Below, piece by piece: positions 1 through 43,913 of a stretch of DNA of 43,913 bases. Origin of the DNA: an uncultured Lachnospiraceae bacterium. Lineage in GTDB: Bacteria > Bacillota > Clostridia > Lachnospirales > Lachnospiraceae. The notes below the pieces were generated by a model. The model saw only the letters and a program-made list of their open reading frames with translations. It searched no databases and was not told the origin of the DNA. The stretch spans positions 1 to 43,913 of the forward strand of contig CANQHZ010000023.1 of NCBI GenBank assembly GCA_947623805.1, given 5' to 3'. The position numbers and the translations under genes are program-made. Each line of letters starts with the position of its first letter. Position 1 is the stretch's first letter.

Positions 1-131
1 GAGGATAGCTGCGGGGCATCCGCCTGTTGTGTCTGCCTGTTCTGCGTGTTCTCTGTGGCTTGCTTTTTCTCTGCCGTTTTAGTGCTGCTGTCGGCATAAG
101 CATTGTAAACGCTGTTTATTGTCATGGACAT
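1..131 (-). CDS. Cluster protein, N-terminal part only (DUF6033-like), runs off the window
   Basis: This is the first 43 codons of a gene that continues past the window edge. The start at 131 is preceded by AGGGGA at a good distance. A second ATG two codons later is possible. The visible peptide begins MSMTINSVYNAYADSS and then becomes rich in Thr, Gln, Lys and Asn. It resembles the N-termini of the genes starting at 2100 (MTINGISGVN) and 3041 (MAMEITNNYNAY), so I read it as another member of the same tandem family. There is no signal peptide in the visible part. It starts 36 bp after the stop of the 348-residue gene and is probably cotranscribed with it. Function unknown. Confidence 0.7.
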   Translation of the reverse strand, partial: MSMTINSVYNAYADSSTKTAEKKQATENTQNRQTQQADAPQLS

Positions 132-167
132 AGTATCATTCCCCTGCTTTGACTTTTATTTTACACC

Positions 168-1214
168 TCAATAGACTTCTGCCCCATACTCAATGTCAAT
201 TCCTTTATGTTCGTTCAGGACATAATCCTTTCCGCCGATTGTCACCGTCTGTCCTGGCTGGAATTTATCAAGCTGAAATGTCTTTCCGCTGATAAGCGCA
301 TTATACCGTTTGTCATATGTTTCCTTATCGAAAAGCGTCATAGCGTCCTCGTTGGCGGACAAATAATAACTTTGGGAGCGATTTCCCACCGTCACAGTGA
401 AAAAACCGTTTTGAATATCAACATCCGTCAATTTCTGCCTGATTTCTTTCTGACTGTAACGCTGTTCAATGCTCCATACATTCCCATGCGCTACATCCTC
501 CCAAAACTCCGCATACTCCACTGCTTCCTTGTCAATGCGTTCTTTCCCAAAATTGGCAAATGTGCCTGCGCTTAATGAAGATCCCATCGAAAGCACAGTA
601 TGATTTCTGCCGTCCTTCCCCTTGAACTGATAATATGAATAGCTGTCAAAACGCACCTCGTTATCCTTTACGGACATCTGTTTGGGATTGTGGATTCCCA
701 GCGCATTATTTACATCATCTGGATTAAAATACATCTTTTCACCAACGGGATGGCTTCCAGCGTACTTGCCATTGCTTCTATATACGTTCTCGCGCCCCTG
801 AAAATAAGTCGATCTTCCGTCATAGCCAAGCGTATAGCTGTCATATTTTTTGATTGCATCCAGTATTTGCTGCCCTGAATAAAACGGTCTTCTTTGGTTT
901 GGTCTTGCGCCCGCCAAAGTTCCCTGCCTTGTATAAAGCTTCGATTCTGTACGGTTTCCCCTGTGGTAAAGGACGCCGTCCTTCATATATGTTTTGGAAT
1001 ACTTATTGACGCGGTTTCTGTCCGCATTTTTATTTCCTACGTGGTAAAGGACGCCGTCCTTCATATATGTTTTGGAATACTTATTGACACGATTCCAGTT
1101 CGGCATATTTGCACTCCCGACATTCCTGCTTCCAAACATTCCTGACATTGTGGAATGTCGGTTAAAAAAGCTGCTGCCCATAAAATTATTAAAGAAATTT
1201 CCATTGATTCTCAT
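168..1214 (-). CDS. Unknown 348-residue protein with a 26-residue tandem repeat
   Basis: I do not recognise the family. The N-terminus (MRINGNFFNNFMGSSFF) is Asn, Phe and Gly rich and lacks a Sec signal peptide. Two copies of RVNKYSKTYMKDGVLYH lie about 26 residues apart near residues 42-85, encoded by a 78-bp direct repeat. The remainder (about residues 110-348) is mixed alpha/beta with many Tyr residues and no membrane segment. The start is supported by AAGGAGGG just upstream. It is the third complete gene of the tandem cluster and shares the upstream word GGAAATGGATTTCAAGCT with the leader of the 2100 gene. Its role is unknown; expression together with its neighbours under the LytTR system is an inference from position. 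Confidence 0.85.
   Translation of the reverse strand: MRINGNFFNNFMGSSFFNRHSTMSGMFGSRNVGSANMPNWNRVNKYSKTYMKDGVLYHVGNKNADRNRVNKYSKTYMKDGVLYHRGNRTESKLYTRQGTLAGARPNQRRPFYSGQQILDAIKKYDSYTLGYDGRSTYFQGRENVYRSNGKYAGSHPVGEKMYFNPDDVNNALGIHNPKQMSVKDNEVRFDSYSYYQFKGKDGRNHTVLSMGSSLSAGTFANFGKERIDKEAVEYAEFWEDVAHGNVWSIEQRYSQKEIRQKLTDVDIQNGFFTVTVGNRSQSYYLSANEDAMTLFDKETYDKRYNALISGKTFQLDKFQPGQTVTIGGKDYVLNEHKGIDIEYGAEVY
963..1091 (-). repeat. 78-bp tandem direct repeat inside the 348-residue gene
   Basis: A block of about 51 bp at 963-1013 recurs at 1041-1091 with one visible mismatch; the period is 78 bp, so the reading frame is kept. Because the copies are almost identical at the DNA level, the duplication looks recent. 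Confidence 0.9.
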
Positions 1215-1272
1215 AGCTTTTCCCTCCTTGCGCTTAACAGCTTGAAATCCATTTCCTAACTCACATCAAAGC

Positions 1273-2100
1273 TTACAGCCTTACGTCTACATGGGCATAT
1301 ACAGCGCTCTGCTGCTCTGCGGGAGCTTCTGCGTCCAAAAGGGGTTCGGAAGCGTCTGTGCCTTTACTGGTTTTATTGCTGTCCGCATGAACGCTGTCTG
1401 GCTGCTCATTTTCTGATACATTGTCTTTTGTCTTTTCTTCTTCGGCATCTGACGCGTTGGTGTCTTTGTCTGCTGCCTGTTCATCGACTTTCTTGGCTTC
1501 TTCTAATGCCTTATTCGCTTCACCAAGCGTTTCTGCTTGCGCCTTGGTAACATCCATTGCTTTCTGTTCTACTTCGGCAAGCTCTGCTTTCTTTCCCTCT
1601 GTATTAGCTGTCTTCCCGCCTGTCGCGCGGGCTTCATCAAGCTTAATCTCTATTTCCAGAACTCCCGCCCTGCCCTCAAAGGCTGATGCGACACTGCCTT
1701 GGATTTTTGCCTGCTTTAAGGATGTATCCGCTGAAATCATCGCTGCCATATTTGCCTGAGAAATTCCCGCGCTCCTGCTGTCCGCATTTGCGCCCTTGCC
1801 GTCAAGCATATCATCCATGGAAGAACCTTTTGCCTGCTGCTTTTCTGAGCGTTCCGCTCCGCGCTGTTCAATCTGGTGCTGTCTGAGCTGCATATTCAGG
1901 TCGCTTATCTGCTGCTGTATTTCCTGACGCTTCTTCATCTTCTCTTCCAGTGTCATTTCTTCGTTGGAAGAAAGCTCCTGTAGCTGTTTCTGCGCATTGG
2001 CAATCTGGTTTTGAATGTTCCTGCTGTATGAGTCCATTGTCTGATTCATTCCCATCTGCGCTTTCTGCGTGTTTACTCCGCTGATTCCGTTAATTGTCAT
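1273..2100 (-). CDS. Coiled-coil protein, possibly FlxA-like, cluster member
   Basis: A 275-residue protein starting at MTINGISGVN. The frame is open further upstream, but the start at 2100 follows GAGGAG and a conserved hairpin, so I prefer it. Residues about 20-75 form a strongly predicted coiled coil (repeating Gln, Leu, Lys, Glu; LQELSSNEEMTLEEK), which resembles FlxA-like proteins; I am not sure of that assignment. Two Ala/Glu/Lys-rich helical stretches follow (about 105-215), and the C-terminal 60 residues are acidic and low complexity. There is no signal peptide or membrane segment. It lies between the 276-residue and 348-residue cluster genes, in the same direction, with a leader almost shared with the 3041 gene. 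Function unknown. Confidence 0.8.
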   Translation of the reverse strand: MTINGISGVNTQKAQMGMNQTMDSYSRNIQNQIANAQKQLQELSSNEEMTLEEKMKKRQEIQQQISDLNMQLRQHQIEQRGAERSEKQQAKGSSMDDMLDGKGANADSRSAGISQANMAAMISADTSLKQAKIQGSVASAFEGRAGVLEIEIKLDEARATGGKTANTEGKKAELAEVEQKAMDVTKAQAETLGEANKALEEAKKVDEQAADKDTNASDAEEEKTKDNVSENEQPDSVHADSNKTSKGTDASEPLLDAEAPAEQQSAVYAHVDVRL

Positions 2101-2102
2101 TG

Positions 2103-2191
2103 TCAATTCTCCTCGTTTTCCGAAGGAAAATGCGCGCCTTGCGGGCAGAGGATTTTCCTCCCTGAATTTGATAGCTTGAAATCCGTTTCCT
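2103..2191 (-). promoter_or_regulatory. Conserved leader with hairpin and RBS, copy 1
   Basis: Reading the minus strand toward the start at 2100, three blocks appear: GGAAACGGATTTCAAGCT (about 2173-2190), AGGAAAAT (2152-2159), and the hairpin ATTTTCC-TTC-GGAAAAC (2115-2131), followed at once by the GAGGAG ribosome binding site. AGGAAAAT is a perfect 8-base complement of the left arm of the hairpin (ATTTTCCT), so the two pairings exclude one another. The leader of the 3041 gene keeps the same blocks in the same order. A translation or transcription switch is inferred, not shown. Confidence 0.55.
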
Positions 2192-2210
2192 GTTTTCAAT
2201 CCAAAAGCTT

Positions 2211-3041
2211 TTATATCTGCATATCAAAATTGTTACCTGACACAACAGGATTTTTTACCTTATCGGGCTGTTCCTGCGCTTCTTCTTTTGCCGCATTGAT
2301 AAAAATCTTCATGTCATCATCATTAAAATAAATCTTTCCGTCGTCCGCATTTTCCAGCTTTTCTGAAAACAGCTTTTCAGCCTTATCCTGTGCAGTATCA
2401 GATTTGACAACAACAATGCTGCCCTGATCCTGACTGTCTTTTGTCTTTTTTGCTTCTTCGGCTTTTTCTTCTAACTGTTCCGTAAGCTGCTCTGCCTTTT
2501 TACGGGCATTTTCGCGGGTTTTTTCTATCTGCTTTTTGGAATTTTCTTCTGCTTCCTTGCGGAGTTTTTCATTTAATTCGTCCTTTTTTATTGTCATAGC
2601 TGTATGGCAATATTTTCCATTGGCATCTATGTAGCTGTGCCTATATACTACAACACGCCCACTGGCTCTACACATATTCTCACGCCATTGCGTCATTTTC
2701 TCAACACCTTGTATTAGCTCTTTCATTTCCTTTTCCTTTGCGGGATCATTTTGCATTTTCTCCAAAAGTTTCGGGTTAATAGTCAATGTCTTACCCGTTT
2801 TATCAGTGGCATAGCTATTCCCAATGCGAAATTCTACGCTTGGCGCGAGCTTTTCTAATTCTTTCATGTACTCCGCTGTGCTGTTTGCCTTGCTGCTTTC
2901 TGTGTTGGAATTTTTCCGTGCAGCCGTCATTTCCGATACTTCCGATTTTGAAGCTGCTTTCTGCTTTGCTGTTTCCTGTTGTTTTTGCGTCGCATAGGTA
3001 TTCTCATATGCGTTATAATTGTTTGTAATCTCCATTGCCAT
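2211..3041 (-). CDS. DUF6033-like protein, first full-length gene of the cluster
   Basis: A 276-residue protein, MAMEITNNYNAYENTYATQ onward. The start at 3041 follows AAGGAGG with ideal spacing; upstream codons in the same frame are leader sequence. The N-terminal 60 residues are low complexity (Thr, Gln, Lys, Ser). A compact central domain (about 65-150) contains LEKLAPSVEFRIG and TLTINPKLLEKMQNDP, the type of sequence I associate with DUF6033. A highly charged coiled coil follows (about 160-215; repeated KK/EE). There is no signal peptide or membrane helix. It is the first sizeable gene after the paired repeats at 3255-3287 and the 14-codon ORF, so it probably heads the operon. Biochemical function is unknown. 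Confidence 0.8.
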   Translation of the reverse strand: MAMEITNNYNAYENTYATQKQQETAKQKAASKSEVSEMTAARKNSNTESSKANSTAEYMKELEKLAPSVEFRIGNSYATDKTGKTLTINPKLLEKMQNDPAKEKEMKELIQGVEKMTQWRENMCRASGRVVVYRHSYIDANGKYCHTAMTIKKDELNEKLRKEAEENSKKQIEKTRENARKKAEQLTEQLEEKAEEAKKTKDSQDQGSIVVVKSDTAQDKAEKLFSEKLENADDGKIYFNDDDMKIFINAAKEEAQEQPDKVKNPVVSGNNFDMQI

Positions 3042-3044
3042 AAT

Positions 3045-3175
3045 AAATCCTCCTTGTTTTCCGAAGGAAAATATCTGCCATACCTGCATGGATTGCGTCT
3101 TTGCAGGAACAATGTCCAACATGCTGTACAGGATTTTCCTTCTTGATAATTGAAATTATTTGAACTCCGTTTCCA
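3045..3175 (-). promoter_or_regulatory. Conserved leader with hairpin and RBS, copy 2
   Basis: It has the same block order as the leader at 2103-2191: GGAAACGGAGTTCAA (about 3161-3175), AGGAAAAT (3133-3140), then ATTTTCC-TTC-GGAAAAC (3056-3072) and AAGGAGG. The hairpin is base-for-base identical in the two leaders, and the competing AGGAAAAT/ATTTTCCT pairing is also kept, although the sequence between the blocks differs. A further 6-bp stem (CCTGCA/TGCAGG) lies between the blocks in this copy only. Confidence 0.55.
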
Positions 3176-3200
3176 TTTTCCCATTACTGCCACTTGCCAT
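3156..3200 (-). CDS. Possible 14-residue leader peptide
   Basis: ATG at 3200 is preceded by GAAGGG seven bases upstream and opens a frame MASGSNGKMETEFK ending with TAA at 3156. It lies between the paired repeats and the 276-residue gene. If the -10 proposed near 3221-3226 is right, the mRNA would begin only about 10-15 bases before this ATG. Its last codons overlap the conserved GGAAACGGA block, so translation could affect folding of the leader. No homolog is known to me; the ORF could also be fortuitous. Confidence 0.35.
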   Translation of the reverse strand: MASGSNGKMETEFK

Positions 3201-3220
3201 AATGTCACCCTTCTGTAAAA

Positions 3221-3287
3221 TTTATCGGAGGAAATTTACCAAAATTAACAAAATTGTTGTGAACAGCCCTTTTTATGTTGTGAACAG
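3221..3287 (-). promoter_or_regulatory. LytTR-type operator (two direct repeats, 21 bp apart) and weak promoter
   Basis: TGTTGTGAACAG occurs on the plus strand at 3255-3266 and again at 3276-3287, exactly 21 bp apart. In the direction of the downstream genes a weak -10 (GATAAA, 3221-3226) lies about 30 bp beyond the nearer repeat, and there is no recognisable -35. The promoter of the response regulator gene has the same geometry, repeats to -10. LytTR regulators are known to bind pairs of direct repeats two helical turns apart, so I infer that the regulator encoded at 4638-5408 activates this promoter. Confidence 0.6.
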
Positions 3288-3294
3288 TCTTTTT

Positions 3295-4641
3295 TTATTT
3301 AATCTGAAGCATAATGCTCACAATCACTTCGCCGTCCCGCTGTTCAAAAGATACGTCTCCCATATATTTTCTTGCAACCCTGCGTATATTTTTCAATCCT
3401 ATGCCATGTTCCCCGCTCTTTTTTGTTGTAAACGGCAGTCCGCTTTCCGAATCAATGTACAATTTACCCTGAAAGCTGTTTCGGATAATCAGCGTATATA
3501 CACTGTTTTGACGGAAGGAATATATCCTTATATACGGCTTATCTCCATTTGCCGACTCCATACAATTATTGAGCGCATTATATAAAATAACGCTGAGGTC
3601 AAACGCATTCAGCTTCGTATTTTCAGGATAATGGAAATCACAGCCGAACGCGATTCCCGCTTTCTCGGCTTCTTTCTTCTTTTCCAGCAAAATGATATCT
3701 GTGACAGGATTGCCTGTTTTTATTTCGGGCGTAAGCTCTTTCCATTCATCACTTAGCCTTTCCAAATATGCGCGGGCTTCCCCGCTGTTCTCAGTGCCGA
3801 TAAGACGCTCCAGTACCTGAATATGGTTTCCCATATCGTGGCGCATGGAACGGATGTCGCTGTAAAGCCTTTCCACCCCTTCAATGTGGATTTTCATATC
3901 ATTTATCTGGCTTGCAATAAGCTCCCTGTCCGACTGTTCCTCCTGCGATGTTTTCAGGCTTTGAAAAACAAAAATCATAACAAGGATTGCTGTTATAGAT
4001 ATGAGGTAATACAATATGCACAGTACATCATATATCCCCGCCATTCCTGATTTGACCTGATAAAACCGAAATATCGCGCTGCCAATCACCTCTGACAGCG
4101 ACGGGACAATCAATAAAAGCAGCTCCCTTATTCCCATGTACCTGTTTTTGCTCTCATATGTCCTATTAACTGTCCTGACTGACAGATATAAAAAGAGCGT
4201 GCAGAGAAAGATATTTAAAATCCTTACTGACGCATAGACTCCATACCACAGCCATTCCATCGCCGCAATTTTCTCACTCATAATCAACGGCTCAAAAAAA
4301 AGACTGTCTATTTTCCCAGCCAAGGCAGACGACAGCTCACATAAAGAAAAAAATGTAACCGAAAGGAAAATTTTCTGGTTTATATTTTTCCTGTCCTCTA
4401 TGCACATTACTATAAAAACTGCCAATATGCCCGCAAAATAAGCAAAAAAGTTATTTACCTGTACAGGCAGTCTATATAGGAAGACCAGCACAGCCAAATA
4501 GACTATTCCGACGCTGAAGGCTTTTTTCCGCTCCCACAAATAGGGCAAAACATATATGATTAGGCACACTGCCACGAAGATAAGCTGGATAATATCCGCG
4601 GCATAAGATGTGCCGTTCCACCATAGCTCCAGTCGGCTCAT
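3295..4641 (-). CDS. GHKL sensor histidine kinase, AgrC-like
   Basis: A 448-residue kinase. About six hydrophobic segments fill residues 15-225, with no large extracytoplasmic domain, as in AgrC-type peptide receptors. The dimerisation/phosphoacceptor helix contains RHDMGNHIQVLE (His in HDMGNH), the N box is NALNNCMESA, and the G box is GEHGIGLKNI, typical of the HATPase_c_5 group. Its ATG overlaps the TGA of the response regulator (ATGA), so the two are translationally coupled, regulator first. No agrB/agrD-like peptide genes are visible in the window, so the signal is unknown. The family normally phosphorylates a LytTR regulator, which is exactly what its neighbour is. Confidence 0.9.
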   Translation of the reverse strand: MSRLELWWNGTSYAADIIQLIFVAVCLIIYVLPYLWERKKAFSVGIVYLAVLVFLYRLPVQVNNFFAYFAGILAVFIVMCIEDRKNINQKIFLSVTFFSLCELSSALAGKIDSLFFEPLIMSEKIAAMEWLWYGVYASVRILNIFLCTLFLYLSVRTVNRTYESKNRYMGIRELLLLIVPSLSEVIGSAIFRFYQVKSGMAGIYDVLCILYYLISITAILVMIFVFQSLKTSQEEQSDRELIASQINDMKIHIEGVERLYSDIRSMRHDMGNHIQVLERLIGTENSGEARAYLERLSDEWKELTPEIKTGNPVTDIILLEKKKEAEKAGIAFGCDFHYPENTKLNAFDLSVILYNALNNCMESANGDKPYIRIYSFRQNSVYTLIIRNSFQGKLYIDSESGLPFTTKKSGEHGIGLKNIRRVARKYMGDVSFEQRDGEVIVSIMLQIK

Positions 4642-5408
4642 TTGATTTCCATACCTTTCTTTGTAGTGTATTTCAAATATTTTTTCACAAAATCCGAATA
4701 ATTCGGCTTTGCAATCGGCACTGTTCCAATGCCCATTTCTACTGATGAGGCATCATATTTCTGTACATATTTAAAATGTATCAGGTACGACCTGTGCGAT
4801 CTGAAAAAATCTTCTCCCGCCTTTTTCTCCAAATCTGAAATTTTTCCATAATACTCAACCGCGCCGTCCACCATATGGACAATGATTTTTCTATTGAACA
4901 CTTCAGCGTATATTATCTTTGCCAGCGAAAGCTTTGTATGGATTCCCGACATCTGCACCATAATATATTCTTCCTCATCAGCTTCCGCCAGCTTTCTGCC
5001 CTCGACCTTTTTTACTGCCTTTTTCAAAACGTCAAGAAATTTATCATCTGAAAAGGGTTTGACAATATAATTGAGCGCATCGACATCAAATGCCTGAAAA
5101 ACATATTCTTCAATCGCCGTGACAAATATAATGAGCGTGCTGTTATGCTGTTCCCGCAAAGTCCTTGCCGTTTCCATTCCATCAATTCCCGACATCTGTA
5201 TGTCTAAAAACAGGATATCTATATGAAATGCACTGTTCAGCAGTTCATTTCCTGAAGAAAATTTGCGTACCACTGCATTAGGCAATGCAGCTTTTATTTT
5301 TTCCTCAAGCATATCACACATAATCTGCTCGTCGTCGCAAACCGCTATGTAGACGGTATCATTGCTTATCAGTCTGACCGAAGCGCTCTTGGTGAAATTG
5401 TGATCCAT
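4638..5408 (-). CDS. LytTR-family response regulator
   Basis: A 256-residue regulator. The receiver domain has the acidic pair in AVCDDEQ (residues 25-26), the phosphoacceptor Asp69 in LFLDIQMSG, and the conserved Lys in NYIVKPF. The C-terminal LytTR DNA-binding domain (about 150-250) includes FFRSHRSYLIHFKYV. About 18 residues precede the usual receiver start; the start at 5408 has AGGAGG eleven bases upstream, and an out-of-frame ATG lies closer to it. It is the first gene of the regulator-kinase operon. Its promoter carries the same paired repeats as the cluster at 1-3.2 kb, which suggests positive autoregulation and identifies that cluster as its likely target. Confidence 0.9.
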   Translation of the reverse strand: MDHNFTKSASVRLISNDTVYIAVCDDEQIMCDMLEEKIKAALPNAVVRKFSSGNELLNSAFHIDILFLDIQMSGIDGMETARTLREQHNSTLIIFVTAIEEYVFQAFDVDALNYIVKPFSDDKFLDVLKKAVKKVEGRKLAEADEEEYIMVQMSGIHTKLSLAKIIYAEVFNRKIIVHMVDGAVEYYGKISDLEKKAGEDFFRSHRSYLIHFKYVQKYDASSVEMGIGTVPIAKPNYSDFVKKYLKYTTKKGMEIK

Positions 5409-5447
5409 AAATGCATTGTCCTCCTGCTGTAGTTTCCTTAATATTTA

Positions 5448-5513
5448 ATTATATCATATATTTTTGGATTTCATTGCCTATGTTGTGAATGATACCTTGT
5501 TTTGTTGTGAATA
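5448..5513 (-). promoter_or_regulatory. Promoter of the regulator-kinase operon with LytTR-type direct repeats
   Basis: TGTTGTGAAT lies on the plus strand at 5481-5490 and 5503-5512, 22 bp apart. Toward the regulator gene there is a perfect -10 (TATAAT, 5448-5453), but the -35 position (5471-5476, CAATGA) is poor, as expected of an activator-dependent promoter. The nearer repeat ends a few bases upstream of that -35. The same ten-base word recurs at 3255 and 3276. Confidence 0.65.
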
Positions 5514-5552
5514 TACAGAGTTAGTCTGATATGTCGCTCTGTTATTCCGATT

Positions 5553-7163
5553 TTAGATAAGCGCCACAGGCTGCAAATCGTATACTTGGGTAAACTGTTT
5601 CTTCCGCTCCGGGGTAAGATGGTGGCTGACGAGGATAAGCGTAAGCGCCGGATTCGCCAGCAAACTCTCCTCCACAATGTCAGCATTTTTCCGGTCCAGG
5701 GCGCTGGTGCCCTCGTCGACTAAGAGGATGGAACGATCGTGAATCAGCGCCCTTGCAATAGCCACGCGCTGCTTCTGTCCGCCAGAGAGATTGCTGCCCC
5801 CCTCGCCTACCGGGGTATCCAAGCCTTCAGGCATAGCGGTCAGATCCCCTGCAAGAGCGCTGTCCCGCAACGCCTTATCCATTTGCGCATCGGTGAAATC
5901 CTCTCCCAAAGTGATGTTGTCCCTGATAGTGGTGTTGAACAGGAAAACATTTTGCTCAATGTAGCTCATCTGTTGCTGGAGCTGTTCGGCAGTAAAATTA
6001 TGAGCATCCATGCTGTCAAAGAGGATGGTTCCGCGATAATCCTGCAGCCAGCCCAAAAGGAGTTTCAAAAGCGTGGATTTCCCACACCCGGAAGGTCCGG
6101 TCAGCGCATACTTGCCGCCCTTTCGGAAAATCAGAGACAAATCCTGCAGGACAGGCTTCTCGTCATATTGGAAGGTCAGCTCCTTCACTGTGATAGCATC
6201 GCTGATTTCAGGAAGATTGCCGTTTGCTTTATCCTGAATACTGCCGCCGTGGACAGTGATTTTGTCAAAATATGGCTTCGTGGACGAGAAGGACAACATG
6301 AGCCTTGCTACGTTTCCAAGACCATTGGTAAGGCTTCCGCACAGATTTCCGCCACCCAACAGTGCGCCTTGCAAAATGACGCCCCTAATCGACAACACGC
6401 CAATCAAAATATCAATCAATAGCTGACAGATTATGTTTATATACTCGAATCCCGCGCCGATAAAACCTTTCATATAAGTCAATCGGCATTTTGACTTTTC
6501 AATTTGCTCGCTTGCCGTGTTTGTGCCATAGCTGAACCGCTGTTCCCGGCTGAAAAAGCGCAGCACATCAAAACCAGCCAGTAAGTCTTTTAGTTTTCCG
6601 GTAGCCGCCGCCTGTTCCTGGGCGCATACATCGCCCAGCTTTTCCATTTGCTTATGAAACAGTTGTGGAACAAACAGCCTAATTGCCGCATTTACCAACG
6701 CCGCCGCCAAAAGTGACCAGTGGAGGGTCAGCAGAGCCGCAGCGCTGAATACCACAAGCGCCGCGTAATTGATGCAGTTAAAAAACGGCGTCCATGCCAA
6801 ATTTTCAATCTGATTGATGTCGTTGGTAAACCAGGACAGATATTCCCCGGAGTCCAGTGTATGAAATTCCCTGTGTGTTTTTTGAAGAAGCGTGGCGGTC
6901 ATATCCTGTCTGACAGTGTTGTTCATCATACGAATTGCGCGTGCTTCAAAATAGGTTTCCAAACCACCTACCGCAACCAAGATTAACCAATTTCCCATAA
7001 GGGTCAGACACCAAAAAAGGAACTGCCGCATATCCAACTCAATGATCCCTTGAAAGACGCGCATCATAATCAGGCTGGCGGCAGTATTGAGCGCAGAGTG
7101 CGCCAGCAGAAAAAGGATAACCAGAGCATTTGCCTTCCAAAATTTTTTCAAGTAGTACGTCAT
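5553..7163 (-). CDS. ABC transporter half-molecule, membrane and ATPase domains fused
   Basis: A 536-residue exporter-type half-transporter. Residues 1-300 form the membrane domain with about six helices; the ATPase domain follows with Walker A GPSGCGKST, Q-loop SYIEQNVFLF, signature LSGGQKQRVAIARAL, Walker B ILLVDEGTSALD (Gly-Thr instead of the common Pro-Thr) and the switch His in LVSHH. It is probably a homodimer because no partner half-transporter is near. Substrate unknown; drug or peptide export is common for such units. Its start lies two bases after the stop of the XRE regulator, whose last codons supply the AAGGAG ribosome binding site. The two genes are clearly richer in GC than their surroundings, a sign of transfer. 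Confidence 0.9.
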   Translation of the reverse strand: MTYYLKKFWKANALVILFLLAHSALNTAASLIMMRVFQGIIELDMRQFLFWCLTLMGNWLILVAVGGLETYFEARAIRMMNNTVRQDMTATLLQKTHREFHTLDSGEYLSWFTNDINQIENLAWTPFFNCINYAALVVFSAAALLTLHWSLLAAALVNAAIRLFVPQLFHKQMEKLGDVCAQEQAAATGKLKDLLAGFDVLRFFSREQRFSYGTNTASEQIEKSKCRLTYMKGFIGAGFEYINIICQLLIDILIGVLSIRGVILQGALLGGGNLCGSLTNGLGNVARLMLSFSSTKPYFDKITVHGGSIQDKANGNLPEISDAITVKELTFQYDEKPVLQDLSLIFRKGGKYALTGPSGCGKSTLLKLLLGWLQDYRGTILFDSMDAHNFTAEQLQQQMSYIEQNVFLFNTTIRDNITLGEDFTDAQMDKALRDSALAGDLTAMPEGLDTPVGEGGSNLSGGQKQRVAIARALIHDRSILLVDEGTSALDRKNADIVEESLLANPALTLILVSHHLTPERKKQFTQVYDLQPVALI

Positions 7164-7164
7164 G

Positions 7165-8040
7165 TCAGTTCTTCTCCTTTTCTTTCCATTTTTCTCCCTG
7201 TAGTACGGGCTCGTTTTTCCACATATACAAATAATTCATCCCTGTCTGCATCAAGCTCCGTGCCATATAAAGGAACGGAACGAACGGGGCAGGATCGGAA
7301 AGGCGGTATGCCCTTACTTTTCCCTCTGACAGCTCCAAATCTGTGTAATACACCATCTGCCGTTCCTCTAAAGCTTCCAACAGCGCATCCACCGTTTCCC
7401 GCGGCATATGCAGCCGTTCCGCCGCGACCTCCGACACGAAGTAGTCGTTTTCCCGTGAATTTAAATATTCCAGCAGCTCCAGACAGCCGGGTTTTGCCAG
7501 AAGTTCAAAGAGACGCCGGTACTCGTCTTTCGGCGCAAACCATTGGGCATAGCCGCCCTTTGGCTCCGGCCAGAGAGTAGCGAACGACATATCTTCCGCA
7601 TGAACATCAAGTATAATTCCTCCGCCAGCCCAGTACTTGGTGTACATCAGCTTATCAGTGTCATTCTCCATGCCGGGGTGACAGGTTTCCAAATAATTCA
7701 TCTTTGGGATTTTGATGCCATCTTCTCGGAAAAATTTAAAGGAAGACCAAATCAGGCGGCAGAACTGATTCAGCCGTTCCCCGGAAGGAAAGCCCCGCAG
7801 CCAACGCCCCACCGCATCCACCGGGTCCTCCTGTTTCCCGCCCTCCATACCAAAAAGGGCATCAATAGTCACGCCGAGCTGCCGGGACAGGACAGGCAGC
7901 AGTTCCACATCCGGCGCGCCGCCTTTCTCCCATTTACCGACAGCCTGATAGGACACTCCCACCAGCTTGCCCAGCTGTTCTTGGGTAAGTCCCCGCTCTT
8001 TCCGCAGAGCGGCAATTCGTTCACTTAATATGCTCGGCAT
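7165..8040 (-). CDS. XRE-family transcriptional regulator of the ABC transporter
   Basis: A 291-residue protein. Residues 5-63 are a helix-turn-helix of the XRE/Cro type (LTQEQLGKLVGVSYQAVGKWEKG). The middle (about 70-180) is a Trp/Tyr-rich domain I do not recognise, and about residues 180-240 read like a second winged helix (LLEYLNSRENDYFVSEVAAE). It is translationally coupled to the ABC transporter gene downstream, so it probably controls that transporter, perhaps in response to the transported compound. GC content is high, over 60% in places, against an AT-rich flank immediately upstream. Confidence 0.85.
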   Translation of the reverse strand: MPSILSERIAALRKERGLTQEQLGKLVGVSYQAVGKWEKGGAPDVELLPVLSRQLGVTIDALFGMEGGKQEDPVDAVGRWLRGFPSGERLNQFCRLIWSSFKFFREDGIKIPKMNYLETCHPGMENDTDKLMYTKYWAGGGIILDVHAEDMSFATLWPEPKGGYAQWFAPKDEYRRLFELLAKPGCLELLEYLNSRENDYFVSEVAAERLHMPRETVDALLEALEERQMVYYTDLELSEGKVRAYRLSDPAPFVPFLYMARSLMQTGMNYLYMWKNEPVLQGEKWKEKEKN

Positions 8041-8072
8041 TTAAAACACCGTCCTTTCGTTTTGATGGTTTT

Positions 8073-8137
8073 ATTGTAACTCAAATTGTGGTTGTGTTCA
8101 ACAGAGGCATTTTTGCATTATATCAACCAATAGTTGT
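8073..8137 (-). promoter_or_regulatory. Promoter of the XRE-ABC operon with CAAC/GTTG dyads
   Basis: On the minus strand TTGAAC (8096-8101) and TACAAT (8073-8078) are separated by 17 bp. A dyad GTTG-N4-CAAC (8091-8102) overlaps the -35 and a second, CAAC-N5-GTTG, lies at 8124-8136. Both are candidate operators for the XRE protein; this is an inference. Confidence 0.5.
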
Positions 8138-8490
8138 GCTATATGGGGAATTTTTTTATTTCCTGCGACTGCCCGCAGGTATTCATATTTTTTAAATCTG
8201 CCAAGAGACTAAAAGATATATTAAAAAGATATATTAAAAACAAAGTGGAAAGAATTAAGACTGATGCAGATAATATGATTGATATATTTTCAATGTTGAT
8301 GACTTGTACAGAATAGATTGACGAATAGCATACAGGATTATAAAATGAGTTACGTATTGGCATATGTCCAAGGAATAACGGCAGATGAGAAAGCAGATGG
8401 TATATTTTGTGAAAAGATGTTGGAAGATTACAAAAATGATCCTGAGCCCGAAAAAGACAAAACATATACATCGGAAGAGTGTATCAAATT
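8134..8490 (+). pseudogene. Remnant of a plus-strand gene, truncated at the convergent methyltransferase
   Basis: This AT-rich stretch carries two short plus-strand frames (to a stop at 8316, and 8318 onward) that read as plausible protein but in different frames. The second, beginning around MSYVLAYVQGITADEKADG and running to KTYTSEECIK, resembles the C-terminal part of a RelB-like antitoxin, with the usual ending lost just where the methyltransferase gene stops on the other strand (8489). A 13-bp tandem repeat (AAAGATATATTAA, 8212-8237) lies in the first part. I see no convincing ribosome binding site. I interpret it as a decayed gene cut by a rearrangement; an intact short gene is less likely. 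Confidence 0.35.
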
Positions 8491-9286
8491 ATCCTTTTCT
8501 CCCCACTATTACCGCATGATTGCTCATATCTATTATTGTTTTTTCTGAGCATACTGACAGATGATAATTTAACCATGTCGCAAACTGCTCATCATTCCAA
8601 CTGTCTACCTTATTATGAAACAACGGCGCTAAGCCGTCCTGCGCAAAATGATCTACTATTTCCATGCCGTTTTCCTTATACATTTTCTGCATCTCATCAT
8701 ATGACGAATAATATGTATCAGTCCAAAAGCATTTTGGATCGTCATGCAGCATGACGCCTGTATCCCTGATTTGGCACAGCAAGTCTTTGTCTAAATATTT
8801 ATTGTCCGACACAGCCATCATCTGATTAAGGTACAACCTTGGAATGTATGCGGTAATCAGGTACCCGCCTTTCTTTAGGACTCTTAGAGATTCGCCTAAA
8901 CATTTTTTCCTCGATTCCTCTTTTGTCAGATGATAGAACGGTCCCATATTTAAAACCACATCAAATATTTCATCTTGGAAACAACTCATATCGGTTGCGT
9001 CCAATACTTTTGTTTCCATTGAGTATGGCTTGCTTTCCAGTTGAGCGTTAATTATTTTTATATGCCGCGGGGTTATGTCTGTCGCGGTTAATTTATGTCC
9101 TTTATCAGCCAGATAAAAAGCATATGCTCCCGTTCCAGCGGCACAGTCTAAAATATTAAGGCTACCTTTTAACAAATCATCAAATTTTTTTATTGTTGTG
9201 AGAAACTCTATTCTTCTTGCGTTATTTGTTGTAATTCTGTCTTCTTCGCGGTAATTTTCATAGTAATTTACTACTTCATTGCTCAT
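8489..9286 (-). CDS. Class I SAM-dependent methyltransferase
   Basis: A 265-residue methyltransferase. The SAM-binding motif I is NILDCAAGTGAYAFYLA (about 45-60), followed by the acidic loop LTATDITPRHI, motif IV-like DVVLNMGPFYHL and LRVLKKGGYLI. These identify the fold but not the substrate; small-molecule or tRNA/protein targets are all possible. The start is supported by GAGGAATTGAT. It begins 14 bp after the stop of the AAA/PD-(D/E)XK gene and probably shares its transcript. Confidence 0.85.
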   Translation of the reverse strand: MSNEVVNYYENYREEDRITTNNARRIEFLTTIKKFDDLLKGSLNILDCAAGTGAYAFYLADKGHKLTATDITPRHIKIINAQLESKPYSMETKVLDATDMSCFQDEIFDVVLNMGPFYHLTKEESRKKCLGESLRVLKKGGYLITAYIPRLYLNQMMAVSDNKYLDKDLLCQIRDTGVMLHDDPKCFWTDTYYSSYDEMQKMYKENGMEIVDHFAQDGLAPLFHNKVDSWNDEQFATWLNYHLSVCSEKTIIDMSNHAVIVGRKG

Positions 9287-9300
9287 ATCAATTCCTCACG

Positions 9301-10995
9301 TCATCCCTCATCTATCAGAACTTCCTTACCTTTAAATGCAAAACCATACTTGCGTATTTTTTCAACTGGTATTCCTTCCGCTGCCAATCCTGCCGCATAC
9401 CCTTTTTCTTCTATCTGATTTAATGCCGCCTTTAGGGTATCATCCAGCGTCTTGTCCCTGCGCGTGTTAAAGACTTTAAATTCTATTATGATAGCGTCGT
9501 CCTGCATATTTTTTGGTTTCAGCATCACGTCATATCTGCCAAAGCCGCTCTCTCGGTTTGACGTTATCACGTACCTGTCCTTTAGCTCCACTATAAGCCC
9601 TAATACAAAGCCGTGGTAAAAGCGCTCTGGTTCAGTGCGTTCAGAGCTGCGACCGCCCGTATCAAAGCTGCTGAATATTTCCTCCGATACTCTGTTCATG
9701 TATTCATTCATCGCATCAATATCCCCAAGCAGCAGCGCTTCCACAAACTCCCCGTAGCCTGATGCCTGCCTGAACCATCCTCGTATCATTTTTTCAAACA
9801 TAATGGTGACTTCATGGTTTGTCAGCACCAGCTCATACTCCTGATTTTCGTCCTCGCCAATGTCGCCATATCCTTTATAACTCTTGACACGCAGATATCC
9901 CGACGCAAGCATAAGGCTCCACAACGTTTCTGGGCTGCCGTCAAGCTGGTTGTATACAAGCTGCTCATCTATGTCCGTCAGTATAGAGCCACCGCCAAGC
10001 AGGACTTCAAAAAGCTTCTTCGTGCCCGCGCCCGACTCGCGTACCTGTTTATTTATAAGGCTGTTTGAGCTGGTGTCCGCCCAGTAAGTTGTGAATTTTT
10101 TTGAGTCCAGATAATTCAGTATAGACCATGGATTATAAATATCCGTTTTATCGCCGAACGTAAACCCATCGTACCACCATTTAACCTTTTCCTTGTCCAT
10201 AAGCCCAAACTCATCCATTGCGTCAAAAACTTCCTGCTCGGTAAATCCAAAGGCATCCGCATATTCATTAGATGTCGTAGTCACTACCTTTAAATTGTTC
10301 AAATCAGAAAAAATCGACTCCTTACTAACCCGCGTAATCCCTGTCATTATGCCGCGTTCAAGCCATGGGTTTGTCTTAAAGGTAGAGTTAAACAAACTTC
10401 GCGTAAACGATACAAATTCATCCCAATAGCCGTCAACATATGCCTCTTGCATTGGTGTATCATATTCGTCTAAAAGGATTATCACCTTTTTACCATAATA
10501 GCGTGACAAAAAATCCGACATTTTATAAAAGGCTAAAGTAGCGACTGTTTCATCCATATCCCATGACACAGAATCAAAATACTCTATTTCTTTTTCCTCT
10601 AAAAGTCCGCTTGTCTTCAAATAAGAATGTTTTGTATATAAATCAACAATCAGTCGGCATATTTTATTTTTGGCAGGAGCATAACTGCATTCCTTGACAT
10701 TGGCAAACGACAGGCTTATTACAGGATAAGTTCCCTGCAGCTTTCGATATTTCTCATCATCCCAAATATTCAACCCCTCAAAAATACTACCTTTTCCCGC
10801 ATAATTCACAGAAAAAAATCTCTCCACCATGCTCATAGTGATTGTTTTCCCGAAACGGCGCGGACGCGTGATAAGCGTCACACTGTCATTGCTCTCCCAC
10901 CAGTCCTTGATAAAGTCTGTCTTGTCTATATAAAAACAATTTCTTGATATGATTGTCTCAAAATCCTGTATTCCTATACCTACTGTTCTTGCCAT
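9301..10995 (-). CDS. AAA-ATPase-like protein with C-terminal PD-(D/E)XK nuclease-like domain
   Basis: A 564-residue protein of the AAA-ATPase_like (PF09820) plus PDDEXK_9 type that is very common and multi-copy in Lachnospiraceae and Bacteroidetes. The N-terminus has IGIQDFETIISRNCFYIDKT, the P-loop variant TRPRRFGKT, and Walker B VIILLDEYD. The C-terminal nuclease-like core is visible as GRYDVML followed by AIIIEFKV (Asp and Glu-x-Lys). The start at 10995 (MARTVGIG) is chosen over the upstream in-frame codon because AGGAGG precedes it. Its cellular role is not established; a link to mobile DNA or abortive infection has been suggested for relatives. The methyltransferase follows 14 bp downstream. 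Confidence 0.85.
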   Translation of the reverse strand: MARTVGIGIQDFETIISRNCFYIDKTDFIKDWWESNDSVTLITRPRRFGKTITMSMVERFFSVNYAGKGSIFEGLNIWDDEKYRKLQGTYPVISLSFANVKECSYAPAKNKICRLIVDLYTKHSYLKTSGLLEEKEIEYFDSVSWDMDETVATLAFYKMSDFLSRYYGKKVIILLDEYDTPMQEAYVDGYWDEFVSFTRSLFNSTFKTNPWLERGIMTGITRVSKESIFSDLNNLKVVTTTSNEYADAFGFTEQEVFDAMDEFGLMDKEKVKWWYDGFTFGDKTDIYNPWSILNYLDSKKFTTYWADTSSNSLINKQVRESGAGTKKLFEVLLGGGSILTDIDEQLVYNQLDGSPETLWSLMLASGYLRVKSYKGYGDIGEDENQEYELVLTNHEVTIMFEKMIRGWFRQASGYGEFVEALLLGDIDAMNEYMNRVSEEIFSSFDTGGRSSERTEPERFYHGFVLGLIVELKDRYVITSNRESGFGRYDVMLKPKNMQDDAIIIEFKVFNTRRDKTLDDTLKAALNQIEEKGYAAGLAAEGIPVEKIRKYGFAFKGKEVLIDEG

Positions 10996-11130
10996 ATCTG
11001 CCTCCTGTATATGCTGCATAACTTTCGGTTATTTTTAAACCATTTTAGCATATACCGCGTATAATTTAAACTAATTTCACACATTTTGATTTCAAAACCG
11101 CAATTAGGTCTCAAAACTCCCTTTTACCTG

Positions 11131-12171
11131 TTAATAAATACCGCTTTTGATTTTTTCCCATTCTTCATTTTCCCGCATATACTCAAACGCTTCATCATCT
11201 CTAAGCGCTTTCAAAATCTTCTGCTTTAATCCGTCTGAAAAATCAGAGTCAACAGGTTTTAGCGCCATATGCTGATAAATTTTGGATTTTGCAAAATCGC
11301 CTATCGTTTCAATACTATCCAAAATTTCTTTCATAAGCTGCGCTGTCCATTCGATATTCTTTTCCCATGCCGCAACATTTAGCCCGCAGCAGACTTCATT
11401 GTATTTGCCCATTTCAAATACAGATGCCGCACAGGAGGAAACTTCGACCAGTTTTTTCGCCATTTCGTGATTATCATCTTCCATATAAAGGACACACAAA
11501 TCATTTAATACTATCTGCATATGCTGATATCCGCTGAAAATCAATTCCTCATATGCGCGATAGGCTTTGGCTCGTTTTCCCGTTTTACTGTTCACAAGCG
11601 CTTCCTTGCGTCTGCGTTCTGGATTTTCCCATGAAAAATAATCCAAATATTGAGCCGCTTTTTCATAGTCATTTTTTCTGGCAAACGCATAGAACAGCGA
11701 TTCCGCCGCTTGATTACGAATCCTTTCGTCTGCTGACAATAAGCACCTCTCATACCAGCCAAATATCGTATTATCATAATCGTCCTTATTTGGAAGTTCT
11801 GTTGTCATTCGGCTGGCATCCAGAATTACTGCTGCCTGCCAAATCAATTTCTCACAATTAGGGTATTCTTCAATTTTTTTCTTTATGGAAAGAAATACAT
11901 CTTGAAAACTCTTGCTCGCCAAGTCTTTTTGAATATTCAACAGATATTGGCTTATTTCTTCGTCTGTAAGCTCATCTTTAAAGGACAAAAGCTCGTCTGT
12001 GGTAATGCCAAGCAGCCGTGCAATAGGGGCAAGCAAAGCTACATCAGGCAGCGTATTGCCTTTTTCCCATTTATTTACAGCGGGGGCTGTCACGCCGAGG
12101 CAGGCAGCCATCTCCTCCTGTGTCATGCCTTTATTTTTTCTGTATTTTTTGATAACATCTCCTATTGCCAT
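11131..12171 (-). CDS. XRE-family regulator with TPR-like C-terminal domain
   Basis: A 346-residue protein. Residues 1-60 form an XRE helix-turn-helix (MTQEEMAACLGVTAPAVNKWEKG). The remainder is all helical, with repeated Ala/Tyr/Leu pairs (ESLFYAFARKNDYEKAAQYL and similar), as in TPR-type sensor domains of Rap/Rgg/PlcR-like regulators, although I cannot assign it to one of those. The start at 12171 follows AGGAGG nine bases upstream. It is single, with its own upstream region and an AAA protein gene on each side. Ligand and target genes are unknown. Confidence 0.8.
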   Translation of the reverse strand: MAIGDVIKKYRKNKGMTQEEMAACLGVTAPAVNKWEKGNTLPDVALLAPIARLLGITTDELLSFKDELTDEEISQYLLNIQKDLASKSFQDVFLSIKKKIEEYPNCEKLIWQAAVILDASRMTTELPNKDDYDNTIFGWYERCLLSADERIRNQAAESLFYAFARKNDYEKAAQYLDYFSWENPERRRKEALVNSKTGKRAKAYRAYEELIFSGYQHMQIVLNDLCVLYMEDDNHEMAKKLVEVSSCAASVFEMGKYNEVCCGLNVAAWEKNIEWTAQLMKEILDSIETIGDFAKSKIYQHMALKPVDSDFSDGLKQKILKALRDDEAFEYMRENEEWEKIKSGIY

Positions 12172-12318
12172 GTTCAGCTGCCTCCTGCACAATTTCCGAA
12201 TTGATGTCAGGTATAGTATAACTGATTGAAGCTCGAAAATCTATTGAATGTAGGTTAAATGGCAGGAATTATTTTTTACTATCAGTTAATTTTTGACCAC
12301 CTGCTATCACAGCTCCAT

Positions 12319-13572
12319 TTATAAATCAAGACTATGCTGGTCCAGCAAAAACTGCCTTATTCCCATTGTAGTAATGCCGACATCATCTCTTTTCAGCTTA
12401 ATGTTATTTCCAACCACCACAATTTTCTTGAACGAATCTCCTATAGAAAGCAGCGGCTTTTCTTCCTGTGCTTTCTTCTCATCATCAGAAAGCGCAAATG
12501 CCGACTGAATATAATACTTGTTGTTTCCTCTATATGCTATAAAGTCAACCTCCAGCTGTTTTCTCAGCCGTTTTCCTGCGCTGTCAGTCTCTCTTACCTC
12601 GACAAGCCCCACATCAACCGCATATCCGCGCCTTTTCAGCTCATTGTAAATTATATTTTCCATCAAATGAGTTTCTTCGATTTGTCTGAAGCCAAGTCTC
12701 GCATTGCGCAGTCCAATATCGACAAAATAAATCTTTACTGGTGTACCAATATATTTTTTCCCCTTTATGTCATAGCGGTTTGCGATATCCACAAGAAAAG
12801 CATCCTGAAGATAGTCAATGTACTTTTTGATTGTCTTGTTTGTTATACTGCTCTGCGCAACAGAATGAAATGTTTTCTCCAATTTAGTCGAATTAGTGAG
12901 CGAGCCGACTGACGATGCAAGGATATTTACCAAATCCTCCAATTCTTCCGTGTTAGCTATTCCGTTATGCTCAATCAAATCTTTTAAATAAGTTTCCTTA
13001 AACAAATCCGTCAGGTACTTTGCTTTCCGCTCATCTGTATTAAATGATAAAATCTGAGGCAGACCTCCGTATGTCATATATTCATTAAACGCCTCGTCCT
13101 GCGTTCCATTAAACGCCGATACATATTCTTCAAAGGATAATGGATATACTCTTATTTCATCACCACGTCCCCTGAATTCCGTAAGGATATCCGAGGACAA
13201 AAATTTTGAATTGCTTCCCGTTGCATATACATCCAGATTTTCAATTTGAAGCAGGGAATTTAATACCTCTGAAAAATCCGGTACAAGTTGGATTTCGTCC
13301 AGCATCACATAATATTGTCCATCGTCTTTTATCTGCTCTTTAATATTCTTATACAACACTAACGGTTCTCGAAGCCATTTATTTTCGATATTGTCCAGAG
13401 CAATCGATATGATATGGTTTTCCAAAATCCCTCTGTCAATCAAATCCCTTTTAAATATTTTAAACAAAAGATATGATTTACCGCTTCTCCTTACGCCCGT
13501 TATTACTTTGACAAAGCCGTTTTTTTCTCTCTCTCTTATTTGTTCCAAATAAAAATTTCTTGATATTTCCAT
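12319..13572 (-). CDS. AAA ATPase with DUF4143 domain
   Basis: A 417-residue member of the AAA_14/DUF4143 family. Walker A is ITGVRRSGKSYLL, Walker B YYVMLDEIQ, and a sensor-like segment is VYATGSNSKFL. The C-terminal third contains VDFIAYRGNNKYYIQ, a PD-(D/E)XK-like core seen in this family, in which the usual ExK is replaced. The start at 13572 (MEISRNF) has AAGGA nine bases upstream; the ATG three codons earlier sits directly on that site. A perfect palindrome lies between the -10 and the start, so it is probably repressed. The biological role of the family is unknown. Confidence 0.85.
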   Translation of the reverse strand: MEISRNFYLEQIREREKNGFVKVITGVRRSGKSYLLFKIFKRDLIDRGILENHIISIALDNIENKWLREPLVLYKNIKEQIKDDGQYYVMLDEIQLVPDFSEVLNSLLQIENLDVYATGSNSKFLSSDILTEFRGRGDEIRVYPLSFEEYVSAFNGTQDEAFNEYMTYGGLPQILSFNTDERKAKYLTDLFKETYLKDLIEHNGIANTEELEDLVNILASSVGSLTNSTKLEKTFHSVAQSSITNKTIKKYIDYLQDAFLVDIANRYDIKGKKYIGTPVKIYFVDIGLRNARLGFRQIEETHLMENIIYNELKRRGYAVDVGLVEVRETDSAGKRLRKQLEVDFIAYRGNNKYYIQSAFALSDDEKKAQEEKPLLSIGDSFKKIVVVGNNIKLKRDDVGITTMGIRQFLLDQHSLDL

Positions 13573-13591
13573 ACGCTTCATTCCTTATTTT

Positions 13592-13644
13592 AGGTCAAAT
13601 GACCTGTTTTGTGTAATTATATCATCTTGCCGTCAGGTAGTAAA
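13592..13644 (-). promoter_or_regulatory. Promoter with palindromic operator for the DUF4143 ATPase gene
   Basis: On the minus strand: TTTACT (13639-13644), 17 bp, TATAAT (13616-13621), then the perfect palindrome AGGTCATTTGACCT at 13592-13605, which would cover or follow the transcription start. A repressor site fits this position. No regulator gene adjoins, so the binding protein is unknown. Confidence 0.6.
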
Positions 13645-13656
13645 GACTTCCATTCC

Positions 13657-14157
13657 TTATATCAATTTTTCCATCAGAAAAAACCTGCCCTTTCTCCAAT
13701 CAGCAATACCGACTTTAGAATATCCACTGTCAGCATACAGTTTCAGTGCATATGGATTTTGGGAAAATACATCCAATCGAACAGCCTTTATACCGCGGCA
13801 TTTTAACTGGTTTTCAATATATTGCAGCGTCGTCCGCGCAATGCCCCTGTTCTGATAAGCTGGCGCAACACATAATCTATGGATTACACAATAGTCTTCG
13901 CCGCTGTACCGCCACTCTCCGTTTTGATACTGTGTGTCACATTCTTTGTTTAAAGCATATACAACTGCAATTTCATTATGAAGCACACCTATATACAATT
14001 CGTTTTTTCTGACATCTGCAATGAAATCCTCTTTAGCAGGATAAATCTCGTCCCATTGTTCGATACCGCATCTCTCCATTTGCTTGACAGCGCCTTCAAC
14101 CAAACGGAAAATTTCATCTATATCAGTCATCTCAGCTTCTCTATATATAATTTTCAT
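13657..14157 (-). CDS. GNAT family N-acetyltransferase
   Basis: A 166-residue single-domain acetyltransferase. The acetyl-CoA-binding motif A is recognisable as VIHRLCVAPAYQNRGIARTTL (R/Q-x-x-G-x-A), and a motif B-like segment is NPYALKLYADSGYSKVG. Length is normal for the family. Substrate unknown. It has its own promoter upstream (14216-14244). The stop codon is about 50 bp from the promoter of the DUF4143 ATPase gene. Confidence 0.85.
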   Translation of the reverse strand: MKIIYREAEMTDIDEIFRLVEGAVKQMERCGIEQWDEIYPAKEDFIADVRKNELYIGVLHNEIAVVYALNKECDTQYQNGEWRYSGEDYCVIHRLCVAPAYQNRGIARTTLQYIENQLKCRGIKAVRLDVFSQNPYALKLYADSGYSKVGIADWRKGRFFLMEKLI

Positions 14158-14215
14158 TTGCCCGTCCTCATTTAAAATTTCATATAGCTAAAAGCCTCAG
14201 TAAAAATTTTTTTCT

Positions 14216-14244
14216 ATTCTAGCATAAACCACTCGCGATTTAAA
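14216..14244 (-). promoter_or_regulatory. Sigma-A-type promoter for the GNAT gene at 13657-14157
   Basis: Minus-strand TTTAAA (14239-14244), 17-bp spacer, TAGAAT (14216-14221), about 60 bp upstream of the start codon. Confidence 0.45.
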
Positions 14245-14291
14245 GGGATTTTATTCTATTAGCTCTGTTTATTAACTCTTTTTATTTGAAA

Positions 14292-14756
14292 TCACAAAAA
14301 ATCTCCTATATGCTTCCTGTAAATCCTCGACGGTTCCCCCTCCATATCATTCATCATCTGATAAAACTCGCATCCATACTTTTCATACAGCCCGATATGA
14401 TTTGTAGATATAAAAATATCTCGCACATTTTGAGACTGCGCGATTTTTTCAATTTCACCAAGCAGCTTACCAAAATAATGATGCCCTCTGTACTGCGGAA
14501 ATGTATATACAAACCCTATCCATGGCGTAAGCGTTGTCGGCTGTATATCGTCCTTCTCCGCATATGTGCAGAACGAAACAAGCTCATCTCCATCAGCAAG
14601 CATCAAGACCTTGGAATTTTCCCCTACTGTTTTCTTAAATGTATTCTCACTCAACAATTCATGCAGAAACTGCCCCGCGCTCCAGTCGCTTTTACTTATC
14701 TGCTCCAGCCAGTGCTGCCTGTCACAGTCATAATAATCTATTACTTGCATTTTCAT
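14292..14756 (-). CDS. GNAT family N-acetyltransferase, coupled to a methyltransferase
   Basis: A 154-residue GNAT protein with motif A FVYTFPQYRGHHYFGKLLGEIE and the typical C-terminal GLYEKYGCEF. Its ATG (14756) overlaps the TGA of the upstream methyltransferase gene (ATGA), so the two are translationally coupled. A second ATG two codons later has better spacing to the GGGGG box and cannot be excluded. Substrate unknown. Confidence 0.8.
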   Translation of the reverse strand: MKMQVIDYYDCDRQHWLEQISKSDWSAGQFLHELLSENTFKKTVGENSKVLMLADGDELVSFCTYAEKDDIQPTTLTPWIGFVYTFPQYRGHHYFGKLLGEIEKIAQSQNVRDIFISTNHIGLYEKYGCEFYQMMNDMEGEPSRIYRKHIGDFL

Positions 14757-15382
14757 TTTCCCCCTTTTCGACACACAATAATCGCGGCATCCTCGTCCAA
14801 TATTTTCTCAACCGTAAATCCCGCCTCCTCAAGCAAAGCCTTCTCATGCTCCATAGTCAGCGGAATATCAAAATGGACAAAACAGTCATCTGGAATATCG
14901 GACTGATTTCTCCGTTTCAAATAGGCATCGCGCAAAAGCTCCTCCTCCTCGTCGCAGCAGGCAATGTAGTCCCCTAAAATAAAGACGCCTCCCATCTTCA
15001 CGCTGCCGTAAATTTTTGAATACAATTCCTTTTTCCGCTCTGGCAGGAAATGGTGAAAGCTTTCAAATGAAATAACGGCATCCCACCGCTCATTCTCAAA
15101 ATCGTATTTAAACAAGTCCACGCCTGTCACCTCCACGTCAGGTTTCCTCTGCCAAATCTTATCCAGCTCCAAACCAGTGCCGCAGCCTAAATCCAAGATT
15201 TTTTGACATTCAGGCGGAATTTCTTCTGCAAACAATTTATAAGATTTCTCCCAAGCGGACATATGCTCCTCATAACTGTCCAAACGATTGGCAAAAAAAG
15301 ACGACATTTCCTCCAACGGGACATCTGCCGTGTCATAAAGCCACTGTTTTAATTCCTGCAAATATTTTTCCTGTGTTTTCAT
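14753..15382 (-). CDS. Class I SAM methyltransferase, apparently with an internal deletion
   Basis: A 209-residue protein. Motif I is ILDLGCGTGLELDKI, then VTGVDLFKYDFENERWDAVISFESFHHFLP and later GGVFILGDYIACCDEEE. In most relatives about 20-25 residues (a helix and strand that shape the SAM pocket) separate the Asp of GVDL from the segment corresponding to YDFENERWDAVIS; here they abut. The reading frame is intact, so this looks like an in-frame deletion, which would probably impair SAM binding. It is the first gene of a coupled pair with the GNAT gene. A repeat element lies in its upstream region. Confidence 0.75.
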   Translation of the reverse strand: MKTQEKYLQELKQWLYDTADVPLEEMSSFFANRLDSYEEHMSAWEKSYKLFAEEIPPECQKILDLGCGTGLELDKIWQRKPDVEVTGVDLFKYDFENERWDAVISFESFHHFLPERKKELYSKIYGSVKMGGVFILGDYIACCDEEEELLRDAYLKRRNQSDIPDDCFVHFDIPLTMEHEKALLEEAGFTVEKILDEDAAIIVCRKGGK

Positions 15383-15414
15383 GATAATTTTTCTCCCTGC
15401 ATGATTTTTTATAT

Positions 15415-15471
15415 ATAGGTAATTGCGAAACGTTTTTTAATCATTTGAATTTGTGCAAAATATGCAATTCC
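15415..15471 (-). repeat. Intergenic repeat element, copy 1
   Basis: ATAGGTAATTGCGAAACG (15415-15432) is followed by about 32 bp ending in TGAATTTGTGCAAAATATG. The same arrangement, with scattered changes, occurs at 16653-16704. This copy closes with GCAATTCCTAT, an imperfect inverted match of its own beginning, so it can fold into a hairpin. It lies just upstream of the 15382 methyltransferase start. Confidence 0.6.
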
Positions 15472-15528
15472 TATTTTTTCATATAAAGTGTAGCATACCT
15501 CAAAAACGCCTTCCACCTCGCGCTTTTT

Positions 15529-15578
15529 TATAAAAAAATATGAGCCGATACTGGCATAACTACGCCAAGTATCAGCCC
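15529..15578 (-). terminator. Intrinsic terminator after the Mor-like gene
   Basis: On the minus strand a long stem (about 15542-15578; GGCTGATACTTGGC pairing with GCCAGTATCGGCTC) is followed by a run of seven T residues (about 15530-15538). It lies directly downstream of the stop at 15585. Confidence 0.8.
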
Positions 15579-15584
15579 ACAGCT

Positions 15585-15854
15585 TTATTTGCTCATTTTT
15601 CTTAGAATACGCTGTATGCTCTTTACCGACAGAAAATATTTGCAGGCTAATTCCGAGGTTTTACTCCCCGCAAGGTACTCCTCGTAGATTTGCCTGTCAC
15701 GCGCCCAAAGCTCCTGCCTAATCTGCGTTCCCGCGCCCCACTCCTGCCTGTTTGCCCGCTTGCGCGGAATGTAAATATTTTCGCCGTCAACATACTGCTG
15801 CACCAATTCCATTACTTCAATGGGCAGAATTTCTTCTGCTCTTATATAGCCCAT
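15585..15854 (-). CDS. CD3324-type Mor-family transcriptional regulator
   Basis: An 89-residue protein. The N-terminus GYIRAEEILPIEVMELVQQYVDGENIYIP and the C-terminal helix-turn-helix ELACKYFLSVKSIQRILRK match the CD3324 group of Mor-like activators common in Clostridia. Length is full for the family. The start is preceded by GGGAGG. It stands alone, with a terminator behind it and a structured leader in front. Target genes are unknown. Confidence 0.85.
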   Translation of the reverse strand: MGYIRAEEILPIEVMELVQQYVDGENIYIPRKRANRQEWGAGTQIRQELWARDRQIYEEYLAGSKTSELACKYFLSVKSIQRILRKMSK

Positions 15855-15888
15855 GTCTGCCTCCCTAAATCAATATTTTTTAGGAATA

Positions 15889-15990
15889 GCATTGGCTACA
15901 GCAACCTCATGAACATAACTTTTATTGCAATAGCCAGTGCTATGCAGACATAACATATCGTTTCATATGAAAAATCCCTCCTCCTGCAAT
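15889..15990 (-). promoter_or_regulatory. Leader of the Mor-like gene: strong RBS, 8-codon ORF and hairpin
   Basis: A very strong ribosome binding site (AGGAGGAGGG, about 15975-15985) precedes an ATG at 15966 that opens an 8-codon ORF (MKRYVMSA, TAG at 15940-15942). Immediately after it a hairpin forms between 15889-15904 and 15925-15940 (GCACTGGCTA and TAGCCAATGC on the minus strand, plus an inner TTGC/GCAA). The alternative minus-strand frame through the hairpin is hydrophobic but has no start. Attenuation of the regulator gene is possible; a decayed small toxin gene is an alternative. Confidence 0.35.
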
Positions 15991-16029
15991 TTCCAAAAAC
16001 ACAATATTCCAAATGGTTAAGAACTGCGG

Positions 16030-16344
16030 CTAATACATCTTGCTTTCATAATCCTGCAGCTCGTGAAAAATATTATCCACAAATATTACATTGTCTACAA
16101 TACGATACAGCATAAAATATTTATGATTTAAAAAGTTAATGCGATGATATCCTAATTTACGAAGTCTCTCATTATCACACAGCTTCAAGCTTTTTGCCAC
16201 GAGCTTAAGACTTTCGATTGTCGCATCATAATCATTCAGCAAATTTTCCGCCGCCTGTATGCTCTCTTTCTCGACAATGAGATATCTGATAAAACGCTCT
16301 AAATCTTCTTCTGCATCTTTTGTAACCACAACTCTATAATCCAT
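16030..16344 (-). CDS. RelE/ParE-family toxin
   Basis: A 104-residue toxin of the RelE/ParE superfamily: beginning YRVVVTKDAEEDLERFIRYL, central SLKLCDNERLRKLGYHRINF, ending YFMLYRIVDNVIFVDNIFHELQDY. It overlaps the antitoxin gene by 11 bp and follows it, the usual type II order. RelE members cleave mRNA at the ribosome while ParE members poison gyrase; the sequence alone does not decide here. Confidence 0.85.
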   Translation of the reverse strand: MDYRVVVTKDAEEDLERFIRYLIVEKESIQAAENLLNDYDATIESLKLVAKSLKLCDNERLRKLGYHRINFLNHKYFMLYRIVDNVIFVDNIFHELQDYESKMY

Positions 16345-16621
16345 ACTTTGTCCTCATATCGCGGGAAACCTCCGCCGCCTCCTTATACATTCCCAGATTC
16401 GCGTGTTTGCGCGATTTTTCCAGCTTATCCAGTATTTCATGCTCTGTCAATGCCCCATACGGATTTGCCCGTTTTATTTCAAACGGAAAACCATTTACCG
16501 CCAATGCCTGCGTCAAAAACATACGGATTGCGGTTGTTGTATCTGTTCCTAAATCCTTAAACAGAGCATCTGACTTCGCCTTTAAATCATCATCTACCCT
16601 TACCTGAATCGTACTCGCCAT
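16334..16621 (-). CDS. RelB/DinJ-family antitoxin
   Basis: A 95-residue antitoxin: ribbon-helix-helix N-terminus ASTIQVRVDDDLKAKSDALFKDLG and helix TTTAIRMFLTQALAVNGFPFE are characteristic of RelB/DinJ. The C-terminal half should wrap the toxin. AAAGGAG lies ten bases upstream of the start. The promoter region contains an intergenic repeat and a large hairpin; the complex presumably autorepresses there, as is usual in the family. Confidence 0.9.
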   Translation of the reverse strand: MASTIQVRVDDDLKAKSDALFKDLGTDTTTAIRMFLTQALAVNGFPFEIKRANPYGALTEHEILDKLEKSRKHANLGMYKEAAEVSRDMRTKYGL

Positions 16622-16652
16622 TTGCGCCGTCTCCTTTCTATATTTTTACTTT

Positions 16653-16763
16653 ATAGGTAATTGCAAAACGTGTTCTAAATCGTCCGAATTTAGGCAAAAT
16701 ATATAAAAACGCGGCTAAACGCTCCGCGAGACGCCGCTTATTTTATATATTTTGCCTAAATTC
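16653..16763. repeat. Intergenic repeat copy 2 fused to a perfect 23-bp inverted repeat
   Basis: ATAGGTAATTGCAAAACG (16653-16670) repeats the sequence at 15415-15432. It leads into an exact 23-bp inverted repeat, 16686-16708 against 16741-16763 (arms start GAATTTAGGCAAAAT). The 32-bp centre has a further GCGGC/GCCGC stem (16711-16715, 16733-16737) and a CTC-CGC-GAG tip. Outer AACGT/ACGTT words can extend the stem. The whole resembles a small non-coding mobile element or REP-type repeat. It fills the 400-bp gap between the antitoxin gene and the DUF1848 gene; the rest of that gap (16764-16893) is AT-rich with nothing else recognised. Confidence 0.75.
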
Positions 16764-16893
16764 TACGTTGTCGAATAGATATACACAAATGCCTATTTTA
16801 ACCTTATGGTAATAATAGCAAACAAGTAATGCTAAGTCAATACATTTAAAATGTTTTAGCATTGCTGATAAGTGAAAAATAAATAAAAACATA

Positions 16894-16923
16894 TTGCCTG
16901 ACAATTCACGCTAATGGTATAAT
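16894..16923 (+). promoter_or_regulatory. Promoter of the DUF1848 gene
   Basis: TTGCCT (16894-16899), an 18-bp spacer, and a perfect TATAAT (16918-16923), about 100 bp upstream of the start codon. Confidence 0.55.
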
Positions 16924-17023
16924 ATTTCCATAAATAATCCAAAAATAAAACACGCGCCATCATCTAATTCCCGCATTTCACCAAAGCATTAATAAAAAAT
17001 CATCAAACCCGAGGACTATAACA

Positions 17024-17965
17024 ATGATACTAAGCGCAAGCCGCAGAACCGACATTCCAAACTACTATTCAGAATGGTTTTTCAACAGAATAAAAGAAGG
17101 TTTCGCATACGTCAGAAACCCAATGAACACGCATCAGGTAAGCAGGCTCGACATAACGCCGAAAGCCGTAGACTGCATTGTATTCTGGACAAAAAATCCA
17201 GCGCCAATGCTTGGCAGGCTAGACGAACTTGACCAGTACAATTACTATTTCCAGTTTACGCTGACTGGATACGGAAAGGATATCGAGCCTAATGTCCCAC
17301 ATAAAAAAGAGGAACTGCTTCCCATATTTCAGCAATTATCACAAACGCTTGGAATGAAAAGAGTGGTATGGCGATATGACCCTATCCTTTTTACAAAGAG
17401 GTATACGCAGGAATACCATTTGAAAGCATTCAGCCAGATTGCGGCGGCGCTTAGCGGCTATACTGAAAAATGCGTCATCAGCTTTGTTGACATATATACC
17501 AAAAACAGGAAAAATATGGCTCATCTAAACGCCTACGAACCCAGCAACGACGAGCTGTCAGAATTTGCAGGGAAAATATCCGAAATTGCCGCCGAAAACG
17601 GCATATCCGTAGGCAGCTGCGCCGAAAGCATAGATTTAGACAAATGCAATATCACGCATAATTGCTGCATTGACAAAGCCCTTATTGAAGATATAATCGG
17701 GTACAGGCTTAACGCGGCAAAGGACAAAAACCAACGCGCAGAGTGCGGCTGCATTGAAAGCATAGACATCGGAGCATACAACACCTGCAAAAACGGGTGC
17801 AAATATTGTTACGCAAATTACAGCGTGGAAAACGCCGCCAAAAATTATGCCAAATATAACCCAAATTCACCGATACTATGCAATGCTATAAACGAAGATG
17901 ATAAAATAACAATAAGAACACCAAAATTGCTTAAAGAACAGCAGTTAAGTATTTTTAATTTATAA
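17024..17965 (+). CDS. DUF1848 family, radical-SAM-like protein with C-terminal Cys cluster
   Basis: A 313-residue protein with the DUF1848 signature start MILSASRRTDIPNYYSEWF, then CIVFWTKNPAPM, RYDPILFT and a C-terminal cysteine cluster. Cys255, Cys259 and Cys262 form CxxxCxxC followed by YANY, the spacing of a radical SAM [4Fe-4S] site, but at the end of the protein rather than the start; Cys241 and Cys243 precede it. The reaction is unknown. GAGG lies upstream of the start. It is one of only two intact plus-strand genes I accept in the window and has its own promoter and terminator. Confidence 0.9.
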   Translation: MILSASRRTDIPNYYSEWFFNRIKEGFAYVRNPMNTHQVSRLDITPKAVDCIVFWTKNPAPMLGRLDELDQYNYYFQFTLTGYGKDIEPNVPHKKEELLPIFQQLSQTLGMKRVVWRYDPILFTKRYTQEYHLKAFSQIAAALSGYTEKCVISFVDIYTKNRKNMAHLNAYEPSNDELSEFAGKISEIAAENGISVGSCAESIDLDKCNITHNCCIDKALIEDIIGYRLNAAKDKNQRAECGCIESIDIGAYNTCKNGCKYCYANYSVENAAKNYAKYNPNSPILCNAINEDDKITIRTPKLLKEQQLSIFNL

Positions 17966-17982
17966 AAAACAATCATTTAGAC

Positions 17983-18020
17983 AATCTAAGGCTACGTCTT
18001 TTGCAGCCTTAGATTTCTTT
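17983..18020. terminator. Bidirectional terminator between convergent genes
   Basis: AATCTAAGGCT (17983-17993) and AGCCTTAGATT (18005-18015) form a perfect 11-bp stem between the convergent DUF1848 and GNAT genes, with a T-rich run on the plus side and A-rich sequence on the other. Confidence 0.75.
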
Positions 18021-18027
18021 AATGTTT

Positions 18028-18795
18028 TTATCGGTTCATTTCATCAACAATTTCCTTCGGCTTTGCGGTCATTTCCACCCATGCAGGGACAAATCCGCTT
18101 TTGACCGCGTTCCTCACAGAGCGGATATTTGACCATGCCGAACAGTAAAACGGGACTTTTCCTCTTTTTAATATTTCTATTGCCAAGCGGCTTGTCAGCG
18201 CCGACGCTATTCCTTTTCGCCTGTATTCGGGAAGCACATCTATGCCAATCTGCCACATGGTATCGCAGTCCGCCGAGCAGCCCGACAGTCCCACAAGCTT
18301 TCCATCCAAATATGCCCCCACTCCCAAAACATCCAGCTCTTTTCTTTTCGCACACAGCGCATTTCCCCATTCAGGCGTATACAATTCCTCAAAATCAGAC
18401 GGTTCTAAAATCCTAATCTCAAAGTCACACGGCATAATTTGCAATTTCTCTATATCAGGCAGATAATATTCCGCCATAAAGCACACCATCTGCCCTTTCT
18501 GCAGCAGCCGCTCATTCAGCCAGTGCATATTCGGTGTCTCAAAACAGTGGTAAAATTCAAATTTATTTATATATTCTTCAACAATTTCCCTGTATTCATC
18601 ACGTACAGACGCAACAATATTATTTCCATACGAAACAAGATTACAGGCAATCGGCTCCTTATAATACTTCCGAGCACCCGCGACCACGCCCGACTTTACG
18701 ATAACATGCTTATCACAAAGAAAATCAGATGCTTTACAATTTATATCCGCCGCGGACTGCTCCATTGCGATTTTGATTATTTCCTTATTTGTCAT
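18028..18795 (-). CDS. GNAT family N-acetyltransferase
   Basis: A 255-residue protein: an N-terminal helical region (to about 130) and a C-terminal GNAT fold with WQIGIDVLPEYRRKGIASALTSRLAIE (acetyl-CoA loop RRKGIA) and SNIRSVRNAVKSGFVPAW. The start at 18795 (MTNKEIIK) follows GAAAGG and is preferred to an in-frame upstream codon that would overlap argF. It lies 16 bp after argF in the same direction and is probably cotranscribed. Substrate unknown. Confidence 0.8.
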   Translation of the reverse strand: MTNKEIIKIAMEQSAADINCKASDFLCDKHVIVKSGVVAGARKYYKEPIACNLVSYGNNIVASVRDEYREIVEEYINKFEFYHCFETPNMHWLNERLLQKGQMVCFMAEYYLPDIEKLQIMPCDFEIRILEPSDFEELYTPEWGNALCAKRKELDVLGVGAYLDGKLVGLSGCSADCDTMWQIGIDVLPEYRRKGIASALTSRLAIEILKRGKVPFYCSAWSNIRSVRNAVKSGFVPAWVEMTAKPKEIVDEMNR

Positions 18796-18811
18796 AACCT
18801 TTCTTCCATTC

Positions 18812-19807
18812 TCACAGCCCCGCCCCAAGTGTCGCAGCAATCACAGCCTTGATAGTATGCATGCGGTTCTCCGCCTCGTCAAACACAAGCGACTGAGGAG
18901 ACTCAAATACCTCGTCAGTAACCTCCAAATCCTTAAATCCGTACTTCTCCCCTTGCTCCTTGCCTATAGTCGTCCTTAAATCATGGAAAGCAGGCAAACA
19001 GTGCAAAAATATCGCCTGTTCTCCAGCGTTCTGCATTATCCGCTTTGTAACCTTATACGGCGAGAGCGCCTTTATACGCTCCTCCCAGACCTGCTCGGGC
19101 TCGCCCATTGACACCCAGACATCTGTATAAATAACATCCGCGCCCTTCGTTCCCGCGTCCGCGTCCTCCGTGAGCGTAATAGTCGCGCCAGTCTGCTTTG
19201 CGTATTCCCTGCACTGCTCTACCAAAGCATTATTGGGGAAATACTCCTTCGCCGTACACGCCGTAAAATGCATCCCAAGCTTAGAGCAGGCTATCATAAG
19301 CGAATTGCCCATATTGTAACGCGCATCGCCCATATATGTAAGCTTTATCCCCTCAAGCCTGCCAAAATGCTCCCTTATCGTAAGCATATCCGCAAGCATC
19401 TGCGTAGGATGGTACTCGTTCGTAAGTCCGTTCCACACAGGCACGCCTGCGTACTTTGCAAGTTCCTCCACAATGCTCTGCTCAAAGCCCCGGTACTCAA
19501 TGCCCTCATACATTCTGCCAAGCACCCTCGCCGTATCAGCAATCGACTCCTTCTTGCCAATCTGCGAACCTGTAGGGTCAAGATAAGTCGTGCCCATTCC
19601 CAAATCATGCGCCGCCACTTCAAAAGAACAACGCGTGCGTGTGCTTGTCTTCTCAAATATAAGCGCTATATTCTTTCCATGCAGAGTATCATGCGGTATT
19701 CCTTTTCTTTTCTTATCCTTATACTCCGCCGCCAAATCAAGCAGATAAATAATCTCCTCTTTGGAAAAATCTTTTAAAGTCAAAAAGCTGCGTCCCTTTA
19801 AATCCAT
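18812..19807 (-). CDS. argF: Ornithine carbamoyltransferase
   Basis: A 331-residue enzyme that converts ornithine and carbamoyl phosphate to citrulline in the arginine pathway. The carbamoyl-phosphate loop STRTRCSFE, the HPTQ box ([14 protein letters not shown]) and the ornithine-binding HCLPAFHD are all present. The sequence is also close to the catabolic arcB type, and no other arginine gene is nearby, so the direction of use cannot be fixed from this window. A GNAT gene follows 16 bp downstream. The start has GGAGG upstream. Confidence 0.93.
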
Positions 19808-19949
19808 AATCTTTTCCTCCGTTCTGCGAATTTATACTTTATTCTACTACTTTTCACGCAAATACGCAAACCAAACGGCTGAAAAACTTTCAAATTAAAA
19901 CTTTCAAATAGGACTTCCGTTTTCGGCAATACCGCAGCCGCGCATTTTA

Positions 19950-21932
19950 TTATTTTCTCAACCTGAACTGTGCTACCGTGTTCATCAAAGACTGCGCACA
20001 CTCCCCAAGATTTGCTGAGATTGCGGCGTTTTCCTGAGCGCTGGCAGCATTGTTCTCCACCACACTGCTTATAGAACGGATATTTACCAAAATCTCGTCC
20101 GCCGAATCTTTCTGCGTATCGACAAAGTTTACAATTTCATCAACCATCGTCGTATTGCCTGCGGAATGCTCAGCACTGTCAGATATCGTTTTATTCACCT
20201 TGCCCACAAGATTTTTGCCACGCTCCACAGAGGCAAGCGACTTAGTAATTACGTTGCTGATTTCGGAGCTTGATTTAGAGCTGCTGGCTGACAGGCTGGA
20301 TATCTCATCCGCTACCACAGCAAAGCCTTTTCCCGCTTCTCCCGCTCTTGCCGCCTCAATTGAGGCGTTTAAGGCAAGCAGATTAGTCTTGCTCGCAATC
20401 GCATTTATCTCCGTCACGAATCCCGCAATCTCATCATAACATTCCACAATCTCATCCATTGCTCCGACCAGCTCGTTCATTTCCTCATTGCCGACAGAAA
20501 GATGGCTGTTCACATAGTCCGTGTTCGCCTTGATAGAACCCGCAAATTCCGCAATCTTTTCCATATTGTCGGTCAGCGTTCCCATCTCGTCCGACGCGCT
20601 CTGCACAGACTCATTCTGCGCGGTTGCCGCCTTTGCCACATTCTCGCTCGTTGCGGACAAATCCTTTGAGTAATTCAGCACCATCGCCGCCTGTTCATTA
20701 ATCTCCGCAAAACTCTGATTGAGCACTTCCATAATATCAATAAGTGCATCCTTAATCTTTTTGTAATCACCCGCATAGACGCCATCCACATCAAAATCCA
20801 GATTTTTCTCCGAGATTGCCGTCACGGTATTGGTAATCTCCGAAATATAGTGTCCTAATTCCTTTATCGTATCATTCAGAGCTACAGAAAGCGCATTTAC
20901 CTCTTGTGAATGTTCATCTACTCCAAAATTATAATCCAAACGCCCCTCAGATATATTGCTCACATTCGCTGCCAATTCCTCAAGCGGAGTAAACATAGGG
21001 CTTATACTGTTTGTCAGCTGATATTTTACTACACTGCCCAGCACAAAACACAGCACCACAGTCACTATGACAGTAAAGGCAATCACAGCAAACACACTCG
21101 AAAGCGATACTACGGCTACGGCATTCCAGTCAGTCACCTCAATCGGACTGCTGATAGCAAATTTCAAACCGCCCGCATAATCCAAGATTAATTTGGTTGA
21201 AAGAGCATCCTCACACACCTTTTCGTATCGACCTCCCAGCGCTTCCTCTACTGTCGTGCTTTTCTGCGTGTTTAACGCAAGCTCCGTATCCGGATGCGTC
21301 AGGATTATGCCCTCTTTTGTCGTAAGGAAAACATAATTGCCGCCGTCATAAGACCCCTCTATCAAAGTCACCAAATCATCCATATACATATCCAATCCCG
21401 CAACACCCACGACATCACCATCATGGTGGATTGCCTTGGAAATCGTAACGCATATATTGCCGGTCTGCTCGTCAACATACGGCTCGGACACATACATATC
21501 GTCTATGGCTACCGCTCCCGAATACCACGCCCGTTCAGTAACCAAAAAATCGTCATCAGGCAGCCATCCTCCTGACATATATGTCATAATTCCGTCTTGG
21601 AAGACTACTCCCTCCTGCTCCACACAGACATAAACTGCCGAAACATCGTCATACAGTCCCGCCATCGCATCCACATACTCATAGTAGTCCGCATCGTCCC
21701 CACCTATTGGCGCTCCCGCCGCAACCGAATCAATCAGCGCCGCTTTCTGCTGCATCTTGCTGCTTATCTGTGAGCTGTACAGCTGCACCCGCTCGCTATT
21801 ATCCTTGACCGTATAAAAAAGAATAATACCCAAAACTATCAAACCTGCCGCGACACACAAACCCATGATAATTCTATGCACAGACTTGTTAGCTTTCCTA
21901 TTGACATTAAAGCTCAATTTTTGTAACTGCAT
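19950..21932 (-). CDS. Methyl-accepting chemotaxis protein with dCache sensor
   Basis: A 660-residue receptor. TM1 is about residues 20-42 and TM2 about 270-300, enclosing a dCache domain with TERAWYSGAV, YVSEPYVDEQTG and VAGLDMYMDDL: the Arg-x-Trp-Tyr, Tyr, Asp-x-x-Thr-Gly and Asp pattern of amino-acid-binding dCache domains. A HAMP-like segment and a long cytoplasmic coiled coil follow, with the signalling tip IEAARAGEAGKGFAVVADEI. A Ser-rich stretch (SSLSASSSKSSSE) replaces the usual KLAEES after the tip. GGAGGAG precedes the start. Signals through CheA/CheW, which are not in the window. Confidence 0.92.
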   Translation of the reverse strand: MQLQKLSFNVNRKANKSVHRIIMGLCVAAGLIVLGIILFYTVKDNSERVQLYSSQISSKMQQKAALIDSVAAGAPIGGDDADYYEYVDAMAGLYDDVSAVYVCVEQEGVVFQDGIMTYMSGGWLPDDDFLVTERAWYSGAVAIDDMYVSEPYVDEQTGNICVTISKAIHHDGDVVGVAGLDMYMDDLVTLIEGSYDGGNYVFLTTKEGIILTHPDTELALNTQKSTTVEEALGGRYEKVCEDALSTKLILDYAGGLKFAISSPIEVTDWNAVAVVSLSSVFAVIAFTVIVTVVLCFVLGSVVKYQLTNSISPMFTPLEELAANVSNISEGRLDYNFGVDEHSQEVNALSVALNDTIKELGHYISEITNTVTAISEKNLDFDVDGVYAGDYKKIKDALIDIMEVLNQSFAEINEQAAMVLNYSKDLSATSENVAKAATAQNESVQSASDEMGTLTDNMEKIAEFAGSIKANTDYVNSHLSVGNEEMNELVGAMDEIVECYDEIAGFVTEINAIASKTNLLALNASIEAARAGEAGKGFAVVADEISSLSASSSKSSSEISNVITKSLASVERGKNLVGKVNKTISDSAEHSAGNTTMVDEIVNFVDTQKDSADEILVNIRSISSVVENNAASAQENAAISANLGECAQSLMNTVAQFRLRK

Positions 21933-22013
21933 AATAATTCTCCTCCTTTGGCCCTCTCTCTAGTATACTATTAAAACACCATAAATGTTTCCAATTCAAT
22001 ACAATTTATTTAT

Positions 22014-22067
22014 TCACTTGTATTTCGTGTTAAATCACTTGTATTTTTGCAATTTTTATCATATAAT
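22014..22067 (+). promoter_or_regulatory. Promoter with 21-bp-spaced direct repeats before the NTF2-LytTR gene
   Basis: TCACTTGTATTT occurs at 22014-22025 and 22035-22046, exactly 21 bp apart. The second copy contains the -35 (TTGTAT, 22039-22044), which is 17 bp from a perfect TATAAT (22062-22067). The spacing is that of a LytTR operator and the downstream gene encodes a LytTR domain, so autoregulation is inferred; overlap with the -35 would fit repression. Confidence 0.55.
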
Positions 22068-22149
22068 TAAAAATATGGACATTTTTTGTCAGAAAAATGC
22101 TGCTTCTTGCAACGAATTTTGCACAAAAAAGAAGAATAGAGGATTTTTT

Positions 22150-22977
22150 ATGAAAAATAACGACATTATCAAGCTGTCAATCTATATAATAACAGAATAC
22201 TATAAGAATAATCTAACGCCATTTTTTGAACATATCAGCGATGACATATTGTGGATTGGTCCTGCCAAGCGCCAGCAGATACGGGGCAAGGAAAATCTCC
22301 TTCAGGCTTTCGCGTCGGACAAGCATAACCTCACCTTTATCATGGGCAACATCAATGTCATATGCGTTTCGCCGCACAGCCACGTAAAAGAGGTGCTGCT
22401 CCACTATGATATTTACACGCATTATCCCAGCGGCAACACGGATTTGCACGACCAGCGCCTGCACTATACATGGTGCGACAAAAAAGTACAGACCGCCGAC
22501 GGGCCAAAATACCAGCCCCAGATTGTCAGCCTGCACATCAGCAACGCATGGCCGTATGATGAGAAGGATACTATCTATCCCGTCCACTCTGAAAATTTGT
22601 TTGCGGCAATGCGCACTCTGGCGGAAGCGGAAACCCACGTGACTGTAAAGGCATCAGACGGGTGCGTACACAGAATCGCGTCATCTCACATTTTATACAT
22701 TGAGACAGTCAAACACTCCGCAAGGCTTCAAATCCACGCAGAAGACGGCACAATCACCATAAATGATACCCTGTCAAAAATTGAGGAAAAATACCCGAAT
22801 GTTTTCCTGCGCATACATTCAGGCTACCTTGTAAATCCCGCCCATGTGACAGGCATACGCCGCTTTGCGGCAACCTTGTCTGACGGGACACAGCTGCCCA
22901 TTCCCGAAAAAAAATATACTTTAATTAAAAAGGCACTTCTGCATGAAAATGCGAAAAAACAGGAAAACGCCAAATAA
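22150..22977 (+). CDS. Transcriptional regulator: NTF2/SnoaL-like domain fused to LytTR domain
   Basis: A 275-residue protein. Residues about 10-140 (IYIITEYYKNNLTPFFEHISDDILWIGP, GKENLLQAF) look like a SnoaL/NTF2-like ligand fold; about 165-265 are a LytTR DNA-binding domain (ILYIETVKHSARLQIH, FLRIHSGYLVNPAHVTGI). There is no receiver domain, so it is not a standard response regulator and may sense a small ligand directly. The start at 22150 follows GAGG; upstream in-frame codons lie before the promoter -10 and are rejected. It is divergent from the chemoreceptor gene at 19950-21932, which it may control. Confidence 0.85.
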   Translation: MKNNDIIKLSIYIITEYYKNNLTPFFEHISDDILWIGPAKRQQIRGKENLLQAFASDKHNLTFIMGNINVICVSPHSHVKEVLLHYDIYTHYPSGNTDLHDQRLHYTWCDKKVQTADGPKYQPQIVSLHISNAWPYDEKDTIYPVHSENLFAAMRTLAEAETHVTVKASDGCVHRIASSHILYIETVKHSARLQIHAEDGTITINDTLSKIEEKYPNVFLRIHSGYLVNPAHVTGIRRFAATLSDGTQLPIPEKKYTLIKKALLHENAKKQENAK

Positions 22978-22999
22978 ATCCAACGTTTTCCTGTTTTTT
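22954..22999. terminator. Bidirectional terminator, perfect 16-bp stem
   Basis: A-rich arm 22954-22969 pairs exactly with 22984-22999 (core ACAGGAAAACG/CGTTTTCCTGT), giving T runs in both directions. It overlaps the last codons of the LytTR gene and serves the convergent chemoreceptor gene too. Confidence 0.85.
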
Positions 23000-23033
23000 A
23001 ATCATTTAAGGCTTCAATATTAAATTCAAAGCT

Positions 23034-25064
23034 TTAAGGCAGCTCAAACTGATGCACCATCTCATTGAGCGTAGTCGCCTGCGCCGCAAGCTCCTGAGAA
23101 GTAGCCGAGCTCTCCTGCGCCGTAGCCGAATTGTCCTGTATTCCCTGAGAAATGTCCTCTATGCCAATGCGTATCTGCTCCATACTCTGCGTCTGCAGCG
23201 CCGCATTCTCCGCCGCCTCGGTAATCATCTTGCTCACACGTTCAACCGCGGCCACAGTATCTCGCAGCGAAAGCACTACATCGCCCGCGCGCTCATTACC
23301 CTTGTCAATCTCCTCCATGGACACGTTGATGAGGTCCCTCGTGGTATTCGCCGCCTTAGAACTCTCGTCAGCAAGCTTTCCAATCTCGCCCGCAACCACT
23401 GCAAAGCCCTTGCCTGACTCGCCCGCGCGCGCCGCCTCTATGGAAGCGTTAAGCGACAGCAGGTTTGTCTGATCCGCAATCTCCTCGATAGTCTGGATAA
23501 TGCCCACTACCTGGCGCGACGTTTCCTGGATTTTCGTCATAGCCTCCATCATCTGGTTCATCTGTTTCTGGCTGTGCTCCATCATTGCCGTTACCTGCTT
23601 AGTCTCGCTTGCGGAAGCCTCAAAGCCCTTCCTGCTCTCATTTACCTGCTCTACCACAGAGCTTGATGTCGCCACAAGCTCCTCAACAGCCGCAGCCTGC
23701 GTACCTGCGCCCTCCGCGAGCGCCTGAGCCGCGTTTGCAAGCTCGTCCGCGCCTGCCGACACCTGATAAGCGCTCTCCGTGATGCCGCCCATCACGTCAA
23801 TCATAGACTTGGAAATAAGCAGCAGCGCGTCCTTAAGCTTTGCAAACTCGCCCACATAATCATTTTTAAGCGAAACAGCAAGCTTGCCCTGCGCCATATC
23901 ACCCAGCACGTCTGAAATCTCGTCTATATAGCATATGTACTCTTTAAGCCTTGTAACCGTAGCGCTGATGCTGTCGCCAAGCTGTCCGATCTCATTCTCC
24001 GAATGTACATGTATCTCCACGTCGAGCTCGCCCGCCGCAAGCTTCTTAGCCGTCTCGTTGAGATCCTTAATCGGCTCTGAAAGGCTGTGCGACGTCTTCA
24101 TAATGCTAACCGAAATAACCACAATGCCCACGCCAAATGCAATAATAAGCGCAACCAGCATGCCATAAATCATCTCGTGATACTCAAACGACGGCAGGCT
24201 GCTCAATACGCTGTAACCCGTCTCGCCCACATTTGCCGTAAAGCCGTACTTTGTGCCGCTTTGAGACTTATATTTCATAAACTCCTGCTCACAGTTTTCA
24301 ATCGCGCTCACTACGTTGCCCGAAAGTCCTGACTCGTTGATATTCTTCTGTATCAGCGATTCGTCTTCATCGTAGAGAATAGTGCCTGCCGACGTCACCA
24401 AAATCACATAGCCGCCACGCCCTATGGTATATGACTCCATAACACTGATTATCTGGTCAAGCGAGGTATCAAGTCCTGCCGCCCCGATAATATTTCCCGA
24501 CGAAGAACGCACGGGAGTTACCACGCTGAGTATCATATCGCCTGTACTTGAATCAATATACGGCTCAGTCAAAACCGTCTCTCCCGTCTGCGTACATACC
24601 GACCATGCGCGCGCCGAAAAATCCCAGCCGTCGCCCGATGTAAAGCCGTCAGACTGCGTGAGGATGCTCGCGTCCATATCGGCTACCCATGCCGCCATAA
24701 TGTTATCCGCGTCAACACCCGCAATATTTACCAAATCCTCATATACCGTCGGGAAATTAGGCTTTTGGGTGATATCGTCACCCACCACTGTTTCCTCCAG
24801 CAATGCCACTATCTCAGGATTGACAGCCATCTGCTGCGACATCTTTATATACTGGTCAAAGAAACCCGTAAGCCTGTTTGCCGCCGACTCCGATTCCAGC
24901 GTAAGCTCCGTTTCCTTCGCCGACATAATAGCCGACCAAACCATAACAATCGCGATAATAGCAACCACTACAAAGACTACAAAGACTCTTGTGCCAATCT
25001 CGACCATAATTTCCTCTGCAATCCTTTTACGCGAGTGACCTTTCTTTTTTGTTTTTAAACCCAT
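23034..25064 (-). CDS. Methyl-accepting chemotaxis protein with dCache sensor
   Basis: A 676-residue receptor. TM1 lies near residues 25-50 and TM2 near 285-310; between them a dCache domain shows DFSARAWSVC, LTEPYIDSSTGDM and IGAAGLDTSLDQI, again the Arg-x-Trp / Tyr-x-Asp-x-x-Thr-Gly / Asp pattern of amino-acid sensors, with Ser where the Tyr after Trp is usual. A HAMP domain follows (about 310-365), then the methylation helices and tip IEAARAGESGKGFAVVAGEIGKLADES. The start at 25064 (MGLKTKKKG) has GAGG upstream. It has its own promoter. Confidence 0.92.
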   Translation of the reverse strand: MGLKTKKKGHSRKRIAEEIMVEIGTRVFVVFVVVAIIAIVMVWSAIMSAKETELTLESESAANRLTGFFDQYIKMSQQMAVNPEIVALLEETVVGDDITQKPNFPTVYEDLVNIAGVDADNIMAAWVADMDASILTQSDGFTSGDGWDFSARAWSVCTQTGETVLTEPYIDSSTGDMILSVVTPVRSSSGNIIGAAGLDTSLDQIISVMESYTIGRGGYVILVTSAGTILYDEDESLIQKNINESGLSGNVVSAIENCEQEFMKYKSQSGTKYGFTANVGETGYSVLSSLPSFEYHEMIYGMLVALIIAFGVGIVVISVSIMKTSHSLSEPIKDLNETAKKLAAGELDVEIHVHSENEIGQLGDSISATVTRLKEYICYIDEISDVLGDMAQGKLAVSLKNDYVGEFAKLKDALLLISKSMIDVMGGITESAYQVSAGADELANAAQALAEGAGTQAAAVEELVATSSSVVEQVNESRKGFEASASETKQVTAMMEHSQKQMNQMMEAMTKIQETSRQVVGIIQTIEEIADQTNLLSLNASIEAARAGESGKGFAVVAGEIGKLADESSKAANTTRDLINVSMEEIDKGNERAGDVVLSLRDTVAAVERVSKMITEAAENAALQTQSMEQIRIGIEDISQGIQDNSATAQESSATSQELAAQATTLNEMVHQFELP

Positions 25065-25170
25065 TTTTTCCTCATTTCTGCGCGGAGAAACCATAGATAT
25101 GCAGAAACCGCGCGTCTGTATATCTGTTTAGATGCAGGCATTTTGCCAATGCCCAGTTAGTTACATTTAC

Positions 25171-25199
25171 ATTTTAACAGGTTTATACATTATGCTCAA
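25171..25199 (-). promoter_or_regulatory. Promoter of the chemoreceptor gene at 23034-25064
   Basis: Minus-strand TTGAGC (25194-25199), 17 bp, TAAAAT (25171-25176), about 105 bp upstream of the start. This is a sigma-A-like promoter; no sigma-28 (motility) consensus was seen. Confidence 0.5.
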
Positions 25200-25280
25200 T
25201 TATTTTTTGTTGATTTTGGTATTTTGGGCTATTTTCATAAAAAACAATAAAAATTTAGTGAAAATATTTCTCTTGACACA

Positions 25281-25310
25281 CAAAAAACGTCTGCGCCGAA
25301 ACACAGACGT
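25281..25310 (-). terminator. Intrinsic terminator of the SleB-like gene
   Basis: On the minus strand ACGTCTG and CAGACGT flank a TTCG-containing loop and are followed by TTTTTT. It lies just downstream of the stop at 25334. Confidence 0.9.
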
Positions 25311-25333
25311 TCATTCACAAATGTTTATATACT

Positions 25334-26488
25334 TTACCAGAATACCTGATTGCCTATTACAATACCATCAGTACCGCCCGCGCGTCTGAAATGAAGTGCA
25401 TCACCTACGTTTGTAACGCCATTTATCGCTTCCTGCGCCGCCTGTATGCATGATGCTTTGATATTGCCGTTTAATATTAGTGACTGCATTCTTCCGCCTG
25501 ATGCGGGAGTAAACTGACCTGACGCATATATGACATCCGTGATATTGTTGGGATAAGCACCACACCTTACACGGTTCATAACTACAGCGCCGACTGCCAC
25601 CTGACCCTCATAAGGCTCGCCGCCCGCTTCGCACTGTATAAGCGCCGCGAGTATACTCAACTCGTCGCCTGTAGCGATAGCCGCTTCTCTCTGCGCATTG
25701 CGTTCCGCATTCTTCTTTGCTTTCTCCTCAGCTTTCTTCTTCTCAGCTTCCTCTCTCGCCAATATGGCTTCCATCGACTCTGCAGTGTCAAGCTTAAACT
25801 CAACAGATACATAATCTGCCGAAACATACCCTGTAGTACCTTCATAGCTTACACTTACCCAGTCGCCGTCCTCCGATATCGCCTCGAGCGCTTCGCCCTC
25901 TGACAAAAGCCCAAGCACAGGAGCATTCATATCCGCAGCCTTTCTAACTCTCAATGTCTGCGTATTGGAATATGCCGTAAGCATACCTACACTCTCCGCA
26001 AGTGCCTTGGCTTCCTCACCAAAGTACAAATAATCATCTTTTACCCAGCCTGTAACATCTCCTGATTTAAGCTTAGTCCAGCCGCCCTTGCGTTCAATAA
26101 TCTCTCCGCCGCAATCCTTATAGAGAACACCCAGCTTTTTTGCATCCGTATCCGCGCTCTCCCTGATGTTTACGTACTGGTTTACATTTGCCATAACAAG
26201 CGTATCCTGAAGTTCTTCTGTATCGGTTTTCTCAGTCTTTTTTTCCTCGGTCTTTCTTTCAACAGGCATAGTCTTTTTCTGGACAATCTTTTGAATATCG
26301 AGCTCACTCTCCAAAATACCCATATCAAGCACCAATGCCGCTCCTGCCGCCGTGTTGTTTGAATTCATCTTGTTTAATGTGGCTTTGCCTGCGTCCTCAG
26401 CGTTTGAAACCATAGGCACGGTGGCAAACGCCGTGGCAACTGCTGTAGTAATCAGCAGATATTTCCACTTTTTACAATTTGTCTTCAT
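25334..26488 (-). CDS. Secreted SleB-type cell-wall hydrolase with two SH3 domains
   Basis: A 384-residue exported protein. Residues 1-30 form a signal peptide (KKWKYLLITTAVATAFATVPMVSNAE). Two bacterial SH3 domains follow (about 98-155, YVNIRESADTDAKKLGVLY; and about 172-232, LRVRKAADMNAPVLGLLS), then a charged Glu/Lys/Ala linker helix (about 240-275), and a Hydrolase_2/SleB catalytic domain (LAALIQCEAGGEPYEGQVAVGAVVMNRV, with the catalytic Glu in QCEAGGE). It probably hydrolyses peptidoglycan during spore germination or growth. It has a strong promoter with a long leader and its own terminator. Confidence 0.9.
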   Translation of the reverse strand: MKTNCKKWKYLLITTAVATAFATVPMVSNAEDAGKATLNKMNSNNTAAGAALVLDMGILESELDIQKIVQKKTMPVERKTEEKKTEKTDTEELQDTLVMANVNQYVNIRESADTDAKKLGVLYKDCGGEIIERKGGWTKLKSGDVTGWVKDDYLYFGEEAKALAESVGMLTAYSNTQTLRVRKAADMNAPVLGLLSEGEALEAISEDGDWVSVSYEGTTGYVSADYVSVEFKLDTAESMEAILAREEAEKKKAEEKAKKNAERNAQREAAIATGDELSILAALIQCEAGGEPYEGQVAVGAVVMNRVRCGAYPNNITDVIYASGQFTPASGGRMQSLILNGNIKASCIQAAQEAINGVTNVGDALHFRRAGGTDGIVIGNQVFW

Positions 26489-26627
26489 AACTTACCTCCA
26501 TGTTACGCTTATGTCACAACTATCTCCGTCATTTTTAGCAAGAAATTTAAAATTTATAACAAATATTAGTAAATTTCTTACAATTTTGTTTTAAATGTTA
26601 CATAATTGTTACATTTACGTTTTTAAT

Positions 26628-26656
26628 ATATTAACAAAGAGTTTTTGAATTGTCAA
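26628..26656 (-). promoter_or_regulatory. Strong promoter of the SleB-like gene
   Basis: Minus-strand TTGACA (26651-26656), 17 bp, TAATAT (26628-26633). The leader to the start at 26488 is about 130 nt, AT-rich, and contains two copies of TGTAACA. I recognise no riboswitch consensus in it. Confidence 0.7.
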
Positions 26657-26704
26657 GTTATGAAGAAAATTTTATTGTATATTTTTCCGTACAAACCTAA
26701 AATT

Positions 26705-27505
26705 CTATAATCCCTTAGCCTTGTTCACACACGCCTCCACAGCATCAATCACAGCCCCCCTAAAACCTTTTTCCTCCAGTGTCTTTACCGCCTCTATAGT
26801 AGTCCCCGCAGGCGAGCAAACCATATCCTTCAGCTGCGCGGGATGCATACCTGTTTCAAGCATCAGTCTCGCGCTGCCAAGCACAGACTGAGCTGCGAAC
26901 TCATACGCCTGCGCCCTGGGCATCCCTGCTGCCACAGCGCCGTCCGCCATCGCCTCTATAAACATAAACACATACGCCGGCGAACTTCCCGCCACACCGA
27001 CAAACGCATCCATAAGTCGTTCAGGCAAAATGCTCGCCTTTCCAAAACTGTTCATAATCGACATAACTATTGCCTTATCAGCGTCAAAAACATCTTCCTT
27101 TAAGCATACACAGGTACACCCCTCACCCACCATAGCCGGAGTATTCGGCATACAGCGCGCCAGCCTCATTGACGCTTTGAATTGCTCCTCAATCCACGCG
27201 ATTGTCTTTCCCGCCGCTATCGATATGACAAGCTTATTTGCGCTGCCCGCAGCGACATCTCTTATCTCATCTATCACTTCAGCCAAAAAAACAGGCTTTA
27301 CGGCAAGTATTATTATATCCGCGTCGCTTGCCGTCCTTTTGTTGTCCGTGCTTGTCGCAATTCCATATTTCTCCGCTACTCTCTTTGCCGTTTCATCAGT
27401 CTTTGATGAACCTATTATCTCGGAATTTTTGTAAAGTCCTTTCTCTAAAATACCGCTAATCATAGCTGTTGCCATATTACCAAGCCCTATAAATCCTATT
27501 TTCAT
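26705..27505 (-). CDS. proC: Pyrroline-5-carboxylate reductase
   Basis: A 266-residue NAD(P)H-dependent enzyme for the last step of proline synthesis. The Rossmann start IGFIGLGNMATAMISGI, the middle MPNTPAMVGEGCT, and the C-terminal signature PAYVFMFIEAMADGAVAAGM and CSPAGTTIEAV are all present. The start at 27505 follows GGAG six bases upstream. It is the last of a run of four same-strand genes (ktrB, ktrA, spoU-type methyltransferase, proC) with gaps of 23-55 bp, possibly one operon. Confidence 0.95.
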   Translation of the reverse strand: MKIGFIGLGNMATAMISGILEKGLYKNSEIIGSSKTDETAKRVAEKYGIATSTDNKRTASDADIIILAVKPVFLAEVIDEIRDVAAGSANKLVISIAAGKTIAWIEEQFKASMRLARCMPNTPAMVGEGCTCVCLKEDVFDADKAIVMSIMNSFGKASILPERLMDAFVGVAGSSPAYVFMFIEAMADGAVAAGMPRAQAYEFAAQSVLGSARLMLETGMHPAQLKDMVCSPAGTTIEAVKTLEEKGFRGAVIDAVEACVNKAKGL

Positions 27506-27554
27506 ATCAATCTCCATTCCGCTGCCCTAATTTAGCAGCATATATAGTTTTACA

Positions 27555-28346
27555 TCAACGCCTGACTCGCGCAGCCTCATACACTAATATCGCCGTCGCT
27601 ATAGCCGCGTTCAGCGATTCCACCAGTCCCTCCATAGGTATACAGACGCACTTCGTAGCCTGCTCCATAGTGGCAGGTTTCAGACCATTTCCCTCGTTTC
27701 CTATAAGAAATGCCGTTGGTTTTGTATAATCAGCTTTGTCATATACACATATTTCCTTGCCATAATCATCAACCGCCGCCGCATAGACCGACACGCCCGC
27801 ATCCTTTAAAAGCCTTATCGCTTCGTCAAACTCATCTGCCACAAAAAAAGGCACGCGGTAAATCGAGCCCATCGTCGAACGCACCACCTTCGGATTAAAA
27901 ATGTCAACCGTATTCTTCGACATAATCACGCCGTCAACGCCCGCCCCCTCGCATACGCGAAGTATTGTCCCAAGGTTTCCGGGGTCCTGTATGTCTTCAA
28001 GAAGAACAAAAAGAGGATTTTTCTCCATCGAAACCTCAATCATCTCTTTTAAGTCATAATGCGGCTGCTTTATGACGCTCAAAATCCCCTGCGGCGTCTG
28101 CGTATCTGACATTTTTGAAAATACTTCGTCAGTAACCGTCTCGTAGTCAACTCCTTTCAGACTGTCATTTTTGTACTTATTATAGAAAGAAGACGACACA
28201 TAGATCTCCTCAATCCAATTTTTCGGCGCCTCAAAAAACATCTTTATGCCTTCGACTATAAAAACATCTTCCTCCCTGCGCGCCTTTGACTTTGCGCACA
28301 GTGCTCTCACTCTTTTCACGCGGTTATTTGCTAAACTGTTTATCAT
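27555..28346 (-). CDS. TrmH/SpoU family RNA 2'-O-methyltransferase
   Basis: A 263-residue knotted methyltransferase. The N-terminal substrate-binding region has FIVEGIKMFFEAP; the catalytic SPOUT core has LLEDIQDPGNLGTILRVCEGAGVDGV, FLIGNEGNGL and IPMEGLVESLNAAIATAILVYE, the three SpoU motifs with the catalytic Arg (LRVCE). The target is rRNA or tRNA ribose; which one cannot be told. It lies 55 bp after ktrA. Confidence 0.92.
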   Translation of the reverse strand: MINSLANNRVKRVRALCAKSKARREEDVFIVEGIKMFFEAPKNWIEEIYVSSSFYNKYKNDSLKGVDYETVTDEVFSKMSDTQTPQGILSVIKQPHYDLKEMIEVSMEKNPLFVLLEDIQDPGNLGTILRVCEGAGVDGVIMSKNTVDIFNPKVVRSTMGSIYRVPFFVADEFDEAIRLLKDAGVSVYAAAVDDYGKEICVYDKADYTKPTAFLIGNEGNGLKPATMEQATKCVCIPMEGLVESLNAAIATAILVYEAARVRR

Positions 28347-28401
28347 ACCTTACACCCCTTGCCCTCCAAAACGCTCTCTTACCGTTCAATATCTTACACT
28401 C

Positions 28402-29076
28402 TCAGCGTTTCACAAAGAGCTTATTATCACTAAGCAGTTTCTCCGCCGTATCGTTTTCCGCCATTATCATGAGATTGTCGTCATTTGTAATCACATAATC
28501 GGCTGACGGCATAATACTCATCTCGGCGTCCGTCTTCTTCTTTATGCCGAGTATCGAGATTTTATGCTTTGCGGCAATATTTGACTCGCGTATGCTCTTT
28601 CCAATCCATTCCTTAAGCGGCAGCATCTCGTAAATGCCAAAACCGCCGGGCAGCGCGATATAGTCAAAAATATTGTCAAGGCTGTAGCGCTCCGCCCATT
28701 TCTCAGCAATATCCTTTTCGGGATATATGACCTCGTCCGCGCCGTTTCTAAGCAGAAATTTAGCCTGAATGTCCCTCGTCGCCTTGCTTATCACGCGCTT
28801 TGCGCCAAGCTCCTTTAACAGACTTGTCACCTCAAGACTGCTCTGGAAATTAGTACCGATACAGACAAACACCACGTCAAAGTTGCGTATTCCAAGGCTG
28901 TTTAGTACCTCCTCCTTAGTGCAGTCGCCAATCTTCGTACTGGTGGCATACGGCACCATATCCTCCACCTTTTCCTCGTTTTCGTCAATAATCATGACAT
29001 CATGACCGTTTTCGAGAAAGTTCTTCGCCAGATGATGCCCGAAACGCCCCATTCCAACAATTAAAATAGATTTCAT
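28402..29076 (-). CDS. ktrA: Potassium uptake regulatory subunit KtrA/TrkA type
   Basis: A 224-residue RCK protein: nucleotide-binding Rossmann fold (ILIVGMGRFGHHLAKNF; VMIIDENEEKVEDM, with the acidic residue after beta-2) followed by a C-terminal RCK_C domain (about 135-222). Such subunits form an octameric ring that gates the membrane subunit in response to ATP/ADP and, in some cases, c-di-AMP. The membrane partner is directly upstream, 23 bp apart. Confidence 0.92.
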   Translation of the reverse strand: MKSILIVGMGRFGHHLAKNFLENGHDVMIIDENEEKVEDMVPYATSTKIGDCTKEEVLNSLGIRNFDVVFVCIGTNFQSSLEVTSLLKELGAKRVISKATRDIQAKFLLRNGADEVIYPEKDIAEKWAERYSLDNIFDYIALPGGFGIYEMLPLKEWIGKSIRESNIAAKHKISILGIKKKTDAEMSIMPSADYVITNDDNLMIMAENDTAEKLLSDNKLFVKR

Positions 29077-29099
29077 TAATCCTCCAATCCGCCCTAAGC

Positions 29100-30446
29100 T
29101 TAACCCACTATTATCTTTTCCTGCGGCAGACGCAGCGAATTGACAGCGTTTTTCCTTGCAAACACCAGCGCAAAGGACAAACTGCCAAGTCTACCGCAAT
29201 ACATAAGGAATATTATGATAAGTCGCGACACTGTATTTAGGTCCCGCGTAATTCCCATAGTCATTCCCGTCGTGCCTATCGCAGAAAGCACCTCAAAAAT
29301 CACATCGGCAAATCCAAGCCTTGGCTGCATAGCCATTATAATGACCGCCGCTACTGCCGCAAGTGAAAAGTTTATTGCCACTACGGCATTTGCTTTCTTC
29401 ACCACATCGTCAGTAAGCCGCCTGCCAAAGACGTTTATATCTTGGCGATTTCGTATCATAGCTATAGCATAAAACAGCAGCACGACTATAGTCGTAGTCT
29501 TCACACCGCCCGCCGTAGAGCCGGGGCTTCCACCGATAAACATATACAGCATAGTCAAAAGCTGTCCCGCGTTTGACATTGATGCCGTGTCCACAGTGTT
29601 AAAGCCTGCCGTTCGCGGCGTCACTGATGCAAAAAGCGCCCCCGTAAGCCTTTCCGAAACGCTCATATCCGCAAAAACCGTATTGTTTTCAAATACAAGA
29701 AAAAGCAGGCTGCCAACGACCGTAAGAGCAAGTGTCATCGAAAGTGCAAGCTTTGTATGGAGCAGATACCTCTTAAAATGCCACTTGTTGCGCGATATAT
29801 CGTCCCAAACTATAAAGCCGATGCCGCCCACAAGTATCAGTGAGCAAATTACAAGATTTACAAGCACATCGCCCTCAAACGCTGTAAACGACGAATACGC
29901 CTCATCAATTCCCATCAAATCAAAGCCCGCGTTGCAGAATGCCGATATTGAATGGAAAATCGAAAAATATATACCCTTTGCCAAGCCAAATCTCGGTATA
30001 AAGCGTATTGAAAGCAACGCCGCGCCCAAGAGCTCTATGCAAAGCGCTCCCTTGACAATATTTTTCACAAGACGCACGATACCTGCTATTTCAAGAGTAT
30101 TTACGCTCTCATGCAGCGTCTCGCGCTCCTGCAGTCCTATCCTGCGCTTTAGCAGCACGGATATATAGACGCCAATCGTCATAAATCCAAGACCGCCCAC
30201 CTGTATCATGCAAAGTATCACAAGCTGTCCGAAAAGTGTCCAGTTTTGATACGTGTCCGCCACGGCAAGCCCTGTCACACATGTAGCAGATGTCGCCGTA
30301 AAAAGTGCCGCCAACGCATTAGGGCTACCCGTGCGTGTGGCTATAGGGAGACTGAGAAGAAACGCCCCCGCAAGTATTATCAGCGCAAAGCCAAGCGCGA
30401 TAACTCTCGTGCTTGACCTTTTCATTTTAGTTGATTTTTTTTCCAT
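29100..30446 (-). CDS. ktrB: Potassium uptake membrane subunit KtrB/TrkH type
   Basis: A 448-residue membrane protein with four pore repeats, each with its filter glycine: ATCVTGLAVAD, AFCNAGFDLMG, VTPRTAGFNTVD and AIGTTGMTMG. It also has the KtrB intramembrane loop region GGSPGSTAGGVKTTT. Length matches KtrB rather than the longer TrkH. It imports K+ (often Na+-coupled) across the cytoplasmic membrane with the ktrA product. It is the first gene of the four-gene run. Confidence 0.93.
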   Translation of the reverse strand: MEKKSTKMKRSSTRVIALGFALIILAGAFLLSLPIATRTGSPNALAALFTATSATCVTGLAVADTYQNWTLFGQLVILCMIQVGGLGFMTIGVYISVLLKRRIGLQERETLHESVNTLEIAGIVRLVKNIVKGALCIELLGAALLSIRFIPRFGLAKGIYFSIFHSISAFCNAGFDLMGIDEAYSSFTAFEGDVLVNLVICSLILVGGIGFIVWDDISRNKWHFKRYLLHTKLALSMTLALTVVGSLLFLVFENNTVFADMSVSERLTGALFASVTPRTAGFNTVDTASMSNAGQLLTMLYMFIGGSPGSTAGGVKTTTIVVLLFYAIAMIRNRQDINVFGRRLTDDVVKKANAVVAINFSLAAVAAVIIMAMQPRLGFADVIFEVLSAIGTTGMTMGITRDLNTVSRLIIIFLMYCGRLGSLSFALVFARKNAVNSLRLPQEKIIVG

Positions 30447-30508
30447 TACACAGTCCTTCTTAACATTTTTCCTAAAACGCGCCCTTATATTAATGTTTTA
30501 CTAAAGCA

Positions 30509-30540
30509 ATGCGGAAATACATTTGATGTACTTCCGCATT
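30509..30540 (-). terminator. Stem-loop between pfkA and ktrB
   Basis: 30509-30523 pairs with 30526-30540 (AATGCGGAA core, one mismatch). The following sequence has only short T runs, so it may be a weak terminator for pfkA or a barrier before the ktrB promoter. Confidence 0.5.
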
Positions 30541-30608
30541 TATTGTCTGGCAACAACTATTCAATATTTTCGCAGTTACCTTTGCATTTCCCTCTGCTGT
30601 CTTTATTT

Positions 30609-31583
30609 TTACTGCGACAGTCTCTTGCAGATTTCATATTGGTATTCGTCAATGCCTTTCTGCATATTTAATGCTTCCTCTATGTCGTAGTCTACGAACT
30701 CGCCGTGCTTGTAAGCTACAACTCTGTTTGACTTGCCCGCACACAAAATATCAGCCGCATACGCTCCCATAATTGAGGCATAATAACGGTCCTTGCAGGT
30801 AGGATTGCCGCCTCTTTGCAGATAGCCAAGTATAGTAGCCCTCGTCTCAATGCCCGTCGCCGCCTCGATACGCTTAGCCATTGAAGTAGAATGTCCTATA
30901 CCCTCAGCATTTATAATGATGTGATGCGTCTTGCCGCGCTTTCTGCTCTTTACGATATTGTTGATGAGCTCCTGCTCGTTGTAATCATATTTTTCAGGAA
31001 GAAGTATGTCCTCCGCACCTGTCGCCACACCTGACCAAAGAGCGATATAGCCCGCATTCCTGCCCATAACCTCGATGATTGAGCAGCGCTCATGTGATGA
31101 GGAGGTATCTCTTACTTTATCAATCGCCTGCATAGCCGTATTGATAGCCGTATCAAATCCAATAGTATACTCTGTACATGCTATGTCGAGGTCTATCGTG
31201 CCCGGCACGCCAATTGTATTTATGCCGTTTCTCGCCAGCGCCTGCGCACCCCTATACGAACCGTCGCCGCCGATAACTACAAGTCCGTCAATACCATGCT
31301 TGCGGCATATCTCAGCTCCCTTTGCCTGCACCTCGGGCTCCTTGAACTCAAGGCATCTTGCCGTGCCAAGGATTGTGCCGCCTGTCTGGATAATATCAGA
31401 CACGCTCTTTCTGTCCATATCGTAGATATCCTCGCTCAAAAGCCCTAAATATCCGCGCCTGATGCCCTTTACCTTGACGCCGTTTGTAATTGCTTTCCTT
31501 ACTACCGCACGTATCGCCGCATTCATGCCCGGCGCGTCGCCGCCACTTGACAGTACGCCGATTGTTTCTATTTTTTCAGACAT
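30609..31583 (-). CDS. pfkA: ATP-dependent 6-phosphofructokinase
   Basis: A 324-residue glycolytic enzyme that makes fructose 1,6-bisphosphate. ATP-binding IGVLSSGGDAPGMNAAIRA, GGDGSYRGA, catalytic PGTIDLDI and the substrate loop EVMGRNAGYIAL are present. The usual TIDND reads TIDLD: the catalytic Asp is kept and the following Asn is Leu. GGDGS indicates an ATP rather than a pyrophosphate enzyme. The start at 31583 follows GGAGG; upstream in-frame sequence is non-coding. It follows dnaE, the order seen in many Firmicutes. Confidence 0.95.
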   Translation of the reverse strand: MSEKIETIGVLSSGGDAPGMNAAIRAVVRKAITNGVKVKGIRRGYLGLLSEDIYDMDRKSVSDIIQTGGTILGTARCLEFKEPEVQAKGAEICRKHGIDGLVVIGGDGSYRGAQALARNGINTIGVPGTIDLDIACTEYTIGFDTAINTAMQAIDKVRDTSSSHERCSIIEVMGRNAGYIALWSGVATGAEDILLPEKYDYNEQELINNIVKSRKRGKTHHIIINAEGIGHSTSMAKRIEAATGIETRATILGYLQRGGNPTCKDRYYASIMGAYAADILCAGKSNRVVAYKHGEFVDYDIEEALNMQKGIDEYQYEICKRLSQ

Positions 31584-31762
31584 TTTATTTCCTCCATTCT
31601 GCCAGCTCTTTATCGTCGGCATAATATTAATATTATCATAATCTGCCCGCACAGACAGACCGCTTATAATATTCGCATAGAGGCTCTTACCCTCTGACTG
31701 ATAACATTTTAAACCATTTTTTTTAATATTACAATATTAATATGATAAAAATTTATCAGATA

Positions 31763-34700
31763 TCACCCCGTCACTTTCACATTCTCCTCACCACAAAGCC
31801 CGCGCAGCCTGTCAAGCACCTCAGAATCTGCATTAATGTTCTTATTCGCAGGCAGCTGCTTTTTCTGACGGGTTTCTTCTATATAAATAATCACACTGTC
31901 ATTCCCCTCCGACTCAAACATCGCATCGGATAAAGCCTTCTCCTTTTGCGCATAATCTCCCATATTTGGAAATCTCAGCCACACCTTCCTTGGCAGCTCG
32001 TCAAACGAGGTAATCTTCTCGCAAATAAGCTTCCCGTCGCGCTCCTCATCAACGGAAACCCTTCCCTCTATAAACACCTTGCCATCCTCCACAAGCTTTG
32101 CCGAATACTTCTCATAGCTCTGCGGAAACACGATAACCTCAACGCTCCCCACCAAATCCTCAAGATTGATGAATGCCATAATCTTGTCATTCTTTGTGTA
32201 CTTTATCTTTTTGTCCGTTATAATCCCGCCGATTACAGCCCTGCTGCCGTCCGCGACGGACACACTCCCCGTCTCGTCATCAAGCATAAAGTCAGAGGTC
32301 TTTGCCGTAATTCTCTTTTCCCAAAGCAGCTGATACTCCTGCATAGGATGCCCGCTTACGTAAAAGCCAAGCACCTCCTTTTCAAAGCTAAGCACCATCT
32401 CCTTTGCATACTCGCCGACATCCGGCATTTTTACCTCAAGCTCTTTCTTTTGCTCCTCCGATACTATATCAAACAGCGACATCTGCCCCGACATGACACC
32501 GCGCTTGCCGTTCACAATGCCGTCAAGTATCTGCATATACACGCTCATATGCTGCTTTCTAGTAGGACCAAAGCTGTCAAATGCCCCTGATTTTATAAAA
32601 TTTTCTATGGCGCGTTTATTTATGTCAAGTGAAAGCGTCCTCTCGATAAAATCCTTTAGGCTCTGGTAATTTCCATGCGCCTGCCGCTCAGCAACTATAC
32701 CGTCGATAATGGGCCTGCCTATGCTCTTGATTGCGGTAAGCGCATACCTGATTGCACCATTTGACACAGAAAATCCCGCCTCGCCCTCGTTTATGTCGGG
32801 CGGAAGTATCTCAATACCCATGCTGCGACACGCCATGATGTATCCCGATACTTTCGCGGGAGAATCTATCACTGACGTGAGCAGCGCCGCCATAAATTCG
32901 ACAGGATAATAGTATTTCAAATAGGCGGTCTGATAAGCCACTACCGCATAACACGCCGCATGCGACTTGTTGAAAGCGTACTTGGCAAAGTCCATCATAG
33001 TATCATATATATGCTCCGCCACTGCCTCGGGAATGCCGTTTGCAACGCACCCAGGTACACCCTCCTCCACGTTTCCATGAACAAAATTTTCGCGCTCCTT
33101 TTCCATGACATACGCTTTTTTCTTACTCATCGCGCGGCGCACGGTGTCGCTTCTACCCATAGTATACCCGCCAAGGTCGCGCACTATCTGCATAACCTGT
33201 TCCTGATACACTATACAGCCATACGTAGGCTCTAAAATCGGCTCAAGCTGCGGACATTCATATGTCACGGCGGCGTGATTGTTTTTACCCTTTATATAAG
33301 CGGGAATAAAGTCCATAGGCCCCGGGCGATACAGCGAAATTCCCGCTATTATGTCTTCAAAGCTCTGCGGCTTTAACTCCTTTATAAAGTTCTTCATGCC
33401 CCGACTTTCAAGCTGGAACACGCCATCAGTCTTGCCAGTACCAAGCGATGCAAACACCTTTTTGTCAGCATAATCAAGACTGTCCACGTCTATATGGACG
33501 CCTGTTGATTTTTCGATATTGTCCACCGCGTTCTTTATGACCGTCAGCGTGCGCAGCGCGAGGAAATCCATCTTTAAAAGTCCCAAATCCTCTAATATAT
33601 TCTTCGTAAACTGAGTAGTAATCGCGCCGTCGCTTCCCCTTGAAAGCGGCACAAACTCATCGGCAGGTCTCTGACAGATAACGACGCCCGCCGCATGCAT
33701 TGAAGTATGGCGCGGCAGTCCCTCCAGACGCCTGCTCATGTCTATAAGGTTCTTAACCTGTTCATCTCCCTGATAAAGATTCCTAAGCTCAGGATTCATC
33801 TCAAGCGCACGGGAAATGCTCACGGGAAAATTGTTCTCGCTCGGTATCATCTTTGCTATTCCGTCCACATAGCTGTACGGCAAATCAAGCGCACGCCCCA
33901 CATCACGGATAACCCCTTTTGCCGCCATCGTACCGAAAGTCACTATCTGCACCACTTTGTCACGTCCGTATTTTTCGCTTACATAATCAATTACCTCTTG
34001 CCTGCGTTCATCGCAGAAATCAATATCTATATCAGGCATAGAAACACGCTCGGGATTAAGAAAACGCTCAAACACAAGACTATATTTTACAGGGTCTATA
34101 TTTGTGATGTGCAGACAGTACGATACCATGCAGCCCGCCGCGCTGCCACGCCCTGGACCTACGGGTATGCCGTTTTCACGTGCCCAGTTGATAAAGTCCC
34201 ATACAATGAGGAAATAATCAACATAACCCATATCTTTTATTACGCCAAGCTCATAGTTCATCTTTTTGGCAAGCTCGCCGTCATCATTGGGATAGCGCTC
34301 TTTCAGACCGTCGCTGCAGAGCTTGTTTAGGTATGTCCATGAATCGTAGCCCTCCGGTACGTCATAATGCGGAAGTTTTGTGACGCCAAACTCTATTTCG
34401 ACATTGCACCTGTCGGCAATTTTCGCCGTGTTGTCAATTGCCTCCTGCGCATAAGGAAAAAGCTCACGCATCTCCATCTCGCTTTTTACATAGTATTGTC
34501 CACCCTCATAGCGCATTCTGTCCCGGTCAGTCACTTTTTTTGCCGTCTGTATACACAAAAGTATATCGTGTGAGGCGGCATCGTCCGCGTACGTATAGTG
34601 AATATCGTTTGTAGCCACAAGCGGAATATCAAGCTCCTTGCTAAGACGCAGCAGCGCGGCATTTACTGTCTTCTGCTCAGGTATGCCGTGGTCTTGAAGT

Positions 34701-35221
34701 TCAAGGAAATAATTGCCGCTGCCGAAACAGTCAAGGTATTTTTGAGCGCACTTTTTCGCCTCCTGATACAGTCCTTTTTCTATAAAGCGCGGCACCTCGC
34801 CCGCAAGACACGCCGACAGCGCAATAATGCCCTCATGGTATTGGCTTAGTACCTCCATGTCCACACGCGGACGGTAATAATAGCCCTCCGTGAAACCTCT
34901 GCTGACTATTTTCATAAGATTTGCGTAGCCCTTGTTGTTCTCGGCAAGCAGGACAAGGTGGTGATACCTGTCCTCACCCCCGCCAACTTCCTTGTCAAAG
35001 CGCGAATTGGGCGCGACATATACCTCGCAGCCGAGAATAGGCTTTATTCCGTTTGCCTTTGCTTCCTTATAAAAATCAATCACACCGTACATAACACCAT
35101 GGTCTGTGATAGCGCCGCTGTCCATGCCAAGCTCCTTTAGGCGTTTGACATATTCCTTTATTTTGTTTGAGCCGTCTAAAAGACTGTATTCCGTATGTAC
35201 GTGAAGATGTGTAAATGCCAT
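31763..35221 (-). CDS. dnaE: DNA polymerase III alpha subunit
   Basis: A 1152-residue DnaE replicative polymerase. The PHP domain starts the protein (FTHLHVHTEYSLLDG), the palm has the catalytic aspartates in PDIDIDFCDERR and the finger region GVFQLESRGM and YQEQVMQI; a helix-hairpin-helix region and an OB fold (about 990-1065, AFINLEDLVGSVEVIVFP) follow. Length is normal for DnaE. In Firmicutes DnaE works beside PolC, extending primers on the lagging strand. The closest gene downstream is pfkA. Confidence 0.96.
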   Translation of the reverse strand: MAFTHLHVHTEYSLLDGSNKIKEYVKRLKELGMDSGAITDHGVMYGVIDFYKEAKANGIKPILGCEVYVAPNSRFDKEVGGGEDRYHHLVLLAENNKGYANLMKIVSRGFTEGYYYRPRVDMEVLSQYHEGIIALSACLAGEVPRFIEKGLYQEAKKCAQKYLDCFGSGNYFLELQDHGIPEQKTVNAALLRLSKELDIPLVATNDIHYTYADDAASHDILLCIQTAKKVTDRDRMRYEGGQYYVKSEMEMRELFPYAQEAIDNTAKIADRCNVEIEFGVTKLPHYDVPEGYDSWTYLNKLCSDGLKERYPNDDGELAKKMNYELGVIKDMGYVDYFLIVWDFINWARENGIPVGPGRGSAAGCMVSYCLHITNIDPVKYSLVFERFLNPERVSMPDIDIDFCDERRQEVIDYVSEKYGRDKVVQIVTFGTMAAKGVIRDVGRALDLPYSYVDGIAKMIPSENNFPVSISRALEMNPELRNLYQGDEQVKNLIDMSRRLEGLPRHTSMHAAGVVICQRPADEFVPLSRGSDGAITTQFTKNILEDLGLLKMDFLALRTLTVIKNAVDNIEKSTGVHIDVDSLDYADKKVFASLGTGKTDGVFQLESRGMKNFIKELKPQSFEDIIAGISLYRPGPMDFIPAYIKGKNNHAAVTYECPQLEPILEPTYGCIVYQEQVMQIVRDLGGYTMGRSDTVRRAMSKKKAYVMEKERENFVHGNVEEGVPGCVANGIPEAVAEHIYDTMMDFAKYAFNKSHAACYAVVAYQTAYLKYYYPVEFMAALLTSVIDSPAKVSGYIMACRSMGIEILPPDINEGEAGFSVSNGAIRYALTAIKSIGRPIIDGIVAERQAHGNYQSLKDFIERTLSLDINKRAIENFIKSGAFDSFGPTRKQHMSVYMQILDGIVNGKRGVMSGQMSLFDIVSEEQKKELEVKMPDVGEYAKEMVLSFEKEVLGFYVSGHPMQEYQLLWEKRITAKTSDFMLDDETGSVSVADGSRAVIGGIITDKKIKYTKNDKIMAFINLEDLVGSVEVIVFPQSYEKYSAKLVEDGKVFIEGRVSVDEERDGKLICEKITSFDELPRKVWLRFPNMGDYAQKEKALSDAMFESEGNDSVIIYIEETRQKKQLPANKNINADSEVLDRLRGLCGEENVKVTG

Positions 35222-35331
35222 TTTTTATACCCCTTGTCTGCTGCGTCATTGTTTCCTACAAATGCTGTTTTATCATTTTGCCGCATCGCCGTTTCGCCAT
35301 TAAATTTATTTTAGCATAATGATGATGTTTT

Positions 35332-35943
35332 TCAAGGTATGCTGCTTATTTTCCGTAGCAATTCCTCCTCAAGCGCCGCGGCATCCTGATGATACACTAT
35401 CCCGTCCATTCCCAGGCGCATACCCGCCTCAATGTTTGCGGGCGAATCATCTATAAAAATGCACTCTCCTGGCAAAAGCCCAAACGTGTCAAAAAAGCTT
35501 AAATACGCCTCTTTTTCTGGCTTTAAAAATCCGTGCTCGCACGATATCCATATGCCGTCCATATACGCAATCGAGGCGATATTTTTTGAAAATTTATGAA
35601 ATCTTTGCGACGTATTTGAAAATAAAAACAGCTTATATCTTTCATTTTTAAGCCGTCGCACTAAATTTTCCATAGGCGGATTTGGCTCTTGCTCCATGCG
35701 AAACTCTGATATAAACCGCTTTATGGTTTCATGAAGCTCTTGCGGCACGCGCCTTTTTATCAAGTTTACGGCATCGTCATCGCCGATTGTGCCCCTGTCC
35801 ATTTTTATCCACTCGACCGATGAGCAAACCTCGTTTTTAATCATGTCAAACTCTTGCTGCGATTTCGTGTATTTCTTTATATAATCTGACAAACTGTACT
35901 TAGTCAGTACGTTTCCCATATCAAAAACTATATTTTTTACCAT
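35332..35943 (-). CDS. HAD-family hydrolase
   Basis: A 203-residue HAD phosphatase-like protein. Motif I is IVFDMGNVLTKY (nucleophile Asp in FDMGN), motif II LFLFSNTS, the Lys region GFLKPEKEAY, and motif IV CIFIDDSPANI. The GNVL type resembles YihX/alpha-D-glucose-1-phosphate phosphatase-like members. The start at 35943 (MVKNIVFD) is where the family begins; an upstream TTG would overlap the preceding dehydrogenase gene. The ribosome binding site is weak. Confidence 0.85.
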   Translation of the reverse strand: MVKNIVFDMGNVLTKYSLSDYIKKYTKSQQEFDMIKNEVCSSVEWIKMDRGTIGDDDAVNLIKRRVPQELHETIKRFISEFRMEQEPNPPMENLVRRLKNERYKLFLFSNTSQRFHKFSKNIASIAYMDGIWISCEHGFLKPEKEAYLSFFDTFGLLPGECIFIDDSPANIEAGMRLGMDGIVYHQDAAALEEELLRKISSIP

Positions 35944-35995
35944 ACTTAGTTTCCGTTTCAGTCTTTTTAAATAATGAACAATTGATAAGATTTTC

Positions 35996-36988
35996 TCATA
36001 CAATTCTCTCTGGCTTTTCGCCCCGCTCCACTCTCTTTACGTTTTCCCAAAACATCTCGTGGCAGCGCCTGAATGCTCCGCCTGTGATGCCGCCTATATG
36101 ACAGCTGAATATTATTTTGTTTTTCACTTCATCTGACGCCATCAAAAGCGGATTGTCAACCGTGACAGGCTCGCCCGCTACTGTGTCCAGTCCGGCGCCT
36201 GCGATGTGCCCAATTTGTATCGCGTTGATAAGCGCCTCTGAATCAACCAAATCCCCGCGCGCAGTATTTATAAGATAGGCGCCTTTTTTCATGGACATCA
36301 GGAATTTTTCATTTGCCGTGTGATATGTTTCCTCGTTGGAATTAAGATGAAGACTTACGATATCGCTCTGCGCCAGCAAATCATTTTGTGACACATATGT
36401 CACTTTCAATTCTTCCTCCAGCTTCTGCCTGCGTGTCCTGTTGTGGTAAATTACTCTCGCGCCAAATGCCTGCAGCATACGCGCCGTTGCCTGCGCTATA
36501 TCCCCAAAGCCTAAAAGCCCTACTGTACACTCTCTCAATTCACGCAAGGTTCCGTTTATCATATAGTTTTCCTTTGTGCTTATCTGTTCACCTTTCCTAA
36601 ACTGCGCGTCGCCGTTTACCACGTCACGCAAAAGCCCGAGCATCAACAGGATTGTCTGCTCTGCCACTGCGCCCGCGTTTGCCGCTTTGCAGTTACACAC
36701 ATAAATCTGCCTTTTCCGTGCCGCCTCTATGTCAAAAAAATTGTATCCTACGCCCTCGGAATGAATCATTTTGAGCTTCGGCATATTGGCTATCAGATTT
36801 TCAGATACCTTTGCCATAGCGTCCGCAAGCATAAAATCCGCGTCTTTCCCTACTTCTATCGCAACGTCGTCTGGGCTGCCCATTGGCACATAACTTATAT
36901 CGTAATCCTCCATTTGCGCCCATTCGGGAGCATATTGAGCCAGTCTCCCCTCTTTACCAATTACAAGTATTTTCATATTTTTTCCCAT
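35996..36988 (-). CDS. D-isomer-specific 2-hydroxyacid dehydrogenase
   Basis: A 330-residue NAD-dependent dehydrogenase. The nucleotide fold contains VGLLGFGDIAQATARML, then INTARGDLVDSEAL (catalytic Arg), GAGLDTVAGEP (Glu) and SCHIGGITGGAFRR (His). Substrate not clear: phosphoglycerate dehydrogenase-like and glyoxylate/hydroxypyruvate reductases share these motifs. AGGAG precedes the start. It lies upstream of the HAD gene with a 52-bp gap and may be cotranscribed. Confidence 0.9.
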   Translation of the reverse strand: MGKNMKILVIGKEGRLAQYAPEWAQMEDYDISYVPMGSPDDVAIEVGKDADFMLADAMAKVSENLIANMPKLKMIHSEGVGYNFFDIEAARKRQIYVCNCKAANAGAVAEQTILLMLGLLRDVVNGDAQFRKGEQISTKENYMINGTLRELRECTVGLLGFGDIAQATARMLQAFGARVIYHNRTRRQKLEEELKVTYVSQNDLLAQSDIVSLHLNSNEETYHTANEKFLMSMKKGAYLINTARGDLVDSEALINAIQIGHIAGAGLDTVAGEPVTVDNPLLMASDEVKNKIIFSCHIGGITGGAFRRCHEMFWENVKRVERGEKPERIV

Positions 36989-37036
36989 ATTAGCATTGCT
37001 CCTTTTTAAGCATTAAAAAATCAAAATAATGAAGCT

Positions 37037-37213
37037 TCACACAATGCTGTACTCCATCATCTCATACAAAATCCGCATGCCCTCCGCTGTCTCAGGCGGC
37101 AAAAGCGCGCGTGCGACGCATTTAAGCTCCGCGCTCTCATCATCGTCTTTTTGAAGATACGCATAATCGCCGTCAAGGCGGCTCACCGTATAATAAATCT
37201 TGTCAAGCAGCAT
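37037..37213 (-). CDS. Small conserved-looking protein, 58 residues, unknown
   Basis: ATG at 37213 has AGGGGA upstream and opens a 58-residue frame (MLLDKIYYTVSRLDGDYAYL to MMEYSIV) ending at 37037. The sequence is acidic and well balanced, with LPPETAEGMRILYEMMEY near the end, and codon use is like that of its neighbours, so I think it is real. It lies between the RpiB-type terminator and the dehydrogenase gene, 48 bp from the latter. No function can be assigned. Confidence 0.7.
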   Translation of the reverse strand: MLLDKIYYTVSRLDGDYAYLQKDDDESAELKCVARALLPPETAEGMRILYEMMEYSIV

Positions 37214-37284
37214 AATTTCCCCTGCCTTTCCATATAAATCATATAAATCGCTTCATCTCAACATGCAGCAATTCTTATTCATAC

Positions 37285-37322
37285 AAAACCGCCCGCGGAC
37301 TGTCTGAATCTGCGGGCGGCTG
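37285..37322 (-). terminator. Terminator of the RpiB-type gene
   Basis: CCGCCCGC (37289-37296) pairs with GCGGGCGG (37312-37319) and is followed in the minus direction by TTTTG. It lies directly after the stop at 37336. Confidence 0.8.
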
Positions 37323-37335
37323 CTACTGTCAATCT

Positions 37336-37974
37336 TTACTTTAATATTTCTCGTACAACTTCGGCAATCTTATCGCACTTGCAGTTTGCAAAGAAATACT
37401 CCTGAAATTTCTCTCCGCTCAGCGCGCCTTTGCAAAGCTCTCTGTCAAGCTTAGGCAGAATGTCGCAGATATCCGCGTGTGTCACGGTCTTTACTTCATC
37501 AAGGATTTTCTTGTTTCTCTGCTCAGGCACTACGCGCTCCTTGGGGTATCCGCCGCCGCCTGGCGCGCAGAAAAGCTTTTCAAAAATGTATTGGAGGTTG
37601 AGCTCGCCGCCCCAGCCAAAATTCTCCGCAAATGGCAGCGCTACGCAATTGCCGTCATTTACCTGTGAGAAAAGGTATGCGTCAAGAGGCGATTCGATAT
37701 GCCCGCAAAGCACCTTGGGGAATGAGTTGCACGCAAGCATCGCGCCCTCGCCCGTGCCGCAGCCTGTGATTACAAAATCTGCCGCGCCTGAGTTCAAAAG
37801 CACCGCCGCCAGTATGCCGTTCTGCACGTATGTAAGCTGATGCTCGTCCTCCGCTGAATACATGCCATAATTGAACACCTCATGCCCCATCGGCTCTACG
37901 ACCTTCTTGAGCGTCTCGCAGACCATAGCGTTCTTAGCCGCCTGGCTGTTTTCATTGATTAAAGCAATTTTCAT
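37336..37974 (-). CDS. RpiB/LacA/LacB family sugar-phosphate isomerase
   Basis: A 212-residue isomerase. The RpiB core (residues 1-145) has IALINENSQAAKN, DFVITGCGTGEGAMLACN (the active-site anion hole) and the NENFGWGGEL-like segment; the last 60 residues match the extra C-terminal domain of a clostridial subgroup (DUF3666-like). This subgroup is often linked to uronate and pectin sugar catabolism, which would fit the acetylesterase at 42.9 kb, but the link is inferred. It has its own promoter and terminator. Confidence 0.88.
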   Translation of the reverse strand: MKIALINENSQAAKNAMVCETLKKVVEPMGHEVFNYGMYSAEDEHQLTYVQNGILAAVLLNSGAADFVITGCGTGEGAMLACNSFPKVLCGHIESPLDAYLFSQVNDGNCVALPFAENFGWGGELNLQYIFEKLFCAPGGGGYPKERVVPEQRNKKILDEVKTVTHADICDILPKLDRELCKGALSGEKFQEYFFANCKCDKIAEVVREILK

Positions 37975-38028
37975 TTTTGTACCAGTCCTTTCTTATATAA
38001 TATATTGATGCATAAATTAACTGTTTTT

Positions 38029-38056
38029 ATTATACCACTAAACACATAATTTACAA
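38029..38056 (-). promoter_or_regulatory. Promoter of the RpiB-type gene
   Basis: Minus-strand TTGTAA (38051-38056), 16 bp, TATAAT (38029-38034), about 55 bp upstream of the start. The -35 lies next to the stop of the ATPase gene. Confidence 0.65.
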
Positions 38057-38058
38057 TC

Positions 38059-38913
38059 CTAAAATTCCCCTTCATGCTCCTTAAAGAAATCATAATACAC
38101 CCTTACATTTTCAAGCTGCGTCCAGCGCTTTACGTCTACGGGATTTTCGTCCATATCGTAGATTTTTGCGCCTTTTATGGAAAGGATAAAAGGGGAATGT
38201 GTCGCTATGATTAACTGGCAACCAAAAAACCTTGCGGAATTTTCAAGAAATTCGACAAGTTCCTGCTGGCGTTTCGGCGAAAGACTGTTTTCTGGCTCGT
38301 CAAGAAGATAGAGCGCATTTTCCTGTATTTTTTCCACAAAGTACATAAAAGCGCTTTCGCCGTTTGACTGTTCACGGACATTGTCCATCAGGTTTCCCCT
38401 GATATATTTTGACTTTGTCCTGCTTCTTGCCATATTCACCCTTTTGAGCTTCTCGTAGTCGTCGAGCGACTTCATCTGGAAATGCGCATATTTATTTTCA
38501 AGGTATTCTTCAGACAGTTCCTCCCGCTTTCGGTCTATCCCGTCATTTATGCTGCGCAGATTGAGCATAAAGTCAAATACGTCATCGCTCGTGATAATGC
38601 GACTTTTGGGTGGCAGCTTTCCTTTAAGCTGATAGCTGCAGTGCTTTGTATAATCTTCAAAAAAATTTGAACGATTGTAAAGCGTATCGCGTTTCAGCGA
38701 AAGCTTTTCCGCGATTATGTTCAGCGCCGTAGTCTTCCCCGAGCCATTTCCGCCATAGAGTATCGTGACAGGCTCAAAATCAAGCATTTGCAGGTTGTTT
38801 TTTGTGAACACCTGAAACGGATAATATGTGTCATAGCAGGTCATTTTCTGCCTAAAAACAAAATCTTCTTCCATCGCAATGGAGGTAAATTCAAAGTGGG
38901 TAAGGTAAAGCAT
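38059..38913 (-). CDS. AAA family ATP-binding protein (ABC/SMC-like)
   Basis: A 284-residue ATPase. Walker A is LYGGNGSGKTTALNII (about 53-67), the central region is helical, a signature-like SNGESAFMYF is present, Walker B is ALYLLDEPENSLSP (about 205-218), and the H-loop is LIIATHSPFIL. It is a stand-alone soluble ATPase of the AAA_21 type (relatives include OLD-like and RecF-like proteins). It has no nuclease domain and no partner gene next to it. Function unknown. The start has AAGGAG nine bases upstream. Confidence 0.88.
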   Translation of the reverse strand: MLYLTHFEFTSIAMEEDFVFRQKMTCYDTYYPFQVFTKNNLQMLDFEPVTILYGGNGSGKTTALNIIAEKLSLKRDTLYNRSNFFEDYTKHCSYQLKGKLPPKSRIITSDDVFDFMLNLRSINDGIDRKREELSEEYLENKYAHFQMKSLDDYEKLKRVNMARSRTKSKYIRGNLMDNVREQSNGESAFMYFVEKIQENALYLLDEPENSLSPKRQQELVEFLENSARFFGCQLIIATHSPFILSIKGAKIYDMDENPVDVKRWTQLENVRVYYDFFKEHEGEF

Positions 38914-38963
38914 TACGGCAAGCTCCTTTGTGTATTTTATTTCGTGTTTATAGTGGTAAATAT

Positions 38964-39006
38964 ATTATAGTTTATTTGCTACGATTTGTAAATTTTACAT
39001 GTAAAA
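38964..39006 (-). promoter_or_regulatory. Promoter of the AAA gene with adjacent palindrome
   Basis: Minus-strand TTTACA (38987-38992), 17 bp, TATAAT (38964-38969). A perfect 14-bp palindrome TTTTACATGTAAAA (38993-39006) adjoins the -35 on its upstream side and may be a regulator site. Confidence 0.6.
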
Positions 39007-39188
39007 ATATTGTTCCTTTATACTTGCGGAATAATATTTTAGCGTTAGATGTCAATCAAATAATATCAAAAAATACTTAAAAGCGTTATTCTTAACTTTT
39101 TCTTACACAATTTCAAATTACCATATATTTTTTGCGCAATTTAATGCCTCTGGATATTCATTCAGACATCCAAATATAAAAGGAAACC
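39007..39188. other. AT-rich intergenic stretch without recognised features
   Basis: This is part of the 608-bp gap between the AAA gene and the SPOCS/LysM gene. Beyond the promoter on one side and the repeat mosaic on the other I see no ORF with a ribosome binding site, hairpin or RNA gene. Confidence 0.5.
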
Positions 39189-39510
39189 AAACTTATTCCC
39201 CTACAGCATTCCAATACGCTAGCACGAGCAGGGGCATATATCCCATGAAAACCTTCGGAAAGCATCGGCACTTAGCGAAGTAATCCGTAAAAAGCAAAAT
39301 AAACTTACTACCCTACAGCATTCCAATACACTAGCACGAGCAGGGGCATATATCCCATGAAGACCTTTGGAAGGCGTCGGCACTTAGCGAAATAAGCTGT
39401 AAAAGCGTAGCTCCTTTTACAGCGCCATTGAGCTTAGTGTCCGCTACGCCTTCCACTAAGCGCAAGCGGGTCTGAATGGGATATATGCCCCTGCTCGGGC
39501 GACCTATTAC
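39189..39510. repeat. Mosaic intergenic repeat: two direct copies and one inverted copy
   Basis: A 112-bp unit at 39189-39300 is repeated directly from 39301 to about 39405. Both contain CTACAGCATTCCAATAC and CGAGCAGGGGCATATATCCC (39225-39246; 39337-39358). A diverged inverted copy lies at about 39424-39510, with the exact complement of the second word at 39476-39497. A 10-bp hairpin GCTGTAAAAG/CTTTTACAGC (39396-39405, 39414-39423) joins the second and third copies. No ORF is credible. It resembles a REP- or MITE-type family. Confidence 0.8.
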
Positions 39511-39521
39511 CAATCACATAC

Positions 39522-41099
39522 CTATTTCACAATCAACAATTTATCTCCAACTTTTATCTCATCACTACTCAAATTATTTATCTCCTTAATCTGCTCAACG
39601 CTCACATAATACTTCTTCCCAATCTGCCAAAGCGAATCCCCCTGCTTTACATAATAAATGGCAAACCCTGGCAGCTTTTCAAGCACCGCCGCATCTATCG
39701 GAGCAATCTTCAAATCCGTAAGAATATCCTCCTGCCTAGTATCATAAACAATCATATGAAGATTTAAAGTTATCCGCGCCTCGACCTGCGCGCTGTCCTT
39801 AATCGTGATTGACGGACTTCCCGTCTGGGCATAGAGCGAATACTGCTCTATCTCCGCATTTTCAAGTCCCTCCACCTGCCTTACAACCTCAAACGGTATC
39901 GTCTCCTTTATCGGATAAAAGCCCTGCGCGTCATCGCTTGATGTGTAAAGCGCCTGCAGCGTAATATTACCGCTGATAGTAAGTCCGTCTTCTTTAAAGA
40001 CCGTGTCCTCAATCTCAACCTTCGCGTCACTGTGGCATATCTGCAAAAGCTTTGGCTCTGTTTCCTCGAGCTTTATATTTCTGGTAAGCTTTTCCTCTAT
40101 ATTAAGCTCTGCAAGCATGTTTCTGAAATCCTTTTCGGCAGTCTGCGCATTTACCTCGCAGCTTACGCCGTAGACATCAGCCACAATCGGCGAGCTCTCT
40201 CTTGAAAAAATCTTTATTTCGAGCTCCAGCGCCGCCTCTACTCCGATAATTCTCGGCTCACCGTCCTCGTCATCTCTCACTGTAATCTCCTCGTGCCCTA
40301 TTTCATAGCAGATGTCTGCCAACATACCCTCACGGCTGTTGGGGCACTCTATATTTCCGCTAAATGGTATTGTCGTTTCGTACCAGTTAGCTTTCCCGCT
40401 ATTGTCCTCATTGTACACTATGAATACATTAAGCTCGCCTGTGACAATAAGCTTTTCATCTCCTGCGTGAAAGCTTATGCTGCCAATGTCAAGGCTTTTC
40501 CAGACCATTTCGCCTATATCGGGCATTCCCGCCGCAAGCTTTGCTTCCTCATGAATACGAAGCAAATCTCTTTTCTTAACCTCTGTTTCGAGATAATCAA
40601 TAGATTTTTTTCTGTATTCCAGCTTATCGCTGCCTGCCCCCGCGCCGTCAGCGCCCTCAAGCTCAGTGCATAGCTCCTCAGTGACGGTTTCCTCCACGCA
40701 TGGCTCCAGACTTACCACCGCCTGAATACTGAGCTTTCTTGAATTAATGATATGTACGCGCATATCCTCAAGCTGCGGACGGCACACTACCCTGTCCTGC
40801 CCTTCAAGCTTTTCAAGATAAATCTCCTCCATGAAAGGAAGTCCGCCCTCCATGCCCGCTACAGTCCCGCTTTCCGCGCCTTCCGCCTGATACAAAATCT
40901 GATAGCGCAGCTCTCCCTTTACCCAGATTTTGTTCATTCCCATCTTTATTTCTTCGATTTTTACATCTCCGCCGCTGTAAATTATTCTCGCCACATCAGG
41001 CTTTGCGTCTGATACATTTATGTCCTCCTCCATCGGCAGCTGCAGCATTGCCTTTGACTTTATTTTTTCGGTATGAATATCCTTTTTTAAAAGTTCCAT
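39522..41099 (-). CDS. SPOCS (DUF3794) protein with C-terminal LysM domain
   Basis: A 525-residue protein. Three DUF3794/SPOCS-like beta domains can be seen around GGDVKIEEIKMGMNKIWVKG, GDEKLIVTGELNVFIVYNED and DGLTISGNITLQALYTSSD, followed by a LysM peptidoglycan-binding domain at the end (YYVKQGDSLWQIGKKYYV, EIKVGDKLLIV). The arrangement recalls SpoVID/SafA-type spore coat or exosporium proteins, so it is probably made in the mother cell and coats the spore; there is no signal peptide, as expected. The start at 41099 (MELLKKD) follows AGGAGGG. Confidence 0.88.
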   Translation of the reverse strand: MELLKKDIHTEKIKSKAMLQLPMEEDINVSDAKPDVARIIYSGGDVKIEEIKMGMNKIWVKGELRYQILYQAEGAESGTVAGMEGGLPFMEEIYLEKLEGQDRVVCRPQLEDMRVHIINSRKLSIQAVVSLEPCVEETVTEELCTELEGADGAGAGSDKLEYRKKSIDYLETEVKKRDLLRIHEEAKLAAGMPDIGEMVWKSLDIGSISFHAGDEKLIVTGELNVFIVYNEDNSGKANWYETTIPFSGNIECPNSREGMLADICYEIGHEEITVRDDEDGEPRIIGVEAALELEIKIFSRESSPIVADVYGVSCEVNAQTAEKDFRNMLAELNIEEKLTRNIKLEETEPKLLQICHSDAKVEIEDTVFKEDGLTISGNITLQALYTSSDDAQGFYPIKETIPFEVVRQVEGLENAEIEQYSLYAQTGSPSITIKDSAQVEARITLNLHMIVYDTRQEDILTDLKIAPIDAAVLEKLPGFAIYYVKQGDSLWQIGKKYYVSVEQIKEINNLSSDEIKVGDKLLIVK

Positions 41100-41181
41100 A
41101 TAAAAACCCTCCTGAGAATACAAAATAGTTACAAGCTGATGTACTTAATTGTATTCCCAAAAGGGTTTGTTTATTCCTTAT

Positions 41182-42093
41182 TTAATCAGTCACTGCGCCG
41201 ATTATTTCGGAAATGCTCCTGATATTATAGCGGTGCATATAATCCTCAATGCCGCTTACTATCTCTCCTGTCGCATAGGGATTGACAAAATTCATCATGC
41301 CTACGGCTACAGCTGTCGCGCCCGCGAGCATAAACTCTATCGCGTCCTCAGCCGTGGCAATGCCTCCCATGCCGATAATCGGCAGCTTTACGGCATTCGC
41401 CGCCTGGTATACCATTCTTACCGCTACAGGCTTTATCGCAGGTCCTGACAGCCCTCCTGTCCTGTTTGCAAGCGCAAATTTGCGTTTGTGTATATCAATC
41501 TTCATGCCCGTAATAGTGTTTATCAGCGAAATAGCATCTGCTCCCGCCGCCTCCGCCGCCTTTGCCATCTCAGCTATGTCGGTCACATTAGGCGAAAGCT
41601 TCATGATAATCGGCTGCTTTGCCTTTGCCTTTATTTCCTTTGTTATCTCAAACAGGCAGTCAGGATTTTGTCCAAAAGCTATACCGCCGTGGCTCACATT
41701 CGGGCAGGAAACATTGATTTCCAGCATATCGACAGGCTGGTCCGAAAGTCCCTCCACAACCTCCACATAGTCAGCTATGGAGCGCCCGCACACGTTCACT
41801 ATTATTTTGGTGTCAAATTTTTTGAGAAATGGGATATCTCTCTCTATAAACACGTCAAGCCCGGGATTTTGAAGTCCTATGGCATTGAGCATGCCGCCGT
41901 ATGTCTCGCACACGCGGGGGGTAGGGTTTCCCTCCCACGGCACATTTGCCACGCCCTTTGTCACTACCGCACCGAGGCGGTTTAAATCCGTAAATTCCGA
42001 ATATTCCATACCAGAGCCAAATGTGCCTGATGCCGTCATTACAGGATTTTTGAACTCGACGCCCGCTATTTTTATTTTCGTATTCAGCTTCAT
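41182..42093 (-). CDS. pyrD: Dihydroorotate dehydrogenase B, catalytic subunit
   Basis: A 303-residue FMN enzyme of pyrimidine synthesis, oxidising dihydroorotate to orotate. The class 1B catalytic Cys is in NVSCPNVSHGG, FMN-binding motifs PIIGMGGIATAEDAIEFMLAGA and the N-terminal NPVMTASGTFG are present. It pairs with the electron-transfer subunit PyrK, encoded 12 bp upstream, which passes electrons to NAD+. Confidence 0.95.
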   Translation of the reverse strand: MKLNTKIKIAGVEFKNPVMTASGTFGSGMEYSEFTDLNRLGAVVTKGVANVPWEGNPTPRVCETYGGMLNAIGLQNPGLDVFIERDIPFLKKFDTKIIVNVCGRSIADYVEVVEGLSDQPVDMLEINVSCPNVSHGGIAFGQNPDCLFEITKEIKAKAKQPIIMKLSPNVTDIAEMAKAAEAAGADAISLINTITGMKIDIHKRKFALANRTGGLSGPAIKPVAVRMVYQAANAVKLPIIGMGGIATAEDAIEFMLAGATAVAVGMMNFVNPYATGEIVSGIEDYMHRYNIRSISEIIGAVTD

Positions 42094-42105
42094 CTGCGCT
42101 CCCTC

Positions 42106-42885
42106 CTATATCTCGACATCTTCTGCCAGATAAACAGGCCCATCCGTACATATTCTGGAATTTTTCACATGGGAATGATGGTCTACCATGCTTGTCTTCG
42201 CAACGCACCCAAGACACGCCCCAACTCCGCACGCCATTTTTTCCTCAAGCGATATGTATGCGGGAATCTCTGCCTCCTTGGCGTATTTCTTAATTGCCCG
42301 CAGCATAGGCAGCGGACCGCACGCGTATATTATATCCGCCGATAGCCCGTTTTTTTCGATTACGTCAAGGACATTTCCCCTCACTCCCACGCTTCCGTCC
42401 TCCGTGGAAATATATGCCGTGCCGTATTGGGAAAGATCCTCTGATAAAAACAGCTGGCTGTTTCTGTAGCCCAAAATTATGCAGACCTCGGAATTTTCCG
42501 TTATATCTTTTGCAAGCTGGAGCATCGGAGGTATTCCTATGCCTCCTCCCATCAAAAACACGCGCTTTCCCGCCGCTTTTTCTGTGGGAAATCCGTTGCC
42601 GAGTGTGCCGAGTATGTCTATTTTATTACCCGCACGGTAATCCGAAAACTCCGTCGTTCCCTTGCCTGCCACGCGATAGACTATGCGTAGCCTTTCATTC
42701 TCCCTGTCAGTCTCGCAAATGCTTATCGGGCGTGGCAAAAGTGTAGACCTGTCGCGCGTAAACACACTTATAAACTGCCCCGCCTTCGCCTCTCTCGCAA
42801 GCGACGTCTCTATCCACATATCATACACATCATCTGCTATCGGCTGCTGTCTGTAAACCACTGCCGTTTCTTTTCTTTTCTCCAA
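42106..42885 (-). CDS. pyrK: Dihydroorotate dehydrogenase electron transfer subunit
   Basis: A 259-residue FAD and [2Fe-2S] protein. The FAD motif RPISICE, the NAD-binding GGGIGIPPMLQLAKD, and the cluster ligands in MACGVGACLGCVAKT plus a later Cys (ICTDGPVY) are all visible. The start is a TTG codon: the ATG ten bases upstream is out of frame, and GGGGG precedes at fair spacing. Works with pyrD, 12 bp downstream. The acetylesterase gene ends 48 bp upstream. Confidence 0.93.
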   Translation of the reverse strand: MEKRKETAVVYRQQPIADDVYDMWIETSLAREAKAGQFISVFTRDRSTLLPRPISICETDRENERLRIVYRVAGKGTTEFSDYRAGNKIDILGTLGNGFPTEKAAGKRVFLMGGGIGIPPMLQLAKDITENSEVCIILGYRNSQLFLSEDLSQYGTAYISTEDGSVGVRGNVLDVIEKNGLSADIIYACGPLPMLRAIKKYAKEAEIPAYISLEEKMACGVGACLGCVAKTSMVDHHSHVKNSRICTDGPVYLAEDVEI

Positions 42886-42933
42886 AATATTTCATCCCCC
42901 TCCCCCACACAATATTTTAATAAAAAATCCTAC

Positions 42934-43647
42934 CTATTCCACCGCGCTTTCAAGCTCATCAATCAGCAAATCCCTGTATCTGCCTCCAAGCTCGCCAAGC
43001 CCCTTGGCTATAAGTCCCGCATACATTACCGCACCTTCATATCTCAAATGCGTATTGTCCTGCTTGCCCTCCGGATAATTTTTATAAAGATTTTCTTCAA
43101 AATACATATACCATTTGCGGCTTGCGGGTTCCCCCGTCTTTTCAAGCTCGACACGGCTCATGCTGTATAAATCAACTAGCGGCACATTATTTTTTTCGGC
43201 AGCCTGCTTCATTGCCGTCACGTATTCAGAATGCGCTCCCACGCCAAGATGTTTGTCATCTACAAAGCATCTGCGCTCCAGCGGCGTAATCAGGACAGGA
43301 TAAGCGCCATGGCTTCTTGCTACACCTATGTATGTTTCAAGATTTTCAATATATGTCGAAAACGGCTCTGTGTATCGCGTCGGATCCTCTTTCTTTTCAT
43401 CATTATGCCCGAATTGGATAAACAGATAATCCCCCTCGCCAATCACCTCATCTATCGCCTTTAATCGTCCCTCATCGATAAAGCTCTTAGTGCTCCTGCC
43501 GTTCTTTGCATGATTCACCACGCGTACATTACTTTTAGTATACATCGAGAAAACCTGCCCGATGCCGGTTTGCGGATATGTAGTTATGTCATTTGTCTGC
43601 ACTGTGGAATCCGCCGCCCAGTATATTCTGATTTCTTTGTCTGCCAT
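42934..43647 (-). CDS. SGNH/GDSL esterase, rhamnogalacturonan acetylesterase type
   Basis: A 237-residue CE12-like esterase. The catalytic Ser is in WAADSTVQ (block I), the oxyanion residues in FIQFGHNDEK (block III) and the Asp/His pair in DNTHLRYEGA (block V). Family members deacetylate rhamnogalacturonan in pectin. No signal peptide is present, so it may act on oligosaccharides inside the cell. The start at 43647 follows GAGGGG. It is first in a possible transcript with pyrK and pyrD, an odd combination. Confidence 0.88.
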   Translation of the reverse strand: MADKEIRIYWAADSTVQTNDITTYPQTGIGQVFSMYTKSNVRVVNHAKNGRSTKSFIDEGRLKAIDEVIGEGDYLFIQFGHNDEKKEDPTRYTEPFSTYIENLETYIGVARSHGAYPVLITPLERRCFVDDKHLGVGAHSEYVTAMKQAAEKNNVPLVDLYSMSRVELEKTGEPASRKWYMYFEENLYKNYPEGKQDNTHLRYEGAVMYAGLIAKGLGELGGRYRDLLIDELESAVE

Positions 43648-43776
43648 AATAATCAATCCCCTCTCTTGATACTTTCACATGCGCACCTTCAATTTGCTGC
43701 CGCATGCTCAGATTTATTAAAATAATAATCCTGCCATATACCTTAACACGCCAATTTTTAATTACAATACGGTTTT

Positions 43777-43805
43777 ATTATATGATGTTTCTATTATTTT
43801 TACAA
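43777..43805 (-). promoter_or_regulatory. Promoter upstream of the acetylesterase gene
   Basis: Minus-strand TTGTAA (43800-43805), 17 bp, perfect TATAAT (43777-43782), leaving a leader of about 120 nt. No operator or riboswitch is recognised in 43648-43776, and nothing else is seen to the window end. Confidence 0.65.
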
Positions 43806-43913
43806 GGGGCTGCATGTTTTACTTTTGGGATTTTTATCACGGAAGTTTGACAGCCTAATTATCTTTCCATAACAGCCGTACACCCTTTAACCCTTTATAA
43901 AGACTGGATTTTC

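Follow-up and report, generated by a model that had tools for sequence, protein, structure and literature searches.

What governs the genes that lie beside a two-component system in this DNA, and what might their products do? The window (the whole stretch analysed, 43,913 nucleotides) comes from an uncultured Lachnospiraceae bacterium. From its sequence, we consider it probable that an AgrCA-type circuit operates here, in which a LytTR regulator and FliA would both act at the promoter of the adjacent cluster, and in which the cluster products would share a tag serving as a targeting signal. The regulator, the kinase and the cluster genes are all encoded by the minus strand, on which the repeated word reads [GA]TTCACAACA:

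4638..5408, minus strand: LytTR response regulator, receiver plus LytTR domain (PF00072, PF04397)
3295..4641, minus strand: GHKL histidine kinase of AgrC type, its gene sharing 4 bp with that of the regulator (PF14501, PF14689)
5503..5511, minus strand: regulator-promoter operator, first half-site, TTCACAACA, exact word
5481..5489, minus strand: regulator-promoter operator, second half-site, TTCACAACA, exact word, period 22
3276..3284, minus strand: cluster-promoter operator, first half-site, TTCACAACA, exact word
3255..3263, minus strand: cluster-promoter operator, second half-site, TTCACAACA, exact word, period 21

The original prediction called the first two genes a LytTR regulator and a kinase, and profile searches agree. 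The regulator matches PF00072 (5.9e-19, 68.7 bits) and PF04397 (2e-13, 50.8 bits), both above cut-off, and its D25, D26, D69 and K117 are invariant among 22 aligned module regulators. The kinase matches PF14501 (1.6e-23, 82.9 bits) and PF14689 (1.3e-06, 28.3 bits against a cut-off of 28.1), and has the AgrC-type arrangement of a GHKL ATPase domain after a histidine-bearing helix.

The four copies of TGTTGTGAAY that had been reported as two pairs are indeed present (3255-3264, 3276-3285, 5481-5490 and 5503-5512), with starts 21 and 22 bp apart as claimed, and they do precede the cluster and the regulator-kinase operon. Shuffled versions of the window held a mean of 0.15 and a maximum of 1, and four copies were reached in none of 100 shuffles. 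With one mismatch allowed, there were nine matches against 4.98 expected, so it is the exact word alone that stands out. Furthermore, the 3.96 Mb genome contains just two exact pairs (words spaced 9-14 bp), each of them in this locus, and the same pattern read backwards occurs nowhere in that genome. On the coding strand the operator takes the form TTYACAACA-N12-TTYACAACA, and the nine-mers are separated by 12 bp at the cluster and 13 bp at the regulator. In published LytTR operators the repeats are spaced by 12 bp, in some cases by 11 or 13, and lie upstream of the -35 (excerpts of PMC6193735); the geometry here is the same, as expected of the LytTR hallmark that had been proposed.

Are these repeats conserved? 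The original prediction would have fallen had they been absent from relatives. We collected 80 loci via the regulator alone (45-99% identity) and counted pairs only at scores of at least 16 of 18, because the reversed motif reached at least 15 in 12/80 and 5/74 regions. Of the 80 loci, 55 have a near-perfect pair in front of the regulator (reversed-motif control, 1/80); behind the kinase, such a pair stands in 44/74 (control, 0/74), and both are present at once in 38/74. Pairs before both units thus recur in divergent genomes, and the control together with these divergent loci rules out repeats by chance or recent descent. One kinase-regulator circuit with operators at its own operon and at the adjacent cluster, as first suggested, is therefore well supported by the conserved pairs, as far as sequence can tell.

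Could some other regulator bind the repeats and merely also control the two-component operon? A second LytTR protein recognizing the same word is conceivable, as the window's genome encodes paralogues of 61% and 52% identity. However, the genus has 34 exact pairs, of which 29 (by our own reading) lie before a regulator or behind its kinase. Ten of the 38 genomes have an exact pair, and every one of these ten also encodes a regulator with 46% identity or more. The word also shifts beside some distant paralogues, yet is common to both promoters there (L078 and the second regulator of L060). We therefore regard this alternative as very improbable. A blind search found no convincing shared word beside other distant paralogues (the first of L047, the second of L052, both of L077, and L076); it also gave L043 a score of 0 although pairs exist there, so the method misses pairs whose copies differ.

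The target operon had been called 'dedicated', which is too strong, since further modules with the same operator word lie on two other contigs of the window's genome (C34 and C180), and crosstalk between paralogous modules is likely. The remaining five of those 34 pairs are extra copies. One (G000, contig C19) duplicates a regulator-type promoter but is followed by no regulator gene. Another (G019, contig C59) is followed by TACGATAAAG, after which the contig ends. G023 has two, followed by AGCGAAATATAA and TGCGAAATATAA and located in front of ORFs that look like further cassettes. The fifth (G028, contig C6) lies within a tandem array without a -10 and was taken as unrelated.

The promoters behind the two operators contain the following elements:

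3222..3229, minus strand: putative sigma-28-type -10 of the cluster promoter, TCCGATAA
3245..3248, minus strand: putative sigma-28-type -35 of the cluster promoter, TTAA, 15 nt from the -10 octamer
5448..5456, minus strand: putative extended -10 of the regulator promoter, TGATATAAT, read from the sequence
3156..3200, minus strand: possible 14-codon leader ORF (MASGSNGKMETEFK), read from the sequence

A -10 about 30 bp past the nearer repeat, with a poor -35, had been described for both; this is roughly right, the distances being 27 nt for the TATAAT within TGATATAAT and 25 nt for TCCGATAA. The two -10 elements differ in kind, a difference on which that description was silent. The cluster promoter is laid out as TTAA-N15-TCCGATAA, close to the published sigma-28 consensus TAAA-N15-CCGATAT (excerpts of PMC3720852), with three of four positions matching in the -35 box. 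CCGA in this register is absent from the window's regulator promoter, which does not have the sigma-28 layout and, by its sequence, is a better fit to sigma-A.

The same signal recurs in relatives, where most operator promoters have a sigma-28-type -10 (CCGATA/CCGAAA) 25-26 bp behind the operator. After thinning to less than 70% identity (regulator promoters from 25 to 15 and from 55 to 35, target promoters from 27 to 13 and from 43 to 18), CGA stood at offset 27/28 in 13/13 nonredundant target promoters of the first set. As this offset was picked after that set had been seen, only the second set, which partly overlaps the first, is a test; there it was found in 17/18 (shuffles: mean 0.34, maximum 4). 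At N15, the -35 of target promoters has T in 17/17 and A in 13/17 (T-x-A). In regulator promoters, CGA is missing from this offset in 9/35, and T-x-A is generally absent. Sigma-28 control of the cluster promoter is thus likely on sequence grounds, and this input at the target promoter had been overlooked before.

A housekeeping sigma factor might instead read the cluster promoter, the circuit being otherwise right, with CCGA as an element contacted by the activator or polymerase and not a sigma-28 box. TATAAT directly follows CGA (offsets 29-31) in 15/35 regulator promoters, TGATATAAT being the window's own regulator promoter, and a poor promoter after direct repeats is usual for LytTR systems (excerpts of PMC6193735 and PMC4227749). 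Against this, TATAAT was found in 0/13 and 0/18 target promoters of the two sets, and the conserved T-x-A at N15 from CCGA is the published sigma-28 layout (excerpts of PMC3720852); we think this explanation unlikely.

The sigma-28 reading has a candidate factor. The window's genome encodes a FliA/WhiG sigma factor (266 bits against a cut-off of 190) about 9 kb from flhA, and has eight flagellin matches. TAAA-N14-16-CCGATW lies within 450 nt upstream of 7/18 flagellin starts, one of them in the window's genome; the full pattern is missing at the other 11, and CCGATW altogether at 8. Across the window's own genome, the sigma-28 pattern outnumbers its reversed control only slightly (44 against 35). 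Among 65 good genomes, FlxA was present in 16/53 with FlhA and 1/12 without (p 0.16, not significant). In E. coli, flxA is FliA dependent (excerpts of PMC4183435).

What, then, does the cluster encode? Four genes are visible:

2211..3041, minus strand: DUF6033-like gene, C-terminus NNFDMQI (PF19498, below cut-off)
1273..2100, minus strand: FlxA-like gene, 275 aa, C-terminus HVDVRL (PF14282)
168..1214, minus strand: gene for a 348-aa protein ending GIDIEYGAEVY, no family
1..131, minus strand: fourth gene, start only (MSMTINSVYNAYADSS...), the rest cut by the contig end

These proteins had been described as uncharacterised. This fails for the FlxA-like protein, a PF14282 member (1e-20, 74.2 bits against a cut-off of 26.3), and stands for the 348-aa protein, for which Pfam and PHROGs gave no match and NCBIfam a single line far below cut-off (E 0.022); its relatives are 62-98% identical. 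The first product is named DUF6033-like only, because its PF19498 match is sub-threshold (5.5e-05, 23.5 bits against 25); two proteins of the relative L047 match that profile at 47.8 and 132. The fourth gene resembles a 252-aa ORF of L041 that ends GGRFDFSI. PDB sequence profiles gave no match for the FlxA-like and 348-aa proteins, and a comparison of E. coli FlxA with phages gave one record. Enough DNA was available at 72 loci; a FlxA-family gene lies within 2.5 kb in 58 of them, and in 13 both FlxA-type and DUF6033-type ORFs are absent over that distance.

Unrelated cluster families (FlxA, DUF6033, DUF3879 and others) frequently share a C-terminal tag, hydrophobic-D-hydrophobic-x-hydrophobic, found in 49/59 FlxA-type, 22/35 DUF6033-type and 14/836 other ORFs. 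A terminal tag is missing in 13/35 DUF6033-type proteins and in the 348-aa protein, which has a tag-like stretch near its end. E. coli FlxA ends TIDIYV, a form of the tag. YjfB, a member of the B. subtilis SigD regulon, has it with D in 26/27 proteins and with N in the remaining one; among the matches listed in the open-licence literature for the SigD link, YjfB is unmentioned. Cluster products start M-x-I/V-N/T-like.

The tag may be a targeting signal, with the flagellar export apparatus or the flagellar base as its likeliest destination, a suggestion that we put forward weakly. Alternatively, the products could stay in the cytoplasm as motility brakes or as sigma or export regulators (an FlgM-like role), with the tag as a degron or docking peptide; this we take as a serious possibility, if not the favoured one. 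The extreme C-terminus is conserved and the linker before it variable, which also has the look of a degron or docking motif, and inspection by eye noticed no signal peptide in the products. Multi-gene cassettes of unrelated families nevertheless seem excessive for a regulator, and nothing is decisive. Rather doubtful is the extension of the targeting idea to a common signal for delivery to, or docking at, the flagellar export apparatus from Lachnospiraceae to E. coli, shared by FlxA, DUF6033, DUF3879, YjfB and others, all controlled or probably controlled by a flagellar sigma factor; the cassettes would then be an unrecognised flagellum-delivered class, with a LytTR sensor gating the release of its members.

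Similar leaders (GGAAAATCC...TTTTCCTTCGGAAAAC) precede the Shine-Dalgarno sequences of the cluster genes. An RNA switch or CsrA-site reading of them was dropped given that they fold no better than shuffles (z -0.89, -0.95 and 0.35) and have no Rfam match at gathering score.

How might the circuit work? Judging from the protein families, the membrane GHKL kinase would sense a signal and phosphorylate the LytTR regulator, a dimer of which, as conservation suggests, would bind the TTYACAACA direct repeat before its own operon and the adjacent cluster. At the cluster promoter it would aid FliA (sigma-28) RNA polymerase in starting at TTAA-N15-TCCGATAA. Because this start signal resembles the flagella-gene type, the cluster proteins, small and of several unrelated families with a shared C-terminal tag, would probably require both an active flagellar programme and the signal for their production; the promoter anatomy is observed, and this logic we infer.

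AgrCA systems (S. aureus AgrA; excerpts of PMC4227749) likewise combine a GHKL kinase and a LytTR regulator with direct-repeat operators before a poor promoter, and autoactivate, as is likely here too. In contrast, the word here is TTYACAACA, the targets are FlxA/DUF6033-type cassettes and their -10 is sigma-28-type. At the E. coli sigma-28 promoter of aer, CRP activates from -49.5 (excerpts of PMC2859248), again an activator just upstream of a sigma-28 promoter as a second input to a flagellar-type gene, but aer is a single gene using CRP, whereas here a LytTR regulator next door serves a cassette family. LytTR Regulatory Systems also have repeats 12 bp apart just upstream of the -35, with autoregulation inferred (excerpts of PMC6193735). 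E. coli FlxA shares the PF14282 family, the tag and, in E. coli, sigma-28 control, but is a 110-aa protein encoded in the cryptic prophage Qin, and the stretch inspected around it shows no LytTR gene, whereas here a 275-aa protein has a regulator, a kinase and partners. In LytTR Regulatory Systems, the regulator is paired with a non-kinase membrane inhibitor protein; the window's locus is not of that type, its partner being a histidine kinase and its regulator having a receiver. In our searches of the open-licence literature we found neither FlxA-like and LytTR together nor DUF6033, FlxA-like protein or DUF3879, and LytTR with sigma28 in a single genome survey.

If true, the combination of a LytTR regulator with sigma-28 promoters would amount to an AND gate that couples sensing of the environment to the assembly of flagella. 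Were the tag functional, it would account for uncharacterised proteins of unrelated families travelling together, and would offer a handle on the role of FlxA, an orphan also in E. coli. For the gut Lachnospiraceae, Roseburia and Butyribacter among them, orphan flagella-linked genes (FlxA, DUF6033 and DUF3879) can hereby be assigned a candidate regulator together with its operator and a probable promoter class.

The four TGTTGTGAAY words of the original prediction, which placed them as two pairs before a regulator-kinase operon and an adjacent cluster, lie at the positions it gave, and chance can be ruled out as their origin. The window holds the only two copies of the exact pair in the genome (3.96 Mb), and all the genes concerned are on the minus strand, on which each operator reads as a direct repeat of TTYACAACA. 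The arrangement is as follows.

5511-5503 and 5489-5481, minus strand: repeats of the regulator promoter, as read from the sequence
5456-5448, minus strand: TGATATAAT of the regulator promoter
5408-4638, minus strand: LytTR regulator gene, the first after the regulator promoter
4641-3295, minus strand: GHKL kinase gene, after the LytTR regulator
3284-3276 and 3263-3255, minus strand: repeats of the cluster promoter, after the GHKL kinase
3248-3245, minus strand: TTAA of the cluster promoter
3229-3222, minus strand: TCCGATAA of the cluster promoter
Past the cluster promoter, minus strand: DUF6033-like gene, FlxA-like gene and 348-aa gene in this order, followed by the first part of a fourth gene, which the end of the contig truncates

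A possible 14-codon ORF, MASGSNGKMETEFK (3156-3200, minus strand), with a Shine-Dalgarno-like sequence, separates the cluster promoter from the first cluster gene; by eye, an in-frame insertion makes its counterpart in the relative locus L177 rich in cysteine and serine. Within the 348-aa protein a RVNKYSKTYMKDGVLYH-like segment is duplicated almost perfectly (960-1100, minus strand); L177 has a single copy of it. The first two cluster genes have similar leaders, GGAAAATCC...TTTTCCTTCGGAAAAC...AGGAG (2101-2165 and 3042-3130, minus strand), an element that these unrelated genes have in common, and folding tests on these leaders gave no significance.

The exact pair was found in four of 98 genomes searched, all of a single genus and including this one, and the looser paired word TTYACAACA at 34 places in 10 of the 38 genomes of that genus, where its reversed pattern was absent from all 38. 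Most of 40 stretches around regulator homologues had the order regulator, kinase, FlxA- or DUF6033-like gene. For a wider test, an alignment of 22 regulators was searched against 84,980 species (one genome each), which confirmed at least 524 loci, and the 80 top-scoring ones were taken; their labels were mostly Lachnospiraceae, Eubacterium, Roseburia, Butyribacter, Acetatifactor and similar, the nearest being Lachnospiraceae MAGs from isolates named 'Lapin' (read as rabbit). Conservation of the paired word in front of both units was borne out: the best pair reached at least 16/18 before the regulator in 55 of 80 regions (reversed motif, 1/80) and behind the kinase in 44 of 74 (reversed motif, 0/74), six loci having no called kinase, and 38 of the 74 had both. 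Where 1.8 kb or more of downstream sequence was available (72 loci), a FlxA-type ORF lay within 2.5 kb in 58, and a FlxA- or DUF6033-type ORF in 59. The repeat period was 21 in 50 of 53 nonredundant promoters (33/35 and 17/18), and the 12-bp gap matches that of the LytTR operators described in PMC6193735. A LytTR circuit acting through these operators, to which the regulator would putatively bind, is very probable: the GHKL kinase would signal to the regulator by phosphorelay, and the regulator would occupy the repeats and activate, including at its own operon. Circuits of this AgrCA-like kind are already known.

Past the operator, most promoters also carry a TCCGA[TA]A-like box. In a first nonredundant set, CGA stood at offset 27 or 28 in 13/13 target and 11/15 regulator promoters (shuffles, at most 3), and in a second, partly overlapping set in 17/18 and 26/35, respectively (shuffles, at most 4). 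Of the four bases 15 nt upstream in target promoters, the first was T in 11/13 and 17/17 and the third A in 12/13 and 13/17 (first and second sets). This is the -35/-10 arrangement TAAA-N15-CCGATAT given for sigma-28 in PMC3720852, and TATAAT was found in no target promoter of either set. Regulator promoters lack this -35 and frequently have an overlapping TATAAT, so that either sigma-28 or sigma-A may read them; that of the window resembles a sigma-A promoter. The genome encodes flagellins and, on the same stretch as flhA, a FliA/WhiG sigma factor scoring above the curated cut-off. Against sigma-28, however, of 18 flagellin starts inspected, out of 20 loci, only 7 had the full box within 450 nt and 10 had CCGATW, and genome-wide it was scarcely in excess (44 versus 35 for the reversed control), although the excess is larger in some relatives (44 versus 13 in genome G002). 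On balance, target promoters probably use sigma-28, and the best explanation, the circuit and sigma-28 jointly, leaving the proteins' C-termini aside, is likely. In the open-licence papers searched we found nothing on a LytTR regulator at sigma-28-type promoters or on its FlxA/DUF6033 regulon.

Proteins of these clusters often share a C-terminal tag. Among 1754 distinct ORFs from 141 sequences (140 loci and the window), 112 ended in [VILFM][DN][VILMF][RQKSTN][LIVA]: 65 FlxA-type, 29 DUF6033-type and 18 others. With a slightly different pattern (any residue fourth, D only), the 80 named loci gave 49/59 FlxA-type, 22/35 DUF6033-type and 14/836 other ORFs; judged by eye, 12 or more of the 14 look like cassette proteins, one being DUF3879, and one, in locus L229, is clearly unrelated. 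In FlxA a poorly aligning linker precedes the tag, and E. coli FlxA ends in the same motif (TIDIYV). The window's 348-aa protein has GIDIEY near, not at, its end. A 103-aa ORF without a Pfam match, near fliA in this genome's flagellar stretch (L113, 6022-6333, minus strand), ends in the tag (GGFDMKI), as do the 27 YjfB proteins read from 27 of 30 loci (61 matches in all), 26 with D and one with N. In B. subtilis, yjfB is under SigD control. E. coli flxA is under FliA control, according to PMC4183435. Across 65 good genomes, FlxA occurred in 16/53 with FlhA versus 1/12 without; the lone exception, G026, has flagellins and, recounted as flagellate, gives 17/54 versus 0/11 (p = 0.054) for FlxA and 37/54 versus 0/11 (p = 2.4e-05) for YjfB, in tests that ignore relatedness. 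Export of the cluster products by the flagellum, or their docking to it, is a tentative and rather unlikely reading. The literature consulted on these protein families and on LytTR regulators made no mention of the tag.

Paralogues of the regulator in this genome, 52% and 61% identical to it (contigs C34 and C180), also have the TTYACAACA word in front of them. In two distant paralogues, the geometry is retained and the word altered in both promoters: TTC[AG]C[AG]CC[CA] in locus L078 (38% identity) and ATTTGGTGC/AT[TC]CGGTG[TC] in the second module of locus L060 (25%), each followed by CGATA after roughly 26-33 bp. These two cases support the view that regulator and operator word change together; with other paralogues the blind comparison was unsuccessful. 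Locus L115 (7760-7788, minus strand; genome G000, C19:31759-31787) holds a nearly identical duplicate of a regulator-type promoter that stands alone, the roughly 1 kb that follows being free of any regulator gene; it is either a relic or the promoter of a non-coding transcript. Finally, locus L118 (genome G023, contig C4) has two operator pairs, then CGAAATATAA, before ORFs not directly past the module kinase, which suggests a wider regulon in that genome.
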